Source: Blattamonas nauphoetae
Taxonomy: Eukaryota > Preaxostyla > Oxymonadida
Direction of reading: 5' to 3'
Assembly (NCBI GenBank): GCA_033064195.1
Contig: JARBJD010000017.1
Span: 186,001 to 250,000, forward strand
DNA length: 64,000 bases
Shown here: in pieces, positions 1 to 64,000 of the stretch
Position numbering within the stretch: the first letter of the stretch is position 1
Layout: each line of letters starts with the position of its first letter
Notes under the pieces: model-generated
Told to the model about the DNA's origin: nothing
Seen by the model: the letters and a program-made list of their open reading frames with translations, nothing else
Database searches by the model: none
Made by a program: the position numbers and the translations under genes

Positions 1-359
1 AAGCCAAATATACATCGTGTCAAGTGAGTTTTGTAGTGGGCAGCATTTTCAGGAGTAACAGTCCGAAGGAAGTCAACGTAGTCCTCTGAATGATATGCTT
101 TCATTTCATCAGGAAGGAGGAGGGTTGGTCTCTAAACAACGAGATATTTCGTCATAAATGAGAGGTTGAGACGATTGATAGTTTATAATTCGAGATTAAA
201 ACGATATACCTGGATCTGCATGTCCTTGTAGAGATCATAATTCAGAATAAGGTTGTGTGTCATTCTGACCCTATGTGGCTTCATTGGATGCCCGGGGGAA
301 TATGAAAAATTCCCAATGTCATTGTCATAGAAGTATGAGATGCGCGGCTTCCCTGACAT
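1..359 (-). CDS. Class I histone deacetylase, N-terminal part (runs off left edge)
   Basis: Removes acetyl groups from histone tails as part of nuclear co-repressor complexes. Exon 1 runs from the ATG at 359-357 to 210 (50 codons), then a 78-nt GT...AG intron (209-132), then exon 2 from 131 off the window edge. The translated start includes [25 protein letters not shown] and [11 protein letters not shown], which line up without gaps with the N-terminus of RPD3/HDAC1-type enzymes. The family's usual length is about 400-480 residues, so most of the protein, including the catalytic His and metal-binding Asp residues, lies outside. Family assignment is secure; activity cannot be judged here. Confidence 0.93.
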
Positions 360-574
360 TGGACATCACGGGCTGATCTAAAACACCCTCTACTGATTTG
401 GCGGAGTTTGGATCACTTTGTCTTCTCATCACCTCATTAAATGAAAGAGACGACATGGAAGCAAAAACACGCCATTTTTCTCCAAATTGTGTCTAAAATG
501 ATGGTGTTCGATACGAAATGCACGAAAAAAGAATCAGAATAACAAAATGTTTGCCGCAATGACGTGAACAGAGT

Positions 575-3500
575 TCATACTTCAAGTAGAGACTTCAATC
601 GCTTTGTCATTGCACGGGTCTTTGTCAGAAGTTCCTCATTGGGATGATATTTTTCAATTCTGCCGAGCACCTTGTCGACATCACGGAGAAGGAGTTCTGT
701 GCCTCCTTGAACCATCCTCTTTTTGATCCTCGGGTTGACAAATGAAGATGAGACGAGGAGCAACGACCCGCGGAGAAGAGTGCAGAGCACGTTGTTCAAC
801 GATTCGATATCAACAGAACGGATTTCAGTACTCTTCGTGGGTGAGATGGAGCTAGTCGCAATGACGGATTCCTGATGCGAACGGATGATCCTGTTTGCGG
901 TTCCGAGGGAGACGCGAAGTGCACCAATCACACTTTCTACACCGTCCTTGCGAACGAATTGAGAGAGAGTCTCGGGCGAGATACAAAGAAGAATGAAGGT
1001 GTCCATGAACCCGAGGAGAAGAGAGGGATGCTCGGAAAGGGATTGTGTGTTTGTGGCAGTGTGGAATGAGGACAAGAGAGCTTCCAGATCAGACGTAGAG
1101 AGATGCTTTTCAAAAGACCCTGAGAAGATGAAAAGAATGAAAGACATACTGTCTGCAGCGAGTGCAGTTGTGACCACGAGTGAAGATGTGATGATATTTG
1201 GATGGGCGGAATGGATGCCAAAAAAGATTGTGTTGCTCATCAAGCTCCATCCGTGATGTGAATTGATCAGTGTGAGTGCGAGGCGCTGTTGTTTGGGATG
1301 TTCCTCGTCGTTGTCCTTCTTTTTCCGAGTCGTTGTTTCAGTCAGCGGCGAATGCAGGAGAGACATAGTCAGGAGTTTGAGAAGAGCCTCAGTGCAGCAA
1401 GCGAGCTGCTCCAGATCAGACTCGCTGCCTTTCTTGATGATTGACGAGATGGCATCGAGCAGAGAGGGAATCAAGACAATCAAGACAGGCTGTGAGAGAA
1501 GGGAGTTGGATGTGGTGTTGGCATCTTCAGTCCGGGTTGTGATGCAGCTGTCGATGAGAGATGCCAGTTTTTGGAGCAAGACCGGAGTCCTGATTTGTTG
1601 GAGAGCATCGATGAATGTGATGAGTGTATCGTCGCAGTCCTTCAGAAGGAACGAGATGGTTTCAGGGACTGTGGCAGCGTTGGAGAGGAATGAAATGACA
1701 AAGAAGAGAGTGTTGGAATCATCAACCGTGAGTTGCTCTTTTCCAGTTTGTGTGGGCTTTGTTTTGCGGAGTTTTGATGTTTCTCTTTGGAGAAGGTGGA
1801 GAGCAACGTCGATGACACTCTCAACTGAGAATGCACGACGTGTCCCTTCGTTCACAGAGAGCAGTGCCAGGACCCCACAGCAGAGTTCGATTTCCTTCTC
1901 CACTGAGACGCTTTCCTCCTCCGACGACAGACTGGCTTGATCTGAGTCGGGGACGGAGTGGACAGAGGGCGAGTACGGACTTTGACTGAGGAGAGTGTGG
2001 AGGAGAGAAGCGAGGATGACGACACCATTCATCTGCCTGATTTTGGATGCTCCGTCCAGGAGAGAGGCGGCGTGGTAGAGCAGACTGAGCGCGGAGGAGA
2101 GGAGCGAGAGCGGAGGCGAGTGTGCAATGGCAGAGAGAAGTGAATTGAGCACTTGGGTTTTTGTTAGGACGACAGACAGCTTTTGTGTGGTGAATTCGGT
2201 GAAGAGTGAATGAAGGGCAAGTTCGAGTTGGAGGACATCTGCCAGTTCCTGCTTTGAGTCGTGCTCTTCTTCCGCTTCCACCTCATCGCACCGGATAGAC
2301 TTGCACTGCATTTCTGTCAGGCGGAGGGTCTGCGAGAGAAGCCCCACAACATCTTCTTCGTTCTGGATCACCTCGATCATGTCGGCGGTGTTGGTGAAGA
2401 CCGACTTGGTGAAGAGGACGAGGAGGATGGAACAGATGTTGTTGCTGACTGCCCAGTCTTTCAGACGGACAGCCTCGTGCATGATTTGGATGAGAGTAAG
2501 TCCTGCCTGGTTGATGCTGGGGAGGCGACGCTGATCTTGTGGTTCCTGTTTTGTTGAGATTTCCTGATTGTCGTCGTTCTGATCGTTCGCACTTTCATCT
2601 TCTTCAGAATGTGATTCCTCATCCTCTGAACCCTCCTCGTCCCTTTCTTCTTTCTCTTCCCTCACCATTTTCTCTTCCTTCTGGTCCGTGGTTGGTTCGG
2701 GGTCGATCTGGACAATGATTACATTTCCTGTCTCGCTTGCATTCTCCACAAGTCGATGCAGCACTTTCACACTTTCAGACAGAAGTTGCCATTCGCTCCT
2801 CGCTTGGAGATCAATGCCCTCCCAGAGAGTCTGCATGGTGAGGCTGACGTCAACAGCGAGCTGGCAGAGATCGTTCATCCTGATCTGATCATCTCCTTCA
2901 TCTGCTTCCTCAGTGGGAGTATTTGTGTCCAGCACGACAAGAATCATTTCGATTGTCCTCAAAAGGACACGCGACAACTTTCCGCGTTGAGATTGATTGG
3001 ATTGTGTGGCGAAGGGAATCTCGTCGGGGGTGGAGACACCATCACTCTGAGAATTCTGCCTCATCCCGATTTTCATGCTGTCGCGGAGAGACTCCAAAAG
3101 GGCCGGGGAGAGCTGCTGAGTCACGTCTGCTACGATGGCTGTTCCCGCATGGCAGGAGAGGGACAGCACATTCACCACACACAACCACATTTTCATGAGG
3201 ACGAAGACGACTGTTCTGTCGTCTTCCTCGTCGCTCTCGAGATATTCGAGGATGGTCTGGAGACAGTCGAAGAGGAAGGGGAGAGAGTCCGAGAAGACAC
3301 GCAGATCATCTACTGCGTCCGTTTCGGAAAGGGACGTGCTCACAGTTGTGTCCGCACATGTCGCTGCGTTTCCAAAGAAGGATGCGAACGACGAGATGAG
3401 AGAGAGTGAAAACGTGGGAGATGAGCGGGGAGAGACTTGTGGTGATGGTGCCTCATTTTCTTCGTCATTTTCATCTGTCGGAGTGCTTGCTTTCGCTTTG

Positions 3501-5721
3501 ACCATCCATTCCAGCGTGTCCTGCACAGATGTCAGAATGTGTTTTCGGACTTCCGATCGATCCGATGGCGACTGACCGAGTTCGGTGTCGTCTGACGAAA
3601 CCATTTTCAGAATTTGGGTGTACAGATGACCGAGCATTGTGAGACACCCCGCGACGAGCGAGGGGTCTCCGAATGAGATGATGCGGGAATGTAGCTGGGA
3701 GATCATCGAGAGAGGCTGTCCATTCGGCTTCGGCACGTCGACTGATGTTGGCTGCTCCTCCTCTTCGCTTTCCGTCACTTCTTCCTCAAACTCCTCCCAT
3801 TCTTCCTCCTCCTCTCCTTCCTCCTTCTCGTCTGTGATTTCTGTCACATTGTCTGGTGGTTGGACTTCAGGTGATGGATTCGCGAGAGGTGTTGTTGTCA
3901 TCTCGGTCCGTGGCTGAGAAATGGGAAGGGGCTGGACGTAGATGCACTCCTCGACCAGTTCGACAGTGGCTTTGGTGAGGAGGCGTCCGATGGTGGAGAG
4001 GGCGTGGTGGATAAACGCGTGGTATTTCTCGATCTCGCCTTGTGAGAAGCGGTAGCAGAAGTTGATCAGAGTCGAGACCAGGCCTGACGAAGCAGCATGC
4101 TCAAGAAATTCCTCTATCGGGACAAGGTATGAATGAAGGAAGGGAAAGACCTTGCTGATCTTGGTCGGATTGTTGTGAGAGAAGGAGGAGTGCACATGAA
4201 GCATTTGTGAGAACTTCTGGTTGGTTCGAATGCACAGCAATCACTTTCAAAAGAAGTTCCATTCCACCTTTTGTGAGACACTCCAAGCTTCCGCTCGCTA
4301 CAAAATATGGTCGAAGAATGAAATGGACGAGATGTCAGACTATTTTGAACGAGATATGCCAGTAATCCTGTTCCAACACGAGCAATAGATGGATTATTGG
4401 CATAATGTTCTTGAAAAGCAGGAATAATGTGAGGAATTATGCCAATATTGATGAGATCAGCCACGACTGAAGTTGTCTCTGAAAAGGAGAAAAAGTAACG
4501 GGAAAAAAAAACCTTGACTCACAATCTGCGTGAAAACAATGAATAATGAGTGAATGATCGTGAGATTGTGCTGAAAAACACAGAGTCCCTCGATCAATTG
4601 TGTGATGGAATCATCTTCGCAGAGTGCGGAAGGTTTCCCAGCTAAGAAGGACAGACAGTGAAATAATTGTGATGTCACACCTGCAAGAAGAATTAGAACA
4701 CTCAGAATTCCGTTCGCTAGACGTTCATCGATTGGAGAATTCATGGCATGAGAAAGAGAATCTATGAGAGTAGAGATCAGGTCAGGTTGTGCAATGCTTT
4801 CCAGAACAAATTCTACCAGCAAATGAAGGAGAAAAAGACGGACGATTTTCTGCCATTTCATGAAGAAGTCGGCAGGCTGCACAGCAAAGCCGTGTGTTAG
4901 TTTTCAAATATAATCGCAAAACATTGAAGGCCACGGAGACACAACCCAACTGAGATGCTGCATCTTTGCCCTCATCTGAAGAACGATGAGAACAAGACAG
5001 AAGAAAAAACCTGAAGTCGCCAATGCAGCGAGAGCGATGAGCATTCGCCGAATTAAATCTTCGTCTTTCCCGAAGTAAAAATCGAATGGCATCAAAATAT
5101 CATTCATAATTCCTCCACTCACCGCCTTCGAGGCATTTTCATCTGGATAAAGATAAGTTGGAGATAAATACACACTTAAACGACACAAATTTTCAATAGC
5201 AGCGAATGCTAAGTTGATTATTGTCGTATTACTGTTCATATGAGTGTGGATCGTATTTTGGAGAAGCTCAATTCCATGAACTTCGAAGAAAGTGCTTGGG
5301 GCAAAGTCTGTTGGAAATTGATGAAGAAAAAGATAGAAACCTGTGGAAAGATATCGTGCAATGATTCTCAATGCGCAAATGACAATCTTTTCATCCTTTT
5401 CTTGATACTCGCGGATCACTTTTGCTAGACCATGTATGATTCCATATTGATGCATTTCAAGTTGTGCATCCGAAGCTAAATTGAAATTATGGATGATTGG
5501 TTGGGATTATGTTTCGAATGATAGTAAATTAAGAGAAAGAACCAACAATCCATCAATCTGTTGATCGAATCGAGAGCATCGAGAATAATTGTGGAGCTTG
5601 AGGTTGCATATTTCTTAAGATACAACGATAGTTGTCCTGGTTGAGTTCTGATTTCTTCAGGAACTCGGTTTCGTTGTTGGGTCGGTGTGTTTTGAAAGTC
5701 CTGTATTTGTTCCTCAGGCAT
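575..5721 (-). CDS. Large ARM/HEAT-repeat protein with acidic inserts
   Basis: Unrecognised family; about 1,600 residues. The start is placed at the ATG at 5721-5719. Seven or so short introns lie between about 5555 and 4110, for example the one ending in a TTTTCAG just before an exon that reads TTSVVADLINIG. The last exon (about 4110 to the TGA at 575) is intron-free. The N-terminal 450 residues show armadillo-like helices such as INLAFAAIENLCRL and IRRMLIALAALATS. The long C-terminal part keeps a helical-repeat look and is broken by Glu-rich stretches near 3740-3830 and 2560-2680. Such proteins are usually scaffolds. Function unknown; the reading frame is continuous across all junctions I checked. 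Confidence 0.75.
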
Positions 5722-5987
5722 CACTTCACCAGGAAAAAAGTCTTGAAAAATGAGTTTAAATGAAAAGTAAAGAAAATATTGAAAATATAGTACCGACTGA
5801 GGATAAATTTGTGTGGGAGTGAGATCTTCCCACAGAGATGTTTGTCAGAGGAAAAGTACCTCCAATCGATATTGAGTCTCTGAGATGGATGTGGTGTGTG
5901 GATTTTGAATGGAATACACGGGGTGATCTCAGCGATAACCACAGGATGTCCGAATGAAAAACCTTTCCCACATTTTGGATTTTTCAC

Positions 5988-7172
5988 ATGGGGTGCGGTA
6001 CATCGGCTATCAAAGATAATTATAAAACCCTTGAGGAGGTTTGAAACGAACACTTATTTGATTTCGATAGGTTACTCAAGCCATCCGAAAACAAGGCTTG
6101 GAAAGCTCAAACTTAATTTTCGGAATCGACTACACCAAGTCAAACATGTATATGGTGTGCTCTACATCCAGTTTTCATGATATTTTGTTCAGGGGGAACG
6201 CTCTTTTCAAGGAAGGAGCCTCCATGATTGCACTGGACCAGTAAATCCATACATGGAAGTCATTGAGATTCTGGGAAAGACTCTTGAAGATTTTGATGGT
6301 CTTTATCTTTTGTTAACGATTTTATTATCATTTCTCCCTTGTTTTCTCTATTTTTCTCATCAGATGATCACATTATTCCCACCTTCGGCTTCGGAGATGT
6401 TTACACAACGTTTGCCTTCTTTCTATGTGAGAAATTTTCTAACACGCATCTCTCTCTATACATTTTCTTTGTCTTTTCGACGCTAGAGATAAATCTGTCT
6501 TCCCGTTCTACCCTGACCGAAATCCTGTTGGCTTCCAGGAGGTTCTCCATCGTTACCGTGAAATCACTCCTGGAATCAATCTGTCTGGTCCCACAAACTT
6601 TGCTCCTTTGATCAACCAGGCAATCGAGATTACAAAACAGGAAAAATCCGTTTGCACCTTTTCGACCGATACCCCCCATTTTTATTCACTCATCGTCCCC
6701 ATTCACTCTTCTCGTTCCTTACGGTTTATTTTGAATTTTCATTCAGTATCACATTCTGGTGATTGTGACGGATGGACAAGTCACAAACGAGCGTGCCACA
6801 GCGGAAGCAATCGTCAACGCCACTAGCCATCCCATCAGCATCATTTGCATTGGAGTTGGTGATGGTCCCTGGGATGAGATGCACCGTTTCGACGATAAGT
6901 TTGCACATTCATTCATCCTTCATTCTCATCACTTCTGAAACGCTTTGCTTAGGCTTCCCAAACGAAAATTCGATAACGTCTGCTTTTTTCGATTCTTTTA
7001 TGTTCTTCTTCCAGTTCCAATTTGTCGAATACAATGCTATCAGAAAGAAACACAGCGAAAACTTTGCCCCTGTTTTTGCTCTTCATTGTTTGATGGAAAT
7101 CCCCGAACAGTTCGTCTTTATACTCTTCATCTTTTCAGATATCGGGCTATCAAGAAATTTAATCTCTTGTGA
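5988..7172 (+). CDS. Copine/RGLG-type VWA-domain protein with N-myristoylation motif
   Basis: Eight short introns (first 6039-6070, 32 nt) separate exons that together read as one copine-family VWA domain of about 260 residues. Recognisable pieces in order are [80 protein letters not shown] and [11 protein letters not shown]. It matches plant RGLG proteins almost end to end but has no RING finger, and unlike animal copines no C2 domains. The start MGCGTS is a classic myristoylation signal (Gly2, Ser6) with Cys3 available for palmitoylation, so membrane anchoring is likely. The VWA fold should bind metal and protein ligands. Stop is TGA at 7170-7172. Confidence 0.9.
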
Positions 7173-7471
7173 GATTTTCATCGACTTATATGTTTGTTCC
7201 TCATTAGGGAATATCTTGATTCACATTCTTGATGAAGGCAACCTTATCTCATCCGCAGTCACTGTATTTTCTTGGTTTATTCACGTCAGACTCGTTAAAA
7301 ATTTCGTTCTTATCCAATGTTGTTGAATGAAAACTCATCTAATTTCGACGAGATATGATGCTCTTTTCCATCTACGAACTTTCTAGAGTGATACAGATAC
7401 ATAGAAGGTGTGTGAAGCAATGAAGTTTGCTGAATTGTGCTGTTTTGAGAAATGAATCCCACAAGTTTGTG

Positions 7472-10400
7472 ATGAGGATCGATTTTGCTGTATGTTCGTA
7501 TTACTGTGATAAATCTGCTCATATTCCCTCTTTTCTGATTTGTACCTTTAGTTAGCGAACATATTTGGAGGTGTTTATCGAAAAGGCAATATCCTCTTCA
7601 CCCCAGACGGAAAATGTGTTCTCTCTCCTGTTGGCAACCATATTCTTGTTTACAACCTTAAATTGTTTGTGATTCACAATGTACTTATCATTCTTTATCT
7701 CTTTCAATACTTTTCAGAAACAATGTGCAGACATTCCCGTTCGAGACTCGCAAAAATATAGTTACACTCGCCCTTTCACCAGATTGCCGATTCTTAATCG
7801 CATCTGATGTGGATGGAAGATCTATACTTGTCAACTACCCAACTCAGACAATTATAACGCATATTAATTTTAAATCACAAGCAAAAATCCTTCGTTTTTC
7901 ACCTGACAGCAAGTTTGCTTTCCACTCTTAATAATCAGTAATCACTCTCCATTCCATCCTTCTGGATAGATATCTTGCCGTTTCACATGGATCACTCGTC
8001 CAAGTTTGGAGAATGCCCGAAACTGATGAATATCAACTCGCTCCTCTCATTCTGGAGCGAGAATTCCGTGGATCTAAGGGCGATACAACTAGCATTGAGT
8101 GGGATCCAACTTCACAGTATTTTTGATCATTTCTTTAATTTATTCAGATTTATCCTCATTGGGAGCGAAGATTCGTACTTCAGAATGTATCCCATCCAAA
8201 AAATCTATGTCGCAATCGATGGGACACGAGTCATGCAAAAATCCAGGAAAACATTGGATAAGGAAATGAGTGAGCAGAAGCTGGAGACAAAAATGGCCTA
8301 TATGCTTGAGATGATGAAGCAGGGAGATCAAGTCATCCAGGAAGAGAGTATGGAGGCAGAAGAGGATGACTCTCAAGATACTCAACAAATAGAGGCAGAT
8401 TCAGGTGAAGATCAAAGTGATGATGCTAAAAACGATGTTGATTTCATTCCTCTTCCCGACTTGGATCCACATGCCAAAACAGAGTCAGAACGGAAAGCCA
8501 TGCAGAAGCGACTCCAACGCCGTGTCCTCACTCCATTCATCTTCTGTGCGCACCATTCCCCAATCGTCACCTGCTTCTTCTCTCCCAACATGGACGCCAT
8601 CTACGCCCTCTCCCGCGACGGCATGCTGACTATGTGGAGACGCACCCCTCGCCCAGAATACGCCGACCTCACCCTCCTCGAGCAGCAGTGGATCGAAGCA
8701 GGGAAGGTGGGTCCTCACCCCTCCACTCTCGCCTTTGCGCGCTCTCGCTGGTCGTTCGTGTGGAAGCAGTTCCTCTTCTTTGGGCAGGCCAAAGCGGTCT
8801 GTGCGGCGTACGGTCGGGACAGCCTCCAGCCAGACATGAACGTCATCTTCATCGGCATGTCCAACGGAACCATCCGAATTGTCCACCCTTCGGCCCTCCT
8901 CGACACGGCAACGAGTGGACAGACAGCAGACTCACAGTCTCTCACCATCGCCCACTCCAAAATCTCGGCCGTGGCTTTTGATCCGATTCACGGATGGATT
9001 GCTCTTGGGGCCAACAAGGAGGGTCTTCTTTCTGTTTGGGATTGGAAGAACGAGTCGATTGTTCTGCGACAGGCCGGGCACGGCGGGATCATCGTCCACA
9101 ACGGGAAGACCATCCACGTCGGCGAGGACTTGGACCCGAAGCAAGCTGCCAACACCGCCGGGATGCTCACCGCAGCTTTCGACGGAGTGACAGCGTGCGG
9201 ATTCTCATCCGACGGAACCATCCTGGCCACGGGTGCCTCTGACGGCAAGGTGAAGATCTGGTCGGTGGAGACAGGGTATTGTGTCGCCACGTTCGCCGAA
9301 CAGATGTCGACCATCACATCCATTGCCTTCCTCCCTCGCTCTGCCCTCGCTGCCTCGTCGAAAGACGGAACCACACGTTTGTACGACCTCAAACGATATC
9401 GAGTCTTCCGCGTCCTCGTCCCGCCGTCAGCCGCCCCGTTCAGCCACAGTTCCATCAACACCGTCTCCAACTGCACCATCCAAAGCATCTGCACAGACCC
9501 GTCGGGGACACTCCTCGCTGGTGCGTGCCAAGACGTGAGCGGAGGATCGTCTCTCTCTTCGTCCACTCTGACGGCGTCGGGCACAGTCTCCACACCAAAG
9601 GACGGGGTTGCTGTCTGGTCCGTCCAGACAGGCCAGATCCTTGATTTCTCGGCTGGCCACTCCCTCCCCGTCACGTCTGTTGATTTCTCGCAGGAGGGCA
9701 CTCTCCTCGCTTCGGGGTCTTGGGATGGTGATATCCGTGTTTGGGACATCTACGAGAAGAAGGGAGCGAGCGAGCCGAAAGTCTTCCATCACGCATCGGA
9801 GGTCCTCATGGTTCGCTTCACTCCAGACTCTCGCAACGTCATCTCGCTCACCCGTCGTTCTGTCCTGTCGATGTGGAATCTCGACCAAGAGAAGCAAATC
9901 TTTAGTGTCGACATCTCTCCGGATTGTGTGGGGGCAGCAGGGTTGTATAGCGACAAGCAGGACCTCTCGAAGAACCACTTTACTTCATTCACGATCTCTC
10001 CAGACGGATCAACTCTCGTCGCAGTTGGACACCATCCCTTCGCCTGCCTGTACGATCTCTCGTCGGGAAGGGCAGCAATTCTGGTGAAGCGATTCAGAAT
10101 CCAGCCGGATCGGCTCTTCCCTGGGATCACGAGAGAAGGAATGCGGGAGTGGGAGAGGAGAGGAAAGAAGATGAACAAGGACGTGATGGACGAACCAGAC
10201 CTTCCCGACGCCTCTTTCCTTGGCGAACAGATTGGTCTCGATGGTGACTTTGAGGCAAGTGACAGCGAAGCTGACGAACGAATGAAAAAAGCAGCAAACC
10301 CAAGAAGCAAGCACGCTCTGCCAGCAGCGCAGCAATATGGTTCAAAGGATGTGGCAATTTCTTCCACAGGAACTCAGTTTGCAGTTGCGACTGGCCGTGG

Positions 10401-10990
10401 ACTCTTTCTTTTTGATTCAGACAGAATCAGCCTCTCCTTTGACCCGTCTGAAATCGACGAATCGGTCACTCCAGACGCCATCCTGTCAACCCTCTCGAGC
10501 GGCGATTTCCTACACAGCCTTCGTCTCTCTCTCCGATTGGGTGAGTTTGCATTGATTGTCAGAGTCCTCGAATCATTACCAGTCGACGAAATCCAATCGA
10601 CCGTTCGGAGTCTTCTGACTGGGTATGTCCCATTCTCCTCATTCATTCTTCAGGCCTTCTTCATTCGTCGCCTCATCCACAATCGCCTCCCGATTCGTCT
10701 CGTTCGTCGCGTACTACCTGCAACAGTCGCCTCATCTCGAACGGAATCTTCTTCTTGTTGTCACTCTCCTGAAAGCTGTGAGTGAAAGCATGGAAAAGGT
10801 TTGACTGCCACTCTTTCACCTTCTTCAGCCTCGTCCCCATCTCCTCCCGTCTCTCCGAAGCATTAACAAGTGGCTTGTCTCATCTTATCAGTCTCTCTCT
10901 CTGATTGTCCCACAGACGAACTCGCTGATGCAGTATATCTGCACAGCTGGGGAGCTGGAGGGAAGAGAGGAGAAGGACGAGTCAACATGA
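7472..10990 (+). CDS. PWP2: PWP2, WD40 subunit of the small-subunit processome (UtpB)
   Basis: Nucleolar WD40 scaffold needed for early 18S rRNA processing. The start ATG at 7472 gives MRIDFA, then an intron ending CCTTTAG leads into LANIFGGVYRKGNI, matching the conserved PWP2 N-terminus. Further introns fall near 7663-7720, 7914-7970, 8119-8149, about 10623-10652 and 10799-10828. Two tandem WD40 propellers follow, with clear blades such as TACGFSSDGTILATGASDGK and SVDFSQEGTLLASGSWDGD. An acidic insert sits in the early part (8280-8450). The C-terminal helical Utp12-like region (FVSFVAYYLQQSPHLERN) ends at the TGA at 10988. About 1,000 residues, near the family norm. The middle is GC-rich and the ends are AT-rich. 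Confidence 0.95.
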
Positions 10991-11097
10991 TTGATTTTTC
11001 ATTGATTTGCCACTTCACCGAATGAATTGAAGAGAAAAGACAGTGAAATTAGGACAGTGAAATGCAAACAAAGACAAAAACGGAACACGCGACGCAT

Positions 11098-12842
11098 TAG
11101 TCATGCTTAAACCGAAAAGATGGCGAGACAGACGAGTAATTCTTCTGTTCATCTCTCCAAGCCTCACCACTTCCGCTACTCTGAAGTGTTTGGTCTTTCC
11201 CCCACCTCCTCTGCTCAGAGATCGCTGGAGGTGTTGAATTGGAAAATGTGGTCTGTGGCATGGAGAGTTTGGGAGTGAGTGTCTGTTGATACTGCGGCTG
11301 TTGACCGCCTAATCGCTCTTCGATCCGCCTCAGCCGCTCTTTCAGTTCATCGTTTTCACGTTGTGTGTTCTTCATCTCTTCTTCCATCCATCCAACCTTC
11401 TTCTGCATTGTCGCGAGTTGAGATCGGACGATGGAAAGCTGTTGTGAAGAAGCCATTTCAGTGGCAGATGCGGACCTTCCTTCATCTTCCTGTTGAGAGG
11501 CTGTGAAGTTCTGCAGGACGGTTGGTGTGTGGTCCTCGAGGTTAGCAATTCGGGCATCAAGGCGTCGGAGTGACGGAAGGATGATGGATTGGAGTTGCTC
11601 GGTGCTCTGAACATCCTGTCGATGCAGTTGAGCAATCTCCTCCTCGATGAGGCCAAGAGAGTGCTGTGAAGAGATGAACGAGGTGAGAGAGGCAGACCAT
11701 CAAATTGTCCTTGTCTTGTCCCATCTCTTTTCGGAGCTGATCGTTCTCTTCTCCGAGAAGTCCCATCAACCGCTGCTCGAGGAGAGTCTCTCCTGTTTGT
11801 TGCCTTTCCTGAAGGATCCGACTCAGCCTTTCATTCATTTGAGTTTCGATGGTGCTGATCTGCTTCTGAACCTCCTCTGAAACAATGAAGAAGAGGAAAT
11901 GGACCTTGTTTTGTTAATTGCATGTCTGAAACCATCACACGAACCTTGTCCATGAGAAGAGTGGTTTGGGCAGGATCGTCTGTGAATCCCTGTTGGTTTC
12001 TTCGAGTTGAAGGTTGTGAGGCAGTTTGAACAAAGACTTCCATAAATCCTTTGAGGTTAGCTTGCCCTTCTTTGAGGACATTGAACTGTCTGTATAGTGA
12101 TTCAACTCGATCGTTCACCAGAAACTCAGTATCTGTACAGCGCTGAAGAGAATTGTGACTGGGCGAACGATACCTTCTCCATCATCGATATATCGTTGTC
12201 CCTTGCAGACACAACATCTTCCACTCTCTGAGCAAGTGATTGGATCTGGGAAAGTGAGAAATTGCGGAAATATCAATTGGAAGGTCAGACTTGACCGACT
12301 GTATCGTTCCTCAGCCCAACCAATTGGACATTTGTAACACGAATATCAGATGCAAGCATTCGACTGGTATTCTCCTGTTCTGTTTTCCTAAAGAGATGAA
12401 TAGAACATAAATATCTGTATACATCGGGAAAACAATGTCATTGAACTGTTGTTCAATCCATTGAGTAAGTCGTGTTTCAAGGAGACCAGCTTGTTCTATT
12501 CTGACAGTAGATTCCGATAATTGTGTTTGTTTTTGATTTACATCAGCAATTTTTCGGTCTGTCTTCGTTAGCGACTGACGATCGGAATTGAGGAAGCAGA
12601 AAAGACCTACCTGTTGAATATGTCGAATTTCTTCTTGGAACGCAGTGAGTTGTGTAGAAAGTTGGGATAGTGAATGTTCTATTTCTAGTTTTGAAAGGCC
12701 CTTGGAAGATGAGCTCTGAGAAAGTGTGATGACGATAGTACACAGAGTGAGGGCAGAGATGAAAATAAACTTTTCTAGGTTTCGGAGTGAATTGATTGGA
12801 AGCCCCTGACTTTGGGCGATTTGCAGGATAACTCATCGCCAC
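11098..12842 (-). CDS. Coiled-coil protein, unknown family
   Basis: About 480 residues built from at least eight exons. It starts at ATG 12842 (MAMSYPANRPKSG) and ends near 11098 with a basic tail. Between lie long heptad-rich helices, for example KLEIEHSLSQLSTQLTAF, QRVEDVVSARDNDISMMEK, EEVQKQISTIETQM and QRENDELKERLRRIEERL. Introns are short; one near 12127-12157 is about 31 nt. The pattern resembles rod-like cytoskeletal proteins such as striated-fibre or basal-body components, but no signature fixes the family. Its start lies 122 bp from the stop of the HBS1 gene on the same strand. Exon ends are approximate. Confidence 0.65.
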
Positions 12843-12964
12843 AACACGAGCTTGAATAAATTCAAGAAATTCTGGCTTCGATCCGATTCAGCAGTAGGTG
12901 AAATGAGTTAAAAGATGAGATATTAACCTTGAAATCACAAAAAAAGAATAGATCATGAAACGAA

Positions 12965-15047
12965 TCATTCGTCTTCCTTCTCTTGAGACTGTACGACGAT
13001 GTCTTCGAGAAGAGAAGTCACAAGCCCAACCCCGATGACTTTTCCGTCTCTTCGGAGCACAAACCTTCCGAAGTGGCTTCCAACAACTGACGCACACTCA
13101 ATGCAGACGGCTTCGTCGGTGATGATCTCAACGAGAGCAGCATCGCCGTATGGAAGAAGGCGGGGGTTGCTGGGAGAATGAGAAGATCAGGAGGCACACC
13201 GCTTGGCTGGCAGCCCTGTGCTCTTGTCGATGACACACAACATCTTGTTGAGGACAACATACTCGTTCCGGGACTGGAAGTACATTGTGCACTGCAGGCC
13301 AGAGATGATTGGAGGGTCGTCGGTGAAGGAGAGCACGTTGGCGAGGAAGTGGTTGGTCACCCCGACAATGCTGGCTCCCATGTCCGCACTGGTCATCAGC
13401 CTGTCTCCGATGTGGAGGGAGAAGTCCTTCTCGCTCGACGTAATTGAGATATCCACAACCGAGCCCTGCACGGCTGACGTGATGGACATTGCCCGTTCGG
13501 AGATGGCGGTGTTGGAGAGCGAGGACGTGCTGATTGATCTGATCTGACACTTCTTCGTCGACGGGAGTGCAATCATGTTGACTGGCTTGACCACGCTGAG
13601 GATGCCTGAGTCGACGTAGACGGACGCTTGGATGGTGCTGGACGATGAAATGACGTTGGTGACGGAGAGGGCGAGCTGGGCTGCGATTGTGTTGCTGCCC
13701 TGCGGGAGAGAATCTAGCGAGATGAGAGGAGAAGCAAGCACACCAACAAGCTGCAGAAGACACGGTCCGTTATACCAGCTGATCGTGGTCGGGTCGTTCG
13801 AGACATCCATCGGCGCCGCAGTGGTGCTCCTCCACAGCGACGAGTAGAAGTTCTTCGGAGAGTCTGTGCTCTTGACACGCGTGGTCATGTTCCACCCGCG
13901 CAGCCCACTGACCGGGATGAATCGGACACGCGACGCGTGGAACCCGATTGTCTCGAGGAAGGGAATCATCTGCTTGCGGATGGAGATGAAGCGGTCGAAG
14001 GCCTGCTTGACCTGGGCAGGGGTGGGTTGATCACGGCGGGCAGAGCTCTGAGCGGGAGTGGCGGACTCGTTTTGGAGGAAGAAGTCCAATTTGTTGACAG
14101 CAACAATGAGGCGACGCACTCCAAGCCCAACTGCAACTTCAAGATGCTCCCTTGTCTGCCCTGATTCTGATCCCTCTCTTTTCACAAATCCAGCTTCAAA
14201 AGCACCTGGAACAGCATCGACAACAAGGATGGCAGCATCTGCCTGGTTGATGGCCGAGATTGTGTTGCCGATGAAGTCGCGATGGCCCGGAGAGTCAAGG
14301 AAGGTGACGTGTTTGTTGGGAGTGTCAACGCGAGCAACACCAACATCCATCGTCACACCTCGCTCTCGTTCATTTCCATATTCGTCCATCACCCAAGCAA
14401 AATGGAAGGATGTTTTTCCCATCTTGCTCGCTTCTCTCTCATATGCCTTGATGACTTTGTCATCGACATTCCGAGTGAGATGAAGAAGATGGCCCATTAG
14501 TGTACCTGAGGATGTGAGGAACAAGAAGAACAGCACTTTTTCCTGCATCGACATGACCCATCACGACTACAGAGACAGATCCTCGACCATCGGAGGATTC
14601 TGGAACTGTGAGTGTTTTGAAACCTGTAGCGACATTGAGTGAACATGAATCAGGTCTGTACAAAACAATGAAGAGGAGGAATGACGAATGAAAAACGTGG
14701 TGGTCGATGAAGGCGTTGGTGATGATTGTAGGGGTGAAGAAGGAATTGTTTGAGGTTTATTGGGTTGCTTCGAAGCAGGTTTTGGTGAGTCTTTCTTCTT
14801 AGGTGTTGGCTTTGGTTTTGCTTGGGCTGCTTTTGCTTTAGCTTTGGCCTTGGCTTGTTGCATAGCTAGATGAAAAAATGGATGTCCGAATTAAAATTAG
14901 CATACAACGATAGTATTCTTCGTCATCTTCCATATAGTTATCATCATCGTCATCATAGTAATCGTCCTCATCTGGAGATTGGATTGGTTCAAGAAAAAAC
15001 GAAAAAAGACTGTCATAATAGCCATAGGCTCTTTGTTTGTGGCTCAT
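12965..15047 (-). CDS. HBS1: HBS1, eRF3-like GTPase of ribosome rescue
   Basis: Partner of Dom34/Pelota in no-go and non-stop decay: it loads Dom34 on stalled ribosomes and hydrolyses GTP. The start MSHKQRAYGYYD and the following Asp/Tyr-rich stretch match the HBS1 N-terminal domain. A basic/Pro linker follows, then the G domain: G1 GHVDAGKS+TLMGH (split by a 31-nt intron), G2 ERERGVTMDVG, G3 DSPGHRDF and G4 NKLD. Two beta-barrel domains follow, ending at the TGA at 12967-12965. The HBS1-type signature FAWVMDE separates it from EF-1alpha. The G domain carries a short loop (KREGSES) not usual in the family. The last intron is near 13166-13195. Divergent from the dynein light chain gene, 218 bp between ATGs. 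Confidence 0.95.
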
Positions 15048-15265
15048 TGGACGGGAAATTGAGAACAGAACCACAATTCTGCCTTTGGATTGGCAGGGTA
15101 ATGAAGAAAGTTGTGTATGGGTCTGATCGTGAGACAAACTGAGAATTTACTGAACACTGCGAACAATTTGACCGTAAGATGGAGATAGGTGGAGAATCCA
15201 CACTCGACAAGCCTTCTAACAGAGCTAATCTCCAGTTTTGGATTGAATGACCCATAGAAATAGTA

Positions 15266-15706
15266 ATGGAGTTAGATTTCTTGTCAACCGATATGCAGAA
15301 TGATTATCTGGATGGATTGAAAGCCCTCCAGAAAGAACTTTATGATCGAGTTCTTTTGCAATCCAAAGATCAGTATCTAAATAAAGGATTTGACCGACTA
15401 ATCGCGAAGTTTTTCAAGGAAGGAATGGATGCCCGATTTCAGTTCGTCGTTCCATTCTTCAACTTTACTTTTCCCTTCTCATTTTCCCATTCTTTCCACA
15501 GACAAGCCTGGCATTGCGTTGTAGGACCTGATTTTGCCTCTTACATCACACACGAGGCCGGATCTCTCTGCTACTTCACAATCCAATATTGCCCTCCCCC
15601 AAAGCGAACCACATCTACTCAGCAAAAGAGTGAGAATGAATTCGAGAAGAAAAAGGATGCACAACCAATTGCGTTTTGGAAGGTCCTTCTCTGGAAAGCA
15701 GGGTAG
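15266..15706 (+). CDS. LC8-type dynein light chain with a loop insertion
   Basis: Small dimeric hub protein of cytoplasmic/axonemal dynein and other complexes. Two exons; the intron runs from about 15442 to 15501 and ends CACAG. The protein begins MELDFLSTDMQND, then helices ending FDRLIAKFFKEG, then the LC8 core QAWHCVVGPDFASYITHE and a final strand WKVLLWKAG. Normal LC8 has only a tight turn between the last two strands. Here about 28 mostly polar and charged residues (15592-15675, PPPKRTTSTQQ onward) sit in that turn. No GT...AG pair in the insert would remove it cleanly. Total 126 residues after splicing, against about 89 in typical LC8. Stop TAG at 15704. Confidence 0.88.
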   Translation: MELDFLSTDMQNDYLDGLKALQKELYDRVLLQSKDQYLNKGFDRLIAKFFKEGMDARFQFVVPFFNFTFPFSFSHSFHRQAWHCVVGPDFASYITHEAGSLCYFTIQYCPPPKRTTSTQQKSENEFEKKKDAQPIAFWKVLLWKAG

Positions 15707-16001
15707 AACATCTCGATCTCTCACCATCTTATTTTTGTTTCAAACCATTTCACGTCTTGATTTGAAGACTATTTGCTTCCGATATCGTTGATTCATCGAG
15801 ATTCTCGATCACTCAAGACAAGACGAGCAGAACTCGAACTAGACTCCCTTGATGAAGACAATCACTGAACCTCTATCGTACATATCCACCAGTAAACACG
15901 AAATGCGATTCAAATAAGGATCAAGCCACTTCAGTGCTGATTCGAAATGAAAAACGTGAAGTCTCAAGAGAAAGATAGGCTTCGTGATTAGGAAAAGTTA
16001 T

Positions 16002-16638
16002 TTACTTTCCCTTCTTGCCCTTCTGAGCCTTAACTGTTTTTGCCTCTTCAACAATGGCGGCATCAGTTTCTTTACCAGCGATACGAGTGTAAAGGAGGAA
16101 GTTGCCGTTTTTGTGAACTTCTTTGATTTTTCCCTCAGCATGGAGCTTACGGATGACACGTTTGGCAAGTGACAAGTTGCAGCCAAGACGATCAGCGACA
16201 GAGGCAGTGGTAATGTTTTTCATTGAGGGGATTGAAGTCTTAAGTTTCTCAAGCCCTTGAGCGTCAAGGAGGACAGCCGCTGCAGTTTTGGATGTTTTGG
16301 CGGATTCCTGTGACCACTTCTGTATTTTAAAAGAGTGCGGTTCAAAGATGATGACGATTTGTGGATTGTGTATGTCATGGTGTTGTATAACGATATGAAT
16401 TGTGATTTGATGAGAAAGAGGCAAAATCATGATAGAACAGAAAAATGTTGACTGACCTTCTTGGACTTGCTGGCTCCAGCCTTTTGCATGGCCTTCTTGG
16501 CTTGGCCCTGTTTGCTCTTTCCTCCTGCTGCTTTTGGTGGCTAAAAAGCGAGAACAATACAATTATTGTGAATAAAATAACAAGTTAGGCAGAGAAAAAA
16601 CGAATAAGGAAGCTATTCTTAGATCGACGACAAACCAT
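16002..16638 (-). CDS. RPS25: 40S ribosomal protein S25 (eS25)
   Basis: Component of the small ribosomal subunit head. The start codon at 16638-16636 is alone in exon 1: it is followed directly by a 95-nt intron (16635-16541, GTTTGT...TTTTTAG). Exon 2 reads PPKAAGGKSKQGQAKKAMQ, a basic tail typical of eS25. A second intron of about 130 nt ends in AATACAG near 16321. Exon 3 carries the conserved core KTAAAVLLDAQGLEKL, SVADRLGCNLSLAKRVI and IKEVHKNGNFLLYTR, and ends at the TAA at 16004-16002. Length is close to other eS25 proteins. A TATA-like run (GTATATTTTATACC on the coding strand) lies just upstream of the ATG. Confidence 0.96.
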
Positions 16639-16820
16639 TGAATGATATGGGTATAAAATATACTCTTTTTCCAGTGATCAATTGTCTCTTAGAAAAAAAA
16701 GCCCATGCCAGGTATTTGACATGATCACCAAAAATACAATGAAGATTTTCAGTGAAATGCGAAAACAAGAAACTCATGGTTGAAGATTAACTTAGAAAAG
16801 AAATCGTCTAATCAAGAACG

Positions 16821-19800
16821 TTATCCAGACGCTTGTTCGAGAATGTCAGCGATATTCTGAAGTAATTCGGATAGAAGAGATCGTAATTGAGGAGAATTTG
16901 AACATGTTATGTTCGGATTCACGAGAAGGTTAATTTCACTTTGATCGAGCTCGAACTGGAGCTGCTCTTTCATCAACTGAAGAAAAATGAGAAAAAGTCA
17001 AGGCACACATCACAAAGGCGACTCCAGTTTTTTTGGGTCTGTCCAGCCTTAAATGAATCACACTCGAAGAGTTCGACATCATCTCCAAGAGCTTGCGAGA
17101 GAGTGGAGTGGAGAATCGAGGCAAAGAGACTTCCGTCACGGACAGAGTCAAGGATTTCAAACGAGATCTTGTTTGGATCATCTTGGATTGAAAAAGGAAA
17201 GTACGTCGGGAATGACGAGACGAGGAAGGAGAGGAGAGAGGGATTGAGTGATGCTTGTGGGAACTGCGCAGGGGGGAGTGTTGGGGGGACAAACGGGGTC
17301 TGTGCTTGTTCAGTCAGAGTGCGAGGCTGGCTCTGCGGGGAAATTGACGAGAGGGAGTGGATGTACGGATTTGTGAGATCGTCAAGAACAGAGTCAACGG
17401 TCGTCTCAGTCTTCTTTTTCTTTCCGACTCGAACGACCTTCCTTTCATCTGAGACTGGTTGTTGGGAGGACGGTGCTTTGGTCGGGTGGGACGAGGGGGC
17501 TGGAAAAGCAGGAACAGGAAGGTAGGGGAGTGCAGCTGTGCCTGTCATGGAGTATTCGAGCGAGTCGTCGTCTGCATCGTGTGTGGGTGGGAGAGAGTTG
17601 GATGGGAGGCTCGCTGATGCATTGAACTTGACAGCGATGGGAGCAACATCGTCATTCTCACTGTCATCTTCGGACGTGTCGCTCTCTTTTTGAGGATTTT
17701 GTGGGACAGTATCAGTCGCTTGGGAGAGCTGACGCGACGGTTGGGCCGAAGGAAGACGAGATTGTGGTTTGGACTGAGTTGGGACTGCTTTCCACTCCAG
17801 TTTATCCATCTTCGATTTTGTGGACGGCACCTGAGCTGGGGCACTCTCCGCGGAAGGAGATGGGATCTCGTCGATGTGCGATGCTTCTCCAACTGACCTC
17901 AGTGGTGAATATTCAATGCGTCGCTGTGCAGCTTGCTCTTCCTCTTCCATCCGAAGCCGATCCTGCTCTCGCATGAACTCCTCTTCGGCCTGTCGAAGGA
18001 AAAGAGCTTCCTCGTCATCTTGTGGATGAGGGTCTGGCTGATTCGTTGGTTGGACATCTCGTTGGATGGGCATTTCTGGGCTGCTTGGTTGCGAGGGTTC
18101 GCTTGGCTGTACTTCCACTGAGTGCTTCTGGTCTCTCTCCTTCTGTTTCTGTTTTCTTCGTTCTTCGTACTCTTTCACTTTCTGCTCCTGCCGCGCGATT
18201 TCATCCATCAACCGCTGCATCTCCTCACTCCGCAAGTTCTTCTTTTCTGCTCGCTCGCCCTTCTCCTTCTTCGCCGACTGCTTGCGTGGCTTGTCAAGAG
18301 ACTCCTGTTTGTCTTCCGTCGCTTTCTTTCGAGTCTGATGGAGAAGCTCCAAGATTTCCTTTTCTTCGTCTTCTTTCTCCTTCTGCTTCCTTTTCTCCTC
18401 AGCTTGCCGAATCATTGCTTCTCGTCTTTTGAGCTCACTTTTCTTTCGTTCCCGTTCTTTCTCGAGTTGTCTCTCTTCCTCCTCTCGCTTGGCTTCCTGC
18501 ATCTGTTTGACCCGAATCTCTTCCAAACGGCGGAGTTCTTCCTCCTGCCGCTGCATTTCCTTCTCTTCTTGTTCGACCCTCCTCCTTTCCTCCTCTTCCG
18601 CCCTTCTTCGCCTTTCATCGTCTGCCTTCTTTTTGGCTCGAGCCTTCTCCTCTTCCGCACGGTTTCGCTCTTCCTCCTCTTGCTGGGCCTTTCGAGCAGC
18701 TTCCCGATCTCTGATGTGCCTTGCTTTCATTTCGTCCATCCGATTGTCCACATCATCCGATTGGAGGTTGAGCTTGACACGAACCCTCTCCTCTCCACTT
18801 GACTCGTCCTCGGTCTCGCTTGTTTCGGGCATGATCTCTTGGAAGTTGAAACTTGGAGACAGGACGAGTGGCTTCCTGTTGAATGTGATGGGCTTCTTGG
18901 GCGGCGTAGGTTTCGCAGGCATGCTCTGCACACTCTGCTTCTCCGCGTTCTCCTTCTGCTTGGCGGATGGTCGCCGATTCCAGCAATCCACTTTTGACTT
19001 GACGGTTGACGTGCGAGGATTGGAGGTGGAGCGGGGGGTGGAGGACGAGCGTGGTGTCGACGACGAGCGGGATGGGATGACTGGCTTGGGAAGTGAGGGA
19101 AGTTTTCGTTCGGTGTCTGGCTGGCTGAGAACGCTGTCTGATCGTTTCCGCGTGCTCACAACGGTTGGCTGGTGTCTGGGAGGTGAGGGGGGCTGCCGAG
19201 GCGGGAGAGGTGCAGAACGAGTGGTGGTGATGGATGGTGTGCGAGAGATGGTCGAGACCGATTGCTTCCGCGTGATGTTGGAAGCTTGTGATTCTCTGTC
19301 AGATGGGACTCCCCGGTTAGAATACCGAGACGACGATACGGCCATGTGGACCCGTCGAGGATTCGAGTCATTTCGATTGAGATCACGCTTCACACGAGAT
19401 TCTGCTCGTGCTTTCACTGTTGGTGGTGATACAGAATCAACACGATTAGATTTTCGATTAAATTGATTTTGATTTGCACTGAAGCGAGCGGGGGAGTTTG
19501 GAGTGTAGCCAATATTCTGGTACATGCTCTCAAGTTTATCGTCAATTGCCATGAGTGATTCGAGGAGTTGTTGCTCTCTCAAAGTCGCATCGATGGGAAG
19601 TGGTTCTGAAATATATCAGATCGACAAAAAAATTGCTGACCTACTGGCTGCCGTTTCAGACGAATGATGGTAGGTTCGTGGTGAGTGAATCTCGAGGCAT
19701 ACTCGCTTGCAGAGGATGGAAGTGAGGAAATATCGTCGTAACGATTGGAGAGAAAAGATTTTTGTTCTTGTTGGCTGACTAAACTTTCTTCAATTTCCCG

Positions 19801-20171
19801 AATTTCCCTTTCTTCGGCAGTTTCCATTCTATGTCCCTGCATCTCGCCATATTGTTTTCTTTCTTCCTGAACTTGTCTCTGCTGCTTCTTGAGTCTCTGT
19901 TTTTGAAGTGACAACGGAACAGGTTGATTTTTCAGCTGATTGGCTCGTTCAAGAGCCATTCGGGCTTCCGTGGAGATCCTTGAGGCAAGTCTGGACCGTG
20001 CTTCATTGTCAATAGTTGAAAATGATGATTTACTTCCTTGTGTTTTGGTTATTGTTGGTGGAGAATGCCTATATTCTAATGAAAATGAGTGGTTCGAAGA
20101 ATGAGAGAATTATTGATATATCCAGAAAAATGTGAATTATTACCTCCATTTTCGTCTCCATCACTGGACAT
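16821..20171 (-). CDS. Long KER-rich coiled-coil protein, unknown family
   Basis: About 1,060 residues, unrecognised. It starts at ATG 20171 (MSSDGDENG), with introns near 20136-20080, 19640-19606 and one near 17017-16981. After a Ser/Pro/Arg-rich N-terminal 350 residues comes an unbroken charged helix of about 250 residues rich in Lys, Glu and Arg (about 18120-18720), of the single-alpha-helix or coiled-coil type seen in cytoskeletal proteins. A compact C-terminal domain of about 140 residues contains FEILDSVRDGSLFASIL and ends LLQNIADILEQASG before the TAA at 16823-16821. A cytoskeletal or basal-body role is plausible but only inferred. Confidence 0.7.
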
Positions 20172-20425
20172 ATATCACAGAAAAAATAACAACACAAGAG
20201 AGCTATCTTTTCTCAAGATTTGAACACGGATGTGGTCTGATCGATCTCCAGAATCGATAACGCGATATTCAACAAAGAAAAATAAACACTGTCAGAAAAA
20301 AATGATGCAAGAAGCAGAACGCAACAGTTACATATATCATTCAACAGAATCAAAAACTGGAGAAAGTATCAAAGAAGTCAAAACAGGAATGTTTGTTCAT
20401 TCACGCTTTTATGAGACAGAGAATT

Positions 20426-23400
20426 TCATTCTGTTTTCTCAGAAAGGGGAACAAAATCTTGTGGAGGGAGTGTGTGGGATGTAGGCGGGAGATATGCCGA
20501 CGAGGGGGACGGTTCGCACGACACGAATGATTCCTGGCCACTCCCAACAGACTCCCGCGACGCGGAAGGGACATGTTTCAAATGATGAGTTTTGGGAACT
20601 GCTTTAGGACGCCGTGGAGCTTGGGGGGGAGAGGCGACAGACTCTCTGGTCTGCTGACGATGAGAGAATGTCATCGAGCGGTTTCGTTCGGCGCGATGAG
20701 AAGCATCAACTCGCGTCGACACGCTCACAACAAGAGAGTGGGTGTCGTTGTCCAGTTGCCGAGGGTTGTATGAGATGGTGATTGCATCGTTTGCCCGCCC
20801 GATGGAGGGGTGGCGTTGTGATGACGAAGATGTGAGAGGTGATGCCGAGAAGGGCGAGGCTGGCTCGATATGACCAGTGTCAACTGCATCAATCGGAAGA
20901 GAATGAATCGAACTGAACGATCCCGTCGACTTGACTGAAGCAACAGACGCATTGTCATCGGCAGCGGGGGCAGTCGACGCAACAGCCGGGTGGTTGAACA
21001 TGCCTTCGAGCTCGTCCCTCGAGATGAGTTCAAAAGTCCCGAGGAGACCAGAATTAACCTCTTTTGAGAACTCTTCCCCAACAAGGCGTGGAGGAGGAGG
21101 CTGCGGAGCGAAAGCGAGGAGTGTGTTGGAGCAGACTGATCGTGTCGAGAGGAGCGAGTGGGGGAAGGGGGCAGGGTTGAGGATGAGTGACTGTGTGTCA
21201 GTCGGTGCGAGAGTCACTTCATCCAACACCTGTCTCGGTTCTCGCGATGGTTTCTCCGCTTTTGCGTGAAGATGAGGCTTGATTGACACAGAGAACAGCT
21301 GCGATGACGAGTCGGGAAGAGTGAAGACACTTCCAAGAGAGCCCCGGAATGTTCCCGAAGAGATGGAGGACCGCAGAGACTGTGAGGACTTCCACGGGAA
21401 GAGAGACACACGCGACGTGCGTATAGAGGAGGTCGATGAGGCAAAGGATGGCGCTTCGACGAGAGCCTTTGCCCGGACTTCTTGCCGGTGGAGCAGAAAG
21501 ACATTCCAGTCATCCTGTCGCTGCTGAGACAATTCCAGCTGAGCCTGTTGGTGGGACTGCTTCAGATCTTTCATCAGGATGGTCTGCCCCTCCTTCACCA
21601 GTGCCCGCCACTTCTCAAACTCTCTTTCTTCTTCTTCCTCGTCCTCAAATCCGTCGCTCACCGTGTCACACGTGTCGACGAAGAACGGGTCGCTGCAGAG
21701 CCAATCGAGTGCGTCGATGATTGGGATGAGAGAGACGAGGCTGACTGGTGGTGTGTCTGGTTGTGTGGCCGGCTCTTGTGTGTTGTTGGCTTTGGCTGAT
21801 TGTGCACGCCACTCAACGTATTCATTGACAACATCCTCGCCTTCCTTGGCTTTGAGGGAGTCGAGCCAGTCTTGGTCCTTCTTCTTCATTTCCTGCTCAA
21901 ACTTGGCGTCCTCGTCCATTCGTGTCTGGTTTCCTTCCATCTCCATCTTCCGGACCTCACGTGCGCAGAAGAGCATGTGGAGAGGATAGACAAACAGCAT
22001 CCGAATGCCAAGTTGGGTTGTGGTCGAAGAGTGACCTTGAGGAATAAGAATTGTGAGGAACTCGAGGAGCCCCGACAGCATTGCAGAATCTTTCACTCGA
22101 TGCTTGAGGAACGGAGCAAGGATCTGCGAGAAAGGATTTGTGTGGTGGAATGCAGGGTGATTGCTGATTGAAGGAGGGATGAACGCTGAGAGGGGAGGAT
22201 TAGAGTGTGGAGGGAAGGGCGGATGAGGTTCGAACGTTGAAAGTGCGGGAAAAGCAGCAATGAGCTTCGAGTCTGGGAAGAATATGTTGGGTGACTCGTT
22301 GGAGAGATGAACGGCTGATCGGAAGAAACGCAACGCAGGAAGGGTCAATGTAGACGAAAGAGGGAAGGTGTTGAAGAGGGTGAGCAGATGGTGTGTGATG
22401 GACTGGTCGCAGAAGAACGAAATGATGGGCGCGAAGTTGGTCGACAAAAGATGGCACCCCAGTTCGCAGAGGTGGTTGACCGGAAACTGGTCCAGCCTCA
22501 GCGACGGTGGAGCGAAGGGTCGTTTGGTCTGCTTGGCGTGGGATGATTGCCCAAGAGAAGAGCAGCACGGACACTTTTCCATCGCTTTGAGACTGACCAA
22601 CGGGACGTTGAGTGGAGGGGAATGCTGAGGAGTGTGATCAGCGAGAGATGAGCGGACCAGAGCATCAAACAATCTTCTGTCCGACATAGTTGATTTGGGA
22701 GGGAACACAGAGACGGTGTTGTTGGCGATGGGGGAGGAGGCGAGGGGGCTGTACACGATGGGGATGATGTGGGCGATGATGTATGCAGAGACGGGTGACG
22801 TGGAGGGGCAGTTTGTGGTGATCAGGAACAGAATGTCGAAGAGCTGCTGTGAGATGGGAGGAGGAAGGAAGAGGATTCCAAACGCGATGTTGTGCAGTGT
22901 GGTGTAATGTTGGTCGGCTTCTTTCTGGAACACCTCAATCACATCTCGCGAGCTGTACGAGATCAACGACAGGAGGATATCAGTCGCGTAGAACAGCGGA
23001 GAGGTTTTGTGATCAGGCGGTGGTGTGAGCGGAGTGGAGATGGACGAAGAGTGGGGGTTGTTGTGAGGAAAGTGGACAAATTTGAGTGAGGAACGATCGT
23101 TCGTGGAGACGGTGGAAGATCGGGCCTCACTTTTCTGAGCAAGAGCAGACGAGAACTTGCGGTTGATCATTTGGGACATCACCTCGTTGAGCTTCTTGAT
23201 GAGGTTGCTTCGGAGCAGTTCCTTCACAATTCGACGGGTGAGTGTTTCGTCCTGTCCTTGGCACATCGTGCACAACTCGGAGATGATCTGCAGTGCCGAC
23301 TCCCACCCCCCTCTTCGCTCCAACTCGGCCAGGTTGACGGGAGGGCCGTCCTTCTCCGAAGCGGAAAGTCGGGATCGAGAGGACGTGCTCTTCCGTTTGA

Positions 23401-24512
23401 CAGGGAGTTCGGGAAAGACGAGGGAAGAGATGATGGACGAGCCAGTCGATCCATCCAAGAATCTCTCCAGGATCAGCCGATTCTGTCCGAGGATCATGTT
23501 CTCAAGAGCGGTCTGTGTTGACTCATCAATCAAGACGCTGCAAATACTCTCTTTGAGGTGGACGAGGAAGGAGGAGACGATGATTGGGTGGTGGACGGAG
23601 GGTTGTGGGAAGAGCGTCTTGGCTCGAGCGATGGACCTCTCGAAGAAACGATGGTGCTCGACAAAGAGTCCCTTTGTCTCGTTCCAGCTCAGACAACTAA
23701 GGAGAGACAGCAGATCTCCGTAGTCACCGCCTTTTGTGGCGAGAGTGAGAAGATAGGGGACGGGCTGGGCTGACGACGAGGTGACCTGTGCTGTGCAGAG
23801 GACTTCCACCAGAAGAAGAGCCACCTCCATCAACAATGGTGATGGATTTTTGGGGACTGTTTGAGCATGGAACGACAAAAACAGATGAAGATAATCCTGA
23901 CAAGTGGTGAGGAAGAAAGGAGCGGACATCATTCTGGAGGAGCCTAAGTGTCTGATAAGCTTTGGATGGCGAACTTTTTGCGGAAAGCAGAATTTTCCAG
24001 ATATTTTCGAGGGAATCGTCAATTTTTGGTAATTCTATCAGACAAATTTGAAGAAATAGTGATTGAAGCAAAAAACGTCGTAACATACCAAGAGAGCTTT
24101 CTCTTTGGAGTCCCTGCATTTCGTCTCTGAAAATTCATGTGAATAATAACAAATAAAGAACGGATCATCACACAGGAAGGATTGGCGAGCTTCAGAGGAG
24201 AGAAAGCTGATTGCACATTCAAGCCTTTGGTCATAATCTTTCCAAATGATAAGAGTTCCTAGCGATCGAAATAAAAACAAGACAAAATAGTTTTTGTTGA
24301 CGTCAAAAGGATGAAAGATGGATACTGTTTTCCTGTTGATAATCTTTGATATTGGGGGCAATGTTGGAAACAAAACTTGAGCCTCGTAAAACTTCAATAT
24401 GTTGATCAAATTCAACAACAATTGCATTGTTTTGAAGTTCAATCCATCCAATTCCGACGTCTTTCCAACTCCCACTTCCACTCAGAAAGTACAGCTTTCC
24501 TTTCCATTTCAT
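20426..24512 (-). CDS. PPP4R3: PP4 regulatory subunit 3 (SMEK/PSY2 family)
   Basis: Targets protein phosphatase 4 to substrates, including DNA-damage and cell-cycle proteins. The start MKWKGKLYFLSGSGSWKDVG and the later TLIIWKDYDQRLECAISF form the EVH1/PH-like substrate-binding domain of SMEK proteins, split by an intron ending TCGCTAG. After the next intron come the SMEK helices DSLENIWKILLSAK and the armadillo-like region with LFYATDILLSLISYSSRDVI, matching the family's ATDIFSYLVEF block. The C-terminal 500 residues are long, Ser/Pro-rich and poorly conserved; SMEK tails are typically disordered. Roughly 1,330 residues, longer than the usual 800-1,000. Stop TGA at 20426-20428. Confidence 0.88.
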
Positions 24513-24859
24513 GAGATAAATGCTTTAAAAATGCTTAGAACTATGGATAGAAATCACAGAAAACAGCGAAAACTCTATGTTGAGCTCCGGCCGGAGTTTT
24601 GATGAATGATGGACGTGATCGGCTCTTCGTCTCTCTATCGACGCTCCACAAACCATCATGAAGTCCTCCAACAACATCATGTACACATCGAACTCTGAAA
24701 TGCCAAGAAGAGAAAAAATGATTCTAAATGAAATGGGAGAACCTCGAAATCAAAGTGTGCGAGTCTCGCATTCTTGTTGAATGGAAACTGTTGCTCCAAG
24801 TCATTGAGGAGCGTGAATAGTGACAAAATGACAAATTAACATCAGTAAATCAATGGAAA

Positions 24860-27472
24860 TCATGAGTGTGGTTGGTTTTCTCGCATTCTCTCGAGAGCGT
24901 AGGGAGGGATGAGGCGTGCCACCTGGTCCGGGATGAGGGGAGGGGCAAGGAAGGTCGGCACGAGAAGCTTCCAATGGTGTGGGAAGTAGAGGGGCCACAC
25001 GTAGAAAGAGTCAAGGGAGGGATGGAGGGTGAACTGCGAGGGGATGAATGTTGGGTTTGTGAAGCGGGGGAGGTTTTGCCTGATGTGGTTGAAGATCGAC
25101 TCTGTCTTCTTTGGATACGCTTTGTCCGCCATTTCCTTGTACGTGTCGGACAGGAAATTCCCGAAGAGTCCGCTGGTGGTGTGGCGGGCAATGAAGCGGA
25201 GTGTCCTTTCTGTGAACTCGAATTCGGTCGGGCAGACCATCAATATTTGGAACACACAATCCAAAAACTGGACAAAAGTGGGTGAGATCTGGTTGGGATC
25301 AACAACACCCTTCGCGTTCCGCTTGAACCCTGTTCGAGACCCAAAGCGGTGCCCAAAGAGACACCATTCACGGTCGATGAGTGTGAGGAAGCCGTGGATG
25401 GTGCGGAAGTACGGGTTGGACAAGATGGAGATGAGCGAGGTCAGCGCAGGTGTCCGATCCCACCCGTCTGTGCAGTGGATCAGAATGTGGTGGGCCGACA
25501 GAGCTTCCACAAGACTTCTGGCCGACGTGAGAATCAGGTTGACGTGGTACGACCACTTCGAGGCCCGCACTTCTTCGGCAAAGCTGCAAAAATGAGGAAG
25601 AAGAAAAACACACTTTTCTGGTTTGCTGTCGTCTCGGAAGAGGTTGCGGCAGGCGGTTGTGAGTCCACGCATGCTTTTCCTCATCTCGTGGATGTTGTCG
25701 ATGTTGAGGAAGGAGCAGGAAGCAAACGGATGGTTCTTCCCCTTCTCCCAGCCACCGTTCACAATCGCGTTCCCAAACGCCGCCGCAAACGGACGAGCGT
25801 CGATGATGAGCATCGGTTTGCCGTGGTCGAGGAAGACATTCCGGCTGGACTTCTCGGAAGGACTGGCTCGCTCTTGGAGGGAGGTTGTCTGGTCCTCACT
25901 TTCTGTCTTGACGTCTTCGTTCTCTGGTTGTGGCGTCACGCTTTGGGTTTTCAGTTCCTCGTGTTCTGCTGTCTGTTCGTCCTTGTCTTCTTCTCCCTGC
26001 TCAGACAGGGGGACAGTGGACGATGGGGGAGGAGAGTCCACACTGCGCTCAGACGGGTGGCTGGTCTCCCCTTCGACGTACTGCTCCTCTCTCTGATTCT
26101 CGAGGGACGTGGTGTGAGGTGTGGCAACGGTGGATGGGGCGGGGGTGGAGACGGAGATGGAGGAAGAAGGCTCCTTCGTCTCGTCACTCTCAGCCACACT
26201 CGGAAGCATCGAATGGCGACGCTCGTTTGTTGAGAACGAGACAGAGCGTGGTGGGACTGGGAGTGACTTCCTTCTGGACAAGTTCAGCGACATCCTGATT
26301 TTATTGATTGTGTAAGGATTCGGAAGCAGATTGACAGGTTTATGGACCGGCTGAGGGACACATTCCGTCTCGTTCTTTGGCGCCTCCTCTTCGTGATGCT
26401 CCACAACTTGCTGATGAGACTCGGATTCAGACTCGTCAGACGGGTGATTGGACTGATGCAGAACGTCCAGAAGCTGTTGCCATGCGTGGTCTGCGTGGGA
26501 TTGGGAGATCGCTTTGAGGAGGTTTTCGTCTTTGTCGTTTCTTTTTGATGTCAGGCCAGCCTTTGGTTGAGCTGAACGGCACACAGTCTTTCCGCTGATA
26601 TGTGCATATGAAAGAACAGGAATTCGACCATTTCCCCGGAATTTTGCGATTTCTTTGAGGTCTTCATCTGAAACAGAGCATGGAACGCAGAGAAATGGAG
26701 GATAGGTTTTTGAGAGAGAAAAATCGTTGTTGATGTTTGTTAGACGCCAAGCATGTGCATCTGATTCTATATCATGCGATTCTGGTGGAAGAACACCCAT
26801 CAAAGGATATTCGACAGAGAAAAGGCATTGAAACCAATCAATTTCATCTTGATCAGTTGGAGTTGTTTGTTTGGCCAAATAAATAGCTTGATGATATGAA
26901 AAACAGAATGGTTGATCTGGGATAATACGCAAGGAGTTGTCAATTGACGAAAACAATTTGCTTCTGACATGGTTGTGGCTCCCTGTGTAAATGCTTGAGA
27001 ACTCTCAAACAAATGAAATAGAAACTTTAATATTCGAGTATCCTTCAAATTGACCTTGAGATAATACGAGGATGGGTTCCTGCTGGTCCTTTGTCCTCCA
27101 ATTTTTTCAATTGACAGTAGAGCTAAGAGTGGCACAGAAATCTTTTGTGGTTTCGGCTAAACATCAAGATGATGAGAAAATACGTTGGTGATATAGAGAG
27201 AGGGTAGAATTAAATTGATTCTTTGGTAACAGACTCTGTTTTGGATGGTTGGAATGAAAAGAAGGCGATAGTTGGTCACATAGAGTGTTCCACTCAATGA
27301 AAGAGCACTGAAGGCAATTTCCTCAAAGATTCCTTCGTTGTTAACAATTTCGCCTGGCAGTAGATCTGGAACTGTGGATGGTGCTTGGGCTGGGTTTCAG
27401 TCAGGAAGAAAGTGACGAGTGTGCGATTCAAAACACAATAAAAATGAAAAGAGAAAGACAAGGATTTGCCAT
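24860..27472 (-). CDS. Myotubularin-family phosphoinositide 3-phosphatase with large insert
   Basis: Dephosphorylates PI3P and PI(3,5)P2 on endosomes. Start ATG 27472 gives MANP, then an intron leads to the PH-GRAM domain (LLPGEIVNNEGIFEEIAF, TLYVTNYRLLFIP). The phosphatase domain has FRGNGRIPVLSYAH, SAQPKAGLTSKRNDKDENLL, IDARPFAAAFGNA and DIHNI-like NIDNIHEMRKSM. The active-site loop HCTDGWDRT (C-x5-R) is intact, so the enzyme should be active. It continues with GHRFGSRTGFKR and ends at the TGA at 24860. Between the SQP block and the IDARP block lies an insert of about 200 residues rich in Ser, Pro and Glu (about 25830-26480) that most myotubularins lack. Divergent from the TTLL gene, 104 bp between ATGs. 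Confidence 0.93.
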
Positions 27473-27576
27473 AGGCGTTGGGGAGGGGCTTTCAGACATC
27501 GTGCGAATGAAGCAGGGATTGTTTTAAATAATGGGCTTTTTCAAACACTTTTTTCTGATTCTGTGTCACCTATCAG
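27473..27576. promoter_or_regulatory. Short shared region between divergent myotubularin and TTLL starts
   Basis: Only 104 bp separate the two outward-facing ATGs, so both promoters and 5' leaders must fit here or overlap coding sequence. The right half is T-rich with a TTTTAAATAATG stretch. No clear TATA box or known factor site can be named. The regulatory role is inferred from geometry only. Confidence 0.35.
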
Positions 27577-29778
27577 ATGGAGGTTGATTTTCCGAATCAA
27601 CCAGACCCAAACCTTCCTTTCTGTGATCCACAAACAAGGAAGGCAAAACATCCATGTGTTGATGTAGAAGGGTGTCGATATGACATCGGTGTGTTTGGCT
27701 GAACTGCTCTGATTTATTGATTCTTTTTGCTTTTCACTAGATTATCAATGATTTTGCGTGACTTTCTCTCGTACTTTTAGCTAGGGCAGCTCTCAACAAC
27801 TTGCAATATTGTCGTTGTCGAAAACATGAACATGTCCGTCTGTATTATCTTGACACGACGCCACAAGTTGAAACTTTGACTAAACTATCACCGTCACAGG
27901 TACTCCAACTATTTTTCCTCCCATTGACAATCCAATTCTTCACTCCCCAAGACAATGACAAAATTTCCTCACATGGCACACTGCTCTCAAAAAGCAGGAT
28001 TCTTCCAACATCTCAACAGAATGAGATTATGTTATCCAGACGAATACAATTTTATTCCAAGAACGTGGGTTCTTCCTCAAGATAAGGCCGAACTCATCGC
28101 TGAATTCAATCTGCAGAAAACTAGAAAAACTCCAAATACATACATTGTCAAACCATCTTCAGGAACACAGGGTGTCGGAATTTATCTTGTTCAGGATATC
28201 GAATCTATTCGACCTTCCACGGAACAAATCATTGTCCAAGAATATCTCAACAGGCCATTTCTGATTGATGGACTCAAATTTGACTTAAGAGTTTATGTTC
28301 TCGTCTCATCAGTTGCTGATCCTAATCCTATTTCCTCATCTGGTCCTTCACTTTGGGTTTGGTTGGGAAAGGAGGGATTGGCAAGGTTCTGCACAAAGAA
28401 ATACAACGACAACATCACCAAACAGAGTTTAAGTGAAGTCTTTATGCATCTGACGAACTATGCTGTAAATAAAACATCCAAAGATTTTGTTGGAAACGAA
28501 GAAGCAGGCAGCGATGACAAAGGGAGCAAACGCTCTCTTTCTTCCATCACACGCCTCCTTCATGAACAGGGACACGACACAGACGCATTGTGGGCCAAAA
28601 TCAGTTCTGTCCTTGTGAAAACCATGCTCGCACTTCACCCATCTCTTCTTTCTGTCTACGCCACTCACTGTGCCCAACCGACCGAAGCACAATCCGGTCC
28701 ATACCGCACAGAACACTCGCAATGCTGGCAAATGCTTGGATTTGACGTCATGCTCGACGCGGACCTCAATCCGTTTGTGATTGAGATCAACCACGCAGCC
28801 TCGTTCGTCACCGACTCGCCTCTCGACACAGCCATCAAGTACAACGTGATCCACAGTGCTCTCACGCTCATGGACGACCTCAACATGGCCTCCACGTCTT
28901 CCGAGGACGGCACAAACAGGTCCATCCTCGAGTCGCAAGGCGGGTTCTATCGGCAGATCTATCCGATGTGCCCGTCCTCGCTCAACGGAGTCAGCCTGGC
29001 CTCGTGGATGTCAGAGGGCCTCACACACACTCCGCCCCCGTCTGAAGAGCAGAAGAGCGTGGCAATCACCCGCAGCCCGTTCTGCTCTGTCGTCGACACG
29101 ATGGGGATCTTCAACTACGCCGCCCTCCACCACACGTTCTACCGGCTCTGCGGCGTCAAGCCCTCTTTTGGGCTGTCCATCATCGCCAACGTTGGGCCGT
29201 GCATCTCCGCTGAGTACAAACTGTACCTTCAGCGTTGTGCGGAGAGCGCGAAAGAGGCTCCCGATTCAGCCCCCGCAACCAAAGCGAAGGCGGGCAGAGA
29301 CGCGAGGCCGTCGTCCTCCTCTCTCCCTCCCCCGCGGGCCCACCAACCGTACACAACCAACGCCTCTCGATTCTGCCAGTTTGGGCGGAATTCTGGGCTG
29401 ACGCAACTCCTCCGAATGACACAGGCCGACTTCGACACTCTCTTCCGGCACGTCACCCGTAGTAGCGGCCGAGTGAGTGCTGTGAGTGGGTCTGGAAAGG
29501 TGCAGAGCCCGTCTTCGACCACTCGCGACGCGCGGACGAAGGTCGGAGCAGCACCTGTCAACTCCGCCTCGCAGACGCAGATGGGATATGGCGAGTGGTG
29601 TCAAGCTGCCCTCCAACTTGCTCTTCGGAAAAGTGAAGGGGCGACTCCGCTTGATGCTTGTCTTCATTTCATCTCGTTCCTTGAGGAGGACCTGCTCAAG
29701 ACAGAGATCACGGAACGTAAACCGATCGTTTCCAGACCTAGTTCAATGAAAGCTCTCCCTCCAAAACTACCAAACTAA
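27577..29778 (+). CDS. Tubulin tyrosine ligase-like polyglutamylase (TTLL)
   Basis: ATP-grasp enzyme that adds glutamates to tubulin tails, acting in cilia and other stable microtubules. Exon 1 from ATG 27577 encodes MEVDFPNQPDPNLPFCD. Introns near 27691-27780 and 27900-27951 follow. The TTL core is clear: PRTWVLPQD, IVKPSSGTQGVGIYL, QEYLNRPFLIDGLKFDLRVY (Lys and Arg of the ATP site), HLTNYAVNK and LGFDVMLDADLNPFVIEINH with the metal-binding Glu-x-Asn. About 620 residues; the C-terminal 230 residues are variable. Closest in style to TTLL4/5/6/13-type polyglutamylases, though chain specificity cannot be told. The final exon (27953-29778) turns markedly GC-rich from 28700 on. Confidence 0.92.
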
Positions 29779-29902
29779 CGAGTTTCTATATTTCCCTGTT
29801 AATTTTCTTAGAATGACGCTCTTTTTTCTTCATTTTTCCGAAAGAGCATTGAAAAAGGGGGGATCTTAACTAAATCGCCAAGTTGCAACTATAGTGGACT
29901 AA

Positions 29903-30785
29903 ATGAATACAACGAAAAAGGTCGAAGCCCTCGCTGCAAAGGCTCATGAAGTAACGAAGCCATTCCGAAAAGAAGCCTCAGGTACTTTCTTTAACATATA
30001 CTCACTCAACACCTCGTTTACCTCCAGATTCTGTGCGTGAAGCTCTTCAAGAACTTCGCAAGAAGATTCTCCATCTCACAAATCTCGTTACAGTTTCATT
30101 TTGTCAATTTTACTCACCACGATTTTTTCAGACATTCCGGACGAAAGAAGAAGAAATAATGAAAGATTGCGTCATCCCAACATCGTCGACACCTCCATAT
30201 TATGATAACCCTGTTCTTCCTTCTAATAAGGTGAGTTGCTTTCGACATCTCTCTCAATCACTTTATCTCAGACTCTCAGCGGCTTAGTTGAGATCGTTGA
30301 ACAAGAGGCTGTGTCAATCCTAAAAATTTATACATTGATTAAGTTTTGGATTCAGTTATGTGTCCCTCCTCTTGAAGAAGTCTGCCTTTTATCTCACAAT
30401 CATTCTCATCTCTCTACAGGGACAACGATTTGGAGTTGAAGTTCAAACGGAAGTTGTTGGTGATATTACTGCCGCTGAAAACAATGCAGATGATATTGTT
30501 GGATCTCTTCAGGAATACCACGAGAGCAGGGCATCCCATCTCCACAAGGTCTCTCCTCCTCTTTTACTCAGACTTTTGGAATCCTAGATTTGCAAATACG
30601 AAAACATTGAAAACTACAAGACTCTACTCCGAGAATTTGACAGGAAAATCTGGTATGAGACGATCTCTGATCTCCTCAGCCTGAGAAACGATGCTGCAAT
30701 GACAGTTCTGTGTGTAGAAAAGAACGAACAGAAAATTGTGATGCCCAGTGGAATTGCACTCCACATGCATCATTCCATTTATTGA
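29903..30785 (+). CDS. PA28/11S proteasome activator subunit (PSME3-like)
   Basis: Forms a ring on the 20S proteasome and opens its gate without ATP. Six exons from ATG 29903 (MNTTKKVEALAAKAHEV) to TGA 30783. Introns are short: about 29980-30026, 30083-30130, 30232-30271, 30381-30419 and 30550-30589. The C-terminal PA28 domain is recognisable by LVEIVEQEAVSILKIYTLIK, FWIQLCVPPLEEGQRFGVEV, VQTEVVGDI and NYKTLLREFDRKIW. The activation loop and four-helix layout match the animal gamma subunit. About 210 residues, slightly shorter than PSME3 (254) because the variable homolog-specific loop is brief. Presence of only one subunit fits the ancestral homoheptamer. Confidence 0.9.
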
Positions 30786-30829
30786 TTTATCTTGTCTTTC
30801 TTTCATTTCACTGATGATTGCTGAATGAA

Positions 30830-31009
30830 ATGTCTTTGACGATTTCTCTCGCCCTTGCGATCGGAGCCGAGTCTTTCGTTGTAATGATGCTCTTGTGGTG
30901 GAAGAAGAGGGATGGGTGTTCCAAGCTGCAGGTGTCAGAAACATTCAATTCCATCAAAGATGAGATCGAGCCACCAAACAATGGCTCGCATGGACACATC
31001 GTCACCTGA
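30830..31009 (+). CDS. Possible 59-residue single-pass membrane protein
   Basis: An intron-free reading frame from ATG 30830 to the TGA at 31007 lies 44 bp after the PA28 stop. It encodes one hydrophobic segment (residues 4-27, ISLALAIGAESFVVMMLL) followed by a basic WWKKR stop-transfer sequence and a polar tail. That layout is what a small membrane protein would show. However, the opposite strand also has short open frames here, there is no homologue I recognise, and the frame is short enough to be chance. Reported because the stretch between PA28 and Tpx would otherwise be empty for about 470 bp. Confidence 0.33.
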   Translation: MSLTISLALAIGAESFVVMMLLWWKKRDGCSKLQVSETFNSIKDEIEPPNNGSHGHIVT

Positions 31010-31257
31010 GTTATTGCTCATATTCGCATCTCAACAAATTATCAGTCGTGGTCAGATTTTGTTTGACATCATTGAAACAGAGCAATCAATCGCGTTTTCT
31101 GATTGAATGATCGTCAAAATTCTCTCTCAATACTGCCTCGGAGAATGTAAAGCTTACAAGAATGCGTTCGAATGAATTCTATCAAATATTTCGCTGCTTT
31201 TCTCCCTGATTTGATGTCATGTCAAGAGAACCCATACAAAAAGACTTAATCTTCCTC

Positions 31258-31767
31258 ATGACAAGCGTTGACTTCCTTGGAACTCCAATGACCACCTCAA
31301 CACCAACCCTTAAGGTTGGAGATGCTGTTCCAGCATTTACTTTGCAACGTGCTAACGACCTCAGTGCTGTTCAGTCAACTGACATTCTCAAAGCTGGACC
31401 AACCGTCTTTTCCACATTCCCTTCCATCGATACTCCAATCTGCAGCCGCCAAACGCATGAATTCACGAGCAGTGCACTCCTGAAGGATAAGGGAATCAAT
31501 CTCGTTAATGTCTCGATGGATCTTCCATTTGCTCTCCAACGACATGCCAAAGAAGTTGGCTGCCAACGTGAGGAAAGCTTGTTCAGTGATCATCTTGATG
31601 CCAACTTCTCAACAAAATTTGGTGTTCTTCTTGCTGGCCCGCGCCTTCTCGCTCGTGCCGTCTTCTTGACCGACAAACAAGGCAAGATTGCATACGTTCA
31701 AGTTTGCCCAAAAGTAGGTGAAGAACCAAACTACAAAGATCTTTATGCTGCTATTGAGAAACTCTGA
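31258..31767 (+). CDS. tpx: Bacterial-type thiol peroxidase (Tpx)
   Basis: Reduces peroxides with thiols from thioredoxin; in bacteria it is an atypical 2-Cys peroxiredoxin. Single exon, 169 residues, from ATG 31258 (MTSVDFLGTPMTT, which matches the bacterial start VHFQGNPVTV) to TGA 31765. An in-frame ATG at 31219 would add 13 residues and is less likely. The peroxidatic motif FPSIDTPICS is intact (Cys in the place of E. coli Cys61). The SMDLPFA strand is conserved, but the usual resolving Cys position is Ala (FALQRHAKE), with a Cys five residues later (EVGC). A further Cys is in VQVCPKVG. Tpx is a bacterial family; lack of introns among intron-rich neighbours supports lateral transfer. Confidence 0.92.
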   Translation: MTSVDFLGTPMTTSTPTLKVGDAVPAFTLQRANDLSAVQSTDILKAGPTVFSTFPSIDTPICSRQTHEFTSSALLKDKGINLVNVSMDLPFALQRHAKEVGCQREESLFSDHLDANFSTKFGVLLAGPRLLARAVFLTDKQGKIAYVQVCPKVGEEPNYKDLYAAIEKL

Positions 31768-31946
31768 TCTTTTTTTTACATAGCTAATTTTCTCATTTCT
31801 ACACTCACGCCTTAACACATTCGTTAATTTGTTCAATTTCTCTTAAGAAACAGAGTTATTCTGATAATATTCTCGTTAAACGTGGAAAATGAGATATGTT
31901 GTTCAATTGATGTCCGAAACGATCGCTCAATGGGTCTCGTTGAACA

Positions 31947-33368
31947 ATGTCCAAACCTCCAACACCGTCTCAATCGACCACTGCGAAGAACATTTCTGCA
32001 TGGGGTCAACTTTTATATCAGTATGAAAAGCAACGGACAGCTGCACCGCCATATCAGCCACCACCATCAAATTTAGGAAAAAGTATGCGAACAAAGGAGA
32101 GAGACTTTGATCCAGTCTTACAACGATTTCGAGATGAATCAAAGGTATCCTTCACCATTTTACATCCTCCTTGTTAGGATCAATCAATAACTCAGACAGA
32201 AATGATGAAAACCAGGGGAAATGTTGAACGAGTCTGCAATTTTGAGAATTCTTCAAACTCGTCTGACTTCAGAGTGTTAAAAATACCAAACCACGTGAGT
32301 TTAACATTGTTACCAATACACAGGTCATTCAAGGAGCAACGAGTGAACTCCCAAGCTCCGATCCGTCTGAAATCGCCTCCATCATCTATAATCCCCTTTT
32401 CACCTCTCTTTAGTGCAAGTACTCATCGAACAGTTCGTTCAAATGGGCCTCCCCCTCGTAAAGTCAATATCATCTCAAATCGTCCTCTTGACAGAGAGAT
32501 TCCAGTGTCAACTACCGCTAATTCTCCTTCAAAAGGTCCTCTATCTCTTGAAGATGGAGAGTATTTTCGTCCTAAAAAACCAATTGAACTTCCTCCATCC
32601 ATGACAAGAGATTATAACATCATTACCAATTGTTACACTGAAGGAAACGACGAAAAATCGAAAGTACGTTACTGTTCTTTGATTCATCAACATCTGTCTT
32701 TCTAGGCTGATGAAGAATTCTTTCTGAAGCAAGCAGCAAACTCGCTCTACAAGCAACATCGATTTGACCCAATTAAACAATGCTATGTTAATGAAAAACT
32801 GGAAGAAGAAGAAAAGGAGAGAATTGCTGAAGCTGATCGTAAAAAACGCGAGAGACATGAGCAAATGATCCCACAGAGTGTCAAAAATAGGTTTGTACAA
32901 TAAACTAATTTCTTTCATCCTTCTTGTACCACAGAACCGAACGTACATATAATCCAGAAACCTTGGTTGTTTTGGATGAGGCGGGATATCAAAAGCAAGA
33001 GGAAGAAATGGCTCGCAAAAGAGAACAGAGACTTGCTCGCTCGGGTTATTCTTTTGAAAAAACACAACGAGTATTTTTTTTCTTCCTCCACCAGTTTATT
33101 CACCCAATATTCTTCCTCTAGGACAATGGTCAAGCGACAGCTGATCTCACAGCGAGTCGAAAACTCGCCAGACAATCTTACAGGCGATATGAAGTTGAGC
33201 AAACTCGAGGGTTTAACATTGTTTCTAATGTTCCCACTTCGGGCTTCAACTCCTCACCTGCACATCCTCCGTTGACCCAAGTACCCAGAAACGCGTTTCA
33301 GACAGAACTCTGTTTGTCCTTCCTTTCATCTATCATTTTTCCTCTCAGCCATGCTCGGAGCACATTGA
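31947..33368 (+). CDS. Protein with four R-x-[FYV]-N-I-[VI]-[ST]-N motifs, possibly flagellar
   Basis: About 330 residues from ATG 31947 (MSKPPTPSQSTTAKN) to TGA 33366, with seven short introns (for example 32144-32176, about 32237-32277 and 32361-32413). Once spliced, the protein carries REFNIVTN (32294-32317), RKVNIISN (32457-32480), RDYNIITN (32607-32630) and RGFNIVSN (33206-33229). Between the third and fourth lies a charged helical stretch (QAANSLYKQHRFDPIKQCY, then Glu/Lys-rich). I do not recognise the family. Regularly spaced short Arg/Asn motifs in a mostly extended protein suggest repeated binding to a polymer such as a microtubule, and the neighbourhood has other ciliary genes; this is inference. 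The C-terminus ends SMLGAH. Confidence 0.72.
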
Positions 33369-33490
33369 TTTCTTTATTTCTTTATTATTTCGTCCTAATT
33401 TCACACAACTCACGTGTATTGTTTTCTGAGAAATCTCGCAATGTTTTTCCTATTCTCATGAAATGTTTGAAATAAAGATTCGTTACCAGT

Positions 33491-34519
33491 TCAGCCTGGT
33501 ATTGATATCGTAAATTCGCCTCCACTGGAGCTACTGCTGAAATAGGGAGGAGTTGTTGGTTGAACCCTTCCGAGTGGTCCTGAAAATGGTTACTTCAAAA
33601 AGAAAGAGAAACCAATATCACTAACATTGCTGCGAAATCCTCGGTCATCATAGCAAGCGATGTTAAAGCTCTGGCCAAGGTAAACTGGTCCGCCAGGGCC
33701 TTGATGCTTTTTTCCACTCCTCTCTTCCTTAATAATCCGATCCGCTGAAACAGTGATCATCTGTCGAATCAGTTTGATTTGAGATTTGAGTTCTGTTTCC
33801 ATCTTTTTGGGGACTAAGCGCATAAAAAGTGAATTTAATGATACCGTTCTTCCCACTTTCCAAATCATCTTCTATCTCCTTTGCTGTCGGTATTCTATTT
33901 TCATCTTCTTCGATATCTGTTTGATTGATCGTATCGCCACGTTTAGCAGGTGATCTGGTTGGTTGAATGTTCGAATTCCCTTCTGAGATCGATTCATCGT
34001 TCCCAATCACAGTAGGAGAACGTGAAGGGGCTGGAGACCGATCAGGGATCGGAGTTCCAGGCATAGGGACAGTGACTCTCGATGGATCATCACCCAATTG
34101 TTCAATGATGAGCAAGTGTTTCGCTTTCATTGTCTCATCAGTGAGCTGGAAAAAATTCATGGAAAAAGACGGAAACTAACTTCCTGTAGATTTTTCAGTC
34201 GTAGTCGAAGCTGTTCCTCTCCAACAGCTGGAATTTCGTCAATGATAAATCTGGCTCGGCCTGGAGTCCAGTTCTGACGACCTGATTGCCAAGCTTGGTT
34301 TGGATCGCCGCTAAAAAGTGGATCACGGTATGTAGACGGGGTTCTATGAGGAGTGCCACCGCGGTGGGGACGGTACGGCCCTTGATTTTGTCTACCTCGG
34401 TAAGGAGATGGTGTTCCTCCACGTCCCCTTTGGAACTGTCCTGGAGATCCACCACGATATCCTCCTCGATTTTGATTCTGTCGAGGAGGAGTATTTTGCC
34501 TATTTCTGTAATCGGACAT
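33491..34519 (-). CDS. RGG-rich protein, unknown family
   Basis: Starts at ATG 34519 (MSDYRNRQNTPPRQNQ). The first 90 residues are rich in RGG/RG and Pro (RGGYRGG-like runs, FQRGRGGTPSPYRGR), typical of RNA-binding disordered tails. Introns near 34181-34147, about 33850-33820 and 33620-33580 separate further exons: a Ser/Pro/Asp-rich linker (SRVTVPMPGTPIPDRSPAPS), an amphipathic stretch (ELKSQIKLIRQMITVSADRI) and LGQSFNIACYDDRGFRS. The best-fitting last exon ends GGEFTISIPG at a TGA at 33493-33491; another phase would extend the protein by about 40 residues. An RNA-associated role is likely from composition only. Convergent with the upstream motif-repeat gene. Confidence 0.65.
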
Positions 34520-34630
34520 TCTGTCGTGGGCCGATCAGAACAAGATGAATCTCATTGCATTAGATCGAAGAATTCAAACAAAATGATAATGAGTTGCTCT
34601 AAATGTTTCATAAAAGTGATGATGTTATAA

Positions 34631-36136
34631 TCAGGGAGATTTCCCTCGATTGAGAGCATTATGTGCATCCATGAGCGTCCCCTGAGCGAGTGAGGAAATC
34701 AATGAAAGTTCCCCAGCAAGAACAACGGAAGCTGCAATCATGGCAAATCGTTTATTTGCATTTTTGATGACTTCATCTTCCTGCATCTCAGAGTCCGTGG
34801 TTGGAGGGAAGACGTTCTTCTCATCGGAGAGAAGGAATGTGATGAGAGACTTTTGAACAGACGATGCAAGAGGCGACGAAACATCCACCAACAGCGACGG
34901 CATTGTGCAAGAAACATGGAGATCACCTGAATCTGTCCTGAGAAGATGATCCAAGGGAATAAACAGACAATTCGGTGGTTAGAAAGCAAGCAGAACATGT
35001 TGGTATGAGTGACATGTCTTGACCACACGCCAAAAAGAGTGCAGAGAGGGCATTTGATGCATGTGCATTGTTTCCCCCTTTGAAGAATGAAGACATTACG
35101 GAAGCGGATACCAAGTGTGCAAGCGAGTGACGATCCGAGATAGTTCTTCTTTTGATTCAATGAAAGAAAGGTCTGAGGTGAAACATGCATGACACTGCCA
35201 ATTTAGAGAATCGGAAAAGGAAACGTTTGAAGGAGCTGTGCAGGGATTACAACATCCGACGAGACTGTAAACCCCGATGGTTTGACAATATTAGACACTG
35301 ACGGTGAAGAGCTTGACGAGAAAGGTGTTTGAATGCTGAGTGAACTTAAAACAAAGCCAAGAGACCTGAGGAGTGTGAATGAAACGGGAGAGGATTTCTT
35401 GATGATTTTCAGAAGGTTCGTAATGAGTTTTGATTGAATGTGTTTAAAAGATGAGGTTCTGTGTCTGAGTCTGAAAACGACAGACACATTTTGAGCTACA
35501 ATGTACGATTCAACCTGAAAGATCACATAAACACGAAATACGAACATCTCCTAAACAAAGGGACGGATTTGAATCAGATACAGCCAATGAGAGCGACTCA
35601 AAGAGACTTGGTTGTGAAAGATGTGTTTGGAACTGATCGAGCTCTTCAAGATTTGACAATGAAATGACCGCAGAAAGGGTGTATCCATTATCAATTGCAC
35701 ACGAAACAACTCCTCCTTCATGAGACGGAATGGTGTCAAAGTGAAAATAATGAGAACCTGATTGAGTGAGTAACTTATTACCCCGACTGAAAGAAGCAAT
35801 CAATGCTCCTTCAGTTGTTGACAGGGGAATCATTGATGCAATTCCATTGACCAGAATGTTCTCGGTGATTCCGATTGGGATGGTGGTGGCAGGCGATGGA
35901 TGTGTCATGACGATGAAGGAAGAAGATTCGGACGAAAAGAGTGATAAATGATGACTGTATGACAATAGGCACCTGTTTCCGGGGTTTTGACTGTCCAGAG
36001 ATTGAAAGGTGGGTGTGATCAGGGTGAGGATGGCTGATTCACCGGATGCTGATGAGGACACTGACCAACTATCCCAAAAAGGTTTTAATTTCCGTTTTTT
36101 GGCATAATCTTTCTCAATTTCCATTTTTTTCGTCAT
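34631..36136 (-). CDS. Divergent HMG-CoA reductase homologue lacking key catalytic residues
   Basis: Related to class I HMG-CoA reductase, the NADPH-dependent mevalonate-pathway enzyme. Family blocks are clear: IPLSTTEGALIASFSRGNK, DVVIPAQLL, NYLGSSLACTLGGNNAHASN, LACGQDM, DLHVSCTMPS and ASVVLAGELSLISSLAQG, ending MDAHNALNRGKSP. Introns near 35515-35547, 35210-35240, 35090-35120 and 34930-34960 join in frame. The catalytic Glu (TTEG), Asp (GQD) and His (DAH) are kept. The NADPH-binding DAMGMN is replaced by TSSFKH, and the lysine block DKKP by SSSP, so the enzyme may be inactive. No transmembrane N-terminus is seen. The start at 36136 is provisional; a later ATG at about 35909 is possible. 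Confidence 0.82.
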
Positions 36137-39086
36137 TTGATTCTCTCCAACACTCGAAGTGACACAATTCCTCGTAACTCCTATCCCTCATGGCTTAACG
36201 CCAAATTTATCAGAATCTCACGATCAAAAACCGTTTTCCAACCCTCTTCTCCCTGTAACAAGCCCAACAGTCCTGTCTGAACCAAGTAGTGCTCGCGCAA
36301 ACTCTTTCGACCAGAAACACTCTCCAACGGAAGCACTTCTTGATTCACGAGCAACTCCCTCCTTTCAAGGCGCGTTTTCGTTCGAAGGTTCAGCAGTAGA
36401 TCTCCCTTTTCAACGTGAAATCACTTCATTGAACACAAATCACAATATCTTTCATGGCACACCTTTCTTTCCCACTCCTGGGGTACCACCAGAGTTTAGC
36501 CCAACTCAGCGCTATGCAGTTCCCTTTAATCAACTTCCTTCAAATGCATTTTACCCGGGTGATGCCCTACAACTAACTGATGATCCCTCTCTCGTCAATC
36601 TTGATGAGTTAGGGAGATTTGACGGGCTTCATTCCTTTCAACTGCAACAATCAGGTCTCCTCCCTCCTGATGATCCCAATTTCATGAACATTACGATGGG
36701 TCTGGATCATATTGCCATTGATCAGCAACTCCAAGATTTCACACAAGGACAGTACAGCAACGAGTATCAGCCCATCTCAACAGATCTCGATGAGACACCG
36801 AATCCCCAGGCCACTCAAAATCCGAATGATGTCTCTAATCAGCTCTCGCCCAAGAAAAAAAGGCCTCCCCTCGACGACGACAGCTTTCCGGCTCTTCCCG
36901 GGGAAGTTCCCGAACAACACACTCAAATCGAGCCAATTCACATCGCAGAGGACGATAAAACAGAGCAACCTCCAATTGCATCAGAAGCAATCCACGTCGA
37001 ACAACACACACCTCCCCCAAAAGACGAAGCAGCAGATGTCTCTCCGTCCTCAACTGGCCAACGCCTTCAATTCAACGTTGGTGCCTCTCCCTTTTGTCCT
37101 CGACCCAGTTCATCCACGTCTCCGTCTCCCCAGAAGACCGCCAACCCAAGCTTCAATGTCAAAGCAAAGCCCTTCACTCTCAGCCCTGTTTCGAAGCAGG
37201 CTGCCTCTTCTTTCGATCTGTCCACTGTTGCCCTCGGCGCGATCCCATTCGTCCCCAAAAAAGCGCCTTCCCAAACCGCTCCTCCCCAACCCACCCCTCT
37301 CCCGCCCAACGTCGTCCCCATCCCCAAAACACGCACCATCAATCCGCCCTACACACACGCCCACTTTCCCCCCACAGCCTCGCAACTCGCCCAGTCATAC
37401 ACCCGCTCCAAGGCCCACCCCGGAATGGCCCCGAACCCCCACCCTGCCGTTCCTGGGCAGTACGTCGGGTACCCTCCGCACACCGCTGCCCGCTACCCGC
37501 CCATGCAGAACCCGCAGCGGCCGTACAACTCGCCCACCGCGCAGACAGGGCAGATGCAGATGGGCGGGCAGCGGATGGTCAACGCGTACCCGCCCAACAC
37601 GCAGCTCCCCAACTCGTACTACCCCAACCCCGCTCTGTACCAGCCAGCCAGCAGGACGATGGGGCAGGAGGGCTACAAACCAGCGTGGGCCTCCGGGTCT
37701 CCAGTGCAACAGCAACAGCCCCAAATGTATTATCGGACGCCCAGGAACCCGTATCAGCAGCAGGCACCCGAGAAGACAGCGCAGTTCAATCCCGTCCCCT
37801 TCACACCCACTTCACACGCCCCACCCAACTCAACACAATCGTCCTCGCAGGAGAACATCCCCTCTCTTCTTTCTCTCCTGCAGTCATCTCAACAGAACAT
37901 CTCCCCCTCTCCGCCTGTCCAGGAGAAGACAAACACTCCGACAGTCCCCCCGCAGGAGCACCCTCAAACCACAACAGTCTCCATCCCTCTGGACGTGGTG
38001 AAGATGCTCATCAAGGATCCGGGGTCGAAGGACAGGAAGCGGCACCGGAGGAGAGACAGGGACGGAAGCTCGGATTCTTATTCCAGTCTGTCCTATTCGA
38101 GCGAGACGAGCGGCCATCGCGCGAGGAGGAAGGAGCGGAACAGAATGAAGGAACGGAATCGGCAGCATCAATATTCTGCTCCTCCCTCGCCGACTCCAGC
38201 GCCTCAGCACACGCTGACTCCTCAAGCCCACATCAGCCCAAGCCAACAGCAGAAACGGGACATGCCCACACCCTCCCACCTTCATCCTCAGAACCCCACA
38301 GTCCCCATCCGAACCTCTCAACTCCAGCCCGCCTTCCTCCAAGGGGCCATCCCCAAAGACTTCGCTCCCCTCTCTCTCCAATACATGGCCCAGCAGAAGA
38401 TTTCCGGCTCTGACCCCGTTCCCCACCGCGTCCCTCGCACCTCAGCGCAGATCGCAGCGGAGGCACGTGCTGCTCAAGCCAATCTTTCGGCTACCATGCA
38501 CAAGCCATCACCACACACCTCGCTCTCTCCCAGCGTCAACCCTCCACGGCCCAGCTCCTCCACGTCAACTCCTCTCCGCCCGTCAGGGACTCTCCTCCTC
38601 ATCCACTCACCCCGCTCCAAACCATCCCCGCCTGTCTTCTCGCAATACCTCCCTCGAAGCGGCTCCCCTCTCGAGACGCTCACCGACCCTGGCGAAGAAC
38701 AGGCATGGTTGGACAACCACGACACGAAGCAGCGGCGGTTCACTGCGGAGGAGATGATGAGCCGGAGACGCCATTGGCAGATGTTCATCCACTATCGCGA
38801 GTACGACCGCCGAGTGAAGCTACGGATCCAGGAGCCGATGTACGGGATGATCGAGAGAGTCCCCGTGGAGGACGATGTGGGCGAAGGAACCATCACTCAC
38901 GACCCACCACCCAACTCGGCCTCGCCGCGTCCCGTCCACCACGCTCCACTCCCCGCTCAAGCTCAGGTGGGTCGAAGCGAACAGCATCCTCACATCCCGC
39001 GCACTCAGCCTCTTCCTCCGGTCGGAACTCTTCCCTCTCGGTCGCCTGTCAAGCTCGAAGAGAAGAGGGCAACCCCCGTTGGATGA
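36030..39086 (+). CDS. Large Pro/Gln/Ser-rich protein, unknown family
   Basis: The body is one long exon from 36160 to the TGA at 39084, about 975 residues. It has no ATG near its 5' end. The best candidate first exon is 36030-36081 (MADSPDADEDTDQLSQK), joined by an intron 36082-36159 with a pyrimidine-rich end; it would overlap the first exon of the HMG-CoA reductase-like gene on the other strand. Most of the protein is low complexity: a DSFPALPG motif near 36880, Pro/Tyr/Asn-rich runs around 37350-37800, and an Arg/Ser patch at 38030-38160. A conserved-looking basic segment near the end reads TAEEMMSRRRHWQMFIHYRE. Composition suggests an RNA-granule or transcription-related scaffold; unproven. 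Confidence 0.65.
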
Positions 39087-39374
39087 TTCTTTGCTTCAAC
39101 ACTCTCGCTTTCTTTCACTCGCATTCGCTTCCTTTCAACCGCTTTGCGTTCATCAATACACTCCATTGAACCTTTCGTTTTTTTCTTCTTTCTTCCATTT
39201 CAAGTTACGATTTGTCACAACAATGCTGTCATCGTCAAACACGGTCAGAGAAAAGCAAGACGAAGTGGACGGAACCAGAAGAAAAAGAGATTGAAGATGA
39301 ATAATGAGGAAGTAACATGATGAGTGAAAGGCAGAGAGGACGATTAACCAGAAGCATTCCAGTCAACTCTCGAC

Positions 39375-40761
39375 TCATGTGGTTGTTCTACAGAGAGAGG
39401 AGACAACAACTCCACCAACCACATATCCACCATAGAGTGCTCTCGATAAAGATATGTCTGCAAACAATAGCAATGGAGAGAGTCATACACAAAAGCGAAG
39501 GCTACTCGGGATGTTAACGATCACAACTGGTTGTTGGACCCCAGCGACAAAGAAGTGAAGCGTACGTGGTGTCGAGTCCATATTAACTTGGAGACCAATA
39601 CGCTTACCATCTTCGAAAGGTGCATTCCCGTTATATTGTGTGCCATGCTGGATGAATCCACTCCCCGTGTAGCCGAGAGTTTCTGGATGAAGGATGAATG
39701 CAAAAGAGAGGCAAACTGATAGATTTACCTAAATATTCGTCATCTGTTGGGATATAATCGTGCTCTATAATTCCAGCCCGCTTTTGACTGCTCTGGTTGA
39801 AGACACACTCAAATAAGAAGATTCCCCTTTGGATAATTGTTGACGGCATAAAAATTGAGTGTGTGTTGTCCTTTGTGAGTATGGCTCGTTTTCCTTGGAG
39901 CAAAGAAGTGGTGGGATCTGTGGTTAGTAGTGTGAAATCAATATTGAAATGGTGTGGGGTGGATGGATAGATTGCAAAGCTGTTTTCGATCATATCCATG
40001 TCCACTGGATAGCTAGCTGGATCACTTGGATGCAAAACAATCTTAGCGTCACTGTTCGCAGGTTTGACGACAAACGTTGCAGCAGAATCGGGATGGATAG
40101 GACGACGCTTTGCCTTCCCTCGTTTCGCCCCTTTTCCCTCAGTTAATGTTTTAGGTTGAGAAATTTCACCAAGTTGTTGCTGAATAGTTCCGTATTCTTG
40201 CATTTGCTGTGTCATCAATAATTGGTTCTGTTGTGCGAGCATGCTTTGGTAGGCAGCTTGATCTGCTGAGAATGAGTACATCTGGACCAAGTCATATCCA
40301 CTGAAAGTGAGTGGTTTATCATAGTAAATCCGAGAAGAAAGAATATTTGAGATATCTCTTGACAATCTCTTTCGAGTGAAAATGAGAGAAAAACACAATC
40401 GCAAACTCTGATTGCTGCCGAATACTGGTAAGCAGAGTCAGGAAGCGTTGTAAATTGGTCTAGAACTCTTTTTGTTTTGTCAAAATTGAGTTCGTGGATA
40501 GAGTCAGGTTCTATGAGAGAGTGACTCAAGTTCGGAGTAAGAGCAAACTATAAATAAGTACAAAAAGTATTTTTTGAAAGGTTCTGATGAGATCAATATC
40601 AGATGTCAAAGTGTTGAGGCTTTTCACAAGAGAGATCAGCGAAATTGACTAAGAGAAAAATAAGCATTTTTTGAATGAAGAAAATATGAAAAGGAGCGCA
40701 CATCAAGTGAAAAACCATCTGGGAGGGATGAACATTGCGTTGGCCACTCAATGGATGACAT
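39375..40761 (-). CDS. SPRY-domain protein
   Basis: A B30.2/SPRY domain makes up the C-terminal half: IIQRGIFLFECVFNQSSQKR, AGIIEHDYIPTDDEYLG, LGYTGSGFIQHGTQYNG, FEDGKRIGLQVNMD and TLHFFVAGVQQPVV, ending in FYISLSRALYGGYVV before the TGA at 39377-39375. SPRY domains bind peptide ligands and act as adaptors. The N-terminal half has a Gln-rich stretch (MLAQQNQLLMTQQMQEYG) and a basic patch. Introns lie near 39755-39700, 39505-39470 and at several places upstream of 40300. The first exon is uncertain: an ATG at 40761 (MSSIEWPTQCSSL) is the likeliest start, with 40778 as alternative. Confidence 0.75.
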
Positions 40762-40847
40762 TGTGTGATCGAGTCCATATCGGGAAAAAACAAGTCAAAT
40801 GAAGAATGAAATGAATCTAAAACAAAGAGAAAAACTGGGCAAAAGAG

Positions 40848-42211
40848 TTACATGAGCTGTGCAGTTAGTCCGTCAAGTTCGGCACGTAATGAGCGAATGA
40901 TTTGTTCTTGTCGCGCGATCTGTCTCTCTTGCAGAATGAGCTTCTCGTTCAACCTGTCATCTCCTCCGTCTCTCTCCGTCGGTGTGATGAGTTTCGCTTT
41001 CAGTGTCTCATTTTGGCTCTGAAGTGCTCGGATGAACTCGTCATCGTTCTTCGTCTTTGTGACGATGGTGTTGAACTTCTCCTTCAGTGTGCGGTATTCT
41101 TCGTCCAGAATCTTGTTCCGTGCCTGAACACTCGACAGCTTCAGCTTCAGGTCTGCAATGTCCTTCTGCAGGTTCTGTGCTTCTGCTTCCTTGTCCTCCT
41201 GCATTTGGACCCGCCGCTGTTTCGCTGCTTCGATCTCCTTTTTCCTCTCCTGCCGGAAGTCTTTTTTCGGAGCCGCTGAGCTTGTTACAACAGATGACGT
41301 GTCCCTCCCCCCGTCCTCGTCCTCGTCCATATCAAACACTGTCCCTGCCATCCGCAGATCTCTCAGTTCTTCCTTCAGCGAGGCAACCTTGTCCTTCAAG
41401 ATTGAGATTTCCTGAGCTCGGCCTCTCCATGTTCCATTCTCCTGGAGAACTTTGCTAATTGGCACACTATCACCGACCTCCTGTTTAAGAGCTCGTTGAA
41501 CTTTGCTGAGCTCTTGTTTGGTGTTCTGAAGTTGAGAGCGAGCCTCAACCAATTTGGTGTTAAGAAGCTGGACTTTCTTCTTCATTTCATCACTTGATCC
41601 CGAGGAAGATTCTGAGGGACAGATAATCAAAGGAGAATCTGGGAGATAAACCAATATGGAACGCCTGGGTATCTGTGACAGATTGGAGCTCATCCTGAAG
41701 TTTATCAACCTGAGATTGAAGAGAAAGAGATTTAGCTTGTTCCTTTGACAGATTCATGCGAAGAGATTTGTTCTAAGATGTGTGTATTGCAGAAGAAATA
41801 GAAACCTTTTTTGCGAGTTCTATAATTTTTGATTCTCGCTTATCTGCACCGTCAGGAATCACAAATTCACCCGCAGATGTCTTTAATTTCCGAAGTTCGC
41901 GGAGTTCTTGTAAAGCCTCTCCGAGTTGGTCTAATAACTTGGAGTTCTCTGCTTTTAAGTCTGTCAGGTGAAAATGAAAGATGAACGCCAAAGAAATACC
42001 ATCTTCCGTCATAGCGAATGCATTTTCACTGTGAAGATCAGGCAATGTTTGAGTGTAATCATTTAGAGAGGAGAGTGGCGAAGAAAAATGATGACGAAGA
42101 GGAGTCAGACCTGGTCAAATCTTTGCTGGCTGCATCCATCTGTTTTTTGGACTCTTTCACCCATTCCCTCTCAGCCTCTTCCAGTAGTGCCTTTTCATCA
42201 CCATCGGCCAT
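40848..42211 (-). CDS. CCDC13: CCDC13-like coiled-coil protein (ciliary/centriolar)
   Basis: In animals CCDC13 is a centriolar-satellite protein needed for cilium formation. From ATG 42211 (MADGDEKALLEEAEREW) five or so exons encode about 400 residues of coiled coil. The most telling blocks are KQEVGDSVPISKVLQE followed by NGTWRGRAQEISILKDKV, matching the GTWRGRAQQI block of human CCDC13, and SVQARNKILDEEYRTLK then NDDEFIRALQ, matching its VRNKVLSSEVKTLK ... DDELIDAL. An acidic, Ser/Thr-rich loop (41280-41340) breaks the helix. The gene ends AELDGLTAQLM at a TAA at 40850-40848. Shorter than the animal protein (about 715), missing part of the N-terminal helices. Confidence 0.82.
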
Positions 42212-42381
42212 CGTTAACGAAAAAAACTAATATTAAGGGGAAATCCGACAAATTGGTGGGAGGGGATCTGTGTGAGCTTTTAGGGATGAATCGATCTTCT
42301 CTCGTATATCTAGGTGTTCTGAAGAGTTCTTTAAGTCAACTGAACTGTCATTTTTGGGTTAATGGGCCCACATCAGAGCAG

Positions 42382-43017
42382 ATGTCAGAAAACAAAGTCT
42401 ATGTGGGCAACCTCAGTCTTCGCACAAATGTGGACCAACTTAAAGCTTTTTTTGAAACAGTCGCACCTGTGTTTGCATTATTCCTCATCTCGATCCACTC
42501 TTCATTACTTTTTAGCGAACATGTTTTAATTTGTAGCAAAAGAGGACGATCATTGCGTTTTGGATTTGTTGACCTCCAAAATTCTTCTGACCGAGATATG
42601 GTGTGCGCCCAATTGAATGGAAAATCGCTGAACGGGTTTAATATTAACGTCGTCCCGTACACTGATTCGCCACCAAAGTCTGATAACCGCGAACCTGTCC
42701 CTCACCAACGGCGCCCACAAAATACACACAGCCGAAAGTCAACAGGAGGCCATGTTCCCTCGAAAACGACCATCAGAGTTCTGAACTTGCCGACCACAAC
42801 TACACAAGAGGATCTCACCGAATTATTCAAAGATTTCGGAGTCGACTTTGTCATTTGCAGAGGATATATTCGTGGCGGATCCATGATTGCCTTTGTTCAT
42901 TTCCGAGATGAAGAAGGCCAGCAAGCAGCTCTGAAACAACAGGGCTCCATCACTTTCCATGGTGTCCCATTGCACTTGGAAGTGGCTCTTGAGCGGGAAA
43001 CTCAGTCTCCCTTGTAA
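42382..43017 (+). CDS. Two-RRM RNA-binding protein
   Basis: Single-stranded RNA-binding protein with two RRM domains. Start ATG 42382 gives MSENKVYVGNLSLRTN, where KVYVGNL is RNP2 of RRM1. An intron (about 42469-42535, donor GTTTGC, acceptor TTTGTAG) is followed by RSLRFGFVDLQN, the RNP1 strand. A Pro/Arg/His-rich linker leads to RRM2 (TIRVLNLPTTTTQEDLTELF, then MIAFVHFRDEEGQQAAL), ending at the TAA at 43015. About 190 residues. The second domain lacks a classic aromatic-rich RNP1, so the first may carry most RNA contacts. Layout resembles SR-type splicing factors without an RS tail, but the target is unknown. Confidence 0.88.
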   Translation: MSENKVYVGNLSLRTNVDQLKAFFETVAPVFALFLISIHSSLLFSEHVLICSKRGRSLRFGFVDLQNSSDRDMVCAQLNGKSLNGFNINVVPYTDSPPKSDNREPVPHQRRPQNTHSRKSTGGHVPSKTTIRVLNLPTTTTQEDLTELFKDFGVDFVICRGYIRGGSMIAFVHFRDEEGQQAALKQQGSITFHGVPLHLEVALERETQSPL

Positions 43018-43325
43018 CTTCACTCTTAAAGAAATGCGCTTTGACCACAGTTTTCTTCCTTTTCTCTCTCCTCCAACAAATAATAACCATTTCTAAAACC
43101 TCAAGCGCACTACGCAGTTTCTTTCCCACTCAACTTCGTTTTTTCTTTTCCCCAGAACAGCACGATTCGGCTCTCTTTACCTTTTGTTTGCATCACCTCA
43201 TCTCTGGAGGCAGTGGTATATTTCTTGGTTCACCTGCCACAAGATAGTTCACGTTATCTTTTTGATAAGCTGTGCATTGAATAGTGAGGAGAATCTGTTA
43301 TTCCACAAAATATGGAGCCGATCCG
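43018..43325 (+). other. 308-bp intergenic stretch, nothing recognised
   Basis: Between the RRM gene stop and the ARF-like start. The sequence is pyrimidine-rich on the plus strand (many CTTTT/TTCTC runs), consistent with a 3' end followed by a promoter. No frame of convincing coding character and no repeat was found. Confidence 0.5.
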
Positions 43326-44123
43326 ATGGGACTTCAAATTGCGAAGTTTTTCTCAAGTTTCTGGAGCAAAAAGCCGACCCGTATAGTTATGGTTGGGCTT
43401 GATGCCGCCGGTAAAACGACTGTATCATCTTTTCTGGCAAATTCCTAAAATTCATTTTATATGATCTGTAGGTCTTGAACCGACTAAAACTCGGAGAAAC
43501 CATCATGTCCAATCCTACAATTGGATTCAATGTTGAAGAAGTCCAGTTTGAGAACTTAAAAATGACAATCTGGGATGTTGGCGGACAAAAACGAATTCGG
43601 TCTGTCTTCTCACATTAAATTTCATCGTGATCAATTATCTATTCATCCACAACTTGGCCTGTTGCATATAGTCAACTATGGGTTTGTATTTTCGCCAATT
43701 TACGTCATTTTCTCAACTTTATTAACTCATATCTCACACGCTAAGTCTCACTATTACGAAGGTGCTCACGGTGTAGTGTATGTTGTGGATTGTTCAGACA
43801 CTGGGAGATTAGCATGTAGTAACCCAGATGGGTGCGAAGAGTGTGCACGATGTGAATTGATGGAATGTCTCCGTTCGGAACACCTCACGTATGTTTTCTT
43901 CTCTTACAGATTGGTCTCCCTTCTCCACTGGTACAGAAAAGCTCCTGTTCTCATACTTGCAAACAAGCAGGATATTCCAACCGCTGTCAAACCTGACGAA
44001 TGCTCCAGACATTTGGGGCTCCAAGATCTCCCTCCCACACGAAAATGGCATATCCAGGGATGCTGTGCTTTGACTGGTCAAGGATTGACAGAGGGTTTCC
44101 GTTGGCTCGGTGCCAATGTATAA
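43326..44123 (+). CDS. ARF-family small GTPase with Cys-rich insertion
   Basis: Membrane-trafficking or ciliary GTPase. Start ATG 43326 reads [16 protein letters not shown]: Gly2 for myristoylation plus the ARF amphipathic helix. G motifs are intact: GLDAAGKTT (P-loop), [10 protein letters not shown] (switch I with Thr), [10 protein letters not shown] (switch II), NKQD and CALTGQG. Introns: about 43426-43477, 43600-43671, 43682-43745 and a 21-nt one at 43889-43909. The exon between the second and third is only 10 nt and supplies the LW of RQLWSHYYEG. After VVDCSD comes a Cys-rich insert (C-x5-C-x2-C-x2-C-x4-C) absent from ordinary ARFs. About 190 residues; stop TAA 44121. ARF versus ARL subtype cannot be fixed. 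Confidence 0.92.
43672..43681 (+). other. 10-nt micro-exon in the ARF-like gene
   Basis: Flanked by a TATAG acceptor and a GTTTG donor. With the last two bases of the previous exon it completes Arg and adds Gln, Leu and Trp, restoring the invariant [R]-x-L-W of the ARF switch II region; without it the frame is lost. Confidence 0.85.
43889..43909 (+). other. Candidate 21-nt intron in the ARF-like gene
   Basis: Starts GTATGT and ends TTACAG with a pyrimidine tract between. Its length is a multiple of three and it has no stop, so retention would add seven residues. Removal gives the more ARF-like protein. Confidence 0.6.
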
Positions 44124-44376
44124 CCGAGTTATTCAGGAGCTGTGTGAGGTTCACTTCAAAATTCAATGATTTCCCTTGTTTTTCTGATACTTTTCTCATT
44201 ACCTTGCTACCAATGGGGTCAGAAAGGTTCTTTTTGCGTGAAATTCATATTCCAGACCAATATTAACCTGTTAACATTCAGTTTTCGGAACCTATTCAAA
44301 AACTGCGGTTTGATCCGACTACATCAACTCTTTTCATAAGTCACACGTTTCACACACAGATCACCTCGAAAACAAC

Positions 44377-46165
44377 ATGGAGATTCCAACTAGTGAAGAA
44401 ATTGAGTTAATTCAGATGGAGGAAGAGGATGGATTTGAATTCACCAAAGCCAATGTTCTCCAGGCTTATCGAAATGCACTCGCAGATGCAAAACAAAACA
44501 ATGAAGTTGAGAAGTTCCATTTACTTAATTCACAAGGGGTATTGATCAGTAAATCAACTTGGGACCCTCAAAACCCACCAAATCTTCCAAAGACGTTCCT
44601 CGCAAAGCACATTCAGGAAAATTCATCAAATACTCTCTCTCCAACCCAGTCCAATGATTTTATTCGTGATGATCTCGAGTATACTGAGATTCAACTCTCA
44701 CAGTCCTCACTGACACGTTCAAACGATTCTCCATCTCCCATTCGTTTGGATGAAATTCAATCTCCTCCAATAACCAGTTCCGATGAATGGAATGTTGATT
44801 GTGATAAACCTCTTATTGATTCAATCTTACAAACGATCGATCAATTGAAAGCATCCCTCAAGACTCTTCAGGGCCTTCCAGAAGCCCAACCCATCGCCCA
44901 CCGCATCCAAACTATCATTGACAAAGATAATATCGCACTTGAAACAATTAAACTCAACAGTAAGATGCATCGTTTCACTCCGTCCCATTTCGAGGCACGT
45001 CGTATCTTCTTCCCCGTCATCAATCGACATCTTGCTGAGAACAAGTTCACAATCTGCGTCACGCGAGCAGGCAGATCAAATCGGAATTTCAAAGCGATTT
45101 TTAGTCTTCTTCCGAGTGAAGAGCCAGGCGAGTCAGCATCCACTGTCCCAACTATCTCTTCCTCTCTCTCGAAATCTTCACCAGTGGCACTGACTCGCGG
45201 AAAGAAGACAGTTGTGGACTGGAGTTATATCTCGGATCTTCCTCCGCTCTCCATCTTTTCCTCAAACCGGGAGATCTCAATCAACTTTGCCGCGTGGGAA
45301 GCCCAACTCTTCCGCCAGCCCAGATATCTCGGACGAGGCTCGCTTGATCTCCGCTCCATTCTGAAAGAAGCCACATCCGACGAAACAGTCATCATCACCG
45401 ACTCGTCTGGCACGATGGTCGCTGAGCTCGATGTCACTGTCCAAGTCAGAGTAGCCTTGCAGGGCATGCAGACAGACTCCGTCGGGCAGACTGTCGCCAT
45501 CGTCGACGGCTGCAATTCGGGCACAATTCAGATCGCCGAGGAGACGCAGCAGATGTGTTTGGAGATGGATGTTCAACGAGATCCGCAGGCTCGCCGACGG
45601 AGAAAGCGGGTTGGGGAGAAGGCGCCCCTAGCCAGCACCAACCCCCACCCAACACCGACCAAGGAAGCCAAGCCAGCTATCCCGCCACCCGTCGTCCCTG
45701 CATTCCTCCTCGCAGATACATCTGGTGATGCCACTCCAACTCATCCCCCATCCACACGTACTGATTATGCACTCCTCGAGATGTCGCTCGCGCAGGCCGA
45801 AAAGTGGTTCCCTGTTGACATGTGCCTGTCGTACAAATGGTCCGAGTACGAGCTCAACCAGGCCACATCCATTGCCAAGAAAGCACCGCCGAAACTCAGA
45901 TCGGGCTGGTTGCAGAGAATCAACAGCATCCAGGGTCTGCGAAAGGTATCCCGCCATCTTTCTCATTTCTTCTCAGGGGATGGAATCAAACATGAAGAGT
46001 GGGCTCCTCTCTCCGCATCAATACTCAATCAACTTGACCGAAATGATCGCCCAGTCCACTCAGTTGAGCCAGGCCCTCAAAGATTCAATGCCCAACATCT
46101 CAAAGCGGTTTGATATTCGTGCCGCTGTTGTTCAGAAAGAGCTTGATGAGATAAATGATGAATGA
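44377..46165 (+). CDS. C2-domain protein, tentatively CC2D1/Lgd-like
   Basis: About 590 residues. Most is one exon from ATG 44377 (MEIPTSEEIELIQMEEED); an intron at about 45947-45976 precedes the last exon, which ends VVQKELDEINDE at the TGA at 46163. A helical stretch (IDSILQTIDQLKASLKTLQG, then IAHRIQTIID) precedes a C2-like beta domain: FTICVTRAGRSNRNFKAIFS, EISINFAAWEAQLFRQPRYL, GRGSLDLRSILKEA and VAELDVTVQVRVALQG. This order, and the final GRG...L-V-x-V-R-V strands, recall the C-terminal C2 of CC2D1 proteins, which bind ESCRT-III. The DM14 repeats typical of CC2D1 are not obvious, so the name is tentative. Confidence 0.6.
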
Positions 46166-46200
46166 CCCGTTGCTCGTCTTGTTTTTCAGAAAGGAAGGGA

Positions 46201-46242
46201 GGATCAAATAAAGAAGTGTAGGGATCAAATAAAGAAGTGTAG
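46201..46242 (+). repeat. Perfect 21-nt tandem duplication carrying AATAAA
   Basis: Two identical 21-nt units lie back to back (46201-46221 and 46222-46242) in the 97-bp gap between two convergent genes. Each contains AATAAA (46207-46212 and 46228-46233), so the duplication doubles a possible poly(A) signal for the plus-strand gene. Confidence 0.85.
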
Positions 46243-46262
46243 GGACAAAAAGCAAGAGAAGT

Positions 46263-48558
46263 CTAAGCTTGGTAATCAATATTGTTCCTGTCTTCCTCGT
46301 TTCTGTTCAGATAGGAACGTTCAATGAGCGAGTCCATTCGGAGCGAGATCTGTCTGCGGGTTGGTTTGAAGCGGTTGGTGAGCTGCCTTTCGACCTCGCT
46401 GAGCAGTTCGGAGATGGGCATCGTCTTTCGAGTCTTCATGATGCGCATGATGGTGGACTCGAGCTCGATGGTGCGGGTCTCGTCAACCTTCTTCTCCACC
46501 TTCTCCTCGTCTTCCTTGAGCGGTGAGAAGAAGGAGAACATTTCCGCGACCACAGAGAACTTCTTCTTCTTTCGGGTGAGCTCCGTGTTCACTGTGACCT
46601 GGTCAGTCTTGTTGAGGGTGAGAAGCCCTTTCGCTGTTTCTGGGTCAGATCCGTCCTGAGTCTTGACAATGAGCAGCTTGGCCTTTCCGGCGAGAGAGTT
46701 GATGACGGAGAACAGGATCTGCATGTCGAGCTGCGTGCGTGTGTTGATTTCTGTCACTGTGAACATGTCCTTCTCATTGAACAACAACAAGACTCCCATC
46801 TGCAGTGTCGTCACCTCAATTTCGTATCGCGTGCGTCCGAAGTAACTGCGCAGATCGCCCATGCCGAGTCCGTGCATCCACGCGATCTTCCGCTCGGAGT
46901 GCTGGCGGAGGTAGAAGTTCTGATACAGCTCGATGATCCGCTCCATGTCCGGCGGGAGGCGGATGGAGACGGGTGTGATGACTGGCCAGAATGCCTGCGT
47001 GAGGATGATCGGGGCGCAGCTGAAGCCGGGGAGGGTCTGGTCGTGGTCCCGCTGCTGCATGTAGTACGACTCGAACCCGCCAGCCTGGTCCTCGCTGATC
47101 ATGATGTCGGAGAACATCCCTTCGAGCTTCTGTGTGTACTGGAACCCACACACCTGCTGGAGCTTCTGCAGCACGAGCCGTTCCGCGTCGTTGTTGAGAT
47201 GCTTGCGGAGGAGGAAGGCGCGGCAGAGATGGTGTTTGTAGTGCGCTTCGAAGCGGTCCTTGTCTTCGATGAACTTGAACACTTCGATGAAGTCGGTGAT
47301 GCGGCCGGCGACTTCCATCTCGCGCGCGTCGGTGGCTGGCTTGTCGACCTCCTTTCGGATGGAGACGGCGAGCATCTCGGGTGCTTTGGGGTTCTTGTTC
47401 ACAAATTGTGTGAAGGCGTCCTTCCGGCGTCTGTCAAACTGTTGGTCGAGGTCGACGACAGCCGTGCGTGAGAACGAAGTGATGATGATGAGAGCCGACT
47501 TGTTCAGTTGGATGACACGCTCCACAAACTCTTCGGGTTCCTTGGCAGTGGTGAGAATCTCCTGACCCCTCCGCTCGAGGAAGCGAGTGAACTCGTCTAG
47601 GAGTGGCTGGATGCCGTTCTCAACTGACGAGAGAATGCGGTACAGACATCCAAGTTCGTTTGTTTGTTGGTGTTCAAACATAGTCCGGACTCCTTGGGGG
47701 GAGTTGATGATCGTGTCGATGTGTTTTGTGATGAGTGAATCACAAACAAGTTGCTTGACAAGTGGGAGCGTTGTCTCTGAAAGCATCATTGTGCACCGGG
47801 TCACCTCTTCTTGAAGTCTTCTTTCGGCTCGGTGGATGAAGTCAATCAGACCCATGGACGTAATTTTGTCGCCTTCTTGTTCGTAGAATTTTCGTGTCGA
47901 TTCCAAATAAGGACCCTCAAATGTGATTTTGTAGTATGTCATATTTTCCACGGAGAGGTCCAGGATGGTCTTCACAAATGTGCGCAGCGAGACAGCGTCG
48001 ATTGTTTCGCCATTCCTTTCCCGATCTATTTCGACCAACGCTCGATCAATACCAACCGGCTTGATGTTCAGTTTATCGCAGACAATTTGCCTGAAGAGGA
48101 TAATTCCCATTCCGTAGACATTCGGGATATTGTGTTGAGCAATGTAAGAGCGGTCAAGATAGATGAAGATGTCGCGGATAAGCCGTAAACGGGACTGGAG
48201 GAGTTGCCATTGCTCGGCAAGAACGGCCCAAGTATCGTTGATAGCCAGGGGGAGAGAGGCAGCCTGCTGTTCCATGCGTTTTCTGAGGAATTGTTGGAGG
48301 TTTTCATAGAGGAGTTTGCCTTCATGTTTATTGCACATATGGTACACAATACTATGGAAGCATTTACAGAGATAAAAAAGAGGCCAACCGGTAGATTTCT
48401 TCAAAATAGAAGGTTGATTGGCCATCGTCAAAGAATTGGTTTAAGACTGATTCGATCGTGGGCCACCCCTGAGTAGTTTGTGCAGGCTGGTCATAACGTT
48501 TCATTTGAAACGTCTTTTGTGTTGGTTTCTGTATGATCTGTCCACCTCTGCCACTCAT
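46263..48558 (-). CDS. CUL3: Cullin-3-like ubiquitin ligase scaffold
   Basis: Scaffold that joins BTB-domain substrate adaptors to RBX1 and an E2. Exon 1 from ATG 48558 encodes MSGRGGQIIQKPTQKTFQMK and STFYFEEIYR; a short intron (about 48357-48393) follows, and the rest is one exon to the TAA/TAG stop at 46263. Cullin repeats carry LLPLVKQ-like helices and LGCLYRILS. The cullin homology domain has DKDRFEAHYKHHLCRAFLL and FSDIMISEDQAGGFESY. The C-terminal neddylation domain is IMRIMKTRKTMPISELL, with the acceptor Lys in IMK, ending DRNNIDYQA. About 740 residues, family-typical. A BTB protein encoded at 58.3 kb is of the class that docks to cullin-3. Middle GC-rich, 5' end AT-rich. Confidence 0.93.
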
Positions 48559-48772
48559 CCAAGATCAAACCCACGTTTCATCTCCAGCCCGAACGAATCC
48601 GGAAACGTTGGATATTGGTCCAAAGGCTTAACCAAACAATGTAAATCACGAAAATTGAGAGAATGAAGACATATTCTGTGAAAGAGGACTGGTTGAAATG
48701 AGAACAGAAATGAAATAATGAAGAATGTTTCAACGAAGACCACACAAATCAAATACATTGCATAATAAAAAA

Positions 48773-49715
48773 TCACATCCTGTCCAGCTTCGAAGGAAGA
48801 ACAAAAGGGGTGCGACTACCCTTTGTCGACTGTGGAAGCCTGCCTGAGTCGAATTTGGAATCGTCGATTGCTTCACGTTTCGTGCTCTCTTCACGAATCT
48901 TTTGAGGTACTGAATCCGAATCGTCGCTCTCACCTGAAATCTCAGCGAAAGCTTTTGACTTTGGACTGAAAATTTGAAAAGAACGCATGTTTTGTGATGA
49001 TGTTAGATTATTCTGAGTGAAGGACGTGCGAATCGGAAAACGTCGCGAATGTTGTGTAGTTGTGAGAGTTCGATTTGGTGAAGGGGGAGAAAAAACGATG
49101 GGGATTGTGCTTGGGTAGTCAGGAGATGGTTCGTCCTCTTCGTTAAAATCAGCCAAAGTTGTCATATCGTCTTCATCGCGGAATAAATTCAAAGATTTAG
49201 GATTACCGCTTATAATTGTTGATTGTTGATCTTGCAGGTCGGAAAACTCTTGCGTCTGTGAGACGATGTGAGATTCTTGAAGTTGGAATGGCTCCTTAAT
49301 CAAATTTGCCTGCCTCTGTGCTGAAAAACGAGATCTAAAATCATCAAGAGTGGAGATTGGAGCATGGTGATAAGTTTCTTGGAGGTTTTCTGTTTGTATA
49401 GTTTGGTAAGATGGAACACGTTCGCGGATGGGGCGACGGGACGGAGACATGTTCGTCTGAAAGAAAGATGAGAGTGTCGATTCATAAGATGATTTTTTAT
49501 CTGTTAATGCATCAATCTCCTCTGAAAGTTGATCATGCCGAGCAGAGAGTTCTTTAATTTGTTCATCGATGGTTTTTGGTTCACCAACGGTTGAAAATCG
49601 TGAAGAAAGAGAATATGATAGGAATTGTAAAGATTGATTTATTGAAGATGTTCGGACGGGTGATGTTGGTCTCTGTTTCCGTGTTGGTGATCCTGGTCGA
49701 TCCCGTGCTGTGAGG
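48773..49715 (-). CDS. Small coiled-coil/disordered protein, unknown family
   Basis: The visible exon runs from an acceptor (CTCACAG) near 49709 to the TGA at 48775-48773, about 310 residues. It begins DRPGSPTRKQRPTSPVRTSS, continues with a coiled coil (TIDEQIKELSARHDQLSEEI) and then a long Ser/Thr/Pro-rich, acidic tail with PIVFSPPSPNR and ESDDSDSVPQK. The 5' exon is not resolved; it must lie between about 49720 and 49830, close to the divergent membrane-protein gene. No family is recognised. The many SP/TP sites suggest phosphorylation. Confidence 0.6.
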
Positions 49716-49828
49716 TTTCAAATAGTAGAAAAATCGTATAGAAAAGGAAACAAACACAGATAAGTGAACGATGACATCGGTTGGGGGAATTTTTTGTCTT
49801 CACTTTGATCCACCCTATTTTTTTTGAA

Positions 49829-50580
49829 ATGCTCGAGATCAAAAACTTCTTTGGGACAAAGCATCCCCTTGTCATCGTGGAACTGATTATAATGTGCCTA
49901 CTTGCGGTCTCCAATTTTTTCATCGGTTTTTATTCCCCCCTCGTGGAAATCTCAATCATCAGGTTGCGTCATTCATCTGTTTCCAATACAGGAACGATCC
50001 GCTTAATCTTCTGATCTCTCTTGTCGGCATATATTCTGTCAACATTGGAAGTGCAGTTTCATTCCTGTTATTCGCAGTCTTGTGCTTCTATGTGTCAATC
50101 TGGGAATTGGTCCATATTATCACAGTCGGTTCGTTTATTTCTTGCTTTTTTCTGGGCTCTGAGCATACCAGATATTCTTGATTCTTTTGATCCAACGTTT
50201 TGTTCACTCTATTCCATTTTCATTCCTTCTCACCTCATCTCAGGACGGTTTACCGACCCCAAACCAAAGGTGCATATCGCATTCAAGATTGTCTGCATCA
50301 TCATAAAAGGTCTGTTCTGCCGATTGGTGAATGTACAGTCTTTCCTTCACATTCTTACGAAGTTCATTCTTTTCAATCCACTCATTTCTCTCTCTCCATC
50401 TTCCAAATTATCACTATCGATCTTGTGAATTCTTTATTATTCATTTATCTAGTCGCTGCTGGTGTTCTCGCCTTCTTCGCCCGGAACATGATCTCAGAAA
50501 CACCAACAGAATATTCAAGGATGGAAAGCAAAGACTTTAGTCAAAATGAAACAGACAACGTTTATTCTACATCGGTCTGA
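49829..50580 (+). CDS. Small multi-pass membrane protein, unknown family
   Basis: About 180 residues, four exons, from ATG 49829 (MLEIKNFFGTKHPLVIVELI) to TGA 50578. Introns: about 49963-49991 (29 nt), one from about 50130 ending CTCAG near 50243, and one from about 50310. Hydrophobic segments are ELIIMCLLAVSNFFIGFY, LLISLVGIYSVNIGSAVSFL with LLFAVLCFYVSIW, VHIAFKIVCIIIK, and ITIDLVNSLLFIYLVAAGV. This gives four probable membrane passes with a polar cytoplasmic tail (TPTEYSRMESKDFSQNE). The layout resembles MARVEL/tetraspan-type proteins, but no signature is present. A sorting or channel accessory role cannot be told apart. Confidence 0.65.
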
Positions 50581-50871
50581 GCTCAGGTGGATATGATCAT
50601 CTCATTTCAATGTTATTATCTTCGTTTTCACGCCAATTGAGCGAACACCCTTCACGCTGACAAATAGACGTTTTTTGAACTAAAATCACTGTGCAATCAA
50701 TGAAAAATCAAGAAAAATGAAATGGTTGAAATGAACGAAGATGCAATCAAAGAGTTGCGCAAACCAAGCGACAAAAAATTAGAATGTTTGTGAAATTTCC
50801 TATTGGGCGTGCTTTGCAAGCTAAATTGATTGGAAATCATACGTCAACCAACATTTTCAACATATAAAGAC

Positions 50872-51163
50872 TCAAACCTTCTCGGTTGGTAAGGGATCAA
50901 GTGCCCAGAGTTTCAGATCCACTCTTCGTTGAGCTTCTGATGTAAGTGCTTCATTCGAGAGAGGCTTCACAATTTGAACGAACTCATCGTCAATTTGTTG
51001 AACTTTTTGAATCTGTCCGGCAATATAGTCGACAGTGCTGTGATGAGAATTGTTTCAGAGAACGTGATGAATGAAACAGGATAAAACACTTTTTATTGTA
51101 AGTATCAATGTCATGAAGAAGGGTTCTCGCTTTCAGAGTAGATTGTGAATTTCCAACGCTCAT
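50872..51163 (-). CDS. 79-residue two-exon protein, unknown family
   Basis: Found by joining frames: exon 1 from ATG 51163 encodes MSVGNSQSTLKARTLLHDID, an intron of about 50 nt (GTGTTTTATCC...CATCACAG, about 51089-51040) follows, and exon 2 reads TVDYIAGQIQKVQQIDDEF, then VKPLSNEALTSEAQRR, ending at the TGA at 50874-50872. The join keeps one open frame and both splice signals are good. The protein is almost wholly helical and amphipathic, like small subunits of tethering or dynactin/BLOC-type complexes. No family recognised. It sits between two larger genes and is too short and split to be seen by simple frame searches. Confidence 0.6.
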
Positions 51164-51281
51164 TGATGAGAAAAAGTTAAAATGGTTCAGATCATCGAAC
51201 AGAACAAAAAGAGGAGAAATAAGAAGATTAAATAAGAAAAGTGAAACGTATACAAAACGAAAAGTGCTGTGAACCCTAACC

Positions 51282-54200
51282 CTAGTCGTTCGAGCTGGAG
51301 TCTGATTCAGAATTTATCAAATGAAAGATCCCAAAACGGTTCTCTGTGTTTGCGGGATCGAGTGAGACATTTCCCGTCTTATCAGAGGAGATGACAGCAT
51401 CACGTATGGCCTCGTAGGCTTGCAATCGAAGATGGACTCTTTGGGCGTTCTGAATCAGAACGCGCTGCAAGTTCTCCTCCTCGTTCAACACGGTGTCGTC
51501 GCGGATGTCCTTCTTCCGCTGCTTCTTGTACGCAGTGACGTTCTCCACACCCTGCTGGTACTCGCGGTTGAAGCGCATGTCAAACTCATTCTTCTCTTTC
51601 TGCAGCTTTTCTGGTGCAACACCGTCTGAGTCCGACTCGCCAAACTCTTTCAGCTGTTCAACCTCGTCCAGTGTCAAGTTCGACAAGTCGCTGGGCTTCG
51701 AGTATTCTGTTGTGGAGGCGATTGCTTCTGATGGAAATGAGAAGTCGCTGTCGAGAGGCGTCTCGTCGTCGGCGTGTGCTTTCAGATACGCCAGCTTCTT
51801 CTCTTCCCTCCGCTCCTCGCGCCATTCGAGGAGAGCGTGTCGGCGGAGTCTGCGCTGTTCGAGCATCTGCTGCCGTGCCGCAAGCTTGTTCATCACGCCC
51901 TGCTTCTTCACACCCTGCCTTGCCACCGTGTCCATGTCCACCAGTGTCTTTCCCTGCTCTGCCAGAATCTTTTTCGGCTGCTTCACCAGCCGCTGCACAA
52001 ACATCGCCGGAGCCTTTCGTCGCCTCCGTCTGAAGTATGGTGTTTGAGAGTAGAACGAGTAGTACGTCCTGTTCTCCGATTCCGGCCCGGCAAGGAAGTG
52101 GAACTTGGGCACCCCTTCCACAATCAGCCCAACCATTGTCTGATGGACCGCGGCGAGGTTGAGGCTGCTCAAACCGAAGACGGGGATCTCCTGCCTGCAC
52201 TCGGAGTTGGGGGTGAACGTCAAGTAGTGCGTGAGGGGCGAGTAGAGCGGGTGGGTGTCCACGTACGTCTCGACGTAGTTCTCCATGTCGGACATGGGGT
52301 ACGTCTCTCCTCTCTTCCGACGGTACTCAATCCACCGCTTCTCTTTAATCATCGCTGCCTGGTGGCGAGTGTTCTGGATCATCTTCTGCACGACGAGGAA
52401 GATGAGGAGGACGGCGTATCCCATCAGATACGCAAATGCCGGCCAGAGCTTGGCTGGGTTGGCGGTAAGTGAGACGTCGGTGGAGCAGAGCACGAAGAAG
52501 ATGACAACAGTGATGAGTGCGTGCATGTGCAGAGAGATGGTGAGCAGCTGCACTGTCGTCCGAGTCAGCTCTGTCCCGAAGTGCTTCGGTTCGGCATACA
52601 CGCGGAGTATGTTGCGCTTGTCGACGAAGAACTGGACGGTGTAGAACAGAGCGAGGAGCGGGACGAGGAACGGCGCACACACCGACACCATCAGGCAGAT
52701 CCACTCGATCTTCACGATCTGCGCCAGCCGATCCGCTGCCGGCCACTCCGACGGGAGGTACGCGTTGTTGAGGGAGCTCTGTGGTTTGGTGTCGGCGGAA
52801 AGGAAGGTCGGGATTTTGAAGATGAACGAGACGATCTGCGTGATTTCGAGGAGGATGACGATAGCAATGTCGATCAGGATGTTGGTCAGGAACATCATCA
52901 CAATTGTGGAGAACCAGTCCGGCGAGAGGATGTAGAAGCGAGGGGAGTACGTCTGGAAGGAGCCTTGGAAGGGGATGGGCTTGATGAGGACGGAGAGGAA
53001 GAAGAGCGTCAGGGCGTTCATCCCAAAATCGGCGAGGAAGAGGCGCGTGCTGGCTTGGCTCTGCTGTCCAGAGAAGGTGAGGGGGAAGGAGAAGCGCTGG
53101 AGGAAGAGGACAGTGAACTGGATGGTCTTCGAGACGAGGGTGTTTCCGAGGGAGATGAGAGTGGAGACGACAAAGTCGCTCACTTCGCGCACTGGAGAGA
53201 GATCGCAAAGAGAGACGCACACCTTTCAGACGGATGAAAGTGATGATGGCCACTCCCGCCGCGACGATGAGGAAAGTGATGAGAAACACAATCGTGTTCG
53301 AGGCCCGTCGTTTTGTGAGAGAGATTCCGACGTTGCTGAAAATCATGTCTGACGGGGCAGGGGCTTTGGAGACGAAAATCACTCGATTATTGATCATGCT
53401 ACAGGAAGGTGATGAAGAAAGACAAACATGAGAAAGAGAAGAAGGCAGACAGCATCGGTTTCTGCCCAACAGGAACACCGATGCAATTTCTGATGTCCGA
53501 ATCACGGTAGATACTTAAGACCCTCTCCTGAGCCCAACTATCGCTGAATGTCACAAATGCACATCCAGTCGTAGGTTTTTGTTTGGGATCGGTGAAAGAT
53601 GCTCGACTTTGGACAAGTGTTTCGATTCTGTCGAACCAATATTCTGGCGAGGATAAAAATTAGGAATATCAAACCTTCATCCTTTAGAAGTCCGAGCTTT
53701 CGAAGTAAGGCCGATCCTTTTGGAGGATTCGGATTTATTGCTCGTCTCGAATCGATCTGGAAAAAAAGATCATAAAAAAGAAGGTACATACAATACTCAT
53801 TTCAGTTGTCATGTAGTTTGTTCGAAATTGGAGAGCACCATCGACAGTAGGCTCATCTGAAAGCCTTGAGAGGTGGTAATTCTCGATGCAACGATTGAGC
53901 TCGGTCTGGTTCGCACCGTAGTCTTCCACATCATATATGAGGAGAACAGAATGGACAGGAGCAAATTGGTTGAAATGAGTTGCAATGTCATCAGCAGATT
54001 TGATGTCCCGCGGGATATTCTCAACGAAAACAGAATAGTCACTGACATTCTGGAATTTCCCAATTGGAAGTTTATTTGTTTCGGCAAGTTGGCGTTTAAG
54101 GTAAAAGATAAAGATAGTCAAGACCACCAACATGGATAACTCAAGCGCAACTGTAATACTGGTGACAGGAAAAGTTTGGTGGATGATTGGGATGGGAGAA

Positions 54201-54732
54201 ATACAAAAAGTGGTGTAAACAAAAAAAGAATCACACAAAATGAAGTATAGCTTAGGATTTGTTTGTGCTGACTGTGATGCAGCCACAACGTAGTTTCCAA
54301 GCGTGATGAAAAGCAAGACGTTGTTTCCTTCCGAGAAAGGAGCAAATAACATATTCACCAGAAGCTCACCAATAGCAATGATCGTCAAAATCCAAAATAG
54401 CTTTGCCAATGTTTTCTTTATCACTGTGAAGAGGAAAAAGGTCAGACTTCGATTTTGAAAAAGTTCATGATGCCTGAGCCGAGGGTAACGTTGCTCAGAC
54501 TTGTTGAAAGTTTATCTAACGAGAGAATTCCGTTAACAAAGTTAAAAGAATGACAGAACATCGATGGCTTTCCGAATAAAAGCGGGCATCAAGGTTTTTC
54601 GTGTTGAGTTGGTAAGCGATTCGAACTTTCTTTGCAATCTGCACAGATCATGATTAAAAGAGATAAATAAATGCATACAGAGAGTTTCTGGTATCGAGTG
54701 CGATGATTTACATCTGGGAGCTGTCTTGACAT
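51282..54732 (-). CDS. OSCA/TMEM63/CSC1-type mechanosensitive ion channel
   Basis: Membrane cation channel opened by tension or osmotic shock. Start ATG 54732 (MSRQLPDVNHRTRYQ), with seven or so introns before the long last exon (53191-51282). N-terminal transmembrane helices (LAKLFWILTIIAIGELLV, VTSITVALELSMLVV) are followed by the cytosolic RRM-like domain of this family (SVFVENIPRDIKSADDIATH, TGCAFVTFSDSWAQ), then PAPSDMIFSNVGISL and further helices including NTIVFLITFLIVAAGVAI, MMFLTNILIDIAIVILLE and LWPAFAYLMGYAVLLIFLVV. The C-terminal 250 residues are charged and unconserved. About 1,000 residues. The family is recognised from the RRM-like insert plus helix order; ion choice is unknown. 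Confidence 0.85.
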
Positions 54733-54810
54733 GCAAAATGCGGGTCGATCGATATACAGGAAGAGAATCACGTTTTAAACAGGTAATGATCTTCAATTTC
54801 GTGAAATGTG

Positions 54811-56481
54811 TTACTCGTTATAGAAAGGAAGAGAGTAAACGACAAAAGCGTTCTTTCCTGCTCGGCAAGTATTCCATCTCCCATTTCTCTCTTCTCGCCC
54901 CGTTACAGCTGCCACGAGCATTCTCCTATTCAAAAGGGAACGGTCATCTTCCTCGCTCTCCTCCTCAGATTCATCGCTCTCGTCCAAATCAAAACTTTGC
55001 TCCGACTCGTCCGCACTCTCGTCCCCGTCGCTTTCGGAGTCTGCCTCCTTCTTCGGCTTCTTCCCCCCCTTCCGCCTTCGCACTCGCTCGTCCTCCGAAT
55101 CGTCCGACTCCCTCTCCTTCCTTCGCTGGGCGTGTGTGGCTGTGGACTCATACAGTTCCATCTCAGCCTCACTCCAGTCACCCATCTGATCCCACAACGC
55201 CATCCCGTTCACAATCCCCCTCGTCGGAATCGTCCCCCTCCTCTCCACTTCCTCACATTTCGCGTCTCGCACACGCCACAGCTGGATGCGCTCGGACAGT
55301 CCTCCAGTGGCGAAGAGGGTGGAGAAGCGCAGAGTGGCGACTGACAAAATGCCGCGCAGATCGTTGGATGTTGCTTGCTGGGCGTTTGGGATGCTCAGAC
55401 GCGGTGTCTTCTTGTTCAGTGTCCACAGCGAAAGAGTGCCATCGCTTGTCCCACTCACAGCGATGTGCTGATTGAGGAGAGCAACAGAATCGATGGAGAA
55501 GTGTGGAGGCTCTGTGCTGCTGAATGAATGGACCGTTTGCGATGCGTCAAAAATCTTCCATTTGCGTAAAGTAAGATCTGAGGACACGGTGACGCAAGTG
55601 GATGTTGTGAGTGAGTCAATGGCGGTGATTGATGAGGTGTGTCCGTATCTGGATTGTACGTGTGAGAAAGAGAGAAAAACAAACGATGTGTCAATGTATG
55701 TCATCATTTCCATATTCCAGGTCTTCAGAGTTGCATCATCTGAGCAAGATACAAGACAGTTGGCGAGTCCTTCTTGATCATCAATTTGGAAGTTGCTGTG
55801 AGCTGGAATATTGCCCCCTGCCATTACAAGTGAAGTGACAGCCCCTCTATGACCGGAGAGAACAGCTACTTCCTGTGAGCCCCTTAAATCCCAGATTCTG
55901 ATGGTTCGATCTTCACTTCCAGTGATTACGATTGGACTTGATGATTTTGGTAATTCTGCAACGCAACAGCTCACAATGGGTTTGAAATGCCCAGAGGAGC
56001 TTGATGCTCTTTTATTACGTCCTGAAAAGAGTGTATGCTTGCCTGTCTCAATGTCACAAATATGAAATCCCCCGCTCTTCGAGCCAACTGCCGCAAATTG
56101 ATGTCGCTGATCCAAGGAGACACATGTTGGAACTGTCTTAAAAGAAATCTTCATTTTTGGCTCGATTTGTTCGGTTGGTTGAAAACAAATCTGGAACAAT
56201 GATTTGTAGTTTTGGATAAGAACAACAGGAGATACAATAACAGATATGAGAAATCATACATTGGAAGTTTGGAGTACTCTTCTCTTTGCATCAGGATCAA
56301 GTATATCTCTTTCTGATTGCCCGACATCCAGCTCGTGAGATCTGGTGTCAATTTGGTTCAGAATTTCCCTGGCTAATTGAATTCGCTTCTGATCCTTATC
56401 CTCCCTATCTTCTAAACTGTCACGGGCGCCAGTTGGACGGGAGGAATAAGGACCAGGAGCGCTCCTCTTCGATTTCTGCAT
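54811..56481 (-). CDS. RRP9: RRP9, U3 snoRNP WD40 protein, with insertion in last blade
   Basis: Binds U3 snoRNA for 18S rRNA processing in the nucleolus. Exon 1 from ATG 56481 (MQKSKRSAPGPYSSRPTG) contains the conserved helix EILNQIDTRSHELDV. After an intron near 56190-56260, WD40 blades follow: VITGSEDRTIRIWDLRGSQ, CLVSCSDDATLKTWNME, YGHTSSITAIDSLTT and HIAVSGTSDGTLSLWTL. An intron near 55665-55720 splits a blade. The last blade is interrupted by about 80 charged residues (54920-55130: basic GGKKPKKEAD then Asp/Glu/Ser runs) before it resumes MLVAAVTGREERNGRW. Human RRP9 has no such loop there. Ends at the stop at 54811. About 440 residues. Confidence 0.92.
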
Positions 56482-56554
56482 TGGACCACAATGAATTGTT
56501 TACATTTCTGATGGTGTAAAAAAGAACTCTCTTCACTTGAAAACATGAAGTGGA

Positions 56555-58237
56555 TCATTTCCAAGAAAGTTGACTTCTGAAGAATTTCATCTGGATGAGA
56601 TTCTTTTTCACCATTGATTTTGTCTTGTGTTGTTCGAAGTCTTGTGTAGCTTGTGAATCTTGTTTGATTGTTTCTTGTTTCTATATGCAGGAACGGAAAT
56701 ATGAGAGAGAAGAGAATCGATAATGAGCATAAAAGATGGATTTTGTTTTAAAAAACACACAGCTCTCAGAACAGCATCTTTCTGGTATTGTTTCATCAAC
56801 TGCCGCACAATAATATCATTTGTGACCCTTCGTCTCTCCGGTCCCTTTCGATAGAACTTCATTAGTGTTCGATTTCCGATTTGGGTTCCATCCGAGAGAA
56901 CAAGTTCGTCAAACTCTGTTACACCAACCGGCCGTGTGGATGAATCATCTCCTTCTTTGGATGGACCTGCACGAGGGACAGGATTGATGCCAAGCTGGTC
57001 TTCAACAGCAATTGCATCCTCTCCAAGGGCCTTGATTATTTTGCGTGTTTGTTTGAGAATATCATGTGGGATCGGCTGATCAGCGTCGTCAGGTTGTTCG
57101 GTTGGATATGTTGACGAAAAATCATAGAAAAGGAAGAGGTAATTGTCGTCATCTTCATCATCCGAATCATCGCCGTCATGCTCGTCCTTCCCACTGTCAT
57201 ACACAAAATAACAGTGGGACTTTGCGCACATGTGGTGCTGCACAGCTTCTGACGAGGGAAATTGTCGGGCACATGCAATGCATCTGTGGTCAACGAAAAT
57301 CTGTGATGAAATGATGAGCGATACATAAGAACGTGAAAATGAAGAAAAGAGATTGAACGAAGCACAAAAAGAACTTTGAGAAGCAAAATATAAGTGAAAT
57401 CAGAGCAGACACTGTCTGACAGATAATCGATCAATCCTTGAATATCAACGACATATTCGATCTCATCAATCACAAAGGAATGAGATTCAACCATATGCAG
57501 AATATTCCTGGTAAGTGGACGATGATAAAATCAAAAGGAAGGAAGAGACGAACTTTTGTAGGTCTTTCGATTGTTTATTGCAAAACAAACATTTGCCCGG
57601 GTCAAACTCAAACTCAAACTCGTCTTCCTCCTCTTCTTGTTCGTTTTCTGGTTCTTCTTTTGATGGTTCAGCCTCAATTTCTGTTGGGCTACTTTTCGAT
57701 GGCTTCTCTTGCTTCTTTGGTCTTTTTTCAGATGTATCCAGAATGGTATAACTTTGTAATTCAGGGATTCCTACGAGGAGTGGCTTTTGTTCAGATAGAA
57801 GGTGAGAATACCAAGCGTTGGATCCATCTCCTTAACTTCGGCTTTGTAAATGTGATTTTTTGATTTACAATGTTGAACAAGAGCTTTATGAGATGAATAC
57901 TCCTTACTGCGTGAAACGAAGGAGGTTCACGAAGAAATTGAGGAGAAAGATGGAAATAAGCTTGAAAGACAAACGAACAGATGGAACAGTTCTTCAGTTC
58001 TAAAAGATCTTGAACAGGCTTGACCTCAGATACAGCATCAAATTCCTCAGGGGAAAGTGGACCATCTCCAGCGACCTTCCTCCTAAGATTCTCCCGATGC
58101 CATGGAGTTGAAAACTGAAGAATTGATAGTTAAAAGAAGAGTAAGGAAAATATAAAGAAAGAAACATGAGATTTCTGCGAAGCACTATCTGGAAACCGGA
58201 TGTGGCAGGTCAGGCAGGTGAAAGATGGTGTCGCCAT
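56555..58237 (-). CDS. REI1: REI1/ZNF622, cytoplasmic 60S maturation factor
   Basis: Zinc-finger protein that helps recycle Arx1 and release nuclear factors from pre-60S subunits. Start ATG 58237 reads MATPSFTCLTCHIRF, with the first C2H2 finger completed across an intron by TPWHRENLRRKVAG. Further fingers: NCSICS in the 57.9 kb exon and a third near 57.2 kb (CARQFPSSEAVQHHM with KSHC). The REI1-specific block HSFVIDEIEYVVDIQGLIDY and the DFSSTYP...LVLSDGTQIGNRTLMKFYRKG block are present. The last exon ends SMVKKNLIQMKFFRSQLSWK at TGA 56557-56555, matching the family's C-terminus. At least six introns; some exon ends near 57.3-57.8 kb are approximate. Confidence 0.88.
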
Positions 58238-58275
58238 GGAAAAAAGAAAAAAGATGGGTACTGAATAAGTCCAAA
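58238..58275. promoter_or_regulatory. 38-bp gap between divergent REI1 and BTB-SPRY start codons
   Basis: The two outward-facing ATGs are at 58237 and 58276. The gap is A-rich on the plus strand. Both leaders cannot fit without overlapping the other gene's first exon, unless leaders are only a few bases long. Role inferred from position. Confidence 0.35.
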
Positions 58276-59496
58276 ATGGAAATTGACCTAGAACCGAATG
58301 AAAATCCACGCGATGATGAACCAGATCAGCCATTGTCTCGAGAACAGTTACTTGAGAAGATTCAACTCGCAAAGAAACTCCTCTCTGAGCGACAACTCTC
58401 CATCAACCTAAAAAAGTATGAATTGGAAAAACAACGAGCTGAAACTCTGAAGCAGCAAGGCGGAACATGTACTGTATGTTTATTTGATCTGATATGTATC
58501 GACCATCTCTCAGACTGACCGTGTTGTAGAATTCAATGTTGGTGGACAAATCTTTACAGCTCTGTTCTCTGTACTGACTCGGTTTATCTCATTTATCGCC
58601 ATTATTTCCCCCGTTAGAGATGTTTCATCAAGATTGGCCCAATTTTTCTTGTATTTCTCTTTTTATTTCAACATCCAAATAGACACAACAATTCTCTCAA
58701 AGATTCGAAAGGAAGAGTGTTTATTGATCGAAATCCGACATATTTTCCATACGTACTTGACTTTATTCGAACTGGTTTGTCTTACTTTCGCCTTGACCCT
58801 TCCAGATAAACTTGTAACATCATTCCCCGACTCAGCTGAAGAGGATTACTTCAATCAAGAATTAGAGTATTATCAAATTGGGTCTGATTTACTTTTTATG
58901 AACGTTTTAGACCACCAAAAGCTAATTTTGTCGGTATCGAGCATTCTCCTCAATTCATCACTCTTAGCTGCTTGGAATCCAAACAAAAAAGCAAGCGGTT
59001 TGGGAATTTCAGATGATGGACTCCGTGTTTCGGTGGATGATGAAACAAAAGATCATTTAATCATTCTTGGACAGGAAAAACTCATGAGAGGGACAGTATC
59101 TGTTACTGTGAAAGTTGTGATCCCGCGGCCAAACAGATATTCTTTTGGAGTGCTTGTGGATCTCCCTTCCCACTATGATCGAGGATTTGCTTATAAGATT
59201 GGACCTGTTGGATGGGGACTCCATGATCATAGCAGTGCTCTTGGAATCTACTGCCAAACCCAAAAGGTTGCATCATCCTCACTTGGATACACTACAAACG
59301 ATATGGTCTGATTCCAAACTTATTTTGTGATTTTCGATAGATTACGATGATTGTTGATGTGGATCGCGGAAATTTGATCTACAAGGTGAACGGCGTGAAA
59401 TGTGCAGAGCTTTTGGGATGTGATATGATCAGAAAAGGAGTTTGGTTGGCAGCCACACTTTTTAATAAGGATTCTTCAATGACAATCATCAGATAA
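58276..59496 (+). CDS. BTB/T1 (KCTD-like) plus SPRY-like domain protein
   Basis: Starts at ATG 58276 (MEIDLEPNENPRDDEPDQPL) with a short coiled coil, then a T1-type BTB domain: DRVVEFNVGGQIFT, TTILSKIRKEE, FIDRNPTYFPYVLDFIRTG and DYFNQELEYYQI, split by introns near 58475-58516, about 58570-58680 and 58780-58806. The C-terminal half is a SPRY-like beta sandwich (VSVTVKVVIPRPNRYSFGVL, GWGLHDHSSALGIYCQ, IVDVDRGNLIYKVNG), ending at the TAA at 59494. BTB/T1 proteins commonly recruit substrates to cullin-3, and a cullin-3 gene lies 10 kb to the left. That partnership is inference. An ATG at 58225 would overlap the REI1 start and is less likely. Confidence 0.85.
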
Positions 59497-59613
59497 TGAG
59501 TTTTCACTGATTTGACGCATTTCACCTCTGCTTGATGCAATGTTCCGACGATCTCAAGCGGTTCAAAACCGGTTCAAATGACATGTTCTCAATCAAAGGC
59601 GCGACGACATCTT

Positions 59614-61190
59614 TTACTTTTGTGTTTTGGTGAGTTTGGCGATCTTGGCGTCGTACTCGTCAATCTGAGCCTTTGTGACTTTGAACGGAATAAAGTCCCT
59701 CCCACCCACATACGGCCTCAGAATCTCGGGAATCTGGACGCCAGTTGGGGTCTGGTATGTCTCCAAGAGACAGCAGAAGGTGCGCTGGACAGCGCAGAGT
59801 GTGGCGTTCAGCATGTGCACGTACTTTTTGGACTCGTCGGAATTTGCTGCGACTGCCTGCTGACCAAACCGCACTCTCAAACGGCGGGATTGGTAGTCGA
59901 CACAGTTTGAGCAGGACACAAGCTCGCGGAAGGCACGAGAGCCCTGAGAGAGTGACGAAGAGGGAGACAGACGGGGAACCATGCTTCGATGTCATACTTT
60001 GCTGCTGCAGCGTTGTTCAGCGCACCAGCGACGATGGCAACGACGTTGAAGTGGAGGCCGAGCTGAGAGACGAGACAGAGACAGAGATTGAGGCAGACAG
60101 ACGCACACAGACCTTGAGATAGAACTCCTCGCTGACTCTGCACATCTCGTCCATCATCTCCCACGACTTCTCCGGGTCGGTGATGCAGAACTGCTCCACC
60201 TTCTCAAACTGGTGGATGCGGAAGATCCCGTTTGTGTCCTTCCCACTTGACCCAGCCTCCTTCCGGAAGCACGTTGATGTGCCGCCGTAGCGTTTGGGGA
60301 GTTCCTTCGGGTTCATCCACTCGCCGCGGTGGAAGCAGGAGATGGGCTGCTCGGACGTCGCAATGAGGTACTTGTCCTCGCCGTCCCCGGTCATCTTGTA
60401 GAGGGTCTCGTCGTAGTCCTCAAGCTGGGCACACTCGCCCATGATGCTTTGGTTCATAAAGAAAGGCGTCTGCAGGGGAGTATATCCGGCTGTGGACAGA
60501 TATTGCATGGCGAGGTTTTGAAGCCCCATGCAGATAAGGACGGAATCTCCTTTCAGGAAGAATGCGCGGCCCCCAGCAATGACTTGAGCTGGAACGGATC
60601 AGAACACCAGAAAAGAAGACCTTGATGATATTCAGCACCATCAATCATGCGGATGATATCTGTGTGAGAGAGAAGGCCCTCTTCTTCACGTTTCGGTCCA
60701 CGGGTGCGGATGATAGCATTGTCCTTTTCGTCGGCAAAACGTGGAACAAAGTCAGCAACTACAGCTCCGATTGTGTTGACTTTCTTGACAATCGCTACAA
60801 CTTTAGCATCAACAGCTTCCTGTTGTCCAACAATTGCATTCTTCAGGGAAACTGATTTTTCTCTTAGTTCGGTGGCATCTTCCTTTTTCTGGGGAGATGT
60901 GATGAAGGAGACGATGTGAAGATGAGACTTTCATTTTTTCACCTACTGCTTTGTCGGTTGCGTTTTTTTCCTTTCGCATCTGTTCCATCTTGAAGAGTTC
61001 TGAAAGATTGGGAGATCATCGAGCGGTTGAGTTTAATCCAAGATTAATTATGTCAACCTTCTCTCCATTGCTTATCCAGCTCAATCACTTCGTCGATATC
61101 TGATTCTGGCTTGTGGCGATGACGTTGAGATTCGTACAGAACTTCTGGGTTCTTTCGGAAGAGTTCTATATCGATTGGAAGTGCGTCCAT
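59614..61190 (-). CDS. SARS1: Cytosolic seryl-tRNA synthetase
   Basis: Class II synthetase that charges tRNA(Ser). Start ATG 61190 (MDALPIDIELFRKNPEVLYE) leads into the N-terminal coiled coil that grips tRNA. Introns near 61075-61010, 60940-60890, 60610-60590, 60110-60060 and 59985-59940. Catalytic motifs: motif 1 region NLAMQYLSTAGYTPLQTPFF, the serine-site TSEQP, motif 2 STCFRKEAGSSGKDTNGIFR with HQFEKVEQF, and motif 3 ELVSCSNCVDYQSRRLRVRF. It ends at the TAA at 59616-59614 with TKAQIDEYDAKIAKL. About 450 residues, family-typical for the eukaryotic cytosolic form without long C-terminal tail. Divergent from the next gene with 44 bp between ATGs. Confidence 0.95.
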
Positions 61191-61234
61191 TCTGATTGAG
61201 GGAACGATCCATTTTCCTCACTTCGATGGAGTAA

Positions 61235-62215
61235 ATGGCTTCAAACTCAACGCGAATGTCCGAAACACTTATCTCTACAACAACTTCTTTGTCTTCGTTT
61301 TCCCCACTGGTCACCTCAATTGTGGAATCTTTGCTGAACTGGGATGAGACACAAGATCCATCACACACGGGCCTTTATTCCATCTTCAAGTCCACCTTCG
61401 ACCTTACAGCAGAAGAACACCTGACTGATTTTGCTCAAGTCATGCTTGTTCTCTTTGCCTTTCCAGACAAGAAAATTGTGGAGTTATCGCTCAAGTTCTT
61501 TATCAGTGTGATTTCTTCCTCGTCTGCGATTGTCAGAGTGAAAATTGTAAAATCGTGTTCTCTCCATCACATCATACAAGCAATTTGTCCGTTCAACAGC
61601 CAGCTCTCTGATCATTCTGCGATCCACTCCTTACTCATGTCAACCATCTGCCGCCTCAACTGGATCGGTTCTCCTTCCGATCTCAAGACATTACAAGATC
61701 AATGTCCACCTCAATCTCAACAAGAGGTGCTGGATCTCAAATTGAACAACATCTCACTCCCATCTGGACCGTACGTCATTTTCCTCTGTCGCCACCGCCT
61801 CTCAATGCATCATACAGAGCTCCTGGATTCCTTCATTGATTTGGCATCAGGCCTCCTCCTTGACGCCCCATCTTCAACTGCAATGCTCGATTTTGTCATA
61901 TCACTCCCAATCTTCTTGTCTTGCATGACTTGTCTGGATGTCTACGATAACGACAAATCACGCTGGACATTTGTCTACAACATGCGATATTGTCAACCTG
62001 AGTGGGCGGAGAAAGGAAGAGAGACTATGGCGAGAGGGGGAGGGATAATCAGAATGCTCAAGTCGGAAGGATGGATGGACTCGCTCGATCAACTTTCGCT
62101 CATCGATAAACATGGTTCCTTTTCGTTCCAGAACCTCGAGAGCACATTTCACTCGGCATCATTTCTGGGGATGAATTATGTCTCTCCCAATCTTTTTACA
62201 TTTCGAATGATCTAA
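61235..62215 (+). CDS. HEAT-like helical protein, lineage-specific family
   Basis: One intron-free reading frame of 326 residues from ATG 61235 (MASNSTRMSETLISTTTS) to TAA 62213. It is all helical, with blocks such as LTDFAQVMLVLFAFPDKKIV, ELSLKFFISVISSSSAIV and LLMSTICRLNWIGSPSDL, then MHHTELLDSFIDLASGLL. This gives an ARM/HEAT-like look. No known catalytic motif. Proteins of this general type (short N-terminus, then FFDRL/FFISV-like helices) seem to form large paralogue sets in oxymonad genomes, from memory and not checked. Its ATG is 44 bp from that of seryl-tRNA synthetase on the other strand. Function unknown. Confidence 0.72.
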   Translation: MASNSTRMSETLISTTTSLSSFSPLVTSIVESLLNWDETQDPSHTGLYSIFKSTFDLTAEEHLTDFAQVMLVLFAFPDKKIVELSLKFFISVISSSSAIVRVKIVKSCSLHHIIQAICPFNSQLSDHSAIHSLLMSTICRLNWIGSPSDLKTLQDQCPPQSQQEVLDLKLNNISLPSGPYVIFLCRHRLSMHHTELLDSFIDLASGLLLDAPSSTAMLDFVISLPIFLSCMTCLDVYDNDKSRWTFVYNMRYCQPEWAEKGRETMARGGGIIRMLKSEGWMDSLDQLSLIDKHGSFSFQNLESTFHSASFLGMNYVSPNLFTFRMI

Positions 62216-62365
62216 GTACCACTTCATTCTTCTAACGAAATTACAGACGGGGATGTCCACACTGCACTTATGCATTCTTTGTTTCACATGTTTTGCCCGG
62301 TGAGAAAAAAAAGCAGAAGGTTCCAGACTTGAATTGATACCAAAAAGGGATTTGCAAGGGTCGAT

Positions 62366-63965
62366 TCATTGGCTTGGTTGTTCTGAAAATGTGAAAAACA
62401 TGGTGAAAAAGGGTGAAAGACGAAAGTGAGAAAGAGATGAAGAAGGGGAGTGCAAGACCCGAACACGTTGTACCATCTTCAACTGCAGCTTCTACTTTGG
62501 GTGTGTTGTCTTCCAGTTGCTCCGGTTCAGTCTGAACAGTTGGTTCCGCTGGTGGAGGTTGCTCGCTCTTTGTGGCGATTGGCTCTGGGTTAGAGATCGA
62601 AACTGAAGCGACAAGCTGCCCAGTCACTGTAAAAGAATGAAATAACACGAAATGCAGACAAGTAGCTCGATTAGGATGCCTGTAAGTACAGTTAGTCCGT
62701 CTGCATTGATTCCCAAACTTACAGAGTGGACGTTGTTCATGGCTCGCATAATGAGCAAACGTACAATAAGGATTGGAGCACTTTCGGTCATACATGCAGG
62801 GCGGATCATGAGAGAACATGCAATAGCCATTTTGGCAATTCTGTCCAAACTTGCATGGTTCCGGAGGATGAGAATACTGACAACCAGTACGAGGGCAGGA
62901 GGCACCTTTGGGGCATGGAAGAGCTGAGGAAAGATGGTATTGTGACAAGAGATGAGAGATACGTTGTCCGTATTCGTCGTACTGCGAAAAACCATAATAC
63001 GCATTATTGTTGAATTGTTGTTTATTTTCGTCTCCCATTGACATCAACTTAATTCCGGGTTGCATTTCAACCTGTTCCAAGCCTCGCTTCTGTTTCCCGA
63101 AGTTGCCAACAGGCGCACCTTGAAGAGGGATCTGGTGGTAGCCCTGGGGCGAAGGATAACTTGAAGCATCCATCTGAGGGAGATGGTGTGTTTGAGGAAG
63201 TGTTTGATGGAGGGTGGGGGGATGTGATTGAGGATATGTCACTGGCTGAAAATGTGGTTGAACCATCGGTAGGCGCTGAGGAGGAGTTGGCGCTGTACCT
63301 GGGTCCTTAATTCCGAGCATGGCCAATTTCCTCATCCGCTCTTCTTTTTCAGTGACAGAAGAAGGACGGACAGGAATTGACTGGCTTTGGTTATTTGGTG
63401 TGATGGATTGCGGAATGCTTTCCCCGGTGGAATCTGGAACAGAAATGGTTTGCGTCTGAGGTTGTTCTGTTGTTTGTGTGGTGGAAGTATCTGGTGGTGA
63501 CCGCTCAGTGATGGAATACAACTTTGTCTGATTGAAAGAGAAGGAAAGAATGTGGAATGAGTTTAGTAAAGAAACCAAGAATATTAGTAAATAGAACAAT
63601 ATTGAGATGTGTATGAGAGTTGGAAGATGAAGCGAGACAAACAGAGAGCCATTCGAGGAATGATGTGATCTGTGCTTCATCCATGAAAGTCTGTAGCTGC
63701 TCGACAATATATTCCCTTGTCCGATTTGCCTTGAGGAAGGACGTGACGTATGTCTGCGATGTTTATCACATAATCAACAAATGTTGATGCAAATGACAAA
63801 AATGGTGAAACAAACGACAAAATCATCTTCATCACTTAGCCCGTATTCACCTTGTTGAGTTTCTAGTTGTTCAGATAATGTTGTCAATTGGGTCTCATTG
63901 ATCGGAAAGGGAAAGAACGGGACATTTTTTGCCATATGAAACAAGAAAAGAAATTCATGACCCAT
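62366..63965 (-). CDS. ZC3H14/Nab2-like poly(A) RNA-binding zinc-finger protein
   Basis: Nuclear poly(A)-tail binding protein controlling tail length and export. Start MGHEFLFLFHMAKNVPF at 63965 (or the in-frame ATG at 63935). The N-terminal PWI-like helical domain continues after an intron as TYVTSFLKANRTREYIVEQL and ITSFLEWL, matching the Nab2/ZC3H14 N-domain. A Pro/Gln-rich linker with an FGKQKRG basic patch follows. CCCH fingers come in tandem: CPKGASCPRTGCQYSH, CKFGQNCQNGYCMFSH, CMYDRKCSNPYCTFAH and CKFGNQCRRTNCTYRH. The CMFSH/CTFAH type is the family's hallmark. An intron near 62664-62629 and one near 62475-62386 lead to a short last exon ending EQPSQ at TGA 62368-62366. Confidence 0.88.
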
Positions 63966-64000
63966 TGTCTATGAATATTCCTCAAAAAACTGTTTGAAAC

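Follow-up and report, generated by a model that had tools for sequence, protein, structure and literature searches.

The window analysed here, a stretch of 64,000 nucleotides from the oxymonad Blattamonas nauphoetae, contains at 34631-36136 on the minus strand a spliced homologue of class I HMG-CoA reductase (HMGR), which we call W. HMGR catalyses the rate-limiting step of the mevalonate pathway and is the target of statins. W has six introns of 30-42 nt, all of them GT-AG, and every exon is in frame. The 42-nt intron at 35757-35716 is present in the public model (P0001) but absent from a previous sequence-only reading of this DNA. After removal of this intron, spliced W reads SRGNKLLTQSGGVVS (SGGV), and thus the glycine patch after TTEG (577-578; residue numbers refer to human HMGR) is kept. 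The loss of this patch, as claimed in that reading, was an artefact of the missed intron, and the glycine patch truly lost is GGGT at 806-809. The same reading placed the start at 36136, which adds 76 residues (36136-35909); this extension is unsupported, and the public start is the ATG at 35908 (MTHPSPATTIPIG) with a protein of 359 aa. Our model of W includes the whole of the public protein, named 'putative HMGR 1', without a mismatch. As had been claimed, the exons of W are in frame and its end with His866 is kept. The features of W, with the HMG-CoA and NADPH halves of the active site as defined below, are as follows.

35758..36136, minus strand: exon 1 as drawn in the sequence-only reading; the public ATG is at 35908
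35780..35821, minus strand: STTEGALIASFSRG, kept HMG-CoA-half block with the equivalents of Glu559, Ser565 and Arg568 (alignment)
35716..35757, minus strand: 42-nt intron, matching intron 1 of C24 in codon and phase (public model, alignment)
35546..35715, minus strand: exon 2
35366..35514, minus strand: exon 3, containing the decayed NADPH loop
35428..35463, minus strand: loss of the NADPH loop, with HRTSSFKHIQSK replacing SGDAMGMNMISK, in exon 3 (alignment)
35225..35335, minus strand: exon 4
35299..35367, minus strand: loss of the cis-loop and its Lys691, with SIQTPFSSSSSPS replacing VSGNYCTDKKPAA; an intron lies inside this span (alignment)
35112..35194, minus strand: exon 5, with NQKKN at 35157-35143 (Lys735 kept)
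34969..35077, minus strand: exon 6, with NNAHASN at 35072-35052 (His752 and Asn755 kept) and ACGQD at 35030-35016 (Asp767 kept)
34631..34937, minus strand: exon 7 and stop codon
34862..34915, minus strand: loss of the second glycine-rich nucleotide motif, with VSCTMPSLLVDVSSPLAS replacing ISCTMPSIEIGTVGGGTN (alignment)
34640..34669, minus strand: DAHNALNRGK, catalytic His866 and Asn870/Arg871 kept (alignment)

Head to head with W lies a 981-codon open frame (36141-39086, plus strand), which is rich in Pro, Gln and Ser and has no match in Pfam. Judging by eye, we take other genes of the window to encode a WD40 protein of the PWP2 type (7942-10785, plus strand), a translational GTPase of the HBS1/eRF3 type (13187-14560, minus strand), a myotubularin-like phosphatase (24860-27004, minus strand), a tubulin-tyrosine-ligase-like protein (27928-29778, plus strand) and a cullin (46263-48440, minus strand).

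The assignment of W to class I HMGR was borne out by a score of 186 bits against Pfam PF00368 (cut-off 27), obtained with a 449-aa model in which one intron was still unspliced. Against NCBIfam TIGR00533 (HMGR, NADPH), W scored 127.1 bits, below the cut-off of 441.8, again with one intron unspliced. The predicted structure of P0001 has a pLDDT of 87.7 and retains the HMGR fold with the S-domain, its best match being 1dqa_D (TM 0.87).

To place the changes in W, 209 relatives were collected, the best 120 of 206 from one protein search and 89 from another, both of which scored the ~8000 candidates with the most shared words. Removal of 3 Blattamonas rows and of 28 rows shorter than 370 aa or containing X left 178 relatives, which were aligned with human HMGR. 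From these, 64 representatives at <80% identity were used for the column, block and half-site counts and 58 at <75% for the tree. At the NADPH loop, W has T653, S655, F656, K657 and H658 in place of D, M, G, M and N, and at the cis-loop S690, S691 and S692 in place of D, K and K; L590, P686 and SSPL at 806-809 in place of GGGT are further losses. The replacements of DAMGMN by TSSFKH and of DKKP by SSSP thus agree with what had been noticed from the sequence, and the alignment is gap-free inside those stretches. These losses are not due to chance, because D653, G656, M657, N658, D690, K691 and K692 are each present in 170-178 of the 178 relatives. Neither the ENVIG strand nor the N-domain is present in W. 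Retained are E559, S565, R568, K735, H752, N755, D767, L853, H866, N870 and R871, among them the catalytic Glu (TTEG, 559), Asp (GQD, 767) and His (DAH, 866), for which the alignment confirmed the original assignment. The variants His722, Ser567 and Ala865 of W all occur in relatives. At the four catalytic positions (559, 691, 767 and 866) W reads E, S, D and H, while 60 of the 64 representatives read EKDH in one chain. It is thus right, as far as the alignment tells, that W alone would be unable to build an HMGR active site. A hidden S-domain exon in W was ruled out, since six-frame profile matches cover profile positions 41-132, 234-287 and 286-368 only. The decayed stretch of 114 codons is free of stops (P 0.002-0.007 under random codons of the composition of W), and W looks like a maintained gene.

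A normal HMGR elsewhere in the genome had been suggested as a check. Six-frame searches of 837 contigs (88.31 Mb) by profile and by human protein detected no canonical HMGR; they detected W and two other loci, L009 on contig C24 and L010 on contig C10. The human protein query returned these three loci and two extra places with E values of 0.26 and 0.35, which were taken as noise. A bacterial class II HMGR was likewise rejected, since PF00368 detects the Lactococcus control, yet just three loci were found in this genome. The published assembly comprises 879 contigs and 88.54 Mb, with a Merqury completeness of 98.24% and a BUSCO score of 76.6% (PMC10703272), and ~0.23 Mb of it lies outside the 837 contigs searched.

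The two other loci, C24 and C10, are near-identical copies, each modelled with 414 codons and six introns of 28-44 nt. They keep ENIIG, DAMGMN, DKK, GRGKS and GGGT and carry D559, L565, S568, N735, T752, Q755 and A853, and a stop codon precedes the position of His866. At the four catalytic positions they read D, K, D and none, and so no complete set is found in one chain here either. C24 scored 259 bits against PF00368, above the cut-off of 27, and 244.8 bits against TIGR00533, below 441.8. The stop codon is the same in both copies and in both public models, and a candidate hidden C-terminal exon with His866 was rejected, as no H...[NG][RK] stretch occurs in the three frames within 600 nt past the stop. 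The public proteins P0121 ('HMGR 2', from C24) and P0122 (from C10) equal our models except for skipped stretches, which differ between the two (residues 64-185 and 67-202 of the 414-codon models, respectively). These skips are probably prediction errors in which introns of 28-30 nt were overlooked. When residues 64-185 (122 codons) were compared between C24 and C10, 4 synonymous and 6 nonsynonymous changes were found (dN/dS 0.45), with no stop and no frameshift. Because of this ratio, the intact frame and the first intron in common with W, the skipped exons were taken as coding.

The active site of human HMGR sits between two subunits (PMC7503714). Merging three residue lists of that paper, we arrived at a two-side grouping, with Ser565, Asn567, Arg568, Lys722, Ser865, His866, Glu559, Lys735, Asn755, Leu853, Asn870 and Arg871 on one side and Ser626, Arg627, Phe628, Asp653, Met655, Gly656, Met657, Asn658, Val805, Ser684, Asp690, Lys691, Lys692, Asp767 and Tyr479 on the other. 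Docked-ligand contacts in Table 3 of PMC11243442 involve R590, M657, S661, V683, S684, N686, C688, D690, K691 and K692 of chain C and E559, C561, L562, A564, S565, K735, A751, H752, N755, S852, L853, A856 and L857 of chain D; the pitavastatin row prints LYS691D, against the other rows. A review, in its description of the human enzyme, places the catalytic Lys on the HMG-CoA-binding monomer (PMC13412983). If this is true, a pair of W and C24 or C10 would form no complete site. Since PMC7503714 and PMC11243442 give explicit residue lists, they were followed over PMC13412983. From their joint list, 40 positions were scored, 20 in the HMG-CoA half and 20 in the NADPH/lysine half, and a residue was accepted when seen in at least 10% of the 64 representatives.

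W has accepted residues at 19/20 positions of the HMG-CoA half and 4/20 of the NADPH half, and C24 and C10 at 3/20 and 19/20, respectively; for C24, the HMG-CoA-half match at 865 is uncertain, since the protein is truncated at that point. Strict identity to human gave 15 and 3 for W and 3 and 17 for C24. The imbalance by accepted residues was 0.75 for W and 0.80 for C24, and its maximum among the 64 representatives was 0.45 (0.50 on a 27-position list). By strict identity the most W-like control reached +0.27 versus +0.62 for W; on the 27-position review list the control P0192 reached -0.57 versus -0.70 for C24 (-0.40 for P0192 on the 40 positions), and half-decay of the substrate side is thus not unique to C24. 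Of the 58 columns with a conservation of at least 90% across the 64 representatives, 14 were kept by W only, 26 by C24 only and 13 by both. The remaining five (542, 543, 556, 651 and 856) were kept by neither, versus 10.2 expected (P 0.004). The columns kept by C24 alone (495-532, 590-702, 769 and 804-818) alternate along the chain with those kept by W alone (539-578, 739-755 and 839-871). Block-wise mean identity to the family alternates oppositely in W and C24 and is about equal at 768-800. The half-site Fisher test gave P ~1e-6; since residues inside a block are non-independent, the P values are too small, and blocks are the more cautious unit. The losses are thus divided between W and C24 by structural half of the interface site.

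Four of the six introns of W and C24 are shared in alignment column and phase, at human positions 577 (phase 1), 682 (phase 2), 719 (phase 2) and 747 (phase 1), for which the chance is ~4e-9 if positions are uniform. A fifth pair (783/785, phase 2) is offset by two columns in a gapped loop, and the introns at 634 in W and 601 in C24 are private. Because of the four matching introns, W and C24 most likely descend from one intron-bearing gene. In the protein tree of the 58 representatives the branches are very long (3.66 for W and 2.61 for the C24/C10 stem) and neither W nor C24 has a resolved place; W and C24 as one clade is not rejected (p-AU 0.42).

Between C24 and C10 we counted 24 synonymous and 15 nonsynonymous differences (dN/dS 0.19), and the two copies are under purifying selection; there is no indel in the coding sequence, and two of the six introns have 1-nt indels. 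The ratio was 0.135 in the N- plus S-domain and 0.24 in the L-domain. In the ENIIG-SRAP part, which holds the decayed substrate pocket, it was 0.81 (2 synonymous and 5 nonsynonymous changes); this is consistent with relaxed constraint, the changes being few. For W, which is single-copy, there is no second copy from which to take dN/dS. No orthologous split pair in another species appeared among the matches listed in the protein searches, and residues 1-200 of C24, which are decayed, matched two Blattamonas proteins only, among the matches listed.

Since the losses from the ordinary interface mirror each other in W and C24, a mixed pair is the best reading. By the subunit assignments followed here, in ordinary class I HMGR one subunit provides the HMG-CoA/CoA half (Glu559, Ser565, Arg568, Lys735, His752, Asn755, His866 and Arg871) and the other the NADPH half (Arg590, DAMGMN, the cis-loop with Ser684, Asn686, Asp690, Lys691 and Lys692, Asp767 and Val805). 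Each site is thus drawn from two subunits, and the homodimer has two equal sites. We consider it likely, going by the residues kept, that W and C24/C10 encode the two different chains of a single HMG-CoA reductase. This enzyme would be an obligate heterodimer that has a single complete active site at its interface and that arose by reciprocal decay after duplication. After duplication of the intron-bearing ancestor, W would have kept the HMG-CoA half and C24/C10 the NADPH/lysine half, and one W and one C24 or C10 subunit would form the usual HMGR dimer. At the working interface Glu559, His866 and the HMG-CoA pocket would come from W, the NADPH pocket, Lys691 and Asp767 would come from its partner, and the reaction would be the ordinary one. 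The opposite interface would miss both halves and be silent, and neither kind of homodimer could work. Should the enzyme assemble into a dimer of dimers as it does in human, each tetramer would contain two working sites, not four. We infer a physical complex of the two gene products, its activity and the obligate pairing from these complementary losses. The statin contacts Arg590, Ser684, Asp690, Lys691 and Lys692 are found in C24/C10 and Glu559, Lys735, Asn755 and Leu853 in W; since the two together hold all those listed, we predict that statins bind the mixture but neither protein alone.

The sequence-only reading had taken W for a pseudoenzyme or an enzyme of changed chemistry. Its premise, that W alone has no complete site, stands, but it overlooked the complementary partner. 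W could be a regulatory pseudoenzyme or have new chemistry while C24/C10 reduce HMG-CoA alone, with Asp for Glu559 and no His866. The change from Glu to Asp is conservative, Lys691, Asp767 and the greater part of the NADPH site remain in C24/C10, and activating dead paralogues exist, as in the deoxyhypusine synthase of trypanosomes (PMC3663545). However, C24/C10 also lack Ser565, Arg568, Lys735, His752, Asn755, Leu853 and the C-terminus with His866 and Arg871, 17 of the 20 residues in their HMG-CoA half deviate from what the family accepts, and a regulatory W would not be predicted to retain just those HMG-CoA-half residues which C24/C10 have lost. This explanation thus appears very unlikely. 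Changed chemistry of a lone enzyme is disfavoured because it leaves unexplained the loss pattern of the partner and the absence of a normal HMGR from a genome with an identifiable mevalonate pathway. Ordinary chemistry by the mixed pair explains the losses in both W and C24/C10. It is very unlikely that the assembly missed a canonical HMGR and that all three loci are decaying duplicates: the BUSCO score (76.6%) and the 0.23 Mb by which the 837 contigs (88.31 Mb) fall short of the 879 (88.54 Mb) would allow for it, but the Merqury completeness is 98.24% (PMC10703272), C24/C10 have an intact frame and a dN/dS of 0.19, the 114 decayed codons of W are stop-free (P 0.002-0.007), and independent decay is not expected to yield reciprocal losses that fit two structural halves.

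HMGR activity might also have been lost altogether, with mevalonate supplied by the host or bacteria and the genes left as relics or recruited to other tasks. Oxymonads are gut endobionts (PMC10703272), and a whole active site is found neither in W nor in C24/C10. Since HMG-CoA synthase, which makes the substrate of HMGR, is present, and loss would not keep opposite halves, we regard this as highly improbable. Hardly any weight can be given to wrong gene models, in which other splice sites would bring back the lost motifs. Introns of 28-44 nt are easily misplaced, one had been missed in the earlier reading, and the public models of C24/C10 skip exons. Nevertheless, the six-frame profile search gave no sign of an overlooked S-domain exon in W, no H...NR-like stretch occurs in three frames over 600 nt past the stop of C24/C10, and the joins give near gap-free alignments with common intron positions and phases.

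The mixed pair resembles class I HMGR (human 1DQA, Arabidopsis HMG1; PF00368, TIGR00533) in fold and overall sequence, and W and C24 together hold every catalytic residue of that class (Glu559, Lys691, Asp767 and His866). Class I HMGR is described in the review as a multimer of identical monomers (PMC13412983) with four catalytic residues per chain, whereas in W and C24 these are divided over two gene products with a half-site each. The models of W, C24 and C10 look too short for the membrane-anchor part of class I HMGR. Inactive Glu and Asp mutants of hamster HMGR reportedly complement each other in a mixed dimer (Frimpong and Rodwell 1994); those were engineered point mutants, whereas the losses in W and C24 are natural, extensive and reciprocal. 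To our knowledge, no other natural heteromeric HMGR has been described, and neither a heteromeric nor a pseudoenzyme HMGR was found in a literature search, most subscription journals being outside its scope.

Heteromers of paralogues with dead subunits are already known from other enzymes. Serine palmitoyltransferase SPT1/SPT2 is a heterodimer among homodimers, presumably with one interface site and with one subunit lacking the cofactor lysine (PMC6148460). W and C24 are likewise two paralogues from one gene in one genome, as the four common introns indicate. SPT belongs to another enzyme family, and the description in PMC6148460 emphasises residues missing in SPT1 and no reciprocal loss of halves. 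In the deoxyhypusine synthase of trypanosomatids, DHSc and DHSp are two diverged paralogues, of which one lacks the catalytic Lys and both are required for full activity (PMC3663545). DHSc has the catalytic Lys and is impaired alone, and its activation is called allosteric in the title of that paper (PMC3663545), whereas W and C24 each lack one half of a shared site. A natural, obligately heteromeric HMGR is likely, in which the interface halves would have decayed reciprocally and one block at a time, until each dimer was left with a single composite site. If true, it offers a worked example, at residue resolution, of a homomer turned into a heteromer by complementary decay. The split pair would also be a natural complementation test of which subunit each residue comes from, for instance the side of the catalytic lysine, where papers disagree, and it warns that paralogues of interface enzymes labelled 'catalytically dead' need to be examined pairwise.

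Other steps of the mevalonate pathway were recognised in the genome. HMG-CoA synthase gave exon-level matches with an intact NACYG segment, which we take to be a motif of this enzyme. For mevalonate kinase, one of two loci scored above the TIGR00549 cut-off and the second was assigned by its very similar frame. Diphosphomevalonate decarboxylase gave exon-level matches, no single one of which exceeded the cut-off, phosphomevalonate kinase gave a weak match of 44 bits, and a prenyl synthase homologue is present. In the parts of the genome paper that cover HMGS and HMGR, both are named merely as pathway enzymes taken to be cytosolic, with no mention of split HMGR genes (PMC10703272). The two mevalonate kinase copies (L015 on C11 and L016 on C357) are very similar by eye and parallel the duplication of C24/C10, and thus two pathway steps are duplicated, mevalonate kinase and the C24/C10 HMGR subunit.

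The very short introns (28-44 nt) of W, C24 and C10 are easily missed by gene finders and readers alike. Three public annotations call each of these genes a putative HMG-CoA reductase, and the present finding bears on them. Two divergent HMGR relatives, P0192 and P0172, have a partly decayed HMG-CoA half (8/20 positions) and a mostly kept NADPH half (15/20 and 16/20), and are perhaps other half-sites or enzymes with other chemistry.
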